Shown: positions 1-64,000 of the stretch, in pieces
Layout of the letters: each line of letters opens with the position of its first letter
Position numbering within the stretch: position 1 is the stretch's first letter
NCBI RefSeq assembly: GCF_010015585.1
Contig: NW_022985067.1
Location: forward strand, 124,001 to 188,000
DNA: 64,000 nt
Direction of reading: 5' to 3'
From: Eremomyces bilateralis CBS 781.70
Taxonomy: Eukaryota; Ascomycota; Dothideomycetes; Eremomycetales; Eremomycetaceae
Notes under the pieces: model-generated
What the model was told of the DNA's origin: nothing
What the model saw: only the letters and a program-made list of their open reading frames with translations
Database searches by the model: none
Position numbers and translations under genes: made by a program

Positions 1-717
1 GAGGGACGTTGTAATCTGGGGGGGATGAGATGTCGAGGTGGGCATCTTTGCCGGGCTTCTCGATGTTCTCCGAGGAGAGGAGGGCGATGATCCAGGGGAG
101 CATCTTGTATTCGTCGGAGAGTTTGAGAGCTGGTCGAGAGCGTCAGTATATTGGATCTGCGTTAGATGCGCGTCGTGGGGATGGCTTACCATCTAGTGGA
201 GAAATCCAGACGTTTCCGGCAACCTCGCTGGGACCAGCAGACTTCAGGCTCTTATGGTGAAATCGCTCTGTGGTCTCCTCTTGCACGGAAGCCCAGGGGA
301 AAGCTGCCTTGAACATTCCCGTCGCGCTGATGAATCCATCGCTGCTTCGTCTCTGTATCATTTCCGTTAGCCCATGACCTTAATTCCCACACGCGACATC
401 AAAGCGCGTCATTTCGTGGGGTTCGATTGCGCAAGCGAGGGGTATCCTACCATCAAAAAATACGATTCCGGGTATGTCTGGTTTTTCGCCGTGAAAATGC
501 CCGAGCCCTTGAGGTCCTTCGGCAGGGGCACGCGCAAATGCGCGTAGTCGAACTTCCCCAGGTTCTCCGCATTCGACGCGTTGGCGACGCCGGCCTGACC
601 CGGTTTGACGGAGAGATCGGTCTGGCCGAGTTTGCGACGTTCGGTCAAAATCTCCTCTGCGATGCGGATTAGGTTAGTTGCGAGGCTGCGACGCGCTGGA
701 GTTCGGGCGAAGGACAC
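1..717 (-). CDS. bqt4: Bqt4-like APSES/KilA-N domain protein (3' end cut by window edge)
   Basis: Three exons can be read on the minus strand: 717-451, 352-190 and 129-1; the gene runs off the left edge. The joined protein has an Arg-rich start ([16 protein letters not shown]), a conserved stretch [20 protein letters not shown], and an APSES/KilA-N core with [20 protein letters not shown] followed by [20 protein letters not shown] and MLPWIIALL. This arrangement is typical of the Bqt4 family, which in fission yeast anchors telomeres at the inner nuclear membrane. It differs from the sequence-specific APSES regulators (StuA, MBF) in its short N-terminus. The C-terminal membrane helix expected for Bqt4 would lie outside the window, so membrane anchoring is inferred. 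Introns have GT..AG ends (GTAGGA, GTAAGC donors) and keep the frame (phases 0 and 1). A non-Bqt4 APSES protein remains possible. Confidence 0.75.
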
Positions 718-1987
718 GTACGAGGAGGAGTATGCTCAGCATCGACCAACGGGTTGCGCTTCTCGGGCAAGTCGCGCTTTGGAGCCATTGGGAAGATTGT
801 GCGACACGAGGATGATTGCTATCCTTGACAATAGGAGCGCGGACGCTGAGGGGGATTGAAACGGGTCGGAGACGGCGAGCAGCGCGTGCGCAGACTGGCG
901 AATGAGACGAGACCAGCGCAGCAACGTATTAACCACTATATGAAAGGGTTGAGAAGAGAGGTGGTGCAACAGGCAATGATAAGACAATGCAAAGACAATG
1001 AAATTGCGATGCGATAAGCGAGTAAGAGAACAGAAATCTGCGCGGTATGCGACAGAAGGAAAATGGGAGGTGGTCGAATGGGGGGGACCGGGATTGGGGG
1101 GAAGTAGTATGGAGGTTCAGGGACGGGAAGGAGTAATAAGGAGAGATGGGGAGGAGCTCCAAGACAAGAAGGAGCGCAAAGTGCGTGTGAGAGCAGTAAA
1201 GTCAGCACGACAGAACCAAAGAATGAGCACAGAGAGGTGTAATGGAGCTGAACGGCCAGTCGGGGAAAGTGAGATGGACCCTGGGATGGGATGGGGGAGG
1301 GAGGGCTTGGCCATGCGAAGAATTCATTTTGATTTTCGGGACCGTTTTGGCGTAATTGGATGGCTGGTCCAATCAGAGGCCGCTCGCATCACACATTCAC
1401 AGTCGACCGTAGACTCGCAGAGGAGGATTTGAGGTGAAGGATGAAGTCACATGACGGCCATTTGATTGACATTGAATTAACTAAATAATTAATTGATTTT
1501 ACACTGTGGGATCACTTGGAGTTTGGAGGAGACGGTATCGAAAAGAAGTGAATTCAAATACGCCATCCAATGGTTGGACAGGAGAATACACTAGCAATTT
1601 AGCGTTGGAAAGAAATGGCACATGTTGATTTAACTGGCTGAACTTAGGTCGAATATTGACACTAAGCTTGTTACTAAGACAGTGCCCGACCCTCAAGTGA
1701 ATGTCCATTTCGGTTTCGGGGACTCGTCAGGAATTCCGGACTGAAGGACTAATTTGATTAATATAATCAGGCATCCAAGAACTGAAACTACCATAAGGCA
1801 ACTACACGCAACCGGAGCCACCTCCACTCAGCCACGCTGGCCACAGTCCACACAGCAACCCCACACTGCTAAACATCCCACCACACCACCTTCAGAGCTC
1901 GCTTCCATTGATGTTTACACCGCTTTCCACCCCTCTCCTCCTCCCTACATACCACCCCTCAATTGTCTTTCCCATCAATTGCCCACC
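718..1987. other. Intergenic region between divergent bqt4-like and RhoGDI genes
   Basis: About 1.27 kb separates the two divergent start codons. It is purine-rich on the plus strand near 1000-1300, which leaves chance open frames on both strands, and pyrimidine-rich just before the RhoGDI start (1800-1985), as is common in fungal 5' leaders. I see no further gene here. Confidence 0.5.
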
Positions 1988-2829
1988 ATGCCCGACAATC
2001 TGCAACACGACATCGCCGACGATGAGCTCCAACCCGAAGAAACCCCTAAATTCAAGGTTGGAGAGAAGAAGACCCTGGATGAATACCAGAAGCTTGGTAC
2101 GACCTCACCTCTTCTTCAGCGTTCAACCACCACCCATCCGCTCCCAACAACCCCCCCACAACCCCAATCATGACTGACGAATCCCAAATCCAGACGAAGA
2201 TGACCCGGCCATGCGCAAATGGAAAGAGTCCTTAGGTCTCGGCACGGGGACCGACCTCTCCGACCCCAAAGACCCCCGCACCGTCATCATTTTCTCACTG
2301 GGCTTGGAAGTCGAGGGACGTCCAGATATCATCATCAATTTGACTGAACCCAAGGCACTGGAAAATCTCAAGAACAAGCCGTTCGTGATCAAGGAGGGGG
2401 CGACGTTTCGGATGAAGGTCCGTTTCAAGGTTCAGCATCAGATCTTGTCCGGGTTGAAGTACGTGCAGGTGGTCAAGAAGGTGGGGGTGAGCAACAAGTT
2501 GGAGGAGATGATTGTGAGTGGCTATATGAACAAGATGTTTGTCATGGAGATGTTCTAACCTAGCATAGGGATCTTATAGCCCCAATACCACGGACAGGAC
2601 AGAGTATGAGAAGAAATGTTGGTTCCCCACCTGCTATACTATACTGTTGTTGAGCAAGGAAAGCTGATATACCTTAGTCGAACCCATTACCGCGCCATCC
2701 ACAATGGCCAAGGGGCTCCGCATGTTCGTCAACGATCACTATGATGCCGTCTCCAAATTCATCGACGACGACAACCAAACCCACCTGAAATTCCAGTGGT
2801 CGTTCGATATCAAGAAGGACTGGCAATGA
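1988..2829 (+). CDS. rdi1: Rho GDP-dissociation inhibitor (RhoGDI)
   Basis: Four exons (1988-2096, 2194-2513, 2569-2617, 2678-2829) give a 209-residue protein, the usual size for the family. Seen in sequence: an acidic N-terminal regulatory arm (DIADDELQPEE, TLDEYQKL), then the immunoglobulin-like domain with DPRTVIIFSLGLEVEGRPD, VIKEGATFRMKVRFKVQHQI and LSGLKYVQVVKK, ending in HLKFQWSFDIKKDWQ. Family knowledge: RhoGDI extracts prenylated Rho/Cdc42/Rac GTPases from membranes and keeps them GDP-bound in the cytosol, so it shapes polarised hyphal growth. The start is the first ATG before the acidic arm, in a good context (CCACCATG). Exon 3 is only 49 nt and its donor is the weaker GTTGGT; the frame is kept only with these junctions. 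Confidence 0.93.
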
Positions 2830-3353
2830 TGGAAGAGGGCCTACAAAGGTTGCTCATGACGGAGAACATGCAAATGATGTTGAATGACTTGAATGATCAT
2901 CGAGAGCGAGGAATAGGTTATGATGGAAGAGAGGAACGACAATGATGTCTTGAGTAGTTGGGGATGATTCATGATTCTGGCTCTGACATGGCTGTCTGGC
3001 CGTCAATCCTGACTGAATATGGGGAGTATTACAAGCAGATGCTTGCAATCAGAACTGAAGGCCTGTCAAACCATGTGCCCTTCTTTCTCAGAAGGCTTTT
3101 GGACACTGGCATGACTCCTTTCATCACCATTCAATATCGGGTATCATCAGTGCTCTTACTATCACGTTTTCTTGTGCCGTGATTGAGAATTAAATCCACT
3201 GCTTTCTCACCTTTCCCCAGAACTTCCCTTGATTCGTTAACATTCCAGAAGCCTGTCTCTCTGAAAACAATCAAAGCTTCACACTTGGGCAAATCCCGGT
3301 CTACTCTCCTATCCCAATATCATCCAAGACCATCAATATCTACAGTCTGCAGG
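2830..3353. other. Intergenic, no gene seen
   Basis: This stretch holds the 3' flank of RhoGDI and the leader of the next gene. Short open frames here show no recognisable motif. Confidence 0.5.
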
Positions 3354-4173
3354 ATGATTGTATTCCTCCTTCTCTTCATCGCAATATTCGGCAACCTCGC
3401 CTTTGCACAAGTGCCCCGAGTCAGCACTGATCCCAACGACTTCGACATTGTCCCGCTCACCAGCACGGATGGCGGCAACTACACTCTCGGTCCGGCCATG
3501 TAAGGGATTCATCCCACACCAACATTCTGACCTGGTGCTTACTCTGCGTCTAGGTAGACTGGTCAGATATCCAAGAATGGACCCAATGTCACTCTCTACG
3601 GCAAGTCCGTGACCGATATCTTCCAGTACATTGATGATCAGAACCCCCCACTATAAGCTGGATTTCGCGGACACGGTCGGCCGACTTACGGGACTGGACA
3701 TGGAACGGAGCACAGCCAACTCGAACTATGATCCTGTTGTATGTCACAAGTCGCCCAACGTCCACAGGTAAAAAAAGTTAACCCCCCGTGACCAGAACCC
3801 CGACGACCTCCTCCCCCACTGCGGACCCCTGGTGCCCGGCCAATGTCGGATCGGTGGCAACCCCTACGCATGGAAGGAAGCCATCCCCTACCTGCAGTCC
3901 CGCATGAACTACATCTACATGTCCGAGGGCTGCAAAGGCTTCTGCTACCGCATCAGCTGCTGCTGGGACACGGGGATCTACCTGTGCAACGACAAAGACG
4001 ATGCCCAATACATCCACGCGCGATATCTCGGTTTCCTGCTGCAGTTCCTACGCGATCGCGGGTGCCCGAGCGGAGACAAGCATCAGGAGCAGCCGTGGAG
4101 TCAGGTGTATCATAAGCTGTGGATGTTCTGGCTTTCGATCTGTGCGACGACTGTGTGGGATGGGCTTTGCTGA
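3354..4173 (+). CDS. Small secreted cysteine-rich protein, gene model uncertain
   Basis: The first exon encodes a clear signal peptide (MIVFLLLFIAIFGNLAFA, then QVPRVSTDPN). The last exon (about 3796-4173, entered through a GTATGT...CCAG intron from 3736) encodes a Cys-rich domain with CGPLVPGQC, SEGCKGFCYRISCCW and YLCNDKDDAQYIHARYLGF, ending DGLC. The product should be secreted and disulfide-bonded, roughly 200-230 residues. I do not recognise the family and assign no function. An intron with a GTAAGG donor starts near 3500, but the middle part (about 3550-3735) does not join both neighbours in one frame with any splice sites I can find. Either I am missing a junction, or there is a sequence error, or the gene is damaged. 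Its place between two housekeeping genes gives no functional hint. Confidence 0.5.
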
Positions 4174-4480
4174 GAGATGATGGGTCGAGGGAAGAGAGTG
4201 AGGGGCTTGCACACTGGATTTTCATGGATAGTGCTGAAAAGGATTCTAAGACGAAGGCAGGTTAGCATAGGTACCTTGAGGAATATTGCAACTGTTGGGG
4301 TTACATAGATACCAGACAGGGCATCAATTACGAACATGAGAATTCTCTTATATTTACAAATTGAGTTTTATCCTATCCATCATCCCGTGACATGTATCTC
4401 CAAACAAACGCCTCGCAATGCACAAGTACCCAGTTCTAAACCCACATGGTATCTCATATCGTCTCTCTCACGAAAGTCTC
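4174..4480. other. Short convergent intergenic region
   Basis: This is the space between the ends of the secreted-protein gene and the convergent ppg1 gene. It probably carries both polyadenylation regions; no coding signal is seen. Confidence 0.4.
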
Positions 4481-5622
4481 TCACAAGAAATACTCCGTCT
4501 GCACCTCCTTCCCCTGCTGCTGCTGCTCCGCTCGATGCACATCATTTTCCGGCGCCGCCTCAAACACATTGAAGAACCGCTCTCCGGTATCGCTCACCTC
4601 CAACACGCTCGCCAAGTTCCCGCATCGGTAGCAATAATTCGGCGCGCTCCACACCGTACTCAACCGATCGTCGTACAGCACCTGATACCCCTCCTGACAC
4701 AGCTGATGCGCGCGCAGGATGTGGCTCATGTTGTTCACCTCCAGGAACTTCTTCACCACCTGCGCGCCGAACGTATACCCCGCGCCTCTCGGGCTCAGCG
4801 AGAACTCATCCCGCTCCGCGTCCGGATCCGACCACACTAGATCGGCCATCGGCCCCTCGTGCGGGATCTCCCGGAAGCGGTCAATGATCTTGATCTGATC
4901 GATGGAGTGGATGCTGGGGCTCAGGCCGCCGTGCACGCAGAAGATCTGGTCGTTGATGACGACGGAGAGTGTGAGGAAGTCGAACATGTCGGTGAAGTAG
5001 TGCCATACGTTGGCGTTCCCATATTTGCGGGAGCATTCGGTGTAGAAGCCGTAGGATTGGGTGACGCCGCGGGACTCGTGGTTACCGCGGATGAGGTGCA
5101 CGCGATGGGGGTAGCGGAGTTTGAGGCATACAAGGAGGGAGATGGTTTCGACGCTGAAGAGGCCGCGGTCGACGTAGTCGCCTTCACGCAATAATTTGTC
5201 AGCCGCTGGGTGCCGCGACGGGAGTCAGATGGGAACGCTTACCGAGGAACAGGTAATTGGTATCCGGACAAAAGCCTCCAATCCGGAAGATCTCAATCAT
5301 GTCGAAGAACTGCCCGTGGATGTCGCCCACTACAGTGACGGGCGCGGCAATGTGCACCACGTTGCTCTCCTTCATGAGCAGCTCTTTCGTCTTCGCGCAT
5401 ATTGCCTCGATAACCGAATCCGCAAGCAACTCTTTTTTGTATAGCCGCGAAATGCACTCGTCAAGGTCCACGGTGGCTATTTAGACGTATAAGTTAGCTT
5501 CTTAGTCTCCAAATGCTGCCACTGCCAAGAACATCATCCATCTCCCCATGAGATGAGTCCAGCGCACAAATTCCGGACAGCACCTCGAGTCAGAGAAAGG
5601 TCATACCAGGTAATCCCGGCAT
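4481..5622 (-). CDS. ppg1: Serine/threonine protein phosphatase Ppg1 (PP2A-like catalytic subunit)
   Basis: Exons 5622-5607, 5476-5243 and 5181-4481 give a 316-residue enzyme starting [20 protein letters not shown]. The metallophosphatase signatures are all present: GDIHGQ, GDYVDRG, RGNHESR, and the later metal-binding HGGLSPSI and [10 protein letters not shown]. The tail ends in YFL, the PP2A-type C-terminus, preceded by a Gln run. Sequence and length fit Ppg1, a PP2A-like phosphatase that in yeast works with the Far (STRIPAK-like) complex, rather than PP2A, PP4 or Sit4. The first coding exon is only 16 nt; without it the protein would have no ATG, since the long frame begins at GTG. The intron that follows exon 1 (5606-5477, GTATGA donor) is the largest in the gene. 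Function in this organism is inferred. Confidence 0.93.
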
Positions 5623-5689
5623 CGTAACAATATTTCCACCAACGCTCGCTCAGCGTGGGTATATACGTGCTGAACTATCAGCGAGGACG

Positions 5690-5896
5690 ATGCCTCCGAA
5701 AACGAAAGGTAAGGAGGGTATGCTCGCCGCGGCGTTGTGGAGCGAAGCGCTCATGTTCGTGTATGTACGTCAACAGACCAAGGAGCGCATGCTGGAGAAA
5801 GACATGTGGATTGGACTGCTGCAGTGCAAAGAGAAGCTAAGAATGGAGGTTGGTGACCAACATATTCGCAGCAGGAGTGGTGGGTGTGGACGTTGA
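5690..5896 (+). CDS. Possible 68-residue ORF divergent from ppg1
   Basis: A small open frame starts 68 bp from the ppg1 start on the opposite strand. It encodes MPPKTKGKEGMLAAALWSEA followed by a helix-prone, Lys/Glu-rich segment and a low-complexity tail (HIRSRSGGCGR). The ATG context (GGACGATGCC) is reasonable. No family is recognised and it may be chance; a spliced small gene is possible because a GAG/GTTGGT donor-like site lies near 5848. Confidence 0.2.
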   Translation: MPPKTKGKEGMLAAALWSEALMFVYVRQQTKERMLEKDMWIGLLQCKEKLRMEVGDQHIRSRSGGCGR

Positions 5897-7324
5897 CTTG
5901 GTCGAGACATCAAAGATCATGGAGTGCAGCATCATCGTATTATTATGGAGTCTTTGGAGGCGGGAGAGAGTTAGCGCTGTGATTGGCCGATAAATACCCC
6001 TGGCTTACTAATTCCCGCAAGAGACCAGGGAGCTTCGACAACACTCTCTGCTCAGGACGATGAACATAGTACAAATTCAACTGAGTGCCATATGAAGATG
6101 AGTTAACGCATACTAGAACGGATTCTGTTCGAGAACGAGTCTCTTTTCACACATACATCTCCAAAGTCCTAACACACAATGTTTAACCAATCACTGGAAA
6201 TATCTGTTGGCCAATCAGCGTGTCCTGTCGAGTACCCTCATTTCGCTCCTCTGTCTTGAGTATGCTCCATTATGTCTACAAGTTCATCATTTTATGCTAG
6301 ATAGCAAGGGATTCGGGATATCAAAGGTTTCATTAAGTCCATGAGTATATCGTACTATGTAGAATAGAAGAATTGCAGGCTCCAAAGCCGTGCAAGAGAA
6401 GATGGGTATTGGTTGGTGCTGGACCCCTTCGGCATAACTTCGGGAATCGCATATCTCGGACCCAACACCTCAGGGAGCCCACTCAGCCCAGCTGCCGTCC
6501 AGGGCACGGTCCCTGAAGCCCAAAGTTGTGAATCTTCAGTTCCAGGTCATCAATGTTGTTTCGATAATTCAATCACTGCTTGGTCTAATACCCTACCTAT
6601 GTCAAACCTCTTTGTCTTCTCCTATCCTCTCATCGCCATGCTTTCCCAACAACATCCATCCTATTCTGCACCCGAAATATCCTAAGCCTCACGTCCCTCC
6701 ATCAAAGCAGACAGGAAAGGGATCGGGTATCAACCCCGTTGTTTGCTCTCAGCTCCTCTACTTGCTTGGTCATCTCCCTCTCAGCCATCCGTTGACTTTC
6801 TGAACCCATCCCCAACTTTTCGATCATCGCGCACTTCCGATTTTTGGATGGTGCTTCTCCGCCCTGTCGACAGCTGGATCCGGGAAGGGTGACCGGGGGT
6901 CGCCTTGACGACGGCGCTGGCGAAGCGAAGGGTTTCCAACTAACCAAACCCCGATTGAGAGAACGCAAGACGGAGAATATCAGCTTTGAGTCTTTTGATT
7001 CGGATCTGCTTTCGCCTTGATTGACGAAGTTGTTATCTATTGCGGAAGCAGAATTTCCTTGCGTCCAGAGAGCCGTCTGCTTACCCACCTCCCTTGCCTA
7101 CACACATCTCATTGCCTACACCTATCCCGTTGCGTACACATATCCCATTGATTACCAGTCGGAGTACGAGCCAGGAACTGGAAATACTACCTTGCATCCC
7201 CGTCGTTGCCTACATCGTAATATTTTCACCTTCTCACCTCTTCCTTCAATCTCATCTCCTATCACCTCTCCTGTCTACAACTCTTTTCCGAACAAGGACG
7301 CGAGCTACCGTCATCAAGATTTAA
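5897..7324. other. Long upstream region of the Pro/Gln-rich gene
   Basis: About 1.4 kb without a supported gene. The last 300 bases are strongly pyrimidine-rich with short repeats (CCTACACAC, CCCATTG/CCCGTTG units around 7095-7160), which looks like a fungal promoter and leader. Nothing else is recognised. Confidence 0.45.
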
Positions 7325-9729
7325 ATGAGCGGACCACCATATGGGCAGCCTCCATATGGAGGGCCTTCCAACTATGAGCAACCGTACGGTTCAAGCCCGA
7401 CGCAACAGTATGGGCCGCCTCAGTACCCCCCATCCAATCAGCAGCGAGGGCCTCCTTACCGCGGGCCGCCAAAGTAAGTCATTTCAATCTAACGCATTTC
7501 ACTGCGTGCAGAGAATGAAAGAGTCTTGTATCAAAATCTGAGATGACCTTTTGGACCATATCCTAACAGTTTTAGTCACCATCAAGCCAAGCGGCAAAAG
7601 GGGAACGCAGTGGTGACTCGGTACCCTCCTCCGCCGAACTATCGGCAACAGCCGGGTCAGCAGAATATGCCTTTCAATCAGAATCAACATCCGTCTCCCA
7701 CTGGACCCTATCCACCAAATGGATTCCCTCCGCAACAGCAACCTCCCCAAGGTTACCCACCTCAAGGGTACCAGCCGCCGCAAACTCCTCAAAACCAAGG
7801 ATATGGCCCTCCGCCGCCACAAGGGTATCCCCAACCACCGCCACAGCCGCCATACCAGCAGCCACCCAATTATCAGCAGAACCAAGGATACCCTCCGCCG
7901 CCTCAGCAGTATCCTCCACCGCCTAATCCTCCCCAACCTAATTACCCTTCCTCTCAGCAATACCCGCCTCAGCAGTATCCGCCTCAACAGGGATATCCGC
8001 CTCAGCAAGGGTACCAGCAACCTCCGCCTGCCAATCCTGGGTTTCAAGGTCCGCCAAATCAATATCCGCCTCAGCAACAGTACCCCGGTCCATATCAGCC
8101 ACAGCAAGGCTTCCAGGGACAGCAAGGAGCTCCTAATTATCCTCCTCAACAAGGACAATATCCTCCACGTCTAGGTCCGACATCGAAGACATGGCCTCCA
8201 CCGGGTTACAAGGCCCCGCCCTCAGATCCGCAGGCCCAACGTCAAGGTTCTCATGGAAATTTTGGTCAAGGTCTAGACCCTACTCAACGACAGGCCAGCG
8301 GAACTCCATCAGCAACGCCAGCTGAGTCTACAGTCGGCCAGAACCGTCCGCCAAGCCCTCCGGCTTATGTTAACAAGAGTATCTACTCGGACGAGGACGA
8401 TTGGAATCTTGACTTTGATGGGGCTTTATGGCCCAAGGCAACCGATCCCATCAATAATGAATTTAGCATTGGGATTACTGGTATGACCGAAAGTGGACAA
8501 TCTAGGGATTTGAGCTAATTTATGATCCAGTATGGCACCCTCCGAAGCTGGTAACGCGAGCCTTGCCGGCCACGTATGCGGAGTGCGAGCTTCTGAACAA
8601 GCGTCCAAATGATCCACCGTTGGAGAATGGGAACTCTATCTCAACCTACTTCACTCTCAGCAATTCTTGGAATGCGTTCCTCAATATCCGACAGACGGAC
8701 GACTGGGAGCACATGGCGGAAGACCCGATCTTTAGAGAATTCCCCGATCAGGGCGAGCTCATTCACATGGATGAGGTCCGTCAACAATGGCGGAATCGAC
8801 CTGCTCTCGCCGATGACAAGAAAGACGTACCCATGGTAGATGCTGGACGTACTGAAGAGGGCGAGGTGGCGGATGATAACCGAAATAAGGCCTGGAATGT
8901 GATGGATAACCTAGAGCAAGCTCTTTTCGGAGAGGATTCGTCCAAAGCTCGCGACAAGCAGTCCCAAGACATTTCCGCCTACAGTCCGCCTGCATCAACC
9001 CCTATCATTCCACATATGCGGAACGGTGTGGCTCAGGAAGTCTTTTCTGAGAGAAGACACAATGGCTCACCGAAGGCTGGTTATCCAACGCCCCGTCCTT
9101 ATGGCCGTTCATCCAGTCGGAACGGGTCATCAGACAGGTATGAATTGAATGTTCGCTTTCCATTTGCATGCAAACTAATCGATGATCCAGGCGTTCATCC
9201 AGTTACCACCATAAGCCACCCTCGGACTTCCATTCTAATAAGAACATGCACGGTTACAATCATCATGCCGGACCTGGGGCAAATCGATCACCACCAAGAG
9301 CTTCGCCACCCCGCCGACCCTCTCCTTTCCTCGATGCCTGGTCTACTGACACCGGCGATGGAGCAAATGGCCACGGACCATTCCACAGTGCCGACTCTCC
9401 TCGATCCGTCAACAGTAACCGCACTCAAATCGGTTCTGATTTCGCCGACCCAGCCGACCCAAACACCCAGCTCGTCGGGGAATCGCAAGCCGCGACTCTG
9501 GGCGTGGAAAAGACCCGACACCGTGATTATCCGCGGTCGCACAGCGGTTCAAGGAAACGGAGCTATGCGGACACGGACTTCGCGAGGGAGACGCAGGACT
9601 CGGACCGGCATCGGCAGAGCGAAGATCCATCCCGGTCGAGGAAGAGGCCGTCCCGAGCCGCCGCAGCTTACGGGTGAGTAATTTCGCATTTGCAGTGGAC
9701 GTTATTTAATGCCTCGTAGGAGACGGTAA
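7325..9729 (+). CDS. Proline/glutamine/tyrosine-rich protein of unknown function
   Basis: Exons 7325-7473, 7576-8480, 8531-9137, 9191-9673 and 9720-9729 give a protein of about 700 residues. The first third is low complexity, built from repeats of [10 protein letters not shown] and QPPY type, a prion-like composition often found in RNA-binding or condensate proteins. A more ordered middle follows ([20 protein letters not shown], then [20 protein letters not shown]). The C-terminal part is Ser/Arg/His-rich with KKR-type basic runs ([27 protein letters not shown]), suggesting a nuclear protein. The last exon is only 10 nt; it follows a GTGAGT intron and adds RR before TAA. If that intron is kept, the protein simply ends two residues earlier. 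I do not recognise the family. Confidence 0.7.
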
Positions 9730-10714
9730 TTCCGCGTTCATACCCAGTCCAAGTCTTGAGCCGTCATTGCACTCATATATCTTCTACGCCCGTTGCACAG
9801 AGCTTAAAGCCACCACCCTTCGTCATACATGGGGCTTCAATACCGCACTAACGTTCTCCAAACCATCGAATTTTCTTGACGGCCACAAAATCGCGAGGAG
9901 TACCAGTGTCAACTCGCTGATCACTCGACACGCCTCCGCCGGAGTAGGAGCCGTTCAAGTTCATATCGTTGACAATTTTGAGAGTCACCGTCGATTTTCT
10001 CCACAGCCGATTCGATTCATCAGCGCAACCGCGCCTTGGAAAAGTCTTGCTCATTCAGGGAGGAGTTCATTTTGCACGTTACCGAGCATAGCATAGCCCA
10101 ACGTTTTCCTTTCTATTTGCTTTTTCAAGGCCACACCGCCGAAGTCACTGCCGTATCATGGCGTTTTCTACCACATTTGCAAGACTCTGAGTTCAAGGGA
10201 AGAAGAACAAGTCGAGGATATGCCTTGGGGCGTTTTCAGGGAGTTTGGAGAAGACGGATGTTTTCCCTGTCCAGATGAATTTTGCCCGTCTTCACCACCT
10301 TATTCATGTATCGTCTTTAGTCAAGAAAATTGCCTCGTTTGCCTTGCAATTTTGAGTCAACGATCCATATTCCTACAATGCTCCGGTGCCAGGATATTAT
10401 CTCACAGTCAAGCCAATCATCTCTTATTGCAAGCCACAATCCGGAATTGCCAGCCATTTTCTCCAACAAATTCGCCATCAAAGGAGAGTCTCATCCTGCA
10501 AAATGCTTCCATCCCCAAGTCATTCAGATCAGAGTGCGACTATGTGCGGACAATTCATTTAAAATCCAGGTGGATTGTCGTTGAAGCTGGGGATATAGCA
10601 GTGCGAGCAGAACATAAAAACAGGTAGGTGATGCGGACTGACGGAAGTCCATCATGTGCTCGCTTCTTTGATTCTCGGATATGCTCGCTATCATTGAGCC
10701 TATGCATCCTTAAT
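9730..10714. other. Convergent intergenic region, no gene seen
   Basis: Nearly 1 kb lies between two convergent genes. The open frames on the plus strand here have no start context, splice logic or recognisable motif, and I treat them as chance. Confidence 0.5.
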
Positions 10715-13272
10715 TTATGCCGAAGGTCGTAAAGCCGCCGATTCATCATCCGTGCCCTCATCCTCCTCGTCCTCCTCGCTCTCCTCCTCCGTTTCCTCCT
10801 CACTACTCTCCTCCTCCGTCTCCTCACTTCCGTCACTTTCCTCATCCTCTTCCTCCTCATCTTCCGCCAACCAATCATCCAAAGTCTTCTCCCTCCACCC
10901 ATTCGCCCTCCCAGTCCCCCTCTCCTCTTCCAGCGCCCGGTCAAGCCTCTCGCTCGCTGGCACCTCTTTCTTCACTTCATACCTTCCCGCCCCGCCTTCA
11001 CCCCGCACCGTCGCGATTGGCTGCTCCCCCTCCCGCACCCACTCTGGCAGCGGTTCGTATCCTCGGAACCCGCCCGCGGCGACCTCGTCGCCGACGACGA
11101 GGCTGGCAGACCCGATCGCGTAGCCGCGGCGGGACTCGGAGGGGCTGGGGATTTGGGGGACAGGTTTCGGGGCAAGGAGGAGGAGGGAAGCGAGGTCAGT
11201 GGAGGTGGGGATAGCGAGGAGTGATTTGTAGACGCGGAGGCGGTCGCGGAGGTCGTAGGAGGTGTCATAGCGGGCGAGGAGTTGGACGTATTGCCAGAGG
11301 AGGACGATCGGGTGAGATTCATCGATGGGGATGTTCGGAGGTGATCGCGTTTCCATGTCGCTATCTGCGGCTTCATCCTTTTGAGAGCCATTTAGGTCTT
11401 CTTCTGTTTCTCGCGCCGACTTTTGCGTCGCGTTTTGGACATTTAGGTAATGTAGATACACCTTCGCGGCCAGTAGAACGATCTGCCGCTTCGCCTGCTC
11501 GCTCTCGTCGGCGAAGTTCCGCACCAGGATCCGCAGCACGTCCGGCGCCATGCCGTCCTCCGCCTCCGGCGCGGCGAACTCGCCCACCAGCCAAATGATG
11601 GATGCGCGCGCCTGCGGGTTGGTGATGCTGTCCAGATTCTTCGCCAGGCGGACCACCGTGTGCGTGTGCGACAGCGGATCGCGCTGGATCAGCTGCCGGA
11701 CGACTTGTAGCGATTCGGCGACGACCAGCGGGTCGGGGGAGGACACGCGGTCGAGGAGCAGGTGAAGGCAGCGGCGGCTCGTCGGTTCGTCGGAGGTCTG
11801 CGCGCAGCGGCCAATGGCGCGGACGGCTTCTTGCACGAGGGTGGGGTCCTGGCTGGCGGAGAAATGGGCCAGCTCGGCGAGAATGAGGCCGGCAATGTGG
11901 GGCGGGGCGTGCGGGAAGATCAAGGTGAGGAGTTCGAGTTTCGAGCGGCGGATCGCAGGGGGTTCGGAGAGGCGGATGAGGAAGTGGGATGCGTATTGGA
12001 CGAAGGGCTTGGGGTAGATTAAGCAGACCTGCACAATGTTATGTAAGGCGACCAATTGAATGTCTTGTGGTGAGCGCAGGAGTGCTATTAGTGGACCGAC
12101 GGCCAACTCGAGGTATGTAGGCGTGCCGAGATAGAGGAAGCAGCTGGTAACGGCGATGATGACGGCGGAGCTGCGATTGTGGAGAAGGGGTTGGGCGGCG
12201 CGGAGGAGGAGGTCGAGATCCGGGTCGAGGATGATGGCCTCTTCGAAATCTCCTTCGCCTCCGTCTCCCTCGTCCTGGTCCTCCCTCGTCTCCTCGTCGT
12301 CATAGAAGCTGTCAGGATCCTTCCCCTTCCCTTTCTTCTCCGCCCCACCCTTCCGTATCCGCTTCGTCCGACGCGGAAAACACCGCCGACAGTAGCCCAA
12401 CATGACCTTCAAGAATGCGAGCTGCCCCCACTCATCCATATCGACCATCTGTCTCACCAGCTTCCGATAATACGGGTGCAACAGATCGATCCGATCCGCC
12501 CAGCACTCCGCATACGCCTGCACCGCCGCACCCGCCACGAAGTACTGCTTATCCCCAAGCAACCGCACCAGCCCCTCCACCAACTCCGGTTCCAGTGCCG
12601 GGTCCAGCCGATAGGCCTTCGGGATGGCCAGCGCAGCAGCCCGCCGCACGTAGGGGCTCATGTCCTGCACGCCGCGCTTGATGGCCAGCAGGACGATCTG
12701 GGAGATGGCGGGGACGCGGATGGAGGACATGGTGCGGAGGGCGAGAGAGCGTAAGGGGGGAGCGCTGTCGGAGAGGGATTTCTGGAGGGTGTTGATGGCG
12801 AGGAGGGCGGTGTCGGGGTGGGAGGGGGCGAGCTGGATGAGGATGTGGGCGACGAGTTTGCGGACGGTGGGGAAGGGGAGGGAGAGGGTCTTGAGGGCGT
12901 GGGTGAAGTATGGGGAGATGGATTGGGAGGTGTAGGTGAGCTGCCATATTGTATTTATTAGCCATGGCTCCACACGGTCGTCTCGCCTTTTGAATCTCAA
13001 GGAGCCAACTCAGCGTATGGAGCGTCGTACAGCGACCAGCCGCCGCAATCCTTCCAAGACATCTCGCTCTAACCGGCTGTCCAAGAGAGCTTTGAGTTTC
13101 TGGGCCGGTATAGGCCTTGCGGTCCCTTTTTTAGCGGCACTGGCGTCACGAGCGGCTTCGAGAGTAAGATCGCGGGCTTCATGAGGTTGTATATTAGCAC
13201 CTCTCCAGCGACATCGCAAGCGCATTACGTACCCGTCTCGAGCAAGCTCGATATTCTCGAGATAGACTCCAT
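10715..13272 (-). CDS. apl6: AP-3 adaptor complex subunit beta
   Basis: Exons 13272-13233, 13176-13031 and 12940-10715 encode 803 residues. The start is MESISRISSLLETARDLTLE, followed by LLDSRLERDVLEGLRRLVA and an adaptin trunk of helical repeats (for example YTSQSISPYFTHALKTLSL, PFPTVRKLVAHILIQLAP, DTALLAINTLQKSLSD). The C-terminus is a long Glu/Ser/Asp-rich hinge (near residues 740-800), the hallmark of AP-3 beta. AP-3 sorts cargo from the Golgi or endosome directly to the vacuole. There is no large ear domain after the hinge, which matches fungal AP-3 beta. The start was chosen because it is the only ATG giving the conserved N-terminus, and both introns keep frame. Confidence 0.92.
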
Positions 13273-13766
13273 TTCCTATGAATCCTCCGCTCGGCCCCCA
13301 AGGCCTATTATCGAAACCAATTAAAAAATAAAGTCAGGTTTCAAAAGCAGTCATTATTTGCTTGAGCCTGAAGATCTACAATGAACTGGAGGTTGAAGTC
13401 GAGCTGCCCCACATGGAGATGGTGCGGTTCCCACTCAGACGTCGATGTCGACATTAAGTCATTCTCCAGTTCGGATATCAGCAGAACACCGCTAATATTA
13501 TATTGATGAAAAGCCATAATCCTCATAGGAGTTGTATATTGAAGGATCTCGTTTGAAAATCGTGACAAAGTTCTTCCTAGAGATAGCCCTTCAGCCTCCT
13601 TCCTAAACAAATATGCAGCGCAAGAAGATAAATGCAATGTCCATATGGAATTGTTAGATGCCTTTGATTTGGACTCTTCCTCCACCTTTCCCATTTTTTT
13701 CATAATCAAAGTTCTTCAAATTACTTCAAATGGCTTCATTTCCCCTTCTCACGTCCATCACCAGCC
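13273..13766. other. Divergent intergenic region
   Basis: The region between AP-3 beta and the next plus-strand gene is AT-rich. A 122-residue minus-strand open frame (13709-13341) has an ATG but no recognisable motif. I cannot support it as a gene. Confidence 0.4.
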
Positions 13767-14543
13767 ATGGAGTCCAATAAACGTCCCCTCGCCGTCCGTG
13801 GCAGCCTCCTGGCATTCCTGACACATTTCCTGTCAGTCCAAAGGCCCCCATCGAGCCTGATCATCTGCAGCACCGAAGAAGGCTTCCTCGAAGGACTCAC
13901 CGGGCCATCCGCGTCAGCAAGTCTGGGCGTCTTACAGGCGCTCCTCTGCCCTACACTCGAACACATCCACACCCACGAACAAGTCCATGTGGCCTTCTGT
14001 CCGTCCGTCCAATCGCTCAAAGCCTATCTCAGCGTCTTCGAAGCATGCAGCAAGCCAAACCCAGAGCACGAGAGTGGCCAGCGGCGGCCGATCCTCGCAG
14101 TCATCAATCTGATCTCGGTACACGAAGGCACTTCCTCAGACTCGGCGCAGGGACTGAGCCGGGCGTGTGCGATGGCGGTCGAGGCGGCGATTCGGACGGG
14201 GCTGGAGTTGATGTTTTTCGAAACGGCGGAGATTCCGAGGGTGGTTGTGGCGGGGGATGAAGGTGGGGATTGGGAGGGTGAGGGGATGGACTGGATGGAG
14301 GAGGGAGGAGAGGAGGAGGAGGAGGAGGAGGAGGAGGAGGAGGAGGAGGAGGAGGAGGGAGAGGAGGGGGCTGGGGCAGGTGGGCAGCGGTATGATGGGT
14401 GGGAACGACAGGTAGGGATTCTTAGTTCGACAACAAGGAGTTTTAGATCGGGAGAGAGGGCGTGGGTTGGGAGGACGGTGCCGGTGAAGGCGATGCTGGG
14501 GAGATGGTGTCGCTTCGTGGAACTTGAGGAAAGCCTGTTCTAA
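13767..14543 (+). CDS. Hypothetical protein with long poly-glutamate tract
   Basis: A single exon of 258 codons starts MESNKRPLAVRGSLLAFLTH. The first 150 residues look like a folded alpha/beta domain (SSLIICSTEEGFLEGL, VHVAFCPSVQSLKAYLSVF, PILAVINLISVHEG). A run of nearly 20 acidic residues, coded by GAG repeats, interrupts the protein before a basic C-terminal part (GERAWVGRTVPVKAMLGRWC). The layout of hydrophobic strands, a linker and a short RT-VPV segment recalls RecA-like repair paralogues such as fungal Shu-type proteins, but I see no Walker motif and cannot assign the family. The acidic tract is probably a length-variable microsatellite. Confidence 0.6.
   Translation: MESNKRPLAVRGSLLAFLTHFLSVQRPPSSLIICSTEEGFLEGLTGPSASASLGVLQALLCPTLEHIHTHEQVHVAFCPSVQSLKAYLSVFEACSKPNPEHESGQRRPILAVINLISVHEGTSSDSAQGLSRACAMAVEAAIRTGLELMFFETAEIPRVVVAGDEGGDWEGEGMDWMEEGGEEEEEEEEEEEEEEEEGEEGAGAGGQRYDGWERQVGILSSTTRSFRSGERAWVGRTVPVKAMLGRWCRFVELEESLF
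14307..14360 (+). repeat. GAG trinucleotide microsatellite (poly-Glu coding)
   Basis: An almost pure run of (GAG)n/(AGG)n codons lies inside the hypothetical gene at 13767-14543. Being in frame, slippage would change only the length of the Glu tract. Confidence 0.9.
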
Positions 14544-14684
14544 TCGTATCCACGAGTTCACGATGACGACTAGCGGTTACATTGGGATGACGATTGTCTA
14601 CGGATACCCAGATATCGTATCATGCCGTGGCAGATATGCCCGATCCATGACGCCTATTTACAACCATCGATGCCCTTGTCCCCC

Positions 14685-15487
14685 TCACTTCGTCCGAATC
14701 TGCTTCAGCTTCTTCGCACTGTACAAAAAGTTGTTCGCGTACACCTTTGGCACGAACTTCCGCTCGTTCGGCTCCTGCACGAAGTACTCGTACCCGTTCT
14801 TGTTCGCGAACCGGATCGCATCGTCCTTCGAGTGGAAATGCAATCGCTCGCTCTGCATGAAGTCGGCGGACGACTGCCATCCTATCAGCGGGTTCTCCCA
14901 TCGGTGGCCTTTGGGGAGCGGGTCCCAGTCCATGCGCCAGCTGTTGCCGTTCCAGTCGCCGGATTGCGTGGCGGGTTTGACGGGTTTGTAGATGCTATGC
15001 AGCGGTTAGAGTTGTCCTGACGTGTGCACCATGGGTGTCTTGGGATCGTTACCGGACGGTGCGGGCTTGTAGGTCAACGGGAGCACCGGATATGACCGCC
15101 GCGGCAGTATCGCCCTCCTCACCCCCATCCATCACCTTCTTCGGAATCGGCGACCATCGTCTGTCCGCATTAGCACATCTATCCCACCCATCCACCCAAC
15201 TGGAGTTCTCACGATGTCCGATACTCCACCGCCACATCGTAGTCCGGCTGATGCCTCGGCAATCCTTCTGCCGCTCCTTTCGGGGAGATGACGGGCGCTG
15301 GATTGACGAAATGGGATTTATCAGCGTCCTTTCTCGGAGGCCCGGTGGAGAGGGGGTCGGTGGTCTCACGTTGACTCGGCTCGCCGGCCGAGAAAGTTCG
15401 CACGGAGCCGGACCATGGTTGGGTAAGGGAGAGCGGGCGGGTTGGGGTCGAGAGGGCGGGGATACGGGCGCGTCGGAGGAGAGACAT
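14685..15487 (-). CDS. ndufs4: NADH:ubiquinone oxidoreductase subunit NDUFS4 (21 kDa, complex I), mitochondrial
   Basis: Exons 15487-15213, 15160-15053 and 14994-14685 give 230 residues. The N-terminus is Arg/Ser/Thr-rich and free of acids (MSLLRRARIPALSTPTRPLS), a mitochondrial targeting signal. The core has SPIPKKVMDGGEEGDTAAAV, SGAPVDLQARTVRIYKPVKP, NWRMD-type SWRMDWDPLPKGHRWENPL, and the C-terminal FVQEPNERKFVPKVYANNFL ending in KKLKQIRTK, which are the ETC_C1_NDUFA4/NDUFS4 family signatures. In complex I it is an accessory subunit at the NADH-oxidising arm. The gene is head-to-head with ATP synthase subunit f, with 348 bp between start codons. Confidence 0.95.
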
Positions 15488-15835
15488 GGTGGCCTTGCTA
15501 CGCTCAGAGGGGGTGGTTGGAAGCAATTGGAAGTGGAGGATCGATGGCGTCTGGCGATATGTTGAAGTGGTCGACATTGATGCAAGAGCTGGCTGGATTG
15601 GGATTAGCGTGGATGACATAAGCGGATTCCTCAACTTTCGACTTCGGAAGGAACGACCATCTGCGTGAAGTAGCTTCCGGTTGTTCATCGACTCGATCTT
15701 GACAACATTTCCCGAATTTTGCAGCGCAATTGCATTGAATACGTACGTTGATTCTCTCTGATCCTCCCTTGGCCGCATTGAGATGCGTGTAGATGGGCAC
15801 CGTAGCTAATCTCGCTCCAGAAAGTTCAATTCAAG
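15488..15835. promoter_or_regulatory. Shared divergent promoter of ndufs4 and atp17
   Basis: This 348-bp gap lies between two start codons of respiratory genes read in opposite directions, so both promoters must be here or overlap the genes. Two ATTGG motifs (CCAAT on the minus strand) sit at 15526-15530 and 15597-15601. CCAAT is the target of the fungal Hap complex, which is known to act on respiratory genes. Binding here is inferred. Confidence 0.5.
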
Positions 15836-16440
15836 ATGAGCTTCATCGTCAGGCGCAGTTTGTCAACCCTCATCCCACCGAAGGTATGGATCTCGAATGC
15901 GTCGAATGGGAGACATATGGCTAATTGACTCTTTAGATTGCATCTCCCAATGTACGTTATAGCCTTTCTCCATCCGTTCCCGATCACCCGATGGCCTCGA
16001 ACCTTCTCCCATCTCCTTCCGACGAAAATCCTCTCCTCGAAGCCGTGAATCCCCATCGCTCCGACCCCCATCTAACATCTCCTAGGCAATCGGTGCGGCT
16101 CAAGATGCGGCCCGCATGACGCGCGTGGTCAGCTTCTACGAAAAGCTCCCCCGCGGCCCGGCTCCGGAGCTCGCGAAGAAGAACCCGTTCACATCGCCCA
16201 TGCAGTGGTATTCGCAGAAGCACTTCGGGAAGAACTCATCGGGGTGGCGTAAGTGGGATGGACGACAGTATAGAGGGGTCATAGACTGACGGAAGCAGCA
16301 CTCATCCACGCCATTGCGGCGCTCTCGCTTCTCGGTTATGCGCAGAACTACTACTTCCATCTCCGTGAGTGATTGAGGGAAGACTTGAATGGGACTAATG
16401 GCTAACGATTGCAGGACACCACAAGAACAACGCGCACTAA
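15836..16440 (+). CDS. atp17: ATP synthase subunit f, mitochondrial (F1Fo)
   Basis: Five exons (15836-15883, 15937-15951, 16086-16248, 16299-16364, 16415-16440) code for 105 residues: MSFIVRRSLSTLIPPK, then IASPN, AIGAAQDAARMTRVVSFYEK, LPRGPAPELAKKNPF, and a transmembrane helix near LIHAIAALSLLGYAQNYYF before HLRHHKNNAH. This matches fungal subunit f of the Fo membrane sector, including the short basic C-terminal tail. Exon 2 is only 15 nt. The gene is easily missed by automatic calls because no exon is longer than 163 nt. Confidence 0.93.
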
Positions 16441-17651
16441 AGCAGGAGTCACTAGATATCCGATTCTGAGCCGATTAGCATAAAGTGTTGTGTGTATATA
16501 GGACTCATGTCTGACTAGAATTCAGCCGTTCAAGAAGAGTACGAGGTTGATGTATGAGGTTGATGCGTGATTCATCGGTGTCTATAGATTTCGCTGAAGG
16601 GTTCTCTGTTGTTAGCAGTTGCCTCAGCATGGCATGAAGGAGGTCCTGTCCACTGATGCCTAATCCTGTCTACTTTCATACTGTGGTCTCTGTGACAGTT
16701 CCATAGCATGTTCGTCATTGAGGGAGAAACTTCCATCTATCAGGTCATACTGCAAACTCATATTTCGTGATTCCCCGTCCTTTACCCTATTGCCTCGACA
16801 ATCATCCCACATGAACGTGAAATCTCTCAACCACCAACACATAAAATGCTGCGGTGAGTGGTGCTTGTGGTGTATCGTGACATTTCTCTTTGTGTAACAC
16901 TTCCTTCCCCATACAGTACATGTATACCAAAACACTTCGAACGTTCAATGCAATCAACGGTAAATCGTCGAGCTTTGAGAATTCAAAACTCTTTTCCGCC
17001 CAAATATACATCCTGATCGCGTCTAAAACCTCATAAATTGCGATTCTCTCTCCTCCCCGTCACCGGATCTCCGCCCAACTCTGCCACGCTTGACGCTTGG
17101 CGTGCCAAGACCCGCAACGCGACGTCCTCCCATCGTCAGAGTGTCACAGTGTCTGAGTGTCACACCTGCTCCGTTGCATGAAGTCTTCTTCGACAACTTT
17201 AAACCCGGCTGTTTGAAAGCCTCTCATCCTTCCTTCGTAAATCCGACATCTACGTCGCCTTACCCATCTCCGAATTCGAGCTTGCCTTCTGCAGCTCCCT
17301 GGCCGAACGCCCAGCGAAGAATCCAAACCCTTGAGCGCGCGAACGCTTGCCTCCGTGTAGGGAGACATCTTCGGCTCCACGTCAGCTTCATAATCCGATC
17401 CCCCATCCTCTTGCAGCTCGAGACTCTGCTGCGCTTTCACGGAAGCGCCATCCTAGTCCTCGTGGCCCGACTCGCATCCTGACCAAGGTAGCCATCCCTT
17501 CTTATCTTTCCCCGTCTCGCCGCTCGGAGAATTCCATCAGCCCGCAAATCCTCCGGGCTTGCTTTCGACGCTTTCTGAACCGTTCTCTGGCTTTCGCAAC
17601 CCGCCGAGATCAACCTGCTAATTCCGTATATGGACAGACCCGAGATTTGTT
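16441..17651. other. Upstream region of the large disordered-protein gene
   Basis: About 1.2 kb without a supported gene. The last 600 bases are rich in CT stretches and look like a promoter with a long 5' leader. The part around 16660-17000 is AT-rich with chance frames. Confidence 0.45.
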
Positions 17652-20600
17652 ATGGCAGAGCAGACCACCCACGATGTGCTAAAGGAAGCCAAGTCGGTGG
17701 GTGAGGCTTTGCCCATCGACGAATCTGCGACACCTACCACCACCAGCGACGCCAGCAACGGCAAGGAAAACCTCAACCCATCGATTCACGGAGGAGATGA
17801 CAATCCCAGCCTGGGGAGCGACGGCGCGCAAAACGCGAACTCGGCTGCGTCCGTCCCGGATTCGGGAATCGTCGTGGATGGCCCCCCAGGCTCTGAGGTG
17901 CAGACGCCCGACGGAACGGTCCGGCAGGTGGTGGTAGATGTCAGTGGAGGCTCCGATACCGACACGAGTAGAGGTGACCCGAGCAAATCTGGAGAACCGC
18001 ACCATGTCCGGAGTGGATCGATGAAGAAGCCGGCCGCGTTCAAATCTGTGTCGGTGACGAAGAACTTCCTCGCCAAGACAGCTACGGCTACGGCTCCGGC
18101 TCGGATCGGGGAGAAAGGTACTGAAGTTGAAGGTATTCACTCGAGGACACTGCTGATTGCTCTAGGAACGTCTCCGGCGCCCAACTCGACACTACAGGCG
18201 GCAAAGCCTCGACTTGTTGCGAAGTCGGGAAGTGGACTCACAGGACTATCTCGAGTTGGGAAGTTGAACGGCGTCGCAGCTGGACCGGATGCGAGCAAAG
18301 TCTGGAACAAGAACCAACGTGAGATTTCCTTTGCTTCCACTGATTGTATATGAGTTTCTAATATGGCTTATTAGCCGTTCCGACACCGCCGCCAAAACAA
18401 TTTACGGACGAAGAACTGAAACAGCAGTACGGAATTCACATGGCAACACGTCTGGGGGCGGATGAAGTGGGAAAGGAAGCCAAATGGGCCGATATCGACG
18501 ATGACGAGGACGACTGGGCTCCGGAGACGGTGGAATGGATGGACGGCACGAAGACAAGCGGCGCAATGCCAGTATCGGAACCCCATCCGCCACCGCCGCC
18601 AGTAGTGGTTGAACAAAAAGCCATGCCACTGAAAGATCAGACGCCTCTGCCCGCTGCACAACCCGTTGCACAACCCGCTACACAACCCGCTCCACAATTC
18701 GCTGCTCCAGCAGAGAAACCTACGCTCTCCAGCACGACGAAGACCATTCTGAAGCCAGGGTCCCACTCTGGGAGTTCTGGCCAGAAATTGGCATTGGGCG
18801 GAGCCGGAAGATCAACGACTGACCAGAAGCCAACCTTGGTTGCCAAGCCGTCCGTTGCGACGGTGAAGTCGCCATGGGCAGCCTTGCCTCCTATCGAAAA
18901 GGCCTCCCCAGTTCTTGTCAAACCCCCCATGCAGCAGCCGCAGCCCAGATATCCCCAAGAACCCCAAGGGTATGGTGCCGCGCCATCTGCGGCCAAAGAG
19001 ATCGCTGCCGATGACTTCAATCGCACCTGGAGAACAACCGATACCGGAACGAAGGAGTTGTATAACTCGCATTCTGGTCGTTACGAACCTGTGAATGATG
19101 CTCGGAGAGGGTCAAGACACGAACATGGTGGCTATCGCCAAACCTCCGTCCTGCAGAGATCTGGGGGACAAGGCGGCCCGGCAGAGCCCTCGGCTGCTTT
19201 CCAGACATCTCGCTCCAGTGGCTCCGAAGGGCAGCAATGGGCCCGGCACCGAACCGGTTCGAATGTCAGCGGTGGTAGCGGACCACAAGGTCGACGAGTG
19301 TCCTTCACACGACCAGACTTCTCACGGCCGGACATGTCCGTTGGTGAAATGCCCGGCCCGATGCGGCGTGGATCTCATGCTGGTTCTGAAGTGTTCATGC
19401 CTGGTGGCACGGTTCGTTCGCCCTTCATGCAACACCGAGTCCCTTATGACCGTGGTGTATCTCCTAATAATGCCGCGTCGTACGCAAGCTCCTCGCCCAC
19501 GAACAGCCACGTTTTGCCCGTCGCTCCGGTTCCTGGTACAGAATCTGGCCAGCAATCGCCTTCCCTGAGTGCGGTGGAACAGCAGAAGGTGTTGATGCGT
19601 ACGAAGCTGGAAGCTGCGCGTCTGGCCAAGCAGCGGGAGAGAGAGGCGGAAGAACGCGAGGAGGCGGCCCGAAAGGAACGTCTGCGATTGAAATTGGCGG
19701 CGTTGAGCCCTGCACACGAAGTCAGTGACAAGGATATCGTTGAAGCGGTCAAACAAGTGAAGGACGAACTGGTGATGGAGAAACAAAGCCAACAAGTGCT
19801 TCCGCAACCATCACCACCCAAACCTCCGATTCCGACGGCCGCAGATGGTGGAGTGGCTCAGTACGGGTTGATGAAGGTTCATCAACCTCATCCTGTCAAG
19901 AAGTACTCACCGTCTGGAAGTCATGTTCAGCCGGCAGCGGTGAATCACGCGGGCACAACCGGGGAGACAATTCCTTGGTCACCGAGGCGAGGGCAAATGG
20001 CAACATCACCAGCAAAAGCGTCAGCGCAGCCAACGCACGCTCCGAGACTGGATACCCAAGGCCCTCAACGAGCCGGTATGACTGATAGCGGTATTCGACA
20101 CATGGGTCCGCCTGCGGGAGAGACAAACAGCACGAATGTTGGGCCCGCGCATGGTCACACGCAGGCGCAATCACATGCGTCGCCAGCAAAAGTCTCATCA
20201 GCACAGTGGACGGTGGGGACCAGTCAAAACCGTCCCGATCTGGCCGTCAGCTGGGGTGATAGAAGCATTTCTTCAACGCTCTCTTCCGCACACAACGTCT
20301 GGGGTCCTCCGAATCGCGACAATCGCAGTCTGGGGAACGGAACCTTCGGTGCCTCTTATTCACAGATCCCTTCGGCTCCTCAATCGATGCGAGCCTCCAT
20401 AGGGAACCAATCACAGCGACCTCACGACAATAACGGTCCCTTCGGACAGAACCAGCAACCCATAGCCGCTTATTCACAGACTTCTGTCGACAATAGAGGT
20501 GAAAGCGGTTATCCTGACAATAGCGGAGGTGAAAGTGGAAGAAAGGAAGCCAGCGGTTTCACCTTTCCCGCCGAGTCCTCCTCGGGTATAAAAACCCCTC

Positions 20601-22483
20601 TCCCCCCCAACTTTCCTTCTTCCACTTCTCATTCACCCACACACACCCCCTCGGGTGAATTTCAATCCACTTCTGTTTTAGCCACTAACTTTTCTGATAA
20701 TCTTGCGCCGAGCGCTTCTGTTTCTACTTCTACTTCAACTTCCACCAATCCCCACTTGGTTTCCAATACTTCAATTCTTCCGTCACAACCTTCATCCACT
20801 CATCCATCCACTTCTTTCAATGATTCCCAGCATCAGCTCACTGTTCCTGGAGAACACTCGTCTTCTTCTCAACAGACCTCATCCTTTGTCTCTCCGTACA
20901 TCTCTGCAAAGATGCCTGCCGGTCATTCTTCCAGCACCAAGAACGCCATGGCCAGTTCTGGCATTCGTGGATGGGCTGCTTTCGCCCAGCACGGACATGA
21001 CGCCGAGCTCGCCATCCTGCCTGATCAGATGAAAGTCCTGGATGCTGCCAACCTCAGACGAGGACAGTCTAACGAGGACGTCGATATTAGCTCGCAAGTG
21101 GTTTTCAAGCAGACCACAAGCAGCAAACCAAAGACCAAGTCTTCTCGCGACACCAAACCTAAGGAGACTATCATCCCTGCTCACCTGAAGCCCAAACCCG
21201 AGTCTCAACCTCGCAGCGGATACAAGCCTCCGCACCTCATGGAGAAGCCCGCAGCTCCTACCACTATCACTGCTCCCTCGCCGAAGCCGAAGGCGGAGTC
21301 CCGATTCTTCCCGGCGACTCTCACTCATGGTCATTCTATCAAGACCACGATCGAGCTCAATGGCAACGGCCCCGCTCCCGATGACCAGGAGCACAATCAT
21401 CCAGTCTTCGATGGGGCGACGGGAGGTCCTCGTGTCAAGTTCCCGACCCCTACCCCCATTGTCAATCTCCCGGGCAGGAACGTCAAGGCCGCCAATAAGA
21501 ACGAGGCGATCTTGAACAAAATAAACGAGCTCCTCAAGCATGCTGAGGTGAAGATTAACCCCCAGACTGCCGCAGTCGCGGCTGTGGAACCTGTGGCTCC
21601 ATCCACCAAAGCTCAACTCGAGCAGGTTTCGGACAACGATGACACCACTGTCAACTTGCCTGTCCAGAAGATTGACAAGGGGAAAGAACCTGAGGGCCAC
21701 ATCACGCTTGACGACTTCCTGTTGTTCACAGAGATGGTAGAGAAGAGCCCCGGGCTCGAAGCTAGCCGCTGGGCAGTCAAACCTGGCAACAAGCCGGCAG
21801 CAGAAGAGGAGGTCGTCGAGGAACCTCAATTCGGATCGACCCCCCGCATTGCACCTCCGCGTCAGTCTCACAACAACGCGAGGAACCACCCCGGTGCGCC
21901 GGTCGTGTTCGCACCCCAAGGCCGCGCTCCTCGTCCAGTCGCCTCCACCACTCGTGCTCCTCGCGAACCCAGCCCGAATGAGGACGCCAATGGCCGATTT
22001 GTCCGTGTCAGCTTCAATGGCAATGCTGCTCGCCGCATCACTGTCAACCGCAGCGCTGCGCCGCTACGATCCAACGCCAACCCTACCCGTCCTACCAACC
22101 AGAACTTCCAAGCTGCACGTAATGGCACTGGAAACAGCTACCCGCAACCCGCGCGTGCCGGTCCAAGCAACTACACGCAGGCGCATGCTGGTCCCAACAA
22201 TCACTTTCAAGGTGCACACAACGGGCCCAACCACTATCAAGCGCCTCACGCTAGTCCCAACAACCCCTATGTTGCCCACAACAACGCGAACTTCGCCGGA
22301 CCATCTCACCCGGCCCATCAACAGATGAATGGAGCCACCGTCCCCGGCCAACCCGGCAACACCAATTCCACTGGCGGTCATCCCACTCGCAACTGGCACT
22401 ACCGCGGCAAGCGAGCCGGCAAAGCTCACCAACGTGGCAAGCGCGCCAGGGAAGCTGCTCAAACCGCCGCGGACAACAACTGA
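17652..22483 (+). CDS. Large, mostly disordered fungal protein of unknown function
   Basis: Exons 17652-18117, 18166-18318 and 18375-22483 give 1,575 residues. One short conserved block stands out: FTDEELKQQYGIHMATRL, then an acidic ADIDDDEDDWAPETVEW. The rest is Ser/Pro/Gln/His-rich, with a Glu/Arg coiled-coil-like segment near 19590-19790 (EQQKVLMRTKLEAARLAKQ, EREAEEREEAARKERL). There are AQP repeats near 18655 and Asn/His/Gly/Pro repeats near 22170-22290. The tail is basic (GKRAGKAHQRGKRAREAAQ). A second block begins near 20911 (MPAGHSSSTKNAMASSGIRG, then WAAFAQHGHDAELAILPDQM) and resembles the start of a separate protein; see the internal promoter entry. The first intron is 48 nt without a stop, so it could be read through. 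The composition suggests an RNA- or translation-associated scaffold, but this is a guess; I do not recognise the family. Confidence 0.75.
20587..20594 (+). promoter_or_regulatory. TATA-box-like element inside the long ORF
   Basis: The sequence GGGTATAAAAACCCC occurs inside the large ORF. A pyrimidine-rich stretch follows (about 20600-20900), and then an ATG in decent context (GCAAAGATGCC, 20911-20913) that starts an ordered-looking protein block. This is the layout of a fungal promoter and leader. Whether it is used cannot be told from sequence alone. Confidence 0.35.
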
Positions 22484-23200
22484 GCGCATTTCGACGCGGA
22501 TTTCGCACACGCATAAGCATTTCTCATGCCAACGAAACGGACTTCCTTCCACCACTCACATGGCGTTCACATGGATGCGATTTCACATTGCGCGAACCAG
22601 CGGCTCACATTCCGAGCTTCCGGCGTTTTCAACTATTTCCCTCCCCGCTTGTCACTTTGTTTCCGATTTCACCCCAGGCACCGCAATTTCACCGCCGACG
22701 CACACAGCGGCTGTCAACTTGACTTTGTGAGGCATCCACATCATGGACTGCTGCGCGCATTTTCGGGAGGGCATCAGACATGGCAAGCACCTTGACCATA
22801 CCACTAATAATTGATGCGCGCATGTTGCTTTTGTCCCGTTTCATCCCTGCTCCGTTGTCTACACAGTCACACATTGAGCGCGATACGAAAATGGTGGAGC
22901 GAGAGAGCGAGACACAGACAGAGAGATGGATCCGATGGTGGATTTGTAGAGAGATATGGCTAGTCCTGCTGGATCTCGTAGCTAGCAATCATACAGATGC
23001 AAAACTTTCTACGCTTTGGTGCTTGTAGGTCGTGATGTGATGAGTGACTTGATTACGGATGCCTATCACCGTGCTTCATGTCATCGGTATGCTCCAAACT
23101 CAACTTCCTTCACACCCTCGCTGCTTTCCAAGCCGTTGCCATTCCTCAAATTACCTCTATTCTAAAGCCACCCCCTCCAGATCTCGGTATCTCTCCGAAC

Positions 23201-23350
23201 GCTAGTTGTCCTCCCACCGTTTGAGCTGAATTATGCACTATAGCTACGTTGTACCAGCCTTGTGTTGCCCGTCCCGAAGCTTCCCGAAGCTTCCCCGATG
23301 GCTAGTTATCCTCCCACCGTTTAGACGAATGATGCATCATAGCCACGTTG
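23201..23350. repeat. Two 50-bp imperfect direct repeats, 100-bp period
   Basis: Copies at 23201-23250 and 23301-23350 both begin GCTAGTTRTCCTCCCACCGT and both end in a TAGCYACGTTG-type block with a shared ATGCA..AT core. They differ at about ten positions. The spacer between them holds a doubled CCCGAAGCTT at 23273-23292. The function is unknown; this may be a decayed non-coding repeat. Confidence 0.75.
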
Positions 23351-25208
23351 GATGTGTCTTATGTAGTCTGTCCTTATGCTTGCTGATTCCACTTGCTCCT
23401 TGAACAAATCACCCACACGGTCCATTTCCAGCCCATCCGCAGCCCTTGTTGTCCCGTGTGCTATAGAAGAGTCATGTCCATGAACTGCTTCCAAGATGTC
23501 CTGTCCGGCCTGCCACAGTCCACCGCCGAGAAATTCCATGCATTTTCTAGATGCTGTTCAGTGTCATCGGCTATCGGGGTGCTGTCGATGTCTGATCCTC
23601 GTCGCCTACCCGAGTCGGCTTTATCCCCATGTTTTGGGCCGAACTTGGTGACGGTCCGTGGTATGTCAGCTCCACCGGTCATCACTTGGTGTATCTCAGT
23701 GCAATTCAGTTAGACGTTCCACAATCTCTGAGGTCGTAGGTTCTAGAATAGTCGTCATCGGGCCCGCCAAATGGGAGGTGACTCCGAAATCTGAAACGGC
23801 ATGACTAATAATGGTCTCTGTGTCTAATGCAATACGTCATCGCATTGATTGATCGACCCCTAAGCGGCATCCATAGGAAGGCAAATATTTGTGACTGAGT
23901 TAACCCTCGCCGAAGCCGTTTGCTGCCTTTGCTTGCAATGTGGTGCCTAATCATGAAGATTCATTATCAGTAGTTGTCAAAGAAAGATACCCTAGCACCT
24001 CAGAAGAAACCATTTGTTTCCTGGCTGCCCTTCTGACTGGGTCCACTGGACCACTCCTATAAGTATTTGCGATCTCCTGCTTGCGTTTAGATCCTCAAGT
24101 CACGCATCCCTATCGGGTGATTGATGCATTTTGTACCAGTTAGTAGTATATAAAATCATTCAAGGTGTTGAGCACATCGTTCTTCATATAGTCTTCCATT
24201 CGTTCGCTAGCCACCTGCCGGCGATCCATTCCCTTGGCACTATATTTGCCCCCTCGACTTGAGATTCCAGCGACAAGTTCAGGAGGGCCTTCCTGAAGAG
24301 TTGGCGGAGGAACTCGAGGGTCTGGCAGTGAGCGATCTCAGCTTCGGGCAAAATATTTGGAGCCTCACGGTTGATGGCATTGGCTCCCCGATTCACTTGT
24401 CTGGCATTCTCCGGGGCGTTTGCCGGACCTTTGGACAACAGGAAGCTGTTACTGGTAGTGGACGACGTGAAGAGAGGATCCCATACCGCACGGGTTGAAT
24501 CCAGGGAAGTTACAGCTCATGACAGTGACTCAACTAATCAACTCCTTTAGACCAGCGCTCGCACTCAGCGTTCAATCTCCAACTTTGAAGGCGTAGTGGA
24601 AGACCGCCACTGGTAAGACTGACGAATTAGTCCCAAGGATTGTACGAACCACCGAATGGGCAATTATAGACCCCCAACTGCTATAGTTCAAATATGGAAG
24701 AAGAGACCTGGCCAAGACCTGGAGGTGGATGTGATGTCGCCGAGTACCGCGCATGGGGCGATGTCAACACAGAGACTTAGTATTCTTATGGACAGACAGA
24801 TGTCGAAAGCCCTAGTGGATAATGATGAGAGATGGTTCGTGCTCTTGATGCTCGGTGTTGTTCTTCTTCGTACGGCTTCTTGTCGCTTTGCACTATCCCC
24901 TCTCTACATTATGCAGTTAGTCAGTACGCACCTATATAAGTTACTCGCTTCCGAAGTGAGCAGCTTAAAGGGTTAAGCTAAAGTTTCCCTCACAACATGA
25001 TTCCTCATATTGATCGTGATGGAACGAACATTGACGTACCTTGCTCAGCAAGCACCATCAACAACCAGTCTTGAGATTGGCTGAATAAATTAAAATTGTA
25101 ACCTATCAAACATCGACTTGAGAGTCCATTCGAATTCTGATAAACATCGTTGACAAATTTATTTTATTAATTATTTACCATGTATAATGGTAGAGACTGC
25201 CTTTGTAC

Positions 25209-25264
25209 GCATCTCGACCGAGTCTCTTTAAGTCTCGCATCTCGACCGAGTCTCTTTAAGTCTC
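25209..25264. repeat. 28-bp perfect tandem duplication
   Basis: The unit beginning GCATCTCGACCGAGTCTC occurs twice back to back (25209-25236 and 25237-25264) without a mismatch, so the duplication is recent or maintained. Confidence 0.9.
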
Positions 25265-26268
25265 AGGCATATGACGATCGCTGTGCCATAATTCAGTCTA
25301 CCATCATTCCTACTGAGGCCGGCAAACGGTTGGCAACATCTGGAAAAAATGACCCTTTTTCCTTTGCTTCGCCTGTTGGCTGCCCACGATGGTTTATCTC
25401 CACTGATCAAGAAAGGAAAAGTCCTTTTCTGTGTAGATGCATCTTCTTTTTCTTCTTCTCTTCAGTGACGAGAATCAATACAAAGCTGTGTGTTGCGAGT
25501 CAAGACTATCCAGATATGTCAATATCCGTGCGTGATCACCTGATCTATCGAAAAGTCTTTCTTCCCACAGAATGCTATCAGGTGTGAGGTGATGGCCATG
25601 CTTCCCCCAAAAACACATTCTTAGGAGGACACAGGATAGTGAGAGGGACTCCTATACCATCTCGAGGCCCGGGACATTCAGGGGATACTAGGGACTAAAT
25701 ACTTTACCAAAATCAAAACACGCAGGTAGACTAGTTGTAAATTGGACCTCTCCTGTTTAGTTGGCTTTAACAATCTTGCACATTCCAAGATCCCATGGCT
25801 ATCTGTGACACCGTGACACACTCTCTAGCGATAACAATCATTCGGAGTAGGAGTACGGTGCCGTAAGATGATTTAGAGACCGTGATTCGACTTATATTCC
25901 GAAGCTCTGGCCGGGGGTTAGGGGAAAGGAAGCGAGACTCCAGGAATATTGGAGATACTATATATGAATAGGGAGGCTTATCGCCACAGTCATATGGCGA
26001 GATATCGACATTGGGTCCTAAGATAGTTTCAAGAGACTTGGAGAAAACTAGACAGGCAATGAACCATACCCCTACTGTCATACAGACAAAAGCAGCAGAA
26101 GACTTCATGAGATGATGAGAACCATGAGGCATATGACCCAAAAAAAAGCCGACGCTAATAATTGCAAGTCACAGGGCGTTCATAATGACGAGATATAAAT
26201 GTTAATGTTACCATGTATGTGAGTGATTCATAGATCTGATCCACTCGGCGGTCTCCAACAGGAGAAAG

Positions 26269-26275
26269 AAAAAAA
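26269..26275 (-). terminator. RNA polymerase III T-run terminator
   Basis: Seven T residues on the minus strand lie four bases past the tRNA 3' end, a standard Pol III stop. Confidence 0.85.
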
Positions 26276-26278
26276 GAA

Positions 26279-26373
26279 TAGCTCAGGACGGCCTCGATCC
26301 GTCGACCTTCGGGTAAACTCATTCACAAGATGTGTATGAGCCCAACGCGCTAAACCCACTGCGCCACTGAGCT
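26279..26373 (-). tRNA. tRNA-Met(CAT), initiator type, with a 20-nt intron
   Basis: Read on the minus strand, the acceptor stem is AGCTCAG/CTGAGCT with discriminator A. The D stem is GCGC/GCGC, the anticodon stem TTGGG/CCCGA, and the T arm GACGG/CCGTC. The anticodon CAT is at 26336-26338. A 20-nt intron (26315-26334) sits one base 3' of the anticodon, the canonical nuclear position. Initiator marks are present: A1:T72, three G:C pairs next to the anticodon loop, and A54 (loop ATCGAGG, not TTC). The A box (TGGCGCAGTGGG) and B box (GGATCGAGGCC) are intact. The D loop looks about three bases longer than in the yeast initiator. A Pol III T-run follows. The gene looks functional. Confidence 0.95.
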
Positions 26374-27877
26374 GTTAATAATCAACAAATTACTGGAACT
26401 TGGAGCGGCGTTCGTGGTTTTGCATCAGGCGAGGAACAGAAGTATGGCCTTGCGGTTGTCACGCCAAGACCACGTGGAGCGGAGTCACGTGGGCGGAACG
26501 CCGGAGCTTCGGAACCCCTGAACCACGCGTCTCCCCGATTCGGGGATATCAACCCAACAGCCACTGGAGATATGGGCGGACGTGAGGTTGCTGCACGTGT
26601 TTCAGACACATCTTAATGGGCAAAGATAGATAGGATGCAGTAGCATGGAGAGTGAAGTATGAGGATGTGTATTAATTCTGTTGAGATTGCAACTCATTTG
26701 ATCGATCATGACGTGAGCAAGCTTGAGCTTTGAAAGCCAAAGATACGAGCTGCATAGCCGATAGCCGACACATTCGACCGTTCGCGAACTTTGTGAATCT
26801 GGAGATATTGAAGTTGTCAACCTCATATCAATACAATAGCATACGAACAGGAGTTGGATGAGAAACGGTTATCATCTGAATTTTATGGAAATGGAAATTG
26901 GTCAACAGGCAGATAAGGATTTCGTACTCTACGTAGTAATCCGTCGAAGCCGGAACCAGGTTGACGGATCCGGATCCTGTAAGCCACACTGATGCTGAGG
27001 TCATGCTCAAGGTGCAGAGAACGATTATGGGTTTGCCTTTAGTTCTCTCTATCCCTGGCGCTAGAACATCAGGTTGTTGTAGAGGACTCAGCCGAAAAGG
27101 ACAGCGTACGTGCCAATGCTATACCACTGGTCCAGCTACGTTGAAGCAATTCGGCAGAAATATTTCGGTAATGTTTTCATATCGTACGTTATTGTTGCAG
27201 GGGTAGTGCTAAACTGGTTGGAAGTCAGGAGATTTGGTGACAGCAGCAAAGTTGTTATATTATTGTGAGTTGTGTGTTCTATCTGAATAGCCGGTTCCCT
27301 GGTCCTGCAGATATACGAGACTCATGGCAAGATACTTAATGCAGTTTGTAGCCTCAGAATCCTAGACCTAATCCTTTGGCCTGCGACAATCCCACTCCTT
27401 ACACAATACAAGCATCTCACTCCCTCTGCCGGGTAACCTATTGCTTCCGTGATTAATTGACACATCCGTACCAATTAGGCAATTAACACATCTTGAACCG
27501 AAAGGCTTGGTGACCAGCCGAAAGCTATTGTTAATTCCACGGGGCTGAAGGGGCTTCTCCGTTACCTGGAGCCGACATCACTCTGGCCACAAATTGTTGT
27601 CCCAGTCCAGGGCAACAGACCTGTCTTACGAATCGCATCCGGCTGACAGCGGTTGCCCGACCGCGTCGCAGGGCACGATATCACGGCAAGCGTGTCGACG
27701 GGCGATGCTACAAGACGGCAAATACAAAACAACCGAACAGGAAGCAGCCCCTATTAGCATCGACGATGGGCACTCAGACCGATCCTCCGGGCACACGCAC
27801 GGACTTCGCGCGTAGAGAAATCTCGTCACACGCATAGATACGACGATGGCAACTATAACTATGTACAAGCGACATGT
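26374..27877. other. Gene-free stretch in the accessory island
   Basis: A short GC-rich patch (26400-26590) with two CACGTG-type sites and a CCCCGATTCGGGG hairpin flanks the tRNA. The rest is AT-rich. Open frames here are short and unsupported. Confidence 0.45.
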
Positions 27878-29658
27878 TCAAACGAAACTAGGTACGCTAT
27901 CACTTATGCTCATCAGGGTACTCATCTTGTCTGCATAATCAATCGGCCCTTCAGCAAGATCATCCTGCGTCCAAACAAACCTGACCATCGTCTTCAGGCT
28001 CTCCAAGCTCCTGACATGCGCCTTTCTTTCAGTTTTCGCAATGAGATCCAGAATAACCATCCGTTCCCCATCACCACGCGCTTCGCACGCAAAGATGAGC
28101 AACGGAAAAGGCCACTGACATGTCTCGAGCTCCCGGAATATGCTGAAAGCACTGTCCACTATCTGAGTGACCTTTTCTGACTGACCCGATAACTTTGTCG
28201 ACGTGCGCTCGAGGTAGACCAAGGTGGCGAGTTGATACAGCTTTGCTACTATCGGGGCGTCCGGCCTCGGTGCCGAGTGTGTCATCTGGGTAGCGTGGGA
28301 GGGACCTGTGGCTCTTTTGATCCTCCATTCCAAGACTTCAAGATAGTTGCGATACTCGTCTGTGTTGTATCTGGAGTCAGATGGTTCAACCACATTGTCA
28401 TAAACCTCCGAGAGGAGGCTGAGGATCTCGTTCGATGGCCCGGATGGATATGGGATCTTGTCCTACGGGTTAGTACTCTACCTGGCCTCATGGAGTGCGA
28501 CGAACCTTAGCAAGCCCTGTTCCACAAATGCCAGGAAGCAGACCCGTGAAGCCTTCATCCGCCACATAATCTCTCTCGAATGCCCCGTGGCCGCGCCAAT
28601 GCCGGAAACTGAAACGCGCGACCACCTCGTGGTATTGAATCCAGCCGAGCAGCAGCAGGAAGTCACTATCGTACCAAGCCAACCTATCGTCACAGGCTCT
28701 GTAGAAAATTCCTTTGCAACCACAGACATACCATGGCCAATGGCTAGACGTCTCGGTGGGATTCTGAATCTGTCGGGTGTCAGAGCGACTTCCTTTCTGG
28801 CCCCATAGGTGCTCAAATTGACGTACTTCGAATGATGCTAATAGCATACCAGCCGCACCGTGTTGAATAATCTCCTTGGTCTCCAATCCACGTTTGGAAG
28901 ACTCGTTGAGAAGTTGAATAGCGGAGAGCTTATAGTGGGCTGCCCGAGGTTGGTGTCCGTAGCAATGTAGCGATGCAACAGCAAGCAGAGATTGCAACAC
29001 TGCCGCAGATGCTGGAGCGCTAGACATAAACGCTAAGCGAAGTAACGTACTCCGAAGTTTTAGGGCATCAATGCCGACAGTTGTGAGAGAAAATGAGGCA
29101 TGAGATTCGACTTGAACACATCAGCCGCCTTGTTCACGATGTTCTATACTCATTGGCTCACAGTATTGAACTAGAGCTTCCTGCGAGGCATCTAATTGGT
29201 GTGGAATCCATCTTACCGGCGTGGTAAGAACTGGACTACCAGAGAGATACTTTCCCACTGTCCCTGCACTCGGTATGAGCCATTGGGTGCCTTGTATTCA
29301 ATCAGGGGTGGCCCTGGAGTCTTACGGTTCCATCCTTCAGCCGACAAACGATAGTGTATGCGCATATCCCACGAAGTCGTCTGAACAAAGGAGATATCAT
29401 CCGATTTATTAAAAGACGATTCGTTGCGAGGAGGAACAGTGAAGACTGCTCGCTTCCGGTCGCTACTGTGTGGCCAGGATAGCCGGAGACCAAAGCCATC
29501 GCAAGTACGCCCTGCTTTAAGACAACGGGCACAGGATGGGATGGTTCGGTCACATCGTACTCGACGCGCTGCGTGTATAAGTCTTTCGGATTCCCGAAGA
29601 GTCTGTTCTTGGCGCACCTACCTTGGCATACTCCGCACCCTCGCTCTGGCGTGTTCAT
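27878..29658 (-). pseudogene. Zn2Cys6 fungal transcription factor, probably damaged
   Basis: Exon 1 (29658 to about 29622) joins through a GTAGGT...CGCAG intron to make the zinc cluster CGVCQARRVRCDRTIPSCAR followed by CLKAGRTCDGFGLRLSWP, a proper C6 binuclear motif. Downstream blocks match the Fungal_trans_2-type middle region: APASAAVLQSLLAVASLHCY, LETKEIIQHGAAGMLL, WYVCGCKGIFYRACDDR, GWIQYHEVVARFSFRHW. The C-terminal part is one clean exon ending SDSVPSFV. Between 29240 and 29050 the recognisable protein (SGSPVLTTPVRWIPHQLDAS, QEALVQYCEP, IVNKAADVFKSNLMPHFL, TVGIDALKLRSTLLRLAF) jumps frame about three times with no convincing splice sites. I therefore think the gene is damaged or mis-sequenced. 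It would have been a DNA-binding regulator; its target is unknown. The next-door dehydrogenase at 30302 is divergent and could be a former target. Confidence 0.6.
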
Positions 29659-30301
29659 CGTTTCTCCGCTTGCAAGTAAAGGGTAGCTACTTTATCAGGC
29701 TAGGTATTCCTGGAAGCGTCGGCCAACAGCACTAATGACGATGGCTCGGTGAAAGTTGCCTAGGCCATGATATATATCTGAGGTCGCATATCGCTGATTT
29801 AAACTCAGAGAGAGTCGTTTGTCAGCTGAAGTATTGAAACGGCTCGGGCCCCACAGTTATGCACGTCAACGCCCAAAAAGGGACTGTGGCAAGTTTGAGC
29901 GAGCCACCACCGGCGCTAGTCTCAATACGACTTGTCTTCCCTGAACTTAGAAGCCACCGATACGAGTCATGTATAAGCTGTTGGTTCAACATACACAGTA
30001 CGATGATGGAGAGCTGATTGAACATCAAGTTTGGCACTCTGATTATAATCGCTAGCGTGTTACTCATCTATTAGCCTGCGGTGCTTTGAAATGCGCGAAG
30101 AGCCGCATAGAAGCCTGCGGAGATGCTCGAAGTCCGCTTCAGTTCATCGATCCATAAACACAGGCCGTGTATTCTACAGGTATATAAAGAGGCTCAATAC
30201 ACCTCGAAATGCCAAATGATCAATCAACACCTCTTCTACTCCAAGTTTCTTACATCTAACAAACATCAATTACATTCTGTGCCCCCGCACCATTTACGCG
30301 A
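29659..30301. other. Divergent intergenic region
   Basis: About 640 bp lies between the regulator and the dehydrogenase, read in opposite directions. A TATATAAA-like element (TATATAAAG, around 30181) lies about 120 bp before the dehydrogenase start. Nothing else is recognised. Confidence 0.45.
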
Positions 30302-31328
30302 ATGGCTTCATATCTCGTTACCGGTGTTTCTCGCGGCCTCGGAGTAAGTTCCTAATGGACAGGTCAACGAAGGAACTTCTGCTCATCATATTTCTAGTTC
30401 GAGTTTCTCAAGCAACTCTCCAACAACTCGGACAACACAGTCTTTGGTTTGGTCCGAGACAAGGCTGCCACGGACAAGAAAGTGAAGTCGGAGTTGGGCG
30501 AACGGGCAAACGTCCACATCCTAGCGGCCGACATTACCAACTATGATGCGGTCAAGGTACGGTAAATACCCTAGATATAATGAATTCTCATTGATAGGTT
30601 TAAGAAATCGGCCGACCATGTCGCCAAGGTGACCGGCGGGAAGCTCGACTACCTCATAGCGAACGCTGCCTATCAGTCTGAAGTCCGCGCTTCTGCCGGA
30701 ATTGGTGACTTGTGAGTGTACTCTCAATAACTCGAAATTGTTCACAATGCCTGACAGTATGAGAAGTACCGACCAGCCAGAATTGCTAGAGAAGGACTTG
30801 CTCGATTCCTTCAACATCAATGTCGTCGGCAACATCCATCTCATCAACCTCTACTTGCCGCTTATCCTAAAAGGTACAACTAAGAAAGTCATCGCCATCT
30901 CGACTGGCATGGCAGATATTGACTTCATCGCCAAGTTTGGTGTCACTATTGGTTCCCCGTATGCCATTAGCAAGGCGGCGATGAACGCTGCTGTGGCTAA
31001 GTTTAGCGCTCAGTACGCTGGGCAGGGAGTCTTGTTCCTGAACATCTCCCCTGGCCTGGTAAATACCCGCCCTTTTGACAATCGTAAGACCAGATAAAGT
31101 GCCACCAATGCTTTGCGGCCTGCTGACTAGACAATAGCTACCGAGGAGCAGAAACAGGGCGCGGCGATCATGTTGGCCAGGTTCAGGGATTATGCACCTC
31201 ACTTCACGGGGCCCATCACGCCTACAGAGTCAGTGAACCATGTAATGTCCGTGATCAACAAGGCGAGTGTCGAAAATGGCGACGGAGGCTCGTTTGTATC
31301 TCATTTTGGCAACAAACAGTGGCTCTAA
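30302..31328 (+). CDS. Short-chain dehydrogenase/reductase (NAD(P)-dependent)
   Basis: Five exons (30302-30343, 30398-30556, 30605-30711, 30758-31083, 31138-31328) encode 274 residues. The Rossmann signature TGVSRGLGFEF is split by intron 1. DYLIANAAYQ (NAG-like), VIAISTGMAD (catalytic Ser) and SPYAISKAAMNAAVAKF (catalytic Tyr-x3-Lys) follow, then SPGLVNTRPFDN. The family is the classical fungal SDR group often linked with secondary metabolism, but the substrate cannot be told. The exon 2/3 junction is the least certain: two in-frame choices exist around 30557-30604. The gene sits in the accessory island and looks intact. Confidence 0.85.
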
Positions 31329-31487
31329 AGAAAGGCCGACGCCACCGAGATGTGCTAGTGGATTACATAGAGGATTATCAAGGAGATAGTCATGTGGGAG
31401 CTGTGTTAGGATAGCAGAGAGGAGAGTTGATATCTCGCACACAGAGGCGCTGGGAGATATCTTCCATTTCTCTCTCTTCAGTTTAGA

Positions 31488-33951
31488 TCAATGAAACTTG
31501 GTAATTGCAGATCTTGCGCATCCAGACCGTGTCACGTAGCCAGCGATTTGCTTCAATTGTTGATTCCTAAATTTGAGATCATAGTTGTGGACTTTTGCTG
31601 CGTGATTTAAGAAATCTGATGCGGTGTTAAATATCCCTATGTTCTTACATATTTCCTTGTTGTAGTGTAGGCTATCTTGAGCTATGCGGCTGAGATGCTG
31701 CGTCATAATATGACGTCGCAGTGAATCACAGCAAGAGAATTCGTGTTGGTCTGGACAGATGATGCAAGCTTTGGTCGGGATGTTTCTCTCGTTAAGGCTA
31801 GGAACAGATTGTTCTTGTGTCGGTAGGGTCTTATCGTTCGTCCTATCGCTATCGTCGCTGTCGTCTGCATTCCAGCTTGTATCCCTCAGACGGGGAGGCT
31901 CTTGGAGATCACAAAGCGCGATCATATCCTTTGTAGCTTGAATTCTCTTGCAGAGAGAAGCGTCGTCTGAAAGGGTGTCTGCGTCTGGCCCATAGAACGT
32001 ATCCACGTTGCGAGGCGTTCCGGAAAAGTGTACTTGGGAATTAGGATAGGGTGGTTCCCAGTCGACTTCTTCAGAGTCTTCTTCGGATTCTCCGTCGTCT
32101 TCGTCTAAGATGTTCCCCTCTGTACGACGAAGAAGCTTCTCGATCTGCTTATTGATTTCATCGTTTGGCATATCATGAAAGCAATCCTCTTTCATCTTCT
32201 TCTTCGCAACCCTGTACAAACTTCTCTTCTTCTTCATTAGTACTTTAGAGACCGCTTTGTGCTGCCGATAGAGTATAGGACACAGACTCGTGCCCTTCGT
32301 CACAGGCCCTGCCAAGGATCGAATTTCCATTGCCAATTCGTCTCTCTCCGCCCTCAACTTGAGGATTTTAGGATGGCGGCGAATAGACTTTTTCTGCTTG
32401 CTCTTGATATCATTAGGTGCTAAAGCATCTCGCATGCTCCTTCGAGCCGCCTTGGAAAGCGGTTTTTGCGGTGGACGAGCCTGAACGAACTCCTGCAAGT
32501 CACCAATGAAATTAGATTGGTAGTGTCTCTCAAACACCTTGTTTCCGGGATATCCCAGGGCTTTCCTCCTTTCAGAAGCGACATAATGTACTGATAAAAA
32601 TAAGCTTTGAATGTCTAAGAGTAGTATTATGAAGAAAACTCACAGTTTATCTCATTTGCAGCCCAGCGCCTATAAAAGTAGAACTTTTTGAGTAACTCAT
32701 ACCCCAATCCCTCGGAGATATGCTTCAGTGCACTGTCACTGGTGCTATACTTCATAGATAAGATCGGATCGAGTACCCATTTTTCAGCAGTGTGGTTCAT
32801 ATTCCGGAGAACAGGAACCTTTAATAAGGCTTTCTTCCCTCTGATTGGTAGTTTAGGAAGTCGACAGGGTACACGGAGTTGCCGAATGAATTCAGGGGTC
32901 AGGTTCTCATTTTCGAATGCGTTGTCTCGGAATGCCATCGCAACGATTTGTAAGATCGGACAATACGCTAACTGGTAGTCACAATGTGGAAAGTATCTTG
33001 TCCTGCAGAGGTGGTAAGCGGCGAATATACTGTTCTACGGGCTATCCCTTATCCATCCGCACCTTCTGCTCTTCCTTTCATATTGTGAAAATTGAGGATC
33101 GCGCAAAGAATGTCCCTGCTACCATGATTTGGAAGGTAGAATAAATCAATATCCTGTCAACAGACCGTGTGGGGGGTACAGTCGAATGAGATATGGTATG
33201 GAATCTGGCTTTTGAACCCCTGATTCCTGCTGCCATGTTCGTTGGGAACAACACCATCCTCTAGAATCACGCCAGGTCGTGTCCCAGTTATGGAAGACCA
33301 TAGCTGGAGAGTGGACTGTTGAACGATATAATTGCCGAACCGAAAACAACTGGAGTTTCTCCAAAGGAAACGCTGGTGAAGTACCTGCTCCTCAATATCA
33401 AGGGTCTCTTTTGGCCTTGTGTGAGGGACCGGGCACTCAGCTGGAAACAGATGCTGCAAGTACTATGTCTCTTATTAGCTAAGTAACTCATCTAAACGCC
33501 GAGAATCCGTACTCTTCCTACCTGCACGATAGCATTATATCTTAATTCGTGCCTTGCGAGTCTTGAAAAGTACTGAGACAAGCGTCTCCAGTATGCCTGA
33601 TATGATTGAAGTCTCCTCTTTCCGTCATCCAGTCAGTCGAAGAAAGCCATATAGACTGCGGGCTCCTCTGAGAGAAGATGTTCTATATAATCCACATTTA
33701 TATGCTCACAATACCTATTTGTCTTTGTCAGTGTTATCGTAGTAGTACCAATTTTGAGAACGGAAAGCGTACTTGTACCAATATCTCTCAACCACTGCCA
33801 TCCGTCGTAGGGTACTTTTATTGTAGTTCGGAGGTATCCATCCAAAACTTCTATAATGTTCTAACTTGGCAAAAGTTTCCGGGCGAGTCCAAGTCCAGGA
33901 CTGAAGTTCGTTTGCACCTTTGGACAGCGGAGCATAAAGGTGTCGAGGCAT
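31488..33951 (-). pseudogene. DUF3435 (FluG-domain type) tyrosine-recombinase-like gene, decayed
   Basis: Several minus-strand pieces line up with the fungal DUF3435 family. An N-terminal core-binding-like part begins at 33951 (STLRRMAVVERYWYK, joined by an intron to YCEHINVDYIEHLLSEEP). AYWRRLSQYFSRLARHELRY follows, then LQLWSSITGTRPGVILEDG, YCPILQIVAMAFRDNAF, LPIRGKKALLKVPVLRNM, and the catalytic end FYRRWAANEINLHYVASERR with NKVFERHYQ (Arg and Tyr kept). A C-terminal zinc-finger-like part (CIICPDQHEFSCCDSLRRH, IFNTASDFLNHAAKVHNY) matches the long FluG-type members. The block from 32538 to 31488 is one open exon. Upstream, at least two in-frame stops are not covered by plausible introns, so the gene looks decayed. 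DUF3435 proteins are related to the recombinases that move Starship and Crypton-like DNA elements. No element ends were found. Confidence 0.7.
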
Positions 33952-34958
33952 ATCATATTGGAATCACGATTTGTACGCAGCTGTGAACAAGAGGGAGGCG
34001 AACGAAGGATAGACCACTTATCACGGCGCACTCGGCGCCTTTGAATAGCAGCCATGATTTTTGCTAGTAGGGAGCGTGGCATGGGGGATCACTGGTAAAA
34101 TGGGAGTTGCAGGCGACAGATTGGGCACCTGGGGGTAGAATTGGCGATGTGGTGATCACGTGACATAGAGTAAAGTATGTGGTTATTAATTAGGTGAAGA
34201 TGGAATTGCCGCAGAAAACTGCCTAACTATAAAACCGCAACTTTCTAGTAATAAACAGATTGAGGGGTAAGCAGTTGAGATCATGTGACTCAATAATGTG
34301 ATTTGCCTTGTGGATATCATGTCACCATGTGTATGCCTCTGTGGCCTCACACTGGTCCATCAGAGCATGATCGCACGGTAGGTAAATTTACATGTGATCG
34401 ACGACGCCACTTCGTATCCATGTTTCAGCCCCTGGTACTCGTCGGTCTCTGCCGTGTCCAGATTGAAGTTTATTACAAGCATCGACCAATCGAAATGTAT
34501 GTACAACTTCCTCATCAAAACCAGTTTCCAACACCGAATTCGAATGATTTGCCCATATAACCACTTAATTACATGAAATTTTCGGTCAGAAATTGAAGAA
34601 ACTTATAAATAAAGAGTAAAAGGTCGTGTTAAAAAAAAACCCTAACTGAACTTTTCCTAGTAACTAACGGCGGTCGAACCGTCGAAGTAGAACTAGTTAG
34701 GTAGTTGGTCAGAGGATTAAGTTAGAATCCCTAGTAAGACACTAGTTTTTGAGCATTGCAGCCATCAATTAACGGGGATAATTACGTCGTAGGCATCCGG
34801 CATCCTGTCAATTTAAGATGAGTGCGGCACAAAGATGATAAAGATCGCGGTATATGACCCTGCTTGTTCTTCTTGTCCAGTCCGCCCCATTTCGCCTTTC
34901 TTAGATCTGTCACGTTGCGAGTCTCCACGGTTAATAGTCTTGCGGACACCCTTTCATC
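33952..34958. other. AT-rich intergenic stretch
   Basis: About 1 kb of AT-rich DNA. A CCTAACT/AGTTAGG inverted repeat (34641-34647 and 34695-34701) lies near short direct GTTAG words, too short to name as an element. No gene is seen. Confidence 0.45.
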
Positions 34959-35798
34959 ATGTTTCTCGCCATAGTTATCGCAATATGCCTCGGCCAGTCC
35001 TTCGTCGGCGCAATCGAGCTGACCACCGGTTTTGTCCAATTATCAACATTAACCACGGATCGACATTTCGTACGCACTACAAAAACCGAGACCTACACTC
35101 AAACATCATCGGTCTGGCCCACCGCGCCAGTAACCGGCAGCCCGATATCTAGCTCTGTAGTCACGCTTGATGGCCTCCCCATAACCAAAATTGTTGCCGC
35201 CATTCCTACAGATGCACCTTTCGCCTCAACAAACCCATCGCGACAGTTCGGCAATGATGTAACAAGCTCTTCAACACTTACCGTCATCTACGGACCCGTA
35301 GTCGTCACGCCGCCACCATCATGCACCCGCACTTCCTTCCGCTACGTCACCTCCGCCATACTCGGCGACCTCAATAATCTCCAGCCGTCAGAAATCGAAG
35401 CCGCCCTTTCCCAGATCGAAGGCGCCACGCGCTCCTCCTTCTCAACGGACATGCGCCCTGGGCAGCAATCACCGGGCACGACGAGCTGGGCTCAAGTCAA
35501 TATCTATCTTCCTACAGGCGTGGCCTCTCCTACCCTCACCAGTTCCGATCTCGACCATCTCGCACAATGTTACGATCCGCGCCGTTTTGGATGTCCCATG
35601 GCGGAGAACACCGCTGTTATTGCCGGCTGCCCCATTGACCGGGTGCCGACCGGATATCCACTGCCCGTCGACGGGGATTCCGGCGCAACTCCAATATCAA
35701 GCTCGATGGGTGGTGCGGCAGCACCGACAGGACAGGTTGGGGCCGTGTTTGTGGCGGCAGCTGCTGGATTGGGGATCGCTATCGGTGCTGCGATATAG
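34959..35798 (+). CDS. Secreted, probably GPI-anchored Ser/Thr-rich protein
   Basis: A single exon of 279 codons. The signal peptide is MFLAIVIAICLGQSFVGA. The mature part is Ser/Thr/Pro-rich (TQTSSVWPTAPVTG, TSSSTLTVIYGPVVVTPPPS), so likely O-glycosylated. A small conserved-looking domain follows with three or four Cys (SCTRTSFRYVT, LAQCYDPRRFGCPMAEN, VIAGCPIDRVP). The end is Gly/Ala-rich then hydrophobic (GAVFVAAAAGLGIAIGAAI), as expected of a GPI-anchor signal. It is likely at the plasma membrane or in the cell wall. No family is recognised. It lies in the accessory island but has ordinary coding quality and GC-rich codon use unlike its surroundings. Confidence 0.75.
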   Translation: MFLAIVIAICLGQSFVGAIELTTGFVQLSTLTTDRHFVRTTKTETYTQTSSVWPTAPVTGSPISSSVVTLDGLPITKIVAAIPTDAPFASTNPSRQFGNDVTSSSTLTVIYGPVVVTPPPSCTRTSFRYVTSAILGDLNNLQPSEIEAALSQIEGATRSSFSTDMRPGQQSPGTTSWAQVNIYLPTGVASPTLTSSDLDHLAQCYDPRRFGCPMAENTAVIAGCPIDRVPTGYPLPVDGDSGATPISSSMGGAAAPTGQVGAVFVAAAAGLGIAIGAAI

Positions 35799-36454
35799 AT
35801 CATACTCTTACGATCCGGCCGTACCAGGCGACGACTCGACATTTGAACCAACCTGCTTGGTTAGCCTTGCGCACGGATTCTTAACTACTTAGCAAATACG
35901 GAGTACCATAGAAATTTAGAAGGCTGGTGAGTTTTGTCCACCACGCTAGCCATATTATTACTACCGTGGAATTATTTGCGTGTTATTTTTATAAGCTCTT
36001 TTGATGGTTCCGAGGCCTCGACTGAGAAGAATCTAAAGCGTATTCCGATGTCTCGTCATATTCATGCATTAAAGTACTTAGATTGATAGATTCTACCAAG
36101 GGAACAGGCCGCAGGCCTGGGACCATAACAATTCCACGCAATTGTTGGGGTACAGGAAGCATTCACTCCTCTTGTAGCCGGAGCCATATTCCGTGCTTTA
36201 ACCAGTTCTGTCGGATCGTTTTCCTGTCTTGTTTCCGCCAAAAAAATTGGTCACTGAGACTATGTTACTGCAGTAAAATAGGACGGGCTGAAGCCGTCGA
36301 CGCTCGATGTCGGCTAAGAACTCTTCTAACGAAGGAGGCTGCTAAGTACGTAGCCATGCTGCATACCATGGGTTCTGAGAGCATTGTAGGCTTCATCGTA
36401 AGAAGCGTAAAGACAATCTGGTGGAGGAGCAATACCTTCCATGTTTCGATCTGT

Positions 36455-36477
36455 GAGAGAGAGAGAGAGAGAGAGAG
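36455..36477. repeat. (GA)n microsatellite
   Basis: A pure GA dinucleotide run of 23 bases. Confidence 0.95.
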
Positions 36478-37950
36478 TAAATTAAGATTTAAAGTTGACC
36501 TAACGTAGTTAAGTTAGGGAAAGATTGGTGATAAATTGGCATGAGTTGTTCAAGGGAAGATTGGTCGTACGCTAGGCTTGATTAATCCATTAGTTTCCCC
36601 GATTCCTAGCGTGGTGGAAAAACTGGTTTACAAATCTCACCAGCCCAATTAGAATACACTGATAGCCGATAATATTCTGCCTTCAATATTACATTTTTAG
36701 ACATCATGGCGGTGGTGGTGGTGTAGATTAGGAGGTGTAGTTAGAGACGTGACGTGGCAGTTCGCTTGTGCACTACATTATTACCATTAACCAATCTTTG
36801 TTTCCCCGTACAAATTACGATAGTCAATACGAGCTGCAGCATGGTAATACTACGAGCGCAACAATACAATGACCCGGCCATCGGCGACAGAACAGGAACC
36901 ATCCTGGCTAGGACCCATTTGAACTGTGGCGACAGTAATGTGGGTAGGTAACTAGTTTGCTAATACATAAATACAGAATAATTCTTCTCGAAAAGAATGC
37001 TTTTTCAGAGTCGACACGGATACCATCAGTGATCCGAGGATCGATTGCCTCCCGGAATTCAAGCGAATCAGACAAAAGCAACCCAGACTACCCCGGTTTT
37101 GATGGCACCTTATCTCTACTTCTCCCTCCCTTCTTTCCCCCCCATCCTGCATCGAGCATCCTCCATCCGCTCCCCAGACCCCAGGGCACAGTCCGTCCCA
37201 TCATTGATGGCTTGAGGGTACTGTCAGCCAACACCGAACGAGCCACAGGAAAGCTACGTTCTGTAAGCCGTTGTTATTGGTTTTCGTGCTGTAGAAATGG
37301 TGCCACATTGATATCGCGTTAGCCCCGTCCGTGCTCCGCGCATACGAAGCGACAGTTTAGCGACTGGCTTGCATCTGCAAGTTGCCATGTTATCTACGGA
37401 ATACAAACGCCACGATGCTCATACCGTGTGTCGTAAATACCATGCATGGACAGTTGGATGTCCAAATCTTGAGGGGCGCCGTCGGCGATGAAGGACTCGT
37501 GGTTATTCTGACACAGGACACAACACCTGCCATCTGCAGCTAACCAAGCGGATAACAATTAATAGGACATTGAGACGGGTTGAACCTTTAAAAAGTAAAA
37601 GGATTCACAACCGTCGATACCAGCCTAGACGATATCCTGCCGAATGACAAGGCGAACTCGATGACAAGGTTATGGAAGATGGAGGAGTTGATTGGTGCGA
37701 ATGGTGACGAGACGCGTTCTTATCAACACTTAACTATCACCACGTTGCTTCGGCTCACCACCCAACGAAATGTTATCTCTGGCACTGTCCCTCCACTTCC
37801 TAAAACAGTCTGATATGATCCTTTGCAGTTAGGCCCTGGTTTACGGATGATTTCCACATTCCACTCTTTCGAACACCACCCTGCTTGGGAGACGCGAAGC
37901 CCTGACAGATGTACGTGCATCCTCGTGGGCGATGTTATTACGCGATGGCA

Positions 37951-38050
37951 AGATAAGCCATGCGATAGTGATGCCAAATACGGAAGCAAGAAACGACTTG
38001 CCAGTAGGTTGGTGGCTTGCGATGTTTTGAGAGCGGGAGGGTATCTATCA
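37951..38050 (+). promoter_or_regulatory. Cluster of GATA-factor sites upstream of the ammonium transporter
   Basis: Three HGATAR motifs lie 220-320 bp before the start codon: AGATAA (37951-37956), CGATAG (37963-37968) and TGATAG on the minus strand (38045-38050). Fungal ammonium permease genes are known targets of the nitrogen GATA activator AreA. That this cluster is its site here is inferred from motif and position. Confidence 0.45.
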
Positions 38051-38270
38051 CTCAATTCTATATCTGGACCATGTCCGCCATATCTGAATGTTCTCCTGTC
38101 TAGCCTCCGTCCTTGATCCTCCTCACCTTCGTCTGGATTACCCTTCCCGGTCCTTGTCGATGTGTTTTCGTTCTACTTCAGTCTCTCCCTTATATACTTG
38201 ATCTAGCATTGAGCTGGAGATTCCGTAGATTGCCATTCAAGAAGATCGTGATTGAAGGACTTCCGCGACG

Positions 38271-39838
38271 ATGGCCGAACTAACTCCTGTAAGCCACTCC
38301 ATATCTCGATTCCGGTGTATTCGACAAAGTAGTAACTGATACCGTCGTCTAGCCGGAGTTCAACGAGACGCAGCCCAATGGCGGTGATTCTCTTCTCGTC
38401 GATGTCAACGCCCAGTACGCGGGTTTTGAGATGCACTATATCTGGATTGCCGTTATGTGCTTCCTGGTTTGGCTCATCATCCCGGGTATCGGACTTCTCT
38501 ACGGAGGGTTGGCGCGGAGGAAATCCGGCTTGGCTCTCCTGTTCCAGTCTCTTATGGTCGCGGCGATGTGAGTTCCTGCAGTAGATGCATAGCCATCCAC
38601 TAACTATCTACTGCCTCGACTAACACTTCTCCAGGGTTACGTTCCAATGGATGTTCTGGGGCTACTCCCTCGCCTACTCCCGCACCGCCTCCCCGTTTAT
38701 CGGCAACCTGGCCAACTTCGGCATGAAGAACGTCAGCGCTGCCCCATCCCCAGGATCCGACCTCCTCCCCGAAATCGTTTTCTGTTTCTACCAGATGTTG
38801 TTCTGCGCCTGCACGGTACAAATCGTCATCGGCGGGTCCTTCGAGCGTGGCCGTATCATCCCCTCCCTCGTCTTCGGCTTCCTTTGGGCCACCATCGTGT
38901 ATTGCCCGATTGCCTGCTGGACCTGGAACTCCAACGGCTGGCTGTACAACCTCCCTTCCCTCGATTTCGCCGGTGGTGGCCCCGTCCACATCGCGTCCGG
39001 CTGGGCTGCCCTTGCGTATGCCTTCGTCCTTGGAAAGCGCCGACATGTTGGCGAGAAGTCCCACCACAAGCCGCATAACACCACTCTTGTCTTCCTCGGT
39101 ACCGTCCTCATCTGGTTCGGATGGTATGGCTTCAACGGCGGTAGCGCCCTAAACGCCTCCGTCCGTGCCATGACCGCTGCGTTCAACACCAACACCGCCG
39201 CGTCCATGGGTGTCCTAGGCTGGTCTCTCGTCGACTACTTCCGCCACGGCCGACGATTCTCCGTCGTCGGTGCCTGCGAGGGCGCCATCGCCGGCCTCGT
39301 CGGCATCACTCCCGCCGCCGGTTTCGTGTCCGTCTGGCTTGCGGCGCTCATCGGCTTCCTTACCGCTGTCGTCTGCTCGCTCTGCCAGGGCATCGACAAG
39401 ATCCTGCGCATCGACGAGGGCATGGATGTCTTCAAGCTCCACGGCATCGGTGGCATGGTCGGCTCCTTCCTCACCGGCATCTTTGCCCAGTCCTGGGTCA
39501 GCTCGCTCGACGGCAGCACGCTGGCGCCCGGCGCCATCGACGGCGAGGGCATCCAGGTGGCTAAGCAGCTCGCGGAGATCGCGGCCATCTCGGCGTACAG
39601 CTTCACGGTCTCGTGTATCCTGTTGTATGTGCTCAAGTACATCCCCGGAATGCATCTGCGCGTCAGCGAGGAGGCGGAGATGGTCGGTCTGGATCTCGAT
39701 CAGTTCTTCGATGAGCAGATCGGGGACTGGAGCATGCTGGAGCAGATGGCGTTGCAGAGCGAGCAGGGAACCGCGACTCCGACCTCTGGAATACAGAAGG
39801 AGGCGGTGGCAGCGCAGCAGACGACAGTGGAGACGTAG
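38271..39838 (+). CDS. Ammonium transporter (Amt/Mep family)
   Basis: Exons 38271-38288, 38353-38567 and 38635-39838 give 478 residues, the normal Mep length. About 11 membrane helices can be read, starting near YIWIAVMCFLVWLIIPGIGL. Key residues are present: GLLYGGLARRKSGL, FQWMFWGYSLAYSR, the first pore His in PVHIASGWAALAYAF, WYGFNGGSALNAS, and the second pore His in FKLHGIGGMVGSFLTGIFAQ. The cytosolic tail (DEQIGDWSMLEQMALQSEQ) has a WSMLE element seen in fungal Mep tails. It imports ammonium at the plasma membrane. It belongs with the Aspergillus MeaA/MepA/MepB group; I cannot tell which paralogue. The first exon codes only MAELTP. Confidence 0.93.
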
Positions 39839-40304
39839 GAGGCTAAGCATGATCGAATTTTGTTGGATTGTTGTTTTGAACTTGGTGCGATACCACATAA
39901 GTCGTGTGTGGCGGGGAGGTTGGACAGTGAAATATACTGCCATTTATTTCTAGCTTATGGATATACCTGATTGAATGCATCACCCACTAACTTGCATTTA
40001 AACTCCTCCTACGTGCTATACCATTGTGTTGGATAACAACCCTTCCGTTCAATTTCGCGTGCCATTTTTTTATGGAAAGCGAGCAGTACGAGCGTTGAGT
40101 AGCGTCCGAAATTGTTCAGTGCTATCCAATTATTACTAACAATGTGCTGTATATAATAGTATGAGATGAGGCAGCGGTCATACTTTGGCCCGCATCGCGT
40201 ACCACTTACCAAGCCCATAAAGCGACCAAAACATAACCGACATTGCCCGTACTCCATCAACTCGGCGGTTTCATGCATTCACTATGTCATCGCAGCGGGG
40301 TTCT
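39839..40304. other. Convergent intergenic region
   Basis: The 3' flanks of two convergent genes; no coding signal is seen. Confidence 0.45.
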
Positions 40305-43300
40305 CTAGCCCAAAACTGCCCCCATCAACATATCTGTAATCGCACTTCTCTCCTCCACCACCTCTGCAGGCCTTCTCCCCCAGTCAATCTGCTTCATCGC
40401 TTCCACTGCATTGCTACTGCCTAACCCGTCGTCATCGAAAACCATCCATAATACTTCCGCGGCACCAGTACGGACCACGGCGGCCGGATGTCGCAGCATG
40501 GTTACCACCTTTTGGAGCACTAGTTCTCGGATCACTGGCACCTCTGCGAGGTTGCGATAGATCGACAGGGCTGTTAGATGGAGTGCCGGTTGGGGTGACT
40601 TATGGTGTGCTTTTTGAACCAGCGAGAGGAGCCTGCGGAAAGAGAATGCGGGCGCGGTGGTTGTAGGGTCGGAGGATTTGGACTTGTCGGAGGCACCTGG
40701 GGGAGTGATAAGCCGGTGCAAAAGCCGCATGTCGAGTAGGAAGGCAAGAATCTCCAGTATGCTCGGTAGGAGACGCGGGTTGCCGAGATTGTCGTTTAGG
40801 GTGGAGAGGAAAAGGTCGAAGAACTCGAGGACGCTGAAATCATCTAGCCTTCCCTCTGCTGTTTCCCTTGGGAAGGTAGATTCGATACCAAGAGCCTTGG
40901 CCAGTGCGATCCGCGCCGTTCGCTCTACCGCATCCGAACCTTGCGCAGCGGAAGAAATCATGCCTTCGAGAACCGCCCGCCGAATTGATGGATGGACGTC
41001 ACATTCCATGAAGAGGATATAGCTGCGGAAGTAAGACTCTGAGGATACATCTTTCTCCATGAGTTCTGGTCTGTCATCTATCGCAGCGTAGTAGAGTCTG
41101 GGCCTTGAGACGAGTGTGCGGGCTCGAGAGCGAAGCTTGTCAAGCTTTTCGAGCGAGAGCCGGAGGAGAGACGCGTATAACTGTATCTCCATATTCCCCT
41201 CTTCTGATTCCGAGTGAGTTCCCAGAGCTATATCCGATGACCATATACTTGCAAAGATGGGGAGTGCTTCAAGGCGGACAAGCGAGCCGACATCTCCTTG
41301 AGAGGTCACCGTGTAGTCATTGAAACTCTTCAACAGGGTTTCCTGTAATCTAGCAAATAGCTGTGGCTCCGCTCTGACCCTAGGAACAAGATCCGGCGAT
41401 ATGTAAGTATTCAGAGCTCTTAGAGCGATAACTCGTTGGTCGATTTTACGCGGCGGATGCGCTGCCTCAAGTAAAGTTTCGAACATCGAAGTCCAAACCT
41501 GAGGGCTCATGTGGAGGTCTTGAAGTGAAGAGCCAATTGCGAGCATATATCCTGAGCTAGGGTTACTCATGGCATGCTCCGATTTGACCTTAGCATGCCA
41601 TGACCCTACAAGCCGAATGAGTTCAGACTCGGGCAGTGAATGACAGAGTTGCTTTGCTGCTTCTGGGATCGCTCGGAGAACACCTTCATCGTTGCGGTGG
41701 AGACAATGATTGAAGAGTTCAATCAGCATATCGCCTGAGTCGCTTGTATTTGTTGACAGCCATGATCGGAGCAAGCTCAAAATCTTGACTAGAGAGATGA
41801 CGGCAATAGCGGTTAGTCGTGGTCGTAGAGCTGGGGAGGAGAAATCGATCTCCGTAAATTTCAGCCGGCTGGGGAGAGCCAGGTACTCTGCAAAATGAGA
41901 TAACCCCTCGACTGCTTGTGGTCGGCGTTCCGTAGGGGGACCGGTTCCCCTCAAGCTGCATTCTAGGATGCTGGAAAAGGCAAGGAGCAAACCATGCTTT
42001 TCCTCGATCTGGCGTGGTTTCAACTTCGCCAGAATCTCGAGAACCTCATCGAGCATTCCCTTTCGCACCTCCTTCCCTTTGACCTTTGCTAATGAGCCCA
42101 AAGCCAGCGCCGCGATCTCTCGGGACTTCTCGTCATTTGATCCCGTACCCCGCCAATCGACGAGACCTGTAAACAACCCGTCCCAGTACAGTTCGCTCAG
42201 TTTGCCTGCAGCCGATCCAACTTGAATCATAGCACGTTGATGCAACCCAACTGCCTGGAAATCGATCGTTTGGACAACCGATATCCCTTCCATGACGGTG
42301 TCTGGATGACGACCAACAAGCTCCTGCAACGCGGCGGACGATCCTCGTCGGATGTTGCCTGCTGGATCGAGGCACGCGGAAATGACAAGTTCTACAGCGA
42401 GCATCTGCAGGACAGATAGATGGTGGGTAGACGAACTTGCTGCACGAATTGTAGACGTGTCGATTCGGGTGAGCTCCTCTGTCGTGTAGCGCCGGGAGAG
42501 TGCCCAAATGCCGAAGTTCGCCGCGTCTCGAACGTTCGAACCCACCGAAGTTCCAGTAGCGGATCGTTGCTCAAAGTTCAGTGCCAGAAGGAGGGCATTA
42601 AGAACGTCAGGGAGCTGAGTAGGTGGGGGAGCACGCTTGTATAGAAGATGAGAGAGGGTCAGCGTGAGACCATGCCACCGGAGAGAATTGACAGCGGTAA
42701 CGCTGCGCTTGTGTCCCTCCCATAGGACATTGTCTTCAAAGCCTCCAATCACTGCCTCAATTAACTCAACGGCCATGTCTTGGTCCAGGCTAAAGGTGAT
42801 GACGCTTATAGCTTTGCTTGATGCAAAGCGGACAGGCGCGTCGCCGTCTGACAACGCCTCAAGCAGGAATCCAATGACATCCTCAAGAGTAGCTGTGACA
42901 TCAAGGCCAGTTAAGCTATCCTCTGCTCGAAGGCAGTGTAAAACGATGATACGAAAAGTCTTCACAATAAGTTTTCGGGTAATTGCCAGAGAGCTCAAAA
43001 ATTTGAGTGATTGAGAATCCAGGATTGCCTGACAAACAGAAAAAAGCCTTGATATCTGGATACCAATCTCTTGGACGGTACCGGAAGCGATAAGACGGGA
43101 GATAAAGGTAAGCATCCCTAAGCACGCATGGACATCATGTTCCTTGTGTGCTTCTTGAGCTCGATCGGCCCCGAAGAACCCGACTGCCCAAGTCACTACA
43201 GCATCAAGGAGACCGGCCTTGCGCATGTCCGGCCGTAGGCAAATTCTTGACAAGAGTCTGGCCGACGCTCCGCTCTCCTTGGTGGGACTTCGAAGGTACT

Positions 43301-43981
43301 TGACACAAAGAGGGATAATACGTCGGGTGATGCTTGGCAGTTCTTGTGGAAGCTCGAAATCCACAGGCTCAAAATGAATTGTAGGATCGTCTGAGGAAAT
43401 AGATGAAAGATCGAAGGGAGCGAGCATCAGGTGTGAAAGCCAGAGAAGGAGGATATACCGCTCATGCCATGTCGCTGAGGGGTTGTTTCGGCAAGCCTCC
43501 AATGCCCCCAGCATAGGTTCAAGATATTGAGGCTCATTGTTGAAGAAGCTGACGATGACCTTCTCCCCGCGGATTTTGCAGAGGTAATACAGCAGTTGTG
43601 CTACGGTATTTTGCACGGTACAAGCCCCGGATTTGCTCTTGATATGGCCATATTGGACACATTCAAGGAATCTGTTGACCAGATCTGGGACAATTTGGGG
43701 AAGATGCCTATCGAGGAGCTGCGGATCTTCTTGAAACGGGTCAATCTGCCGCGAATTGTCAGTACGAAAACATAAAGACCAAGCATGTTGGCGAGCGATT
43801 TGTAATCCGCGTAAACTAGGAGTATATTGCATACCAGTGATATGAGGCGAGATACCCTCGAGTCACGGATGTATTGTTTTGCGCCAAGGGCTTTTTGCAA
43901 CTGTAAGCGAAAATCAGTTAGAAGCTGCGGCGATGCCCGCATGAGTTGCAGGTCCGAATCATCCTTCAAATCCATTGTCAT
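40305..43981 (-). CDS. TBCD: Tubulin-folding cofactor D (TBCD, Cin1/Alp1 homologue)
   Basis: Two exons (43981-43835 and 43745-40305) encode 1,195 residues, the usual size. The N-terminus reads LQKALGAKQYIRDSRVSRLI, SLIDPFQEDPQLLDRHLPQI, followed by HEAT-like helical repeats throughout, for example WHERYILLLWLSHLMLAPFD, VRFASSKAISVITFSLDQDM, AVELIEAVIGGFEDNVLWEG. Near the C-terminus, VRTGAAEVLWMVFDDDG and EVVEERSAITDMLMGAVLG match the cofactor D end. The protein binds beta-tubulin and, with cofactors C and E, assembles or takes apart the tubulin dimer. The start may be either of two ATGs two codons apart. It is head-to-head with the kinesin-5 gene, 360 bp away. Confidence 0.9.
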
Positions 43982-44341
43982 AAAACTTCATCAGGCACCT
44001 GGAGTGCCATTCGTCGACTCGTTCTATCATTCTACATGATAAGGTAGGAATATCTCATCGATGTGTAGTTTGGACGATTCATACACCTCTGCTGCAGCTG
44101 CCCCCCTGCAGCTGGGAGGGAAGTTTCGACAAGGCGCCAAGGCATCTCTGGTCAATGGCGGGGCGACCAATCAAAACAAGCCACTAATAATGCGCGCTAT
44201 TCCCGATTCGGAACCATGTGTGTAAACATCCCAACTCCATCGCATCCCACTCAACTTCAAATCTTCAATACAGCTGAACTTCAGCGCAATCCCTGAAAAT
44301 CTTCGAGACATTTGCTTCCGCGGGTATATATACACGCGATT
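43982..44341. promoter_or_regulatory. Shared divergent promoter of cofactor D and bimC
   Basis: A 360-bp gap between two divergent microtubule genes. It contains a CCAATCA box (44167-44173) and a pair of CTGCAGCTG palindromes (44092-44100 and 44106-44114) separated by a C run. The promoter role is inferred from position. Confidence 0.45.
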
Positions 44342-47300
44342 ATGCCTCCCCTACCGCGTCCTTCAAGTACCAATACGCGAAGAGCTATGCGACCCCCTCC
44401 TCGACCCGTCCCTTCTCGATCGCAATCCGTGACCCCTTCTTTCAACGGGCGACAATCTCCAGCTGGGTCCGTAACTTCGACGACATCCTTTTCCCGATCC
44501 AAATCGCCGGCGACGCAGATGGCCGGCTCGAAACGCAAAGAGCGCGAGTTTGACCAGGACTCGACCCATGAGACCAACATCAATGTGGTGGTGCGATGTC
44601 GTGGTCGCAACGAGCGCGAAGTGAAAGAGAATAGCGGCGTAGTTGTGTCCACGGATGGCATCAAAGGGAAGTCGGTGGAGTTGTCGATGGGACCGAGCGC
44701 ACTGAGCAATAAGACATACCATTTCGATAAAGTTTTTTCGCCAGCAGCGGACCAAATCATGGTGTTTGACGAAGTGGTGGCACCCATTCTAGATGAGGTT
44801 CGGGCTATACAAGCATCCATGGTATAGCAATCCCTAACATTTGGCAGGTTTTGGACGGATTCAACTGCACGATCTTCGCATATGGCCAAACCGGAACTGG
44901 AAAGACGTACACAATGTCAGGCGACATCTCTGATATACTCCCTCTGCCCGATGCAGCCGGTATCATCCCTAGGGCTCTCCATTCCCTATTCAATAAACTG
45001 GACAGTGATGAAGGCGACAAGTCCGTGAAATGTTCATTCATTGAGCTGTACAACGAAGAACTGCGCGATCTGCTCTCTGTGGATGACAGAACGAAACTCA
45101 AGATCTACGAAGAGAATACGCGAAAGGGGCATGCCGCCACTTTAGTCCAGGGCATGGAGGAAAAATTCATCGAGAGCGCATCGAAGGGTATCGAATTGCT
45201 TCGCGAAGGAAGCCACAAGCGCCAAGTTGCAGCTACCAAGTGCAACGATCTCAGTTCAAGAAGTCACACGGTCTTCACGGTCACCGTGTACGTGAAGCGA
45301 TCATCTGAAACCGGTGAAGAGTTGGTGAGCGCTGGAAAGCTGAATTTGGTCGATCTTGCAGGAAGCGAAAATATCCAGCGATCTGGAGCTGAGAATAAAC
45401 GTGCAACTGAGGCGGGCCTGATCAATAAGAGTCTGCTGACTCTCGGTCGGGTTATCAATGCGCTTGTGGATCGTGGCAGTCACATTCCTTACAGAGAATC
45501 CAAGCTCACACGGCTTTTACAAGACTCACTTGGCGGCCAGACGAAGACATGCATCATAGCGACGTTGTCTCCCGCTAAGAGCAATCTGGAGGAGACGATT
45601 TCATCACTTGATTACGCATTCCGGGCAAAGAATATCCGAAACAAACCGCAGGTCAACCAGGTGTTCTCCAAGAAAACTCTTCTCAAAGAGTTTACTGGCG
45701 AGATCGAGAAGCTCAGGAGCGAACTCATCGCAACCAGACAACGGAATGGAGTCTATCTTACTTCGGAAATCTATGAAGGGATGACTATAGAAAGCGAGTC
45801 TCGAAGAATCCTTAGCGAGGAGCAGCGGGACAAAATTGAGACAATGGAGGTCAACCTCCGCAACAAAGTACAAGAGCTCTTTAGCCTCACAACCAACTTT
45901 AATAATCTCAAGAAAGACAATGAGGCATCCAAGGCCGTCCTGGATGACACAAAGAACATCTTGGAGAACACGGAGATCGTGCTAGGCCATACTCGACAGA
46001 GCCTGGCAGAAGAGAGGGTCATCCGAAATGCTCATCAACACACCGAACTGGAGCTGGCAGGTATAGGTGCAAGCATGATAGGTACCCTTGAGCGGACCAC
46101 GGAGCATATCAATGGGTTGGATGCAAAACTACGGCGCCGATCCGACCTTCACAACCTCAACAGGGATACTTGGGCCAGTTCCCAAGACCTCGTTTCGCTG
46201 GGCGCTAGGAGCGTGGAGGAACTAGTAGGAAACTTCCGCGAAGAACAGGATGGCTTGCTAAACGACCTTGCCGGTCGCATGCGAGGCTTCGTGGCCGATG
46301 AGATTGCGAACCTGGAGAAGACGGATGGCTTCATTCAGGAGCAATCGAAATCATTCCACGCCTCGACAAAAGAAGTCATGGATCAAACGGAACAGTCACG
46401 GTCTGACTTGAATGCAGTTCTAGGAGACATTGAAACCGTCCGAGAGGATGCGAAGTCAAAACTCGGCTCGGGACTAGATGATCTCTCAAGAGCATCACAG
46501 CGCATCTCTGCCGGCATCTTGACTGAAATTGATGGGTTCCAGACCCAACTCCACTCCTCGTACGCATCGCTAGGGAAAGATTTCCGATTGGTCTTCGACG
46601 AATTGTTGAAAACGCTTCATGAGCAAGAGTCAACAATCACCGAACTTCGGACCGAAATATCCGAGGCGAATGCAAGGATGCTAGCATCGACCCAAGACCA
46701 AGAGACTCGGATACAAGCGGCATTCGAATCCGAGAAGCAGAAGGCATCTGAGGACAGGACAACACTTCTGGCGCAGATCTCGTCACTGGTCGCAGCGAAT
46801 GCTACTGCGCAAGAGACGCGGTTCTCCGGATTTCTGGGACAATGGCAACGATCTTTCGCAGCATCTTCAAAGGAGTTCTCAGAAGCCAATGCGGCCTATG
46901 GTTCAGGAATGGATGCGTGGGCCGGCAAATCTACGGGTCTGATTCAGTCAATGACTCAGGCTCGGGATTCAGTGAAAGGCAAGATAAAGGGAGACTTTGC
47001 GGTAAGTAATTTGGTCAGAGCAAGACATGTACGGGAGACTGATTTTTATACAGAAAGCGAACGAGCATACGGAGACACTTCGAACGACCACCTCAGCGGT
47101 TCATGACTCCACCTCCCGGATTGTGGAAGAGCAGAAAGGCCACATGGACTCGCAGTTACAGGCGCTCGACGGCATTGTGGGCCGTATCAAAGAGACGAAC
47201 GACGCACACCACAAATCTCACCTCACATCACTCGAAAACCTTGCCTCAACCGCCGAGGTATCCTACTCAAGCATCGGCGCGCATTTCAAATCATCCCTCG

Positions 47301-47983
47301 ACACCGTCAAAGATCTGGATAGCGACATGACCTCTCGATTTGACACCGCCCGCGACACCCTTTCCCAAGTCTCGCCATCCGGCCCCATCATCGACAAGCT
47401 CCAAGACCTCGCGTCGCAGATCGAAGATCGGCAGCTGGAAGAGTACAAACCCACCGGGAACACGCCCAAGCGGACGACCTACGAATATCCGGCCTCCCTC
47501 CCCCGAACCCAGAGCCATGATCTCCTCATCGCCAGAGCACGAAGCCAATCATCCGAATCTGCAGATGGGACCGGTGCCAAGAGCCCCAACAAAGCTAAGA
47601 TCTTCGCCGACGCTGATAGCTCTGCAGTGCCGGTGTCGCCGTCCGTGTCACGGCCGGCAACAAGCACGTCGACTAGCTCCTCAGGTTTGAAGGAGCTGGA
47701 TGTGAATGTCGTCGGCATGCCGACTGGGGGGGATTCTAGTGCTGTGTCTGTGCCCGATGCGCTTGGTAAACCTGCGCAGAAGAGACAGAACACGAACGCC
47801 GTTGGGATGCAAGAGAAGCTGAGCTCGGAGAGCAAGTTGCCGATGAAGCGGAATACGCGGATGACAGTCGTTGGCGTGGGACATGGAGCGGATCGGGAGA
47901 ACGTGCCGCTTGTGCAGAATTTGAGCGCCAGTGTTGGACACGCTGGGGTCGGAAGGAGGTTGAGGAGTCAAAATTCCTCCTGA
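44342..47983 (+). CDS. bimC: Kinesin-5 mitotic motor BimC
   Basis: Exons 44342-44797, 44848-47001 and 47054-47983 give 1,179 residues, close to Aspergillus BimC. A basic disordered head extension precedes the motor domain (from NINVVVRCRGRNEREVKENS), which has the P-loop GQTGTGKTYT, switch I NDLSSRSHTVF, switch II LVDLAGSEN, and YRESKLTRLLQDSLGG. The neck reads DYAFRAKNIRNKPQ, followed by a long coiled-coil stalk. The tail carries the BimC box near residue 1007 (TGNTPKRTTYEY), with the Thr-Pro that Cdk1 phosphorylates in this family. The tetrameric motor slides antiparallel microtubules to build the bipolar spindle. The first intron uses the weak donor GTTCGG, supported because it alone joins the motor in frame. 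Confidence 0.96.
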
Positions 47984-48106
47984 GTTGGGTATTCATTGCT
48001 TTGTTCTTATCCTTGCTGGTGCGGTGGCGGAATTGGATATCATGATAGAATAGATGTCCAGGCACGAGCACGAGTATGACTAATATTTAATCCTCGTACG
48101 TATCGG

Positions 48107-48862
48107 TCAGAATGGAATGTCTTCTCCGAAGCGGTCCAAGAATCGTCCTGAGTCTTTGCTTGAAAGGCGGTCGAACAGCGCGATCATGTCGCTAACACTC
48201 TCCTCGGCCCTCATTGCACCCTGCTCCTTAGCCAGAACGAGCCCCGTCTCGACACGGCCGGGATGAACCATGAGAAACGTCATTTCAGGGATATCGACGG
48301 CGAATGACTTGACGATGGCGTTCAGCGCGGCTTTTGACGCACGATATGCGTATCCTCCTCCTGAATTATTCCCCGAAATAGAACCCATCCGTGACGACAT
48401 GACCACGACCTTGACTTCGTCGCCAAGCTGTAGCGCCAATCTGAGACTGGAAAACAATTCCTTGACGAGCAAGAAGGTCCCCAGCGCATTGATTTGGAAC
48501 GTCGTAGTCATCGTCGCCGCGTCCATTGACTCCATTGTCTCTGCGCTTCGCACGTCGGTCGGATTCGTCTGGTGGATCGAAGAGACCAGGCCTCGTATAC
48601 CGGCGCTGTGTATTATGCACGAGATGGAAACCTGCTTCAGCTTTTGCCCGAGCTTCTCAATTGCCGTCGGAGACGTCAGGTCAACGGTATACGCTAGGAC
48701 CGAATGTTCATATCCTTCCGGAAGCCAGTCGAGTGGGATGGGGACATTATCCACAGCGATGCATATCTGTTTGGGGGCCCATCGTTTCAAGAATTCGAGT
48801 CCGATCCCTGATGCGGCTCCGGTGATCAAGATGGGCATTTCTGGCTGTAGAGTAGTTGTCAA
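48107..48862 (-). CDS. Short-chain dehydrogenase/reductase
   Basis: A single exon of 251 residues. The Rossmann fold starts PILITGAASGIGLEFLKRW, then CIIHSAGIRGL (NAG-like SAG), VKVVVMSSRMGSISG (catalytic Ser region), and GGYAYRASKAALNAIVKSF (Tyr-x3-Lys). The C-terminal FLMVHPGRVETGL is typical of the C-factor-like SDR subgroup. The substrate is unknown. The gene is convergent with bimC, with only 123 bp between the ends. It looks intact. Confidence 0.88.
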   Translation of the reverse strand: MTTTLQPEMPILITGAASGIGLEFLKRWAPKQICIAVDNVPIPLDWLPEGYEHSVLAYTVDLTSPTAIEKLGQKLKQVSISCIIHSAGIRGLVSSIHQTNPTDVRSAETMESMDAATMTTTFQINALGTFLLVKELFSSLRLALQLGDEVKVVVMSSRMGSISGNNSGGGYAYRASKAALNAIVKSFAVDIPEMTFLMVHPGRVETGLVLAKEQGAMRAEESVSDMIALFDRLSSKDSGRFLDRFGEDIPF

Positions 48863-49284
48863 AGTTTCGTACTTTTAAGAGACCAGAGTTGGAAATTATA
48901 ATGTAGGATCATATGAGTTTTAGGTTCTCAACAAGCTTGAGGTTAATAAAGGAATGACGAATAGGTACGGACTCCTCGGTGCTCTTAGTGACTTCGTATC
49001 CTCAATATTTCGCCCGTCGGCTACGCTTCCTGGAACGGATATGTTTCCGCGACACCCCTGCAGAACCCCTGCACCAGAGACCGCGACGGGTTCATATGAT
49101 TGGACAGAATTTCTGCGACATCAGACCCCTGTCAACGAAATCTCAACTTTATCAAGATTTTCGACAACAGCACTCTTGATCAACCGTATATCGCAGTGCA
49201 GACTTGAACTGTTTAGCCGATTACTCGTATTCAAATCGGTCAAAAGTACGGCCTTGGTGGTTGTAACCGCAAAGTCCGGTTAAA
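48863..49284. other. Divergent intergenic region of the SDR and URB1 genes
   Basis: About 420 bp between divergent starts; no clear motif is seen. Confidence 0.4.
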
Positions 49285-52200
49285 ATGTCGAAAAGACCTC
49301 ATCACGACGATCATTTCGCCAGGAAGTCTAAGCAGAGAAGACACGGCGAGGACGGAAAGAGCGAGGAACGACGACCGAAGAAGATCAATCCGAATCATGA
49401 GACATTGGGTCCTCGAAATACTGATCAAGATCGCAATGAAGCTGTTCTTGAGGATGTCGTGTCCACCAGACAACTCCACACCCTGTTGGCATTCCAACAA
49501 CATGACGTCCAGCCCATGAGACATGGTAAGACGAATTGCGTGTCTACATCGCGAGGGTTTTCTAACACGACTAGGAATCCGGACATTCAAAGGTTTCCTA
49601 GACTCCATCTTGTACGGTGACCCCGACGGAGCCAGTCCGAAAAGGGCCGTTCTGAAAGAGTACCTCGAGCAGTTGCGAAATGTCCAGCCTGAAACCGCAG
49701 ACGAGGTGGACTTCGCAAAGGACCTCTGCAAAATGTGGAGCTTCGCTAGCTCGACGGATAATGAGGCCCTCTATGCTGCTGTGACCGCCGTCCTGGCATT
49801 GCTCATGAAGACCATCTCTACCGACGTCGATTTGACGCAATATGGCGATCTACTTGGCAAGTCGCTTTTGCACGCAACCTATGCAAAGCTATTCTCCCGT
49901 GGTCTATCGGCCCCGAAGCATAGAGAGTACATCATCTCTCCATGTCTTCGGCTCCTCTCCGAACTTGCGTCATTCAACGGTGGAGCTCTCGTTCGGCTTG
50001 TGTACCGGAATCGAGACTCCACCTTGGAGCCGAAGATTATGGCGCGGAATCTATCGATCCATCGTGATGAGGATGAGCAACCGGATGAAAATGGTTTCCA
50101 GAAACCGTCGGTCCGATCGAACGCAGTGCGCTACTTGCTGGCTATCCTTAAATTTGGCAACGAAGGGATCAAAACCGATCTTGTCAAGCAGGCAAGCATC
50201 TTCGGACGTCTGTTTGAGTTCGCCAAATTCGATCATCCCGGTTTGGCGCTGGAGACCCTCGATACGTTGAAGCAGCATGTTCTGCTGGATAAGCATCTCA
50301 TGCGGAAAGACAAAGGCCGAATTTTCAATGGACGAAGCTTGACAAACTTATTACCTGTAGCTCGTCGCGAGGTACCAGCGGGCGACGGAGAGGATGTAGC
50401 ACGCAAGGTAGTCAACGCTACCTATGCTTTCCTCACTTTCGTTTGCACGAATCCCGAGTCTGGAGTCTTACCTCGCCTTCGAAAGGCAGATCCCACAGGT
50501 GGCACGGAAGGAGAACAACAAAACGAATCCGGTCCTCAAACTCGGATCCTATCAGATGTTTGCAATGTTTTGAGGCCCCACAGTATTGCGGATGAGGCAG
50601 AGATTCTGATGCAAATCTTCGCTCGCGTGCCGCCTGTGCTTCCCATTTACTTCAAGAAGCCTGAGGCGATGCCATTCGACCCCAAACTAACCGCCACCTG
50701 GATCGGCTATGCCTCGTTCCTCTTCAAAGCTGTGCAGGCCCCATTCCCGGAACTTACTTCGAAGACATCCCAGGTGCCTTTAGAGGACCTTGTGGAGTTC
50801 GTCCTGCCGGGGCCACTTACTGAAAAGGCCTTGACACGATGTTTCAACCACAGCTCCGAGCTCATCAATCTCTTTGCAATCCGAATTCTTATCAAGAGCA
50901 TGGAGAAACTACAGGCCGTCACAGCCCAGTTGCGCCAGCACCCACAGTTTGAAGACGCATTGGAGACCCTCCAGGCCGAATTCGCCAAACGATGCCCTGA
51001 CATGAAGACAGCCGTAACCATGTTCCGACGTTTGAGCGACGACAAAATCATGGAGCGCGAAGCAGCCTCTCGCTTACTCACGATGTACTTCTCGGCGCTC
51101 CCACAAGTTGCTTTGCGCGAACAATTCGACATCTCGGTTGCTCTGACGCAAAAGCTCGAGCGCTTGGCGAAAGCCCCCGCTAACAATGGAGGGAAAGAAG
51201 AGTCAGCTGAGGATGAGCACGAACGACAATTGCATTTGCTGGACCTGGAGCACCTTGTATATGTTGCTGGCTGCTCGCCTGGATTCCAGTGGTGGAACCG
51301 TTCGGAGAAGCTGCAGTACTCGCCTTTCATTGCGCTCTTGAAGGTCCTCGTGGCGTCCACTGACCGTGCTTCCGGCCAAATTCTGGATGTATTGACGAAT
51401 GTCGTATCCGACAATGGCATCCTACAGTTGGAGACCAAGCCGACGGGATTGAGCGCGCTGGTGACCAGCCTGCGTGCTGTCAAAGACGTGGATCAGAGCC
51501 TGGCGTTCCTGGATGAGTGCATCAATCGATTCGTCCGGAAGCAGATTAAATATGGCGATGATTTGGAACAGATGCTTGCTGCAGACGAGTCGAAGTCTGA
51601 TGGCGTTGTCAAACCGGTTAGTCCGATAATCGCTGTTCTGGCTGAACAGTGGCCGTTCCTCCAGAAGAAGGATGAAGCGACCGTTACTTCAGTGTCAGCG
51701 TGGGTCAGCGGACTGCTGGTGACACTCGCCGGGTGTGGTGAAAATCTTGCGGTTTTGAATATCGTCAGGCAGAAGCTTTACGACACCTGCAGCTCGAAGA
51801 AGTCGGCCAAGTTGCTCCGCGTTGATCTCAAGGAAGCAAAGCTCCCGCTATCGGAGCAGCCCGTTGTGAAAGAAAAGGCTCCAGCGAAGACGGATGAAGT
51901 AACAGAGGTTTCTCCCACCGGTGAACTCACGGTGCCGGACTTCCTGGCCGCAGCGGGACTCAAGGAACACGGAACGGATGACTACCCCGGACTGACGCGC
52001 TGGATGCAGAAAGACGTGGAATCCGCGATCATGGATGGCGACGTCGCCGAGCTGATTCTCTGCCTCTGCGCCGAGCCGCCCGAGATCCGGAAGCAAGCCA
52101 TGCTCAACGGCTGGAAGTTCGCTGAAAAAGTCAAAGCCTCGTCTTATGCCGCCGCGCAGCAGACCTACATGATGTTCGGCGAGCTGCTCTCGACGGCCGA

Positions 52201-52828
52201 AGATATCATTGAACAGGAGCGATTGCCGTTCACCGCGGCAGCGTTCGCGATCAAAGCGTTGCCGATCCTCGCGGAGCCGTCCGGGGCCCTGTATCCGAAG
52301 ATCAACATCTTCCTGATGCGACGACCGAAGTGGACGATTGATCGGATCCCGACGCATTTTGCGGGGAAGATCCTGCTGAATTCGTCGCAGGAAGGGGATA
52401 AGTTCCGGATGGAGACGCTATGGCTTTTGGACTACTTTATTGAGGCGCTACGATCTCCAAAGGTGAGAAGCACAATGGTCTATCATAGGTACATTGCTAA
52501 CGTTTCGAAGGACATGGAAATCTTTCGTACGCGCCAGCTCTTTGAGCGGATTCTGATATTGTATTCCTCGCCCTATTCGACACTACAGATTCGACAACGG
52601 GTTCTCGCATTGCTATACCGCGCGACGTTCGTCGATGGCAGCACGGCCCTCATTACCCGACATGGGGTGATCGCCTGGATCAAGATGCAGATGAAGTCTT
52701 GGAGCAAACACCAGAACGATTTGAAGGTTATTTTAGGGAGGCTTTTGGAGATGTGTGATAAGGAGAAGGTGAAGGAGTGGAGCAATGGGACGGCGGAAGG
52801 GATTGTCGATGATACCCTGAAAGCCTGA
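49285..52828 (+). CDS. urb1: Nucleolar pre-ribosomal-associated protein 1 (URB1/Npa1)
   Basis: Exons 49285-49525, 49575-52462 and 52511-52828 encode 1,148 residues. A basic start (MSKRPHHDDHFARKSKQRRH) leads into the conserved N-terminal domain: GIRTFKGFLDSILYGDP, AVLKEYLEQLRNVQPE, and a long helical-repeat body (FIALLKVLVASTDRASGQIL). Near the end, EIFRTRQLFERILILYSSPY and RVLALLYRATFVDGSTALIT match the URB1 C-terminal domain. URB1 acts in early 60S assembly in the nucleolus. The last intron (48 nt, GTGAGA...GCTAACG...AAG) lacks a stop, so retention would add 16 residues; I favour splicing because it restores the conserved PKDMEIFRTR. The protein is shorter than the budding-yeast one. Confidence 0.85.
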
Positions 52829-54254
52829 GCTTGTAGATCTAAAACCAATGGAGGAACGCGAAGGGGCCATGCCGTTCTGCTCCATGTATGCAGCCTATGT
52901 GGTCTATTTCTATGAACCAGTTCCATGCTCGTCATGAGCCGAATGTATCGCATGGTTTCTCATATGCCGAGAATCTAGCGCTGTGTAAATGCGACTAGTT
53001 GGAAATTCCTCTGAACATTGGCCACCAAGATACCCCTAGCATATTCATGGCAAAATAAATGACCTGGACGGTCTCCCCATTGTTCAAAGGGGAGATAGCG
53101 TAGAGAGTGGTGGGTTGGGGACACCGGTAGGTCCGCATCACACCATCAGACACATACCTACACAAGGATTGGTTGTGTGGCCGAATTCTGGTCTACTTAC
53201 CAAGCCCGCGCTATCGAGTTGGTCACTGGTGTATAAATTCGTCAGCTCCTACGGTCCCAGAAACGGCATCCCAGACGACAGCGGTCGGGTGGACTTTCAG
53301 ACCTCTATGGAGTCGTCAGACATATCTATGTTGATGTTAGTGAACAAAAGGGAGTGTATACGGTCCGCTGATTACCAAACCTTCCTCGCCTTGTCTAGTG
53401 AGGCTTAAATTTAACTAATTAATGTTCTAATAGGTTTCGCACAGCCTCATTCCTGCAAGAGTTTGAATCACCCGTGGTTTGACCGCACTGGTAACCATGT
53501 ACAGGACGAGACTTCTCGCAAGGAAATTGGAGGCGTCCTTATCACAAAACCGGCATAACATCGCTGCTATCATGTAGATCACTTACATTTGCCCACGTGA
53601 AGACACCTCCTCTTAACAGGGTCGATATGGTTTCTCGAATCGCCAGTGGCAAATGATATGACTGAGGAATAACGTCCACTGAGGGACGTGCTTGCCTAAT
53701 ATCTAGCGGATTGCGTCAACATCCAAGTTCCACTCGGGACGGGTGTTTGCATCAAACGTGTCAAAATATGGGTGAAACTTCAACCCGTCTAGTTCGCCGG
53801 CGAATGTTTTCATGTCTCTTTCCATGGCTCTTTTGCGGGACATAGATTCAGGGACTTTGGAGAGAGCCTGCTGGATTTTTCGTTCCTCGAGAACCTCACG
53901 GAGCATCCGAATCCGCTTAAACAGCTAAGCGAACCATGACTGATCACTTGTTACCCAGAGACGCATAAACTGCTTAAAGCCGCTCCTTTGATGATTGATA
54001 ATATCTCGCCGGATCTAGAAATGGACTTGAAGTTCATCAATACGCGTAATCACGTGATAGAATCATTATATATGCCTAATTAGCCTGGGGCTACTATTTC
54101 GAGCCCTGCCACACTTTTCGCATCTCGCCCCACATTAAATCGAACAGCCACCAGCATGAAAACTCAACTTTGAGGGGAAAGTAGCTTTCTACATCTCCCG
54201 ACCGTTTTGCAATAATTCGATTAGACAGAATCAGAAAACTCCCTACGCCTCAAG
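52829..54254. other. Intergenic region with one doubtful small ORF
   Basis: About 1.4 kb between URB1 and NOG2. On the minus strand, 53906-53703 could encode 67 residues starting MLREVLEERKIQQALSKVPE with well-formed, charged, non-repetitive sequence. Its 5' context suggests it might be the last exon of a small gene or a relic, but I cannot find its start exon. The rest is AT-rich. Confidence 0.35.
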
Positions 54255-56391
54255 ATGGGTCAATACAAGAAGGAAGCGGCCCGAAAGGATCGGGAAGGGA
54301 AAATCAAAGGCGATCCCAAAATTAAGGGCGAGAACTTCTACAGGTACGAGAGCACACTGAGCCAACGGATGGATAAACGGTTACTAACTCTAGCCGGTAG
54401 AAATGCAAAGAAGCTCAAGACCCTTAATATGTTCAATGAGGGGAAGGCAGAGAGAAACGCTTCCGGCAGGATCACGAAAGCCGCAACCTTTCAATCAAGA
54501 GACATTCCAAATGCGAGAGTCGAGCCACACCGCAAATGGTTCACGAACTCAAGAGTTATCTCCCAAACCGCCTTGAATGCATTTCGCGATGCCGTCACCG
54601 CTCAGACTTCCGATCCCTATTCCTACCTCCTCAAACGCAACAAGATCCCCATGACTTTGATCCGCGACAACCTGCATGAGAACGGCGTGAAGAAACATAA
54701 GGCCAAGATGGCGCTCGAGACGATGCCGTTCAGCGAGACCTTCGGCCCGAAAGCGCGGCGAAAGAAGGTGCAGCTGGATGTGAGTTCCATGGAGGATTTC
54801 GCCAAGCGGGCGGAACAGATGCAGGATGATTATGATGGGAAGCAGGAGGAGGCCAAGGCACTCTTCCCGGACAACGATGCTGATGGCAACGTTGTTATGG
54901 ACTTGGATGACACGTTGAACACTGCCAAAGAAGCAATCTTCTCCAAGGGCCAGAGTAAGAGGATATGGAACGAGCTCTACAAAGTCATCGACTCCTCAGA
55001 CGTGATCATACATGGTACGAAATCCAAGAAACTTTGAGGCTACAATTTCTAACTTATGCCAGTCCTCGATGCCAGAGATCCGTTAGGTACACGGTGTCGG
55101 AGTGTGGAGAAGTACATCCGAGAGGAGGCTGCACACAAGCATTTATTGTTCGCCTTGAACAAATGCGATCTGGTGCCCTCCAGGGTCGCCGTAAGTCCTA
55201 TTTCCTTCTCCCCTTTCCGATCTAGATTCCCATTGTTAAGTCAAGACTCCTTCCTTATCTCCCGTGGAAGGGGTCTGTTACAACTTTGGGAGATAAATTC
55301 GACCTCGCGCTCCCATGGTCGTTTTGATTATGGGAGCAAGCCGCCGGCCGTTCTGGCCTGGCTTTGAGGTCTTTCGTGAATCTCTCGAGTTGGGCGCAGC
55401 CTACATTTCCGATGGCTGCACTCTTAGTGATGAATCATACATTCAACAATTTCATGCTTGAACTTGCGTTTATACGACGGTGTACTGATCGTTTCAGGCC
55501 CGATGGGTGAAGATCCTTTCCAAGGAGTATCCAACAATGGCGTTCCGCTCCTCGATCACCAATCCGTTCGGCAAAGGTGCCCTGATCAATGTCCTACGAC
55601 AGTTTTCGTCGCTGCATAAGGATCGAAGACAAATATCCGTAGGATTCATCGGATATCCCAACACTGGAAAGTCTTCGATGATCAATGCCCTACGAAGCAA
55701 GAAAGTCTGCACCGTTGCACCCATGTAAGTTATTCTACATTAATTCCATGCTTATTCGCTGACCATAAACAGCCCTGGCGAGACAAAGGAATGGCAATAC
55801 ATCACCTTGATGAAGAGGATATACCTGATCGATTGCCCTGGTGTTGTCCCACCGAGCAACAACAACACCGACGAAGACATCCTCCTACGAGGGGTTGTCC
55901 GCGTCGAGCGAGTCGAGCACCCCGAGCAATACATCGACGCCGTGCTCAAGCGGTGTCGCCAGCGCCATGTCGAACTGACCTACGAAATCAGCGGATATAA
56001 TAATTCCACCGAGTTCCTGGAGATGATCGCCAGAAAGCGTGGACGGCTGCTGAAAGGCGGGGAGGCCGATCTATCGGGCGTGGCGAAGCTGGTCCTCAAT
56101 GACTTCCTCCGCGGAAAACTGCCGTGGTGCACGCTGCCTCCGGGTTGGGTGGAGGGCCCGAAAGGCCCGATATCAAAGGTCGGTGGTGACGATGCGGAAT
56201 CGGAAGTTGTTGAGTCCGCTGGTCTGGAGAGCGATCCTTTGTCGGATGAGGATGAGGATGAGGCGGGGAGCGATGACGCTGAGGATGAGGATGAGGTTGA
56301 GCAGGAAGGAGAGGGAGACAACGATGACGACGCTGCCGCTGCCGCTGAAGCATCGGAAGGTCAAAGCGATTTTGAAGGCTTTGAATCATGA
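54255..56391 (+). CDS. nog2: Nucleolar GTPase 2 (NOG2), 60S subunit assembly
   Basis: Exons 54255-54343, 54401-55014, 55063-55190, 55498-55724 and 55773-56391 encode 558 residues. The N-terminus has [20 protein letters not shown] and [20 protein letters not shown]. The GTPase is circularly permuted, as in this family: G4 NKCDLVPS comes before G1 GYPNTGKSS and G3 [24 protein letters not shown] and [14 protein letters not shown] follow, then an acidic tail. NOG2 checks late nucleolar and nuclear 60S maturation before export. Introns 1, 2 and 4 are about 50 nt, but intron 3 (55191-55497) is 307 nt and appears to host a snoRNA. Confidence 0.95.
55225..55444 (+). ncRNA. Candidate H/ACA snoRNA (snR191-like) inside NOG2 intron 3
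   Basis: Hairpin 1: upper stem AGACTCCTT (55244-55252) pairs with AAGGGGTCT (55268-55276). It is flanked by AGTCA (55239-55243) and GTTAC (55277-55281). These pair with UGACU and GUAAC around C-U-A in 25S helix 69, leaving exactly the two pocket bases U-A. The lower stem CCCA/TGGG is followed by the H box AGATAA (55291-55296). Hairpin 2: upper stem GCAGCC (55396-55401) / GGCTGC (55414-55419), with GAGT (55387-55390) and TAGT (55425-55428) fitting ACUC and ACUA around the second uridine. Its lower stem GTGAATC/GAATCAT is followed directly by ACA (55439-55441) and three more bases. An extra 8-bp hairpin (55309-55337) lies between. In budding yeast snR191 sits in the NOG2 intron and guides these two positions. 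The fit was made by eye; the rRNA target is from memory of the conserved helix. Confidence 0.72.
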
Positions 56392-56525
56392 GCACGATGC
56401 ATTCTAATGAACCTTATTGCATCCTTCATGAAATTCCTCCCTGGGCCTATGATACACGTATGATGCACGACCTATAGAGGTCACTCTATGATCAAAACCC
56501 GTCTATCCCATCTAAATTAAGACAT

Positions 56526-58235
56526 TTAGTTCTGCAAGTCACCCCCCATTCCTCCCAGGGTTATGCTCTTCATCACGAGGTATTCGTCAATGCCATAAAT
56601 ACTTCCTTCTCTCCCGAACCCGCTCTGCTTAATCCCACCAAACGGCGAAGCGGCATCGCTGATCAACCCCGTGTTCACCCCGATCATGCCCACCTCCAAC
56701 GCCTCGGCCACCCTCCATATCCTCTGAACGTCCTTCGAAAAGAAATATCCCGCCAACCCCACCTCGGTGTTATTTGCCAGCGTGACGACCTCCGCCTCGG
56801 TCTTGAACGGAAACAATCCTGCCACGGGGCCGAATGTCTCTTCGTGCGCAAGAAGCATGTCGGGCTTCATATCGCGCAAGACTGTGGGCTGGAAGAAATT
56901 GGAGCCGAGATCGGGGAGCTTCTGGCCACCGATCATGACTGTCGCGCCTTGGGATAGGGCATCCTGGACATGGCTTTCTGCCTTGCTGACGGCGCGATCG
57001 TGGATGAGGGGCCCATGGGTAACGCCTTCACCGTAGCCACCGCCAATCTTGAATCCCTTCACCTTCTCGGCGAACTTCGTCGCGAACTCCTCATAGATCC
57101 CCTCTTGGATATACAACCGATTCGCGCACACGCATGTCTGGCCGCTCGAGCGGAACTTCGAGGTGATAGCCCCCGTAACCGCCGCATCCACATCCGCATC
57201 GTCGAACACGATAAACGGCGCGTTCCCCCCGAGCTCGAAGCTGCATTTCTTTATCGTCCCACTCGCCTGCTTCATCAACAGCCGCCCCACATTCGTGCTC
57301 CCCGTAAAGCTAATCTTCCGCACCAGCGGATCCGTCGCCAACGTCTCCCCCACCGCCGGCGTGTTTGCCAGCGACGTCACTACGTTCATCACGCCCGGTG
57401 GCAACCCCGCACGTGCCGCCAGCTCCGCCAACGCCAGCGCCGTCAGCGGCGTCTCGCCCGGCGCCTTCGACACCGTCGTGCACCCGGCGGCGATAGCGGG
57501 TGCGAGCTTCCGCGTGATCATCGCGGCGGGGAAGTTCCACGGGGTTATGAGGCCGCAGACGCCGACGGGCTCCTTCGTGACGAGGACGCGATTGCCCGGG
57601 ATGCTGGCGGGGAGGACGGCGCCGTCGATCCGTGTGGCTTGCTCGGCGAACCATTCGATGAAGGTGGCGGCGTAGTTCACCTCGCCCCTGGCGTCGGCGA
57701 GGGGCTTGCCGTTTTCCCAGGTGATGATCTTCGCGAGGTCGTCGGTGTGCGCGACTGTTAGGTCATACCATTTGCGGAGGAAGCGGCTGCGTTCCTTGGC
57801 GGTGGTGCGGCGGAATGAGGCGAGGGCGTCGTTGGCGGAGCGGATTGCGCGCTGGGTTTCGGCGACGTCGAGCTCCGCGACATGGGTGATGAGTTTTCCG
57901 GTCGATGGGTCTATGGTCGAGTTAGAGTGCGAACTGATTGACTGATATTAGGTGACAGACCCTTTACTTCGAACGTCTTCCCTGAATCAGCATTTACCCA
58001 TTCGCCGTGGATGAATGCCTTCGATTTCAGGAGGGATTGGTCGTTTAGCTGGTTTCAACAGATGAGTACTTTGAATTCCCCTCTCTGCAGAGCTCTTTTG
58101 ACTTGAATCTGCACATACTGGAGGTATTGAATGACCTGTCGCGTAACATCTGCTTGATATCGGAACTGTCACTCGAAGCTGTAGCGTTGACACCAATGAC
58201 CGCGTCGACGATCTTGCCAACATCGTAGAAGCCAT
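56526..58235 (-). CDS. uga2: Succinate-semialdehyde dehydrogenase, mitochondrial
   Basis: Exons 58235-58119, 58048-57961 and 57910-56526 give 529 residues. The first exon is a mitochondrial targeting peptide (MASTMLARSSTRSLVSTLQL, RVTVPISSRCYATG). The aldehyde dehydrogenase domain has the NAD(P)-binding PWNFPAAMITRKLAPAIAAG, general base Glu in FELGGNAPFIVFDDAD, and nucleophile Cys in SGQTCVCANR. The Cys-Val-Cys pair is characteristic of SSADH, where it can form a redox-switch disulfide. The C-terminus reads GFGREGSIYGIDEYLVMKSI. It oxidises succinate semialdehyde to succinate in the GABA shunt. Intron 2 begins GTCTGT, an unusual donor, but it is the only one restoring KDPSTGK in frame. The long frame alone would miss the first 180 residues. 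Confidence 0.92.
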
Positions 58236-58579
58236 TGCGGGCGACTGTGTCCTTTAATTTCAGTGAGGGAAGCTATATGGCAGAGGACGAACAATTTTCG
58301 ATCCTCAATCCACCCTATACTTCGTCTAGCTCGTTGGAGATTCTGACTCTCCGAATTCGCGATACTCCCCAAAACAAAATCCCCGCAATGGCCGAAGATG
58401 GTATCGCGCATATGACGTCGGCGCCTGATAATCGCCTTGATGCCTCACTCCGTCACAATTTTCAACTTCTGCCTGAGGCATTAGTATTGTGATTTTGCAA
58501 TGCTCTCCGAGTATGATATCCAGATCGCAGAACTATCAAATATTTTATTCACCGTGTACTTTGTCTTCATCCTTTAAAC
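58236..58579. promoter_or_regulatory. Shared divergent promoter of SSADH and PBDC1-like genes
   Basis: A 344-bp gap between two divergent start codons; no specific motif was identified. Confidence 0.35.
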
Positions 58580-59263
58580 ATGTCGGAAGTAGCTCCCCCA
58601 GCTAAGTTTAATGCCGAAGAGGCGGATAACTTTGAAGATGTATGGCCGATGATCTGGCTGAACAAATGAAGTCGTTACTAATGATCAAACACAGATCGAG
58701 AAGCAATTCGCCGTCAAAGGTCTTTGGCATCCGAACCATTTTCATAGACGTGAAAAATTGACTTAATTCCAGCCGTCCAGCAGATGCTCACCTATTGGGC
58801 GATCCTTCAAAAGATGCGTGGTTCCCGTTTACGGTTGACCAAGTACGACGACGAGATCTACGAGCACTTCAAGAAGGAATTCCCGGACTTCGACCCGAAA
58901 GCCACCATCAATGAAGACGAGATGAAGAGCAAGGCCGGCAAGGAGAGATGGCGGAATTTCGTCAATCAGTACGCGGAGAAGATCGAGGATTTCAATTATG
59001 GGACGATGCTCCGTGCCAATCCCAAGGACGAGTACGGCGAAAAGGAGACTATCTTCGGTTTGTTTTGCGATGATTTGGCATGGATATTCAATGATTGCTA
59101 ACGGGATTAGCCGTACGGATGCAGTTTTATGCGATCGAGATCGTGAGGTACGCAAAAATTCTATCATGACGTGTTTTCATCCTTGGACTAACCGATCTAC
59201 AGGAATAGGGAAGGCTTGAACGATTGGATTTACGAGAAAGAGCATCCAGAGGAAGCAAAATAA
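58580..59263 (+). CDS. PBDC1/YPL225W-like protein
   Basis: Five exons (58580-58639, 58695-58719, 58773-59057, 59111-59147, 59203-59263) encode 155 residues: FNAEEADNFEDIEKQFAVKA, MLTYWAILQKMRGSRLRLTK, DDEIYEHFKKEFPDFDPK, GKERWRNFVNQYAEKIEDFN, GTMLRANPKDEYGEKETIF, VRMQFYAIEIVRNREGLNDW. These match the PBDC1 (polysaccharide biosynthesis domain-containing 1) family of small cytosolic proteins. The yeast member is reported as a chaperone for translation elongation factor 1A; whether that role holds here is inference. Exon 2 is 25 nt, so the gene is easy to miss or mis-join. Confidence 0.9.
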
Positions 59264-59595
59264 GCCAGTCGTCCACTGGCATGTAATGGTTTTGTTTCCC
59301 AGACCATCGACCAAGGGGGGAGAAATCAACAGCTGTCGACCATCATGCATCTTCAAAGAGCAAGAGATTGAAGCAGGTAGCTGAGACAGGATGGTACAAA
59401 ATCTGTACATATCTCAGTGTGTTGTATTAACAGAGCTCGACATTAGTTCGGTCTACGGATCCACCAGGTTAGAAGGAGATCTGTTTCGCTGAATTGTCAT
59501 GCTAAATCCTGGGACGTGGAACATTGCTCTAATACTCGATGTCCATGAAATGTTACATATCGAGTCAAATTGCAATCAGATAACCCTAAATCCGT
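59264..59595. other. Convergent intergenic region
   Basis: The 3' flanks of two convergent genes; nothing coding is seen. Confidence 0.4.
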
Positions 59596-61038
59596 CTATA
59601 ACTTGCTAGGCTTATCAAGCGCCGCACTCTGAGCCCTAAAGTGTTTCACCAACTCCCTGATTGACAAATCCAGGAGCACATCCTCGCTACCACCCGGTAT
59701 CCGAGCACCTGGGATCTCACGGTACAGCTCTGGTTGCGAATTAGTATCCTGTTTTCATATACCAAGCCAGAACAAGGGGATGGATAGACTTACTCTCAAC
59801 GACCTCTCCCTGTCCACTCCGGGTATATCCATTCCCCCCAAACAACAACACCGCCGTCCTCACGCATTCATCCAGCACCATCCCCGCCTTCGCCTTCGCC
59901 AACGCCGTCAACCCTCCCAACTCCCGATCTGCATCCTCCTTCTTCAACTTCGTCATCATATACACGAACTGCTCCACCCACGCCGACAAGCTCTCCAACT
60001 CCGCCCCGGCCTTCGCCAACCGATGCCGCACCACCGGCTGCTCGATCAGCGCCTTCCCAAACGCCTCACGCTTCATCACGTACTCGAACGCCGACGACAG
60101 CGCCACGCGCGCCGACCGCGTTACCCCGATCGCGATATTCAGCCGCTCGTGGTTGAAGTTCGTCATGATCATCTTCATGCCTTGGCCTTCTTCGCCGATG
60201 AGGTTCTCCACGGGCACTTTGACGTCGTCGAGCTCGATGAAGGTCGTGCCGGAGGTGGCGGCGCCGCTGTTTTTGAGGCGACGCATGGACACGCCTTCGT
60301 GGCCAAGGAGAGGGACGACGAGGAGGGAGAGGCCGGTGCGGCCAGGACCGCCGGTTCGGACGGCCATGGAGGCGTATTGTGACCAGACGCCGTTGGTAAT
60401 CCTATGAGCGGGATATCAGTGACTGTATTCAAGGCTGTCTGCCAAGATACTCACCATTTCTTCGAGCCATTCACGATATAGTACTTGCCACACGGTGACT
60501 TCTTGGCAGTAGTTTGTATATTAGCGACATCACTACCCGCACCCGGCTCCGTGATCGCAATGCAAATCCGCTTCCCTCCCCGCATCAGGTCCGGCAGGAA
60601 CCGATCCTGCAACTCCTTGCTCCCGTATTTGAGGATCGGAGGCACGCCGTACGCCATACCCGCGATCACCGAGTTCGGCGGCCCCGCCAGCCCCGCTCTC
60701 CGGATCTCGTTTACATACACGTAAAAGTGCAGGTAATCAAAGTCCTCCAACCGCAATCCGCCGGGCAGCTCGTAGATGCCGAGTCGGTTCAACGCCTCGA
60801 CGGGGAGCGGGGCCGGGAGGTTGGGAATGAGCATGTTAGCCTCGGTGAACTTCTGGAACACTTCCGGAGGGACTTCGCCTTCGTCTTCCCATTGAAGCGC
60901 ATTCTCATGCAGGTTCTTGCCGATGAATTCGCGGCAGACCTTTTGCCATTTGCGGTGGGATTCGTTGAAATATGGTGACGGGAGGCCGGCGAGCCACGGG
61001 GGTTCTGAAAAGGGGATGACCTTTGCTGGAGAGGCCAT
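59596..61038 (-). CDS. Acyl-CoA dehydrogenase, likely peroxisomal (C-terminal SKL)
   Basis: Exons 61038-60455, 60401-59794 and 59729-59596 give 441 residues. Signatures: ICIAITEPGAGSDVANIQTT (FAD/substrate loop), YYIVNGSKKWITNGVWSQYA, NFNHERLNIAIGVTRSARVA, LLFGGNGYTRSGQGEVVEKL, and YREIPGARIPGGSEDVLLDL. The start MASPAKVIPFSEPPWLAG lacks a mitochondrial presequence. The last three residues are SKL, the canonical PTS1 peroxisome signal, carried by a short third exon that also completes the enzyme. It likely oxidises an acyl-CoA to the 2-enoyl-CoA in the peroxisome; chain specificity is unknown. A branched-chain or unusual acyl-CoA substrate cannot be excluded. Confidence 0.9.
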
Positions 61039-62562
61039 TGTAAGTGGTTGAAATAGAAGCCCCGAAGAGGGTAGTGATTTTGTATACGGGCGACTTCAAG
61101 GGTGGAAGTGGATGACAAGAAAAAGACCTGTAGCCAAGAACGATACTAAGAACCTGCTGTGATCGACGTGTATAGCTATGCTTTCTTGAAGAATACTCAA
61201 GTCTTGAGGACAATGAAATATAGAAAAGGCCGCCGTACAGCACTCGGCTTGTCCCCTCAAGCTCGGCTAGAGGTAAGTACAGGTATGGGGTACTCCTCCG
61301 ACCCCGAGGTGCCAATACTACCTGTCTGCATCATCCAATCAGCGTATGGAAGAATAGCTGTAGATCACCTGATCCTTGTGAGTATCGCGCTCTAAATGCT
61401 GACTTAAAGCTGATCTCCGACATGTGGAACACGAAGTAGGACTGTTGGCTGTGGAGATATACCGAAATCTACCGCGACGGACAACACTGGCGACTCTGGG
61501 GTCGGGAGGTTGCTGGTGGGCCCGAGGCCGGATGCCGCCCGATGCCCACATAGCCGTGGGCACAGACCGTGATTGGCTGAGGCCCCGTATTTAGTCGCGT
61601 AGAAATCGGGCTTCCGATCCGAGACAATCAGATATCTAGTCACCTCACCAGGAGCATAAAAGGTTGAAGCGAATATTTGAGAAGATTTCACCTTGGAGGT
61701 CAAACTGTATTGGCAGCTAAGGTCGAATGAAGTGAAGGCCTGTGGACTAAGTAGTGATCTAGTCTGGATATTCAGCAAAGCGCACATCTGATTGGGTTAA
61801 TAGAATACATGATTTGCCGCTAAGAAGGTCGCATGCCATTGATTGGATAATCTCAATCCCACCTCCTCCTCACGCGGCTAATACCACCACGTCTCCTGGA
61901 CTTTATATAGACGAAGATCAAAGTGAGGACGACTAAGATAATCGAAGATATATTGATAAGTATGTATAATGCTGCATGATTGCAGCGGCAATATGATAAT
62001 ACATGCATCAGCGGTATCAACAGGTATCCTCCACCTCATATGAACTCCGCTTGCCATGAAATAAATCCATCGTGCTGGGTATAAAACAACTGTACAAGAA
62101 CAGAATTCCTCACCCTCTACCAACTCAACTGCTCCTGAACTCCATATGCACCTCAATTACTACCCTCACCCATCCATCGTTACCAACACGACCTCCAACC
62201 TTCAGATAACCCGCGAGAAGAGCCTTCCACCCATCCCCCACACCCTGCCCCCTCTTTCACATAATCTCACACTTCAAAACCCTCCTCCTCCTCTTCCTCT
62301 TAGGGCCCACCCCAGCCCGGCCCCCCATCAATCCCCCGGCCTCCCCCTCCCTCAACACCGCCTGCCTCCAATCTGACGCCCCATCCGACTCCTGTCGCCC
62401 CTCACCATCCTCCCGTTCAATCCCCGCTGCGTCGAGCATCTCGTCGCGGTCGCTCGGGTGCCCGTGGCGGGTGAAGGCGCGGGGGATGGTCATGGGTGGG
62501 GGGAAGGGGGAGCCGGAGGACGATGGGGGGGACGGGAAACGGGTTTCTTCTCGCGGTAATTG
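61039..62562. other. Intergenic region, no supported gene
   Basis: About 1.5 kb. It holds the upstream region of the acyl-CoA dehydrogenase, a GC-rich patch at 61440-61580, an AT-rich patch at 61780-62100, and a C-rich stretch at 62150-62400 downstream of the last gene. I see no coding evidence; the C-rich frames are low complexity. Confidence 0.45.
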
Positions 62563-64000
62563 TCACCTGTGGCCTCTTTCGCGGGGCCGGGTTTGGTGGT
62601 GGTAGGTTGGGGGGGTGTCGTCGTAGGCGATGCGGATTTCGTCGCTGTGGCGGGAGGGGTCGAGGTCAGGTGGGTGGTCGTGGGATCGTGGGTGCGACTT
62701 GGGGCTGGTGTCGTGGTAGCCTGTGACGGCGTGGTGGATGGGGGTGGACTCGGGGCTGATGCTGCCTTGCTTCGTGTGGCGTAGGGAGCGCTGGCGGCCG
62801 GATGACGGGGGTGTGTTCGGGAGTGGTTTATCGATTGGGCTCGGCCCGACCGGAGTCTTTGGGCTCGGTCCAGCAGGTGTGCGAGCGCTGGGAGTGCGTT
62901 TGTGGGAGTGTGCGGGTGTGCGTGTCGTAGTGGAGCTTGTTCGGGTTGTCGCCGGAGATGTTCGTTGTGGGGTTGTAGAAGGAGGGGACACACGTCTTGA
63001 GGCTGTTCGTGATGGAGGACTTCCAGAAGAGCGACGGCGGAGTCTGGTTGTGGTGGATTGGGGTGATCGTTTCGAATCAGAGGGTTGTCGGGCGTGCCGG
63101 GGTTGTGTGGATGCCTGTGAGGTAGGGTAAATCGGCATGGGAATTGATGGTACTCCCACTGGCCGGGCGGTGGGCGGAATGTATGTGTAGGCATAGGACG
63201 CTGACACAACAGGGTCGTGCAGTGGACCAGAAGGTCGCGGATGACGCATAGACGGGAGTTGAACGGCAGCTGTTCGTGCTGGGCTTTCTGCAGTAGTGTC
63301 TCGCCTTGGAGAAGGTTTGGTGGTCACTGGAGCAGCCCGTGGTGATTCCCGAGACCGCGCTGGTGATGGCTGACTCGTTTGCGGCACCACGGGCTGTTGC
63401 ACTGCTCGTTCCGGTGTCGATTCTAGTGGCGTATGCTCTGATCTTGCAGTGCGCTCATTCTTTTTCCCTTTCCCTTGCGGCGTTCGCTGTTCTTCGCCCT
63501 CTGCATCTGGTTGGGGTGTCGGCTGCTCGCCAGGCGCAACTCGTCTCATCACGCCGCCGAGTAAGCCGACCAACCCTGCAACAACCTCAAACTCGGTGTC
63601 CGTCAACCCTTCGTCGGCGCGATATACCTCCCTAACCGCTCCTCGTGCGAGTCGCTTGGCCCCATCATAATCATGGGCGACATCCCACAAGAACGCGGAA
63701 TGCTCCAACGCGACCGAAAGTCGAAGGGGATGGGAGCCGGGAAGGAGAGTTGTGGATAGACTCGTCGCATGTGCGAATAGCGATGTTGTGGTCGGTATGT
63801 AGTTCAGAGCTGGAAGGATGAACGAGCTAGGATGTGGAGGAAGCGGTGAAAATCCCGGTGGTAGCCCTGGTGGCAATTGAGTTCGAGCTACTGAGCTTGG
63901 CCCCGCACCCGAAGTTGGAGTCGGAACCAGACCCGTGTTCTCGGGGCGTAGGGGAGTAATATTGGAGTATGGATTGGTGATATACGAGGCTTCCGACGTG
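62563..64000 (-). CDS. Divergent 14-3-3-like domain protein with long disordered tail (5' end cut by window edge)
   Basis: An open minus-strand frame enters from the right edge and ends at 62563. From the edge it reads a disordered stretch (SEASYITNPYSNITPLRPEN, QLPPGLPPGFSPLPPHPSSF). Then comes a helical block: GSHPLRLSVALEHSAFLWDV, AHDYDGAKRLARGAVREVYR, TEFEVVAGLVGLLGGVMRRV. The HPLRLxxALxxSxF...A..LA+xA spacing matches the last helices of 14-3-3 proteins. A tail of about 300 residues follows, rich in Pro, Ser, Thr, Arg and His with many S/T-P sites, ending RERGHR. Ordinary 14-3-3 proteins have only a short acidic tail, so this is an unusual member or a look-alike. The frame seems intact to the stop; a GTGACA donor-like site at the stop could extend it. 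Confidence 0.6.
   Translation of the reverse strand, partial: TSEASYITNPYSNITPLRPENTGLVPTPTSGAGPSSVARTQLPPGLPPGFSPLPPHPSSFILPALNYIPTTTSLFAHATSLSTTLLPGSHPLRLSVALEHSAFLWDVAHDYDGAKRLARGAVREVYRADEGLTDTEFEVVAGLVGLLGGVMRRVAPGEQPTPQPDAEGEEQRTPQGKGKKNERTARSEHTPLESTPERAVQQPVVPQTSQPSPARSRESPRAAPVTTKPSPRRDTTAESPARTAAVQLPSMRHPRPSGPLHDPVVSASYAYTYIPPTARPVGVPSIPMPIYPTSQASTQPRHARQPSDSKRSPQSTTTRLRRRSSGSPPSRTASRRVSPPSTTPQRTSPATTRTSSTTTRTPAHSHKRTPSARTPAGPSPKTPVGPSPIDKPLPNTPPSSGRQRSLRHTKQGSISPESTPIHHAVTGYHDTSPKSHPRSHDHPPDLDPSRHSDEIRIAYDDTPPTYHHQTRPRERGHR

Follow-up and report, generated by a model that had tools for sequence, protein, structure and literature searches.

The long third intron of NOG2 in Eremomyces bilateralis very probably carries an orthologue of the H/ACA snoRNA snR191

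Why is one intron of a ribosome assembly gene so much longer than its neighbours, and does it hold an RNA of its own? In the 64,000-nt stretch of Eremomyces bilateralis CBS 781.70 DNA analysed here as a whole (the window), the gene in question lies on the + strand at 54255–56391, and its five exons join into one open frame that encodes 558 residues in our model. The product has NGP1NT (160.8 bits) and MMR_HSR1 (71.1 bits) domains in Pfam, matches four chains in the PDB that bear the name Nucleolar GTP-binding protein 2 (E values from 4.9e-207 to 2.9e-190) and, among 120 homologues listed, is closest to the deposited protein of the same strain (P0001, 98% identity, full length). By these sequence comparisons (Pfam, PDB and homologues), the gene is NOG2. 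Its introns measure, in order, 57, 48, 307 and 48 nt. Intron 3 (55191–55497, + strand) runs from GTAAGT to TTTCAG and falls in phase 0 after codon 277, between VPSRVA and ARWVK; the first-pass annotation had singled it out as long beside the gene's others, and its limits are exact and the contrast holds.

The same annotation read a snR191-like box H/ACA snoRNA in this intron and proposed a search with Rfam. Family RF01263 (snR191) matches 55228–55444 (+ strand) over model positions 1–273 of 273, with 47.1 bits against a gathering threshold of 46 and an E value of 1.6e-7 (64,000 nt versus 4,227 Rfam families), thus full length and above the curated cut-off; the ends of this match define an RNA of approximately 217 nt. 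The margin over the cut-off is 1.1 bits, and in the alignment (mean accuracy 0.75) several pairs of the central domain and of hairpin 2 are non-standard. RF01263 is the sole match in the window at gathering thresholds. The NOG2 intron is also the only match reported from the 26.6-Mb genome, where 28 of 533 first-look candidates were scored; in 14 control genomes the family found a match at E values up to 1 in three, and above the cut-off in none.

The elements follow the H/ACA order of hairpin, H box, hairpin and ACA, much as they had been read by eye. The H box AGAUAA (55291–55296) fits ANANNA and aligns to the Rfam consensus box; the ACA (55439–55441) comes directly after the last stem, 3 nt before the predicted 3′ end at 55444; and an extra central domain stands between the H box and hairpin 2. 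With a score above the curated threshold, NOG2 as host and the guide pockets described below, we hold with high confidence that NOG2 intron 3 carries the snR191 orthologue of E. bilateralis.

Both guide pockets agree with the proposed complementarity to helix 69 of the large subunit rRNA. Pocket 1 is formed by a 5′ guide strand AGUCA (55239–55243, complementary to UGACU) and a 3′ guide strand GUUAC (55277–55281, complementary to GUAAC), leaving exactly the U-A of GUAAC-UA-UGACU unpaired. Pocket 2, formed by GAGU (55387–55390, complementary to ACUC) and UAGU (55425–55428, complementary to ACUA), leaves the U-G of ACUA-UG-ACUC, two bases along. On the helix 69 string GUAACUAUGACUC, the 5 + 5 bases of pocket 1 therefore sit at offsets 0 and 7 and the 4 + 4 bases of pocket 2 at offsets 3 and 9. 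This string is the conserved sequence given in the first-pass annotation and not the organism's own rRNA, since two patterns for the E. bilateralis 25S helix 69, the second allowing two mismatches, had no match in the 26.6-Mb assembly, from which the rDNA may have been left out. The string had no exact match in viral contigs, nor did a scan of viral contigs return a relative of NOG2.

Spacing is consistent with a working guide at both sites. From the first base of the 3′ guide strand it is 14 nt to the H box in pocket 1 and 14 nt to the ACA in pocket 2, and H/ACA RNAs are described as placing the target uridine 14–16 nt before either box (PMC2780460). The combined pattern of pocket 1 and H box occurs once in the window, inside intron 3, with 0.12 occurrences expected and at least one found in 10 of 100 shuffles. 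The counterpart sites in yeast are 25S-2258 and 25S-2260, both assigned to snR191 in the account of PMC8307265.

Intron 3 is also strongly structured. Folded whole, it has a z-score of −5.23 (no shuffle of 100 as stable), and the gene's remaining introns are unstructured (z-scores of 1.08, 0.38 and 0.51). The stability comes mainly from the 5′ hairpin and the central domain, with hairpin 2 adding less. The 5′ hairpin (55229–55290, + strand) has a foot of CCCA/UGGG followed by GUU/AAC and an upper stem of 55244–55254 with 55266–55276, and none of 200 shuffles is as stable (z-score −4.38).

A second fungal intron allows the structure to be compared between species. NYXK01000235.1 (hereafter L002), a contig of 107 kb deposited as part of a ‘Deltaproteobacteria’ metagenome-assembled genome, holds a fungal NOG2 at 5001–7297; of the 120 proteins, the one that it matches with the highest score is named Venustampulla echinocandica (P0035, 82.7% identity). 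Judged on this locus, the contig looks like fungal contamination of the bacterial assembly. Its NOG2 has an intron of 329 nt at the same codon junction and in the same phase 0 as E. bilateralis intron 3 (between VPTGVA and AAWVR), and the RNA within it scores 43.0 bits against RF01263 (E value 3.7e-7), 3 bits under the cut-off. All 18 guide bases are identical in the two species, and the interval of 14 nt from 3′ guide strand to box is kept in both pockets.

Most of the stems compared around these invariant guides keep their pairing. Across five stems with 27 pairs (two sequences only, with stems picked by folding and represented in the 5′ upper stem by its base and in the central domain by its outer closing pairs), six pairs show double changes that still pair, four have one-sided changes, 15 are unchanged and two are unpaired in one species. 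The double changes fall at the bottom of the 5′ upper stem (one of five pairs), the central closing stem (two of five) and the 3′ upper stem (three of ten). When the 3′ upper stem is shifted by one to three bases, between 5 and 8 of its 10 pairs fail in one species or both; in register a single pair of the ten is unpaired, in the window RNA. Other parts of the L002 RNA fit less tightly. Folded freely at full length, this RNA lacks the 5′ guide hairpin. The hairpin forms only if guides and boxes are kept unpaired or if its piece is folded alone, and the isolated piece has no stability beyond that of shuffles (z-score 0.37, 124 of 200 as stable). The L002 H box, AGAUUG (6055–6060), breaks ANANNA at its last base. 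That base would also begin the central closing stem.

Pocket 2 had been described as the weaker of the two, and it is: the pairing is 4 + 4 with one extra U on each side, and hairpin 2 (55376–55438, + strand), folded alone, has a z-score of −1.89 (10 of 200 shuffles as stable), the outermost pocket bases pairing with one another in the free fold. One might accordingly suppose that the snoRNA is real and that only its 5′ pocket works, the second uridine being left to another guide or remaining unmodified. We consider this unlikely. The Rfam consensus has the same GAGU...UAGU pocket with an extra base on each side, so the weakness is a family trait, and yeast snR191, which shares that family, is credited with both sites in PMC8307265. 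The L002 RNA keeps pocket 2 exactly, at its 14 nt from the ACA, in a hairpin that is stable by itself (z-score −3.63, 1 of 200 shuffles as stable), and it is the stem above this pocket that holds the three double changes in ten pairs. A guide with two active pockets is the reading that we retain.

The additional central hairpin noted at first is present, as part of a three-way-junction domain (55301–55371, + strand) in which a closing stem (55301–55307 with 55365–55371) carries two inner hairpins. Folded alone it reaches a z-score of −5.63, with 0 of 200 shuffles as stable. It is no oddity, however: the Rfam snR191 consensus is likewise branched here, with a closed helix and two inner hairpins between H box and hairpin 2, which rules out a new architecture. 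In L002 the central piece adopts the same topology when folded alone (z-score −3.08, 2 of 200 shuffles as stable), and this topology is missing from the constrained whole-length fold. Because the Rfam alignment is poor across the domain, with non-standard pairs and low posterior values, homology rests here on place and topology, by which the central domain is probably typical of the snR191 family. A multi-branch loop is mentioned for yeast snR191 in PMC12389098.

Guiding needs only the two outer hairpins of an H/ACA RNA. We raise, as a conjecture that is rather unlikely, that the branched central domain is a third functional module of snR191; what suggests it is the closed three-way junction seen in E. 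bilateralis, in the L002 piece and in the Rfam consensus, whose five outer closing pairs include two that are changed on both sides between the two fungi. Were this true, the domain could bind a pre-60S factor and time modification to the maturation of helix 69, where Nog2 and the tail of Rpf2 are described as lying (PMC7385084).

The deposited gene model treats the same region differently. P0001 has 12 extra residues at the intron 3 junction, and joining 55063–55194, 55337–55368 and 55498 onward reproduces it letter for letter. In this model the donor is moved by 4 nt and a 32-nt part of the central domain (55337–55368, + strand) becomes an exon, which together with 55191–55194 supplies the 12 residues. 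These fall shortly after the NKxD motif of the GTPase. If the model were right, two introns would surround a small exon, and the snoRNA would not be made, or would come only from differently spliced RNA. P0001 equals such splicing exactly and its frame is open, yet we find this very improbable. Of the six positions of GTAAGT, the two donors that it uses share 2 and 3, the donor of the plain intron 3 all 6, and those of the remaining three introns 4, 4 and 6; the insert interrupts residues that are invariant in a 10-sequence alignment; and the exon would cut through the central domain of the RNA. Of the 120 listed homologues, counted by a pattern (P0051, which the pattern missed, was read separately), 117 have no insertion at this junction, two have two residues and P0001 alone has twelve. 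On splice sites and homologues we reject the exon as real, and the insert is very likely a gene-model error. The single 307-nt intron is the structure that we use.

Two Aureobasidium homologues (P0096 and P0113) have a pair of added residues, LQ, at this junction. Such a pair would fit an annotated acceptor (TTGCAG) lying 6 nt upstream of the true one, which would give these genes an intron at that position also.

That the intron holds a decayed relic, a former snR191 that is now non-functional in E. bilateralis, would suit a score so close to the Rfam cut-off and is nonetheless most improbable, given that boxes, both pockets and both spacings are all intact, that the 5′ hairpin and central domain are much more stable than shuffles, and that no other copy is reported from the genome (among the 28 of 533 candidates scored) to take over.

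How does this locus compare with known systems? In budding yeast, as the first-pass annotation stated, the intron of NOG2 contains snR191, which guides both pseudouridines of helix 69 (described in PMC8476143 and PMC8307265). The E. bilateralis RNA resembles S. cerevisiae snR191 (intron of YNR053C, RF01263) in its NOG2 host, H/ACA architecture and both guide pockets, and resembles the Rfam family in an additional base on either side of pocket 2, the branched central domain and an ACA three bases from the end. It differs in being shorter, at 217 versus a reported 274 nt, in its diverged stems and in a host gene with three other introns.

The nesting had been expected to prove ancient, with a filamentous ascomycete as evidence. 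As biology this expectation is supported; as a discovery it is not new, having been published in 2021. Lim et al. describe the position of the NOG2 intron as conserved in 72% of fungi, report H/ACA snoRNAs within it in eight intron-poor species (one of the eight a low-confidence prediction), among them Cyphellophora europaea and Sporothrix schenckii, and propose coordinated expression (PMC8476143). A NOG2-intron snR191 is therefore an already recognised fungal arrangement, with the evolutionary point in print, and our locus resembles those eight in having an H/ACA snoRNA in the position-conserved intron, a likeness by description and not by sequence.

Other reports bear on how widely the arrangement extends. 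In the filamentous ascomycete Trichophyton rubrum, Trnc_4006, an experimentally sequenced intronic cDNA of 251 nt, was assigned to RF01263 in 2013, with snoGPS targets listed as 18S-935, 25S-1239 and 25S-2245 (PMC3890542). The relevant passage leaves its host gene unnamed; the likeness to our RNA is one of family and intronic state. A 2016 study, a point against our reading, gives snR191 orthologues in all Saccharomycotina, and its relevant section names no other group for snR191, Pezizomycotina included (PMC4937481). For Neurospora, 2 of 20 H/ACA genes are intronic, in a text where ‘snR191’ does not occur (PMC2780460). Some yeasts have lost or moved snR191, according to PMC4202332 and PMC5033589; the NOG2 intron is thus its usual location, not a strictly defining one. 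Our literature search found no report of an intronic H/ACA snoRNA in Aspergillus fumigatus and, judged by titles and opening lines, none that places a snoRNA in an intron of GNL2, the animal homologue.

By analogy with the known snR191 family, the NOG2 pre-mRNA would be spliced and intron 3 trimmed to the RNA of about 217 nt while bound by H/ACA proteins. These are Cbf5 and its partners. The resulting particle would pseudouridylate two uridines of helix 69, the counterparts of U2258 and U2260 in yeast 25S, the first through the 5′ pocket and the second through the 3′ pocket. Expression, modification and regulatory coupling in E. bilateralis are all things that we infer from that analogy. In yeast, removal of the intron is reported to cause a fitness defect that is cured by restoring it (PMC10667330).

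A guide and a pre-60S factor that share one transcript would be co-expressed; that Nog2 is coupled more tightly than this to modification of the 60S is speculation. During assembly, the tail of Rpf2 is placed between the GTPase domain of Nog2 and helices 69–71 (PMC7385084), an arrangement that lends appeal to having the guide in this host gene and proves no coupling.

What is newly noted here is that P0001 of E. bilateralis carries 12 residues translated from inside the snoRNA intron. A gene finder can translate part of an intronic snoRNA as protein, and inserts of this kind may point to intronic RNAs that other annotations have missed. For the family, the locus offers confirmation at the level of base pairs, in a Dothideomycete, that a guide for two highly conserved rRNA pseudouridines very probably resides within the gene for a 60S assembly factor, a protein that works beside the same rRNA helix that its intronic guide would target.
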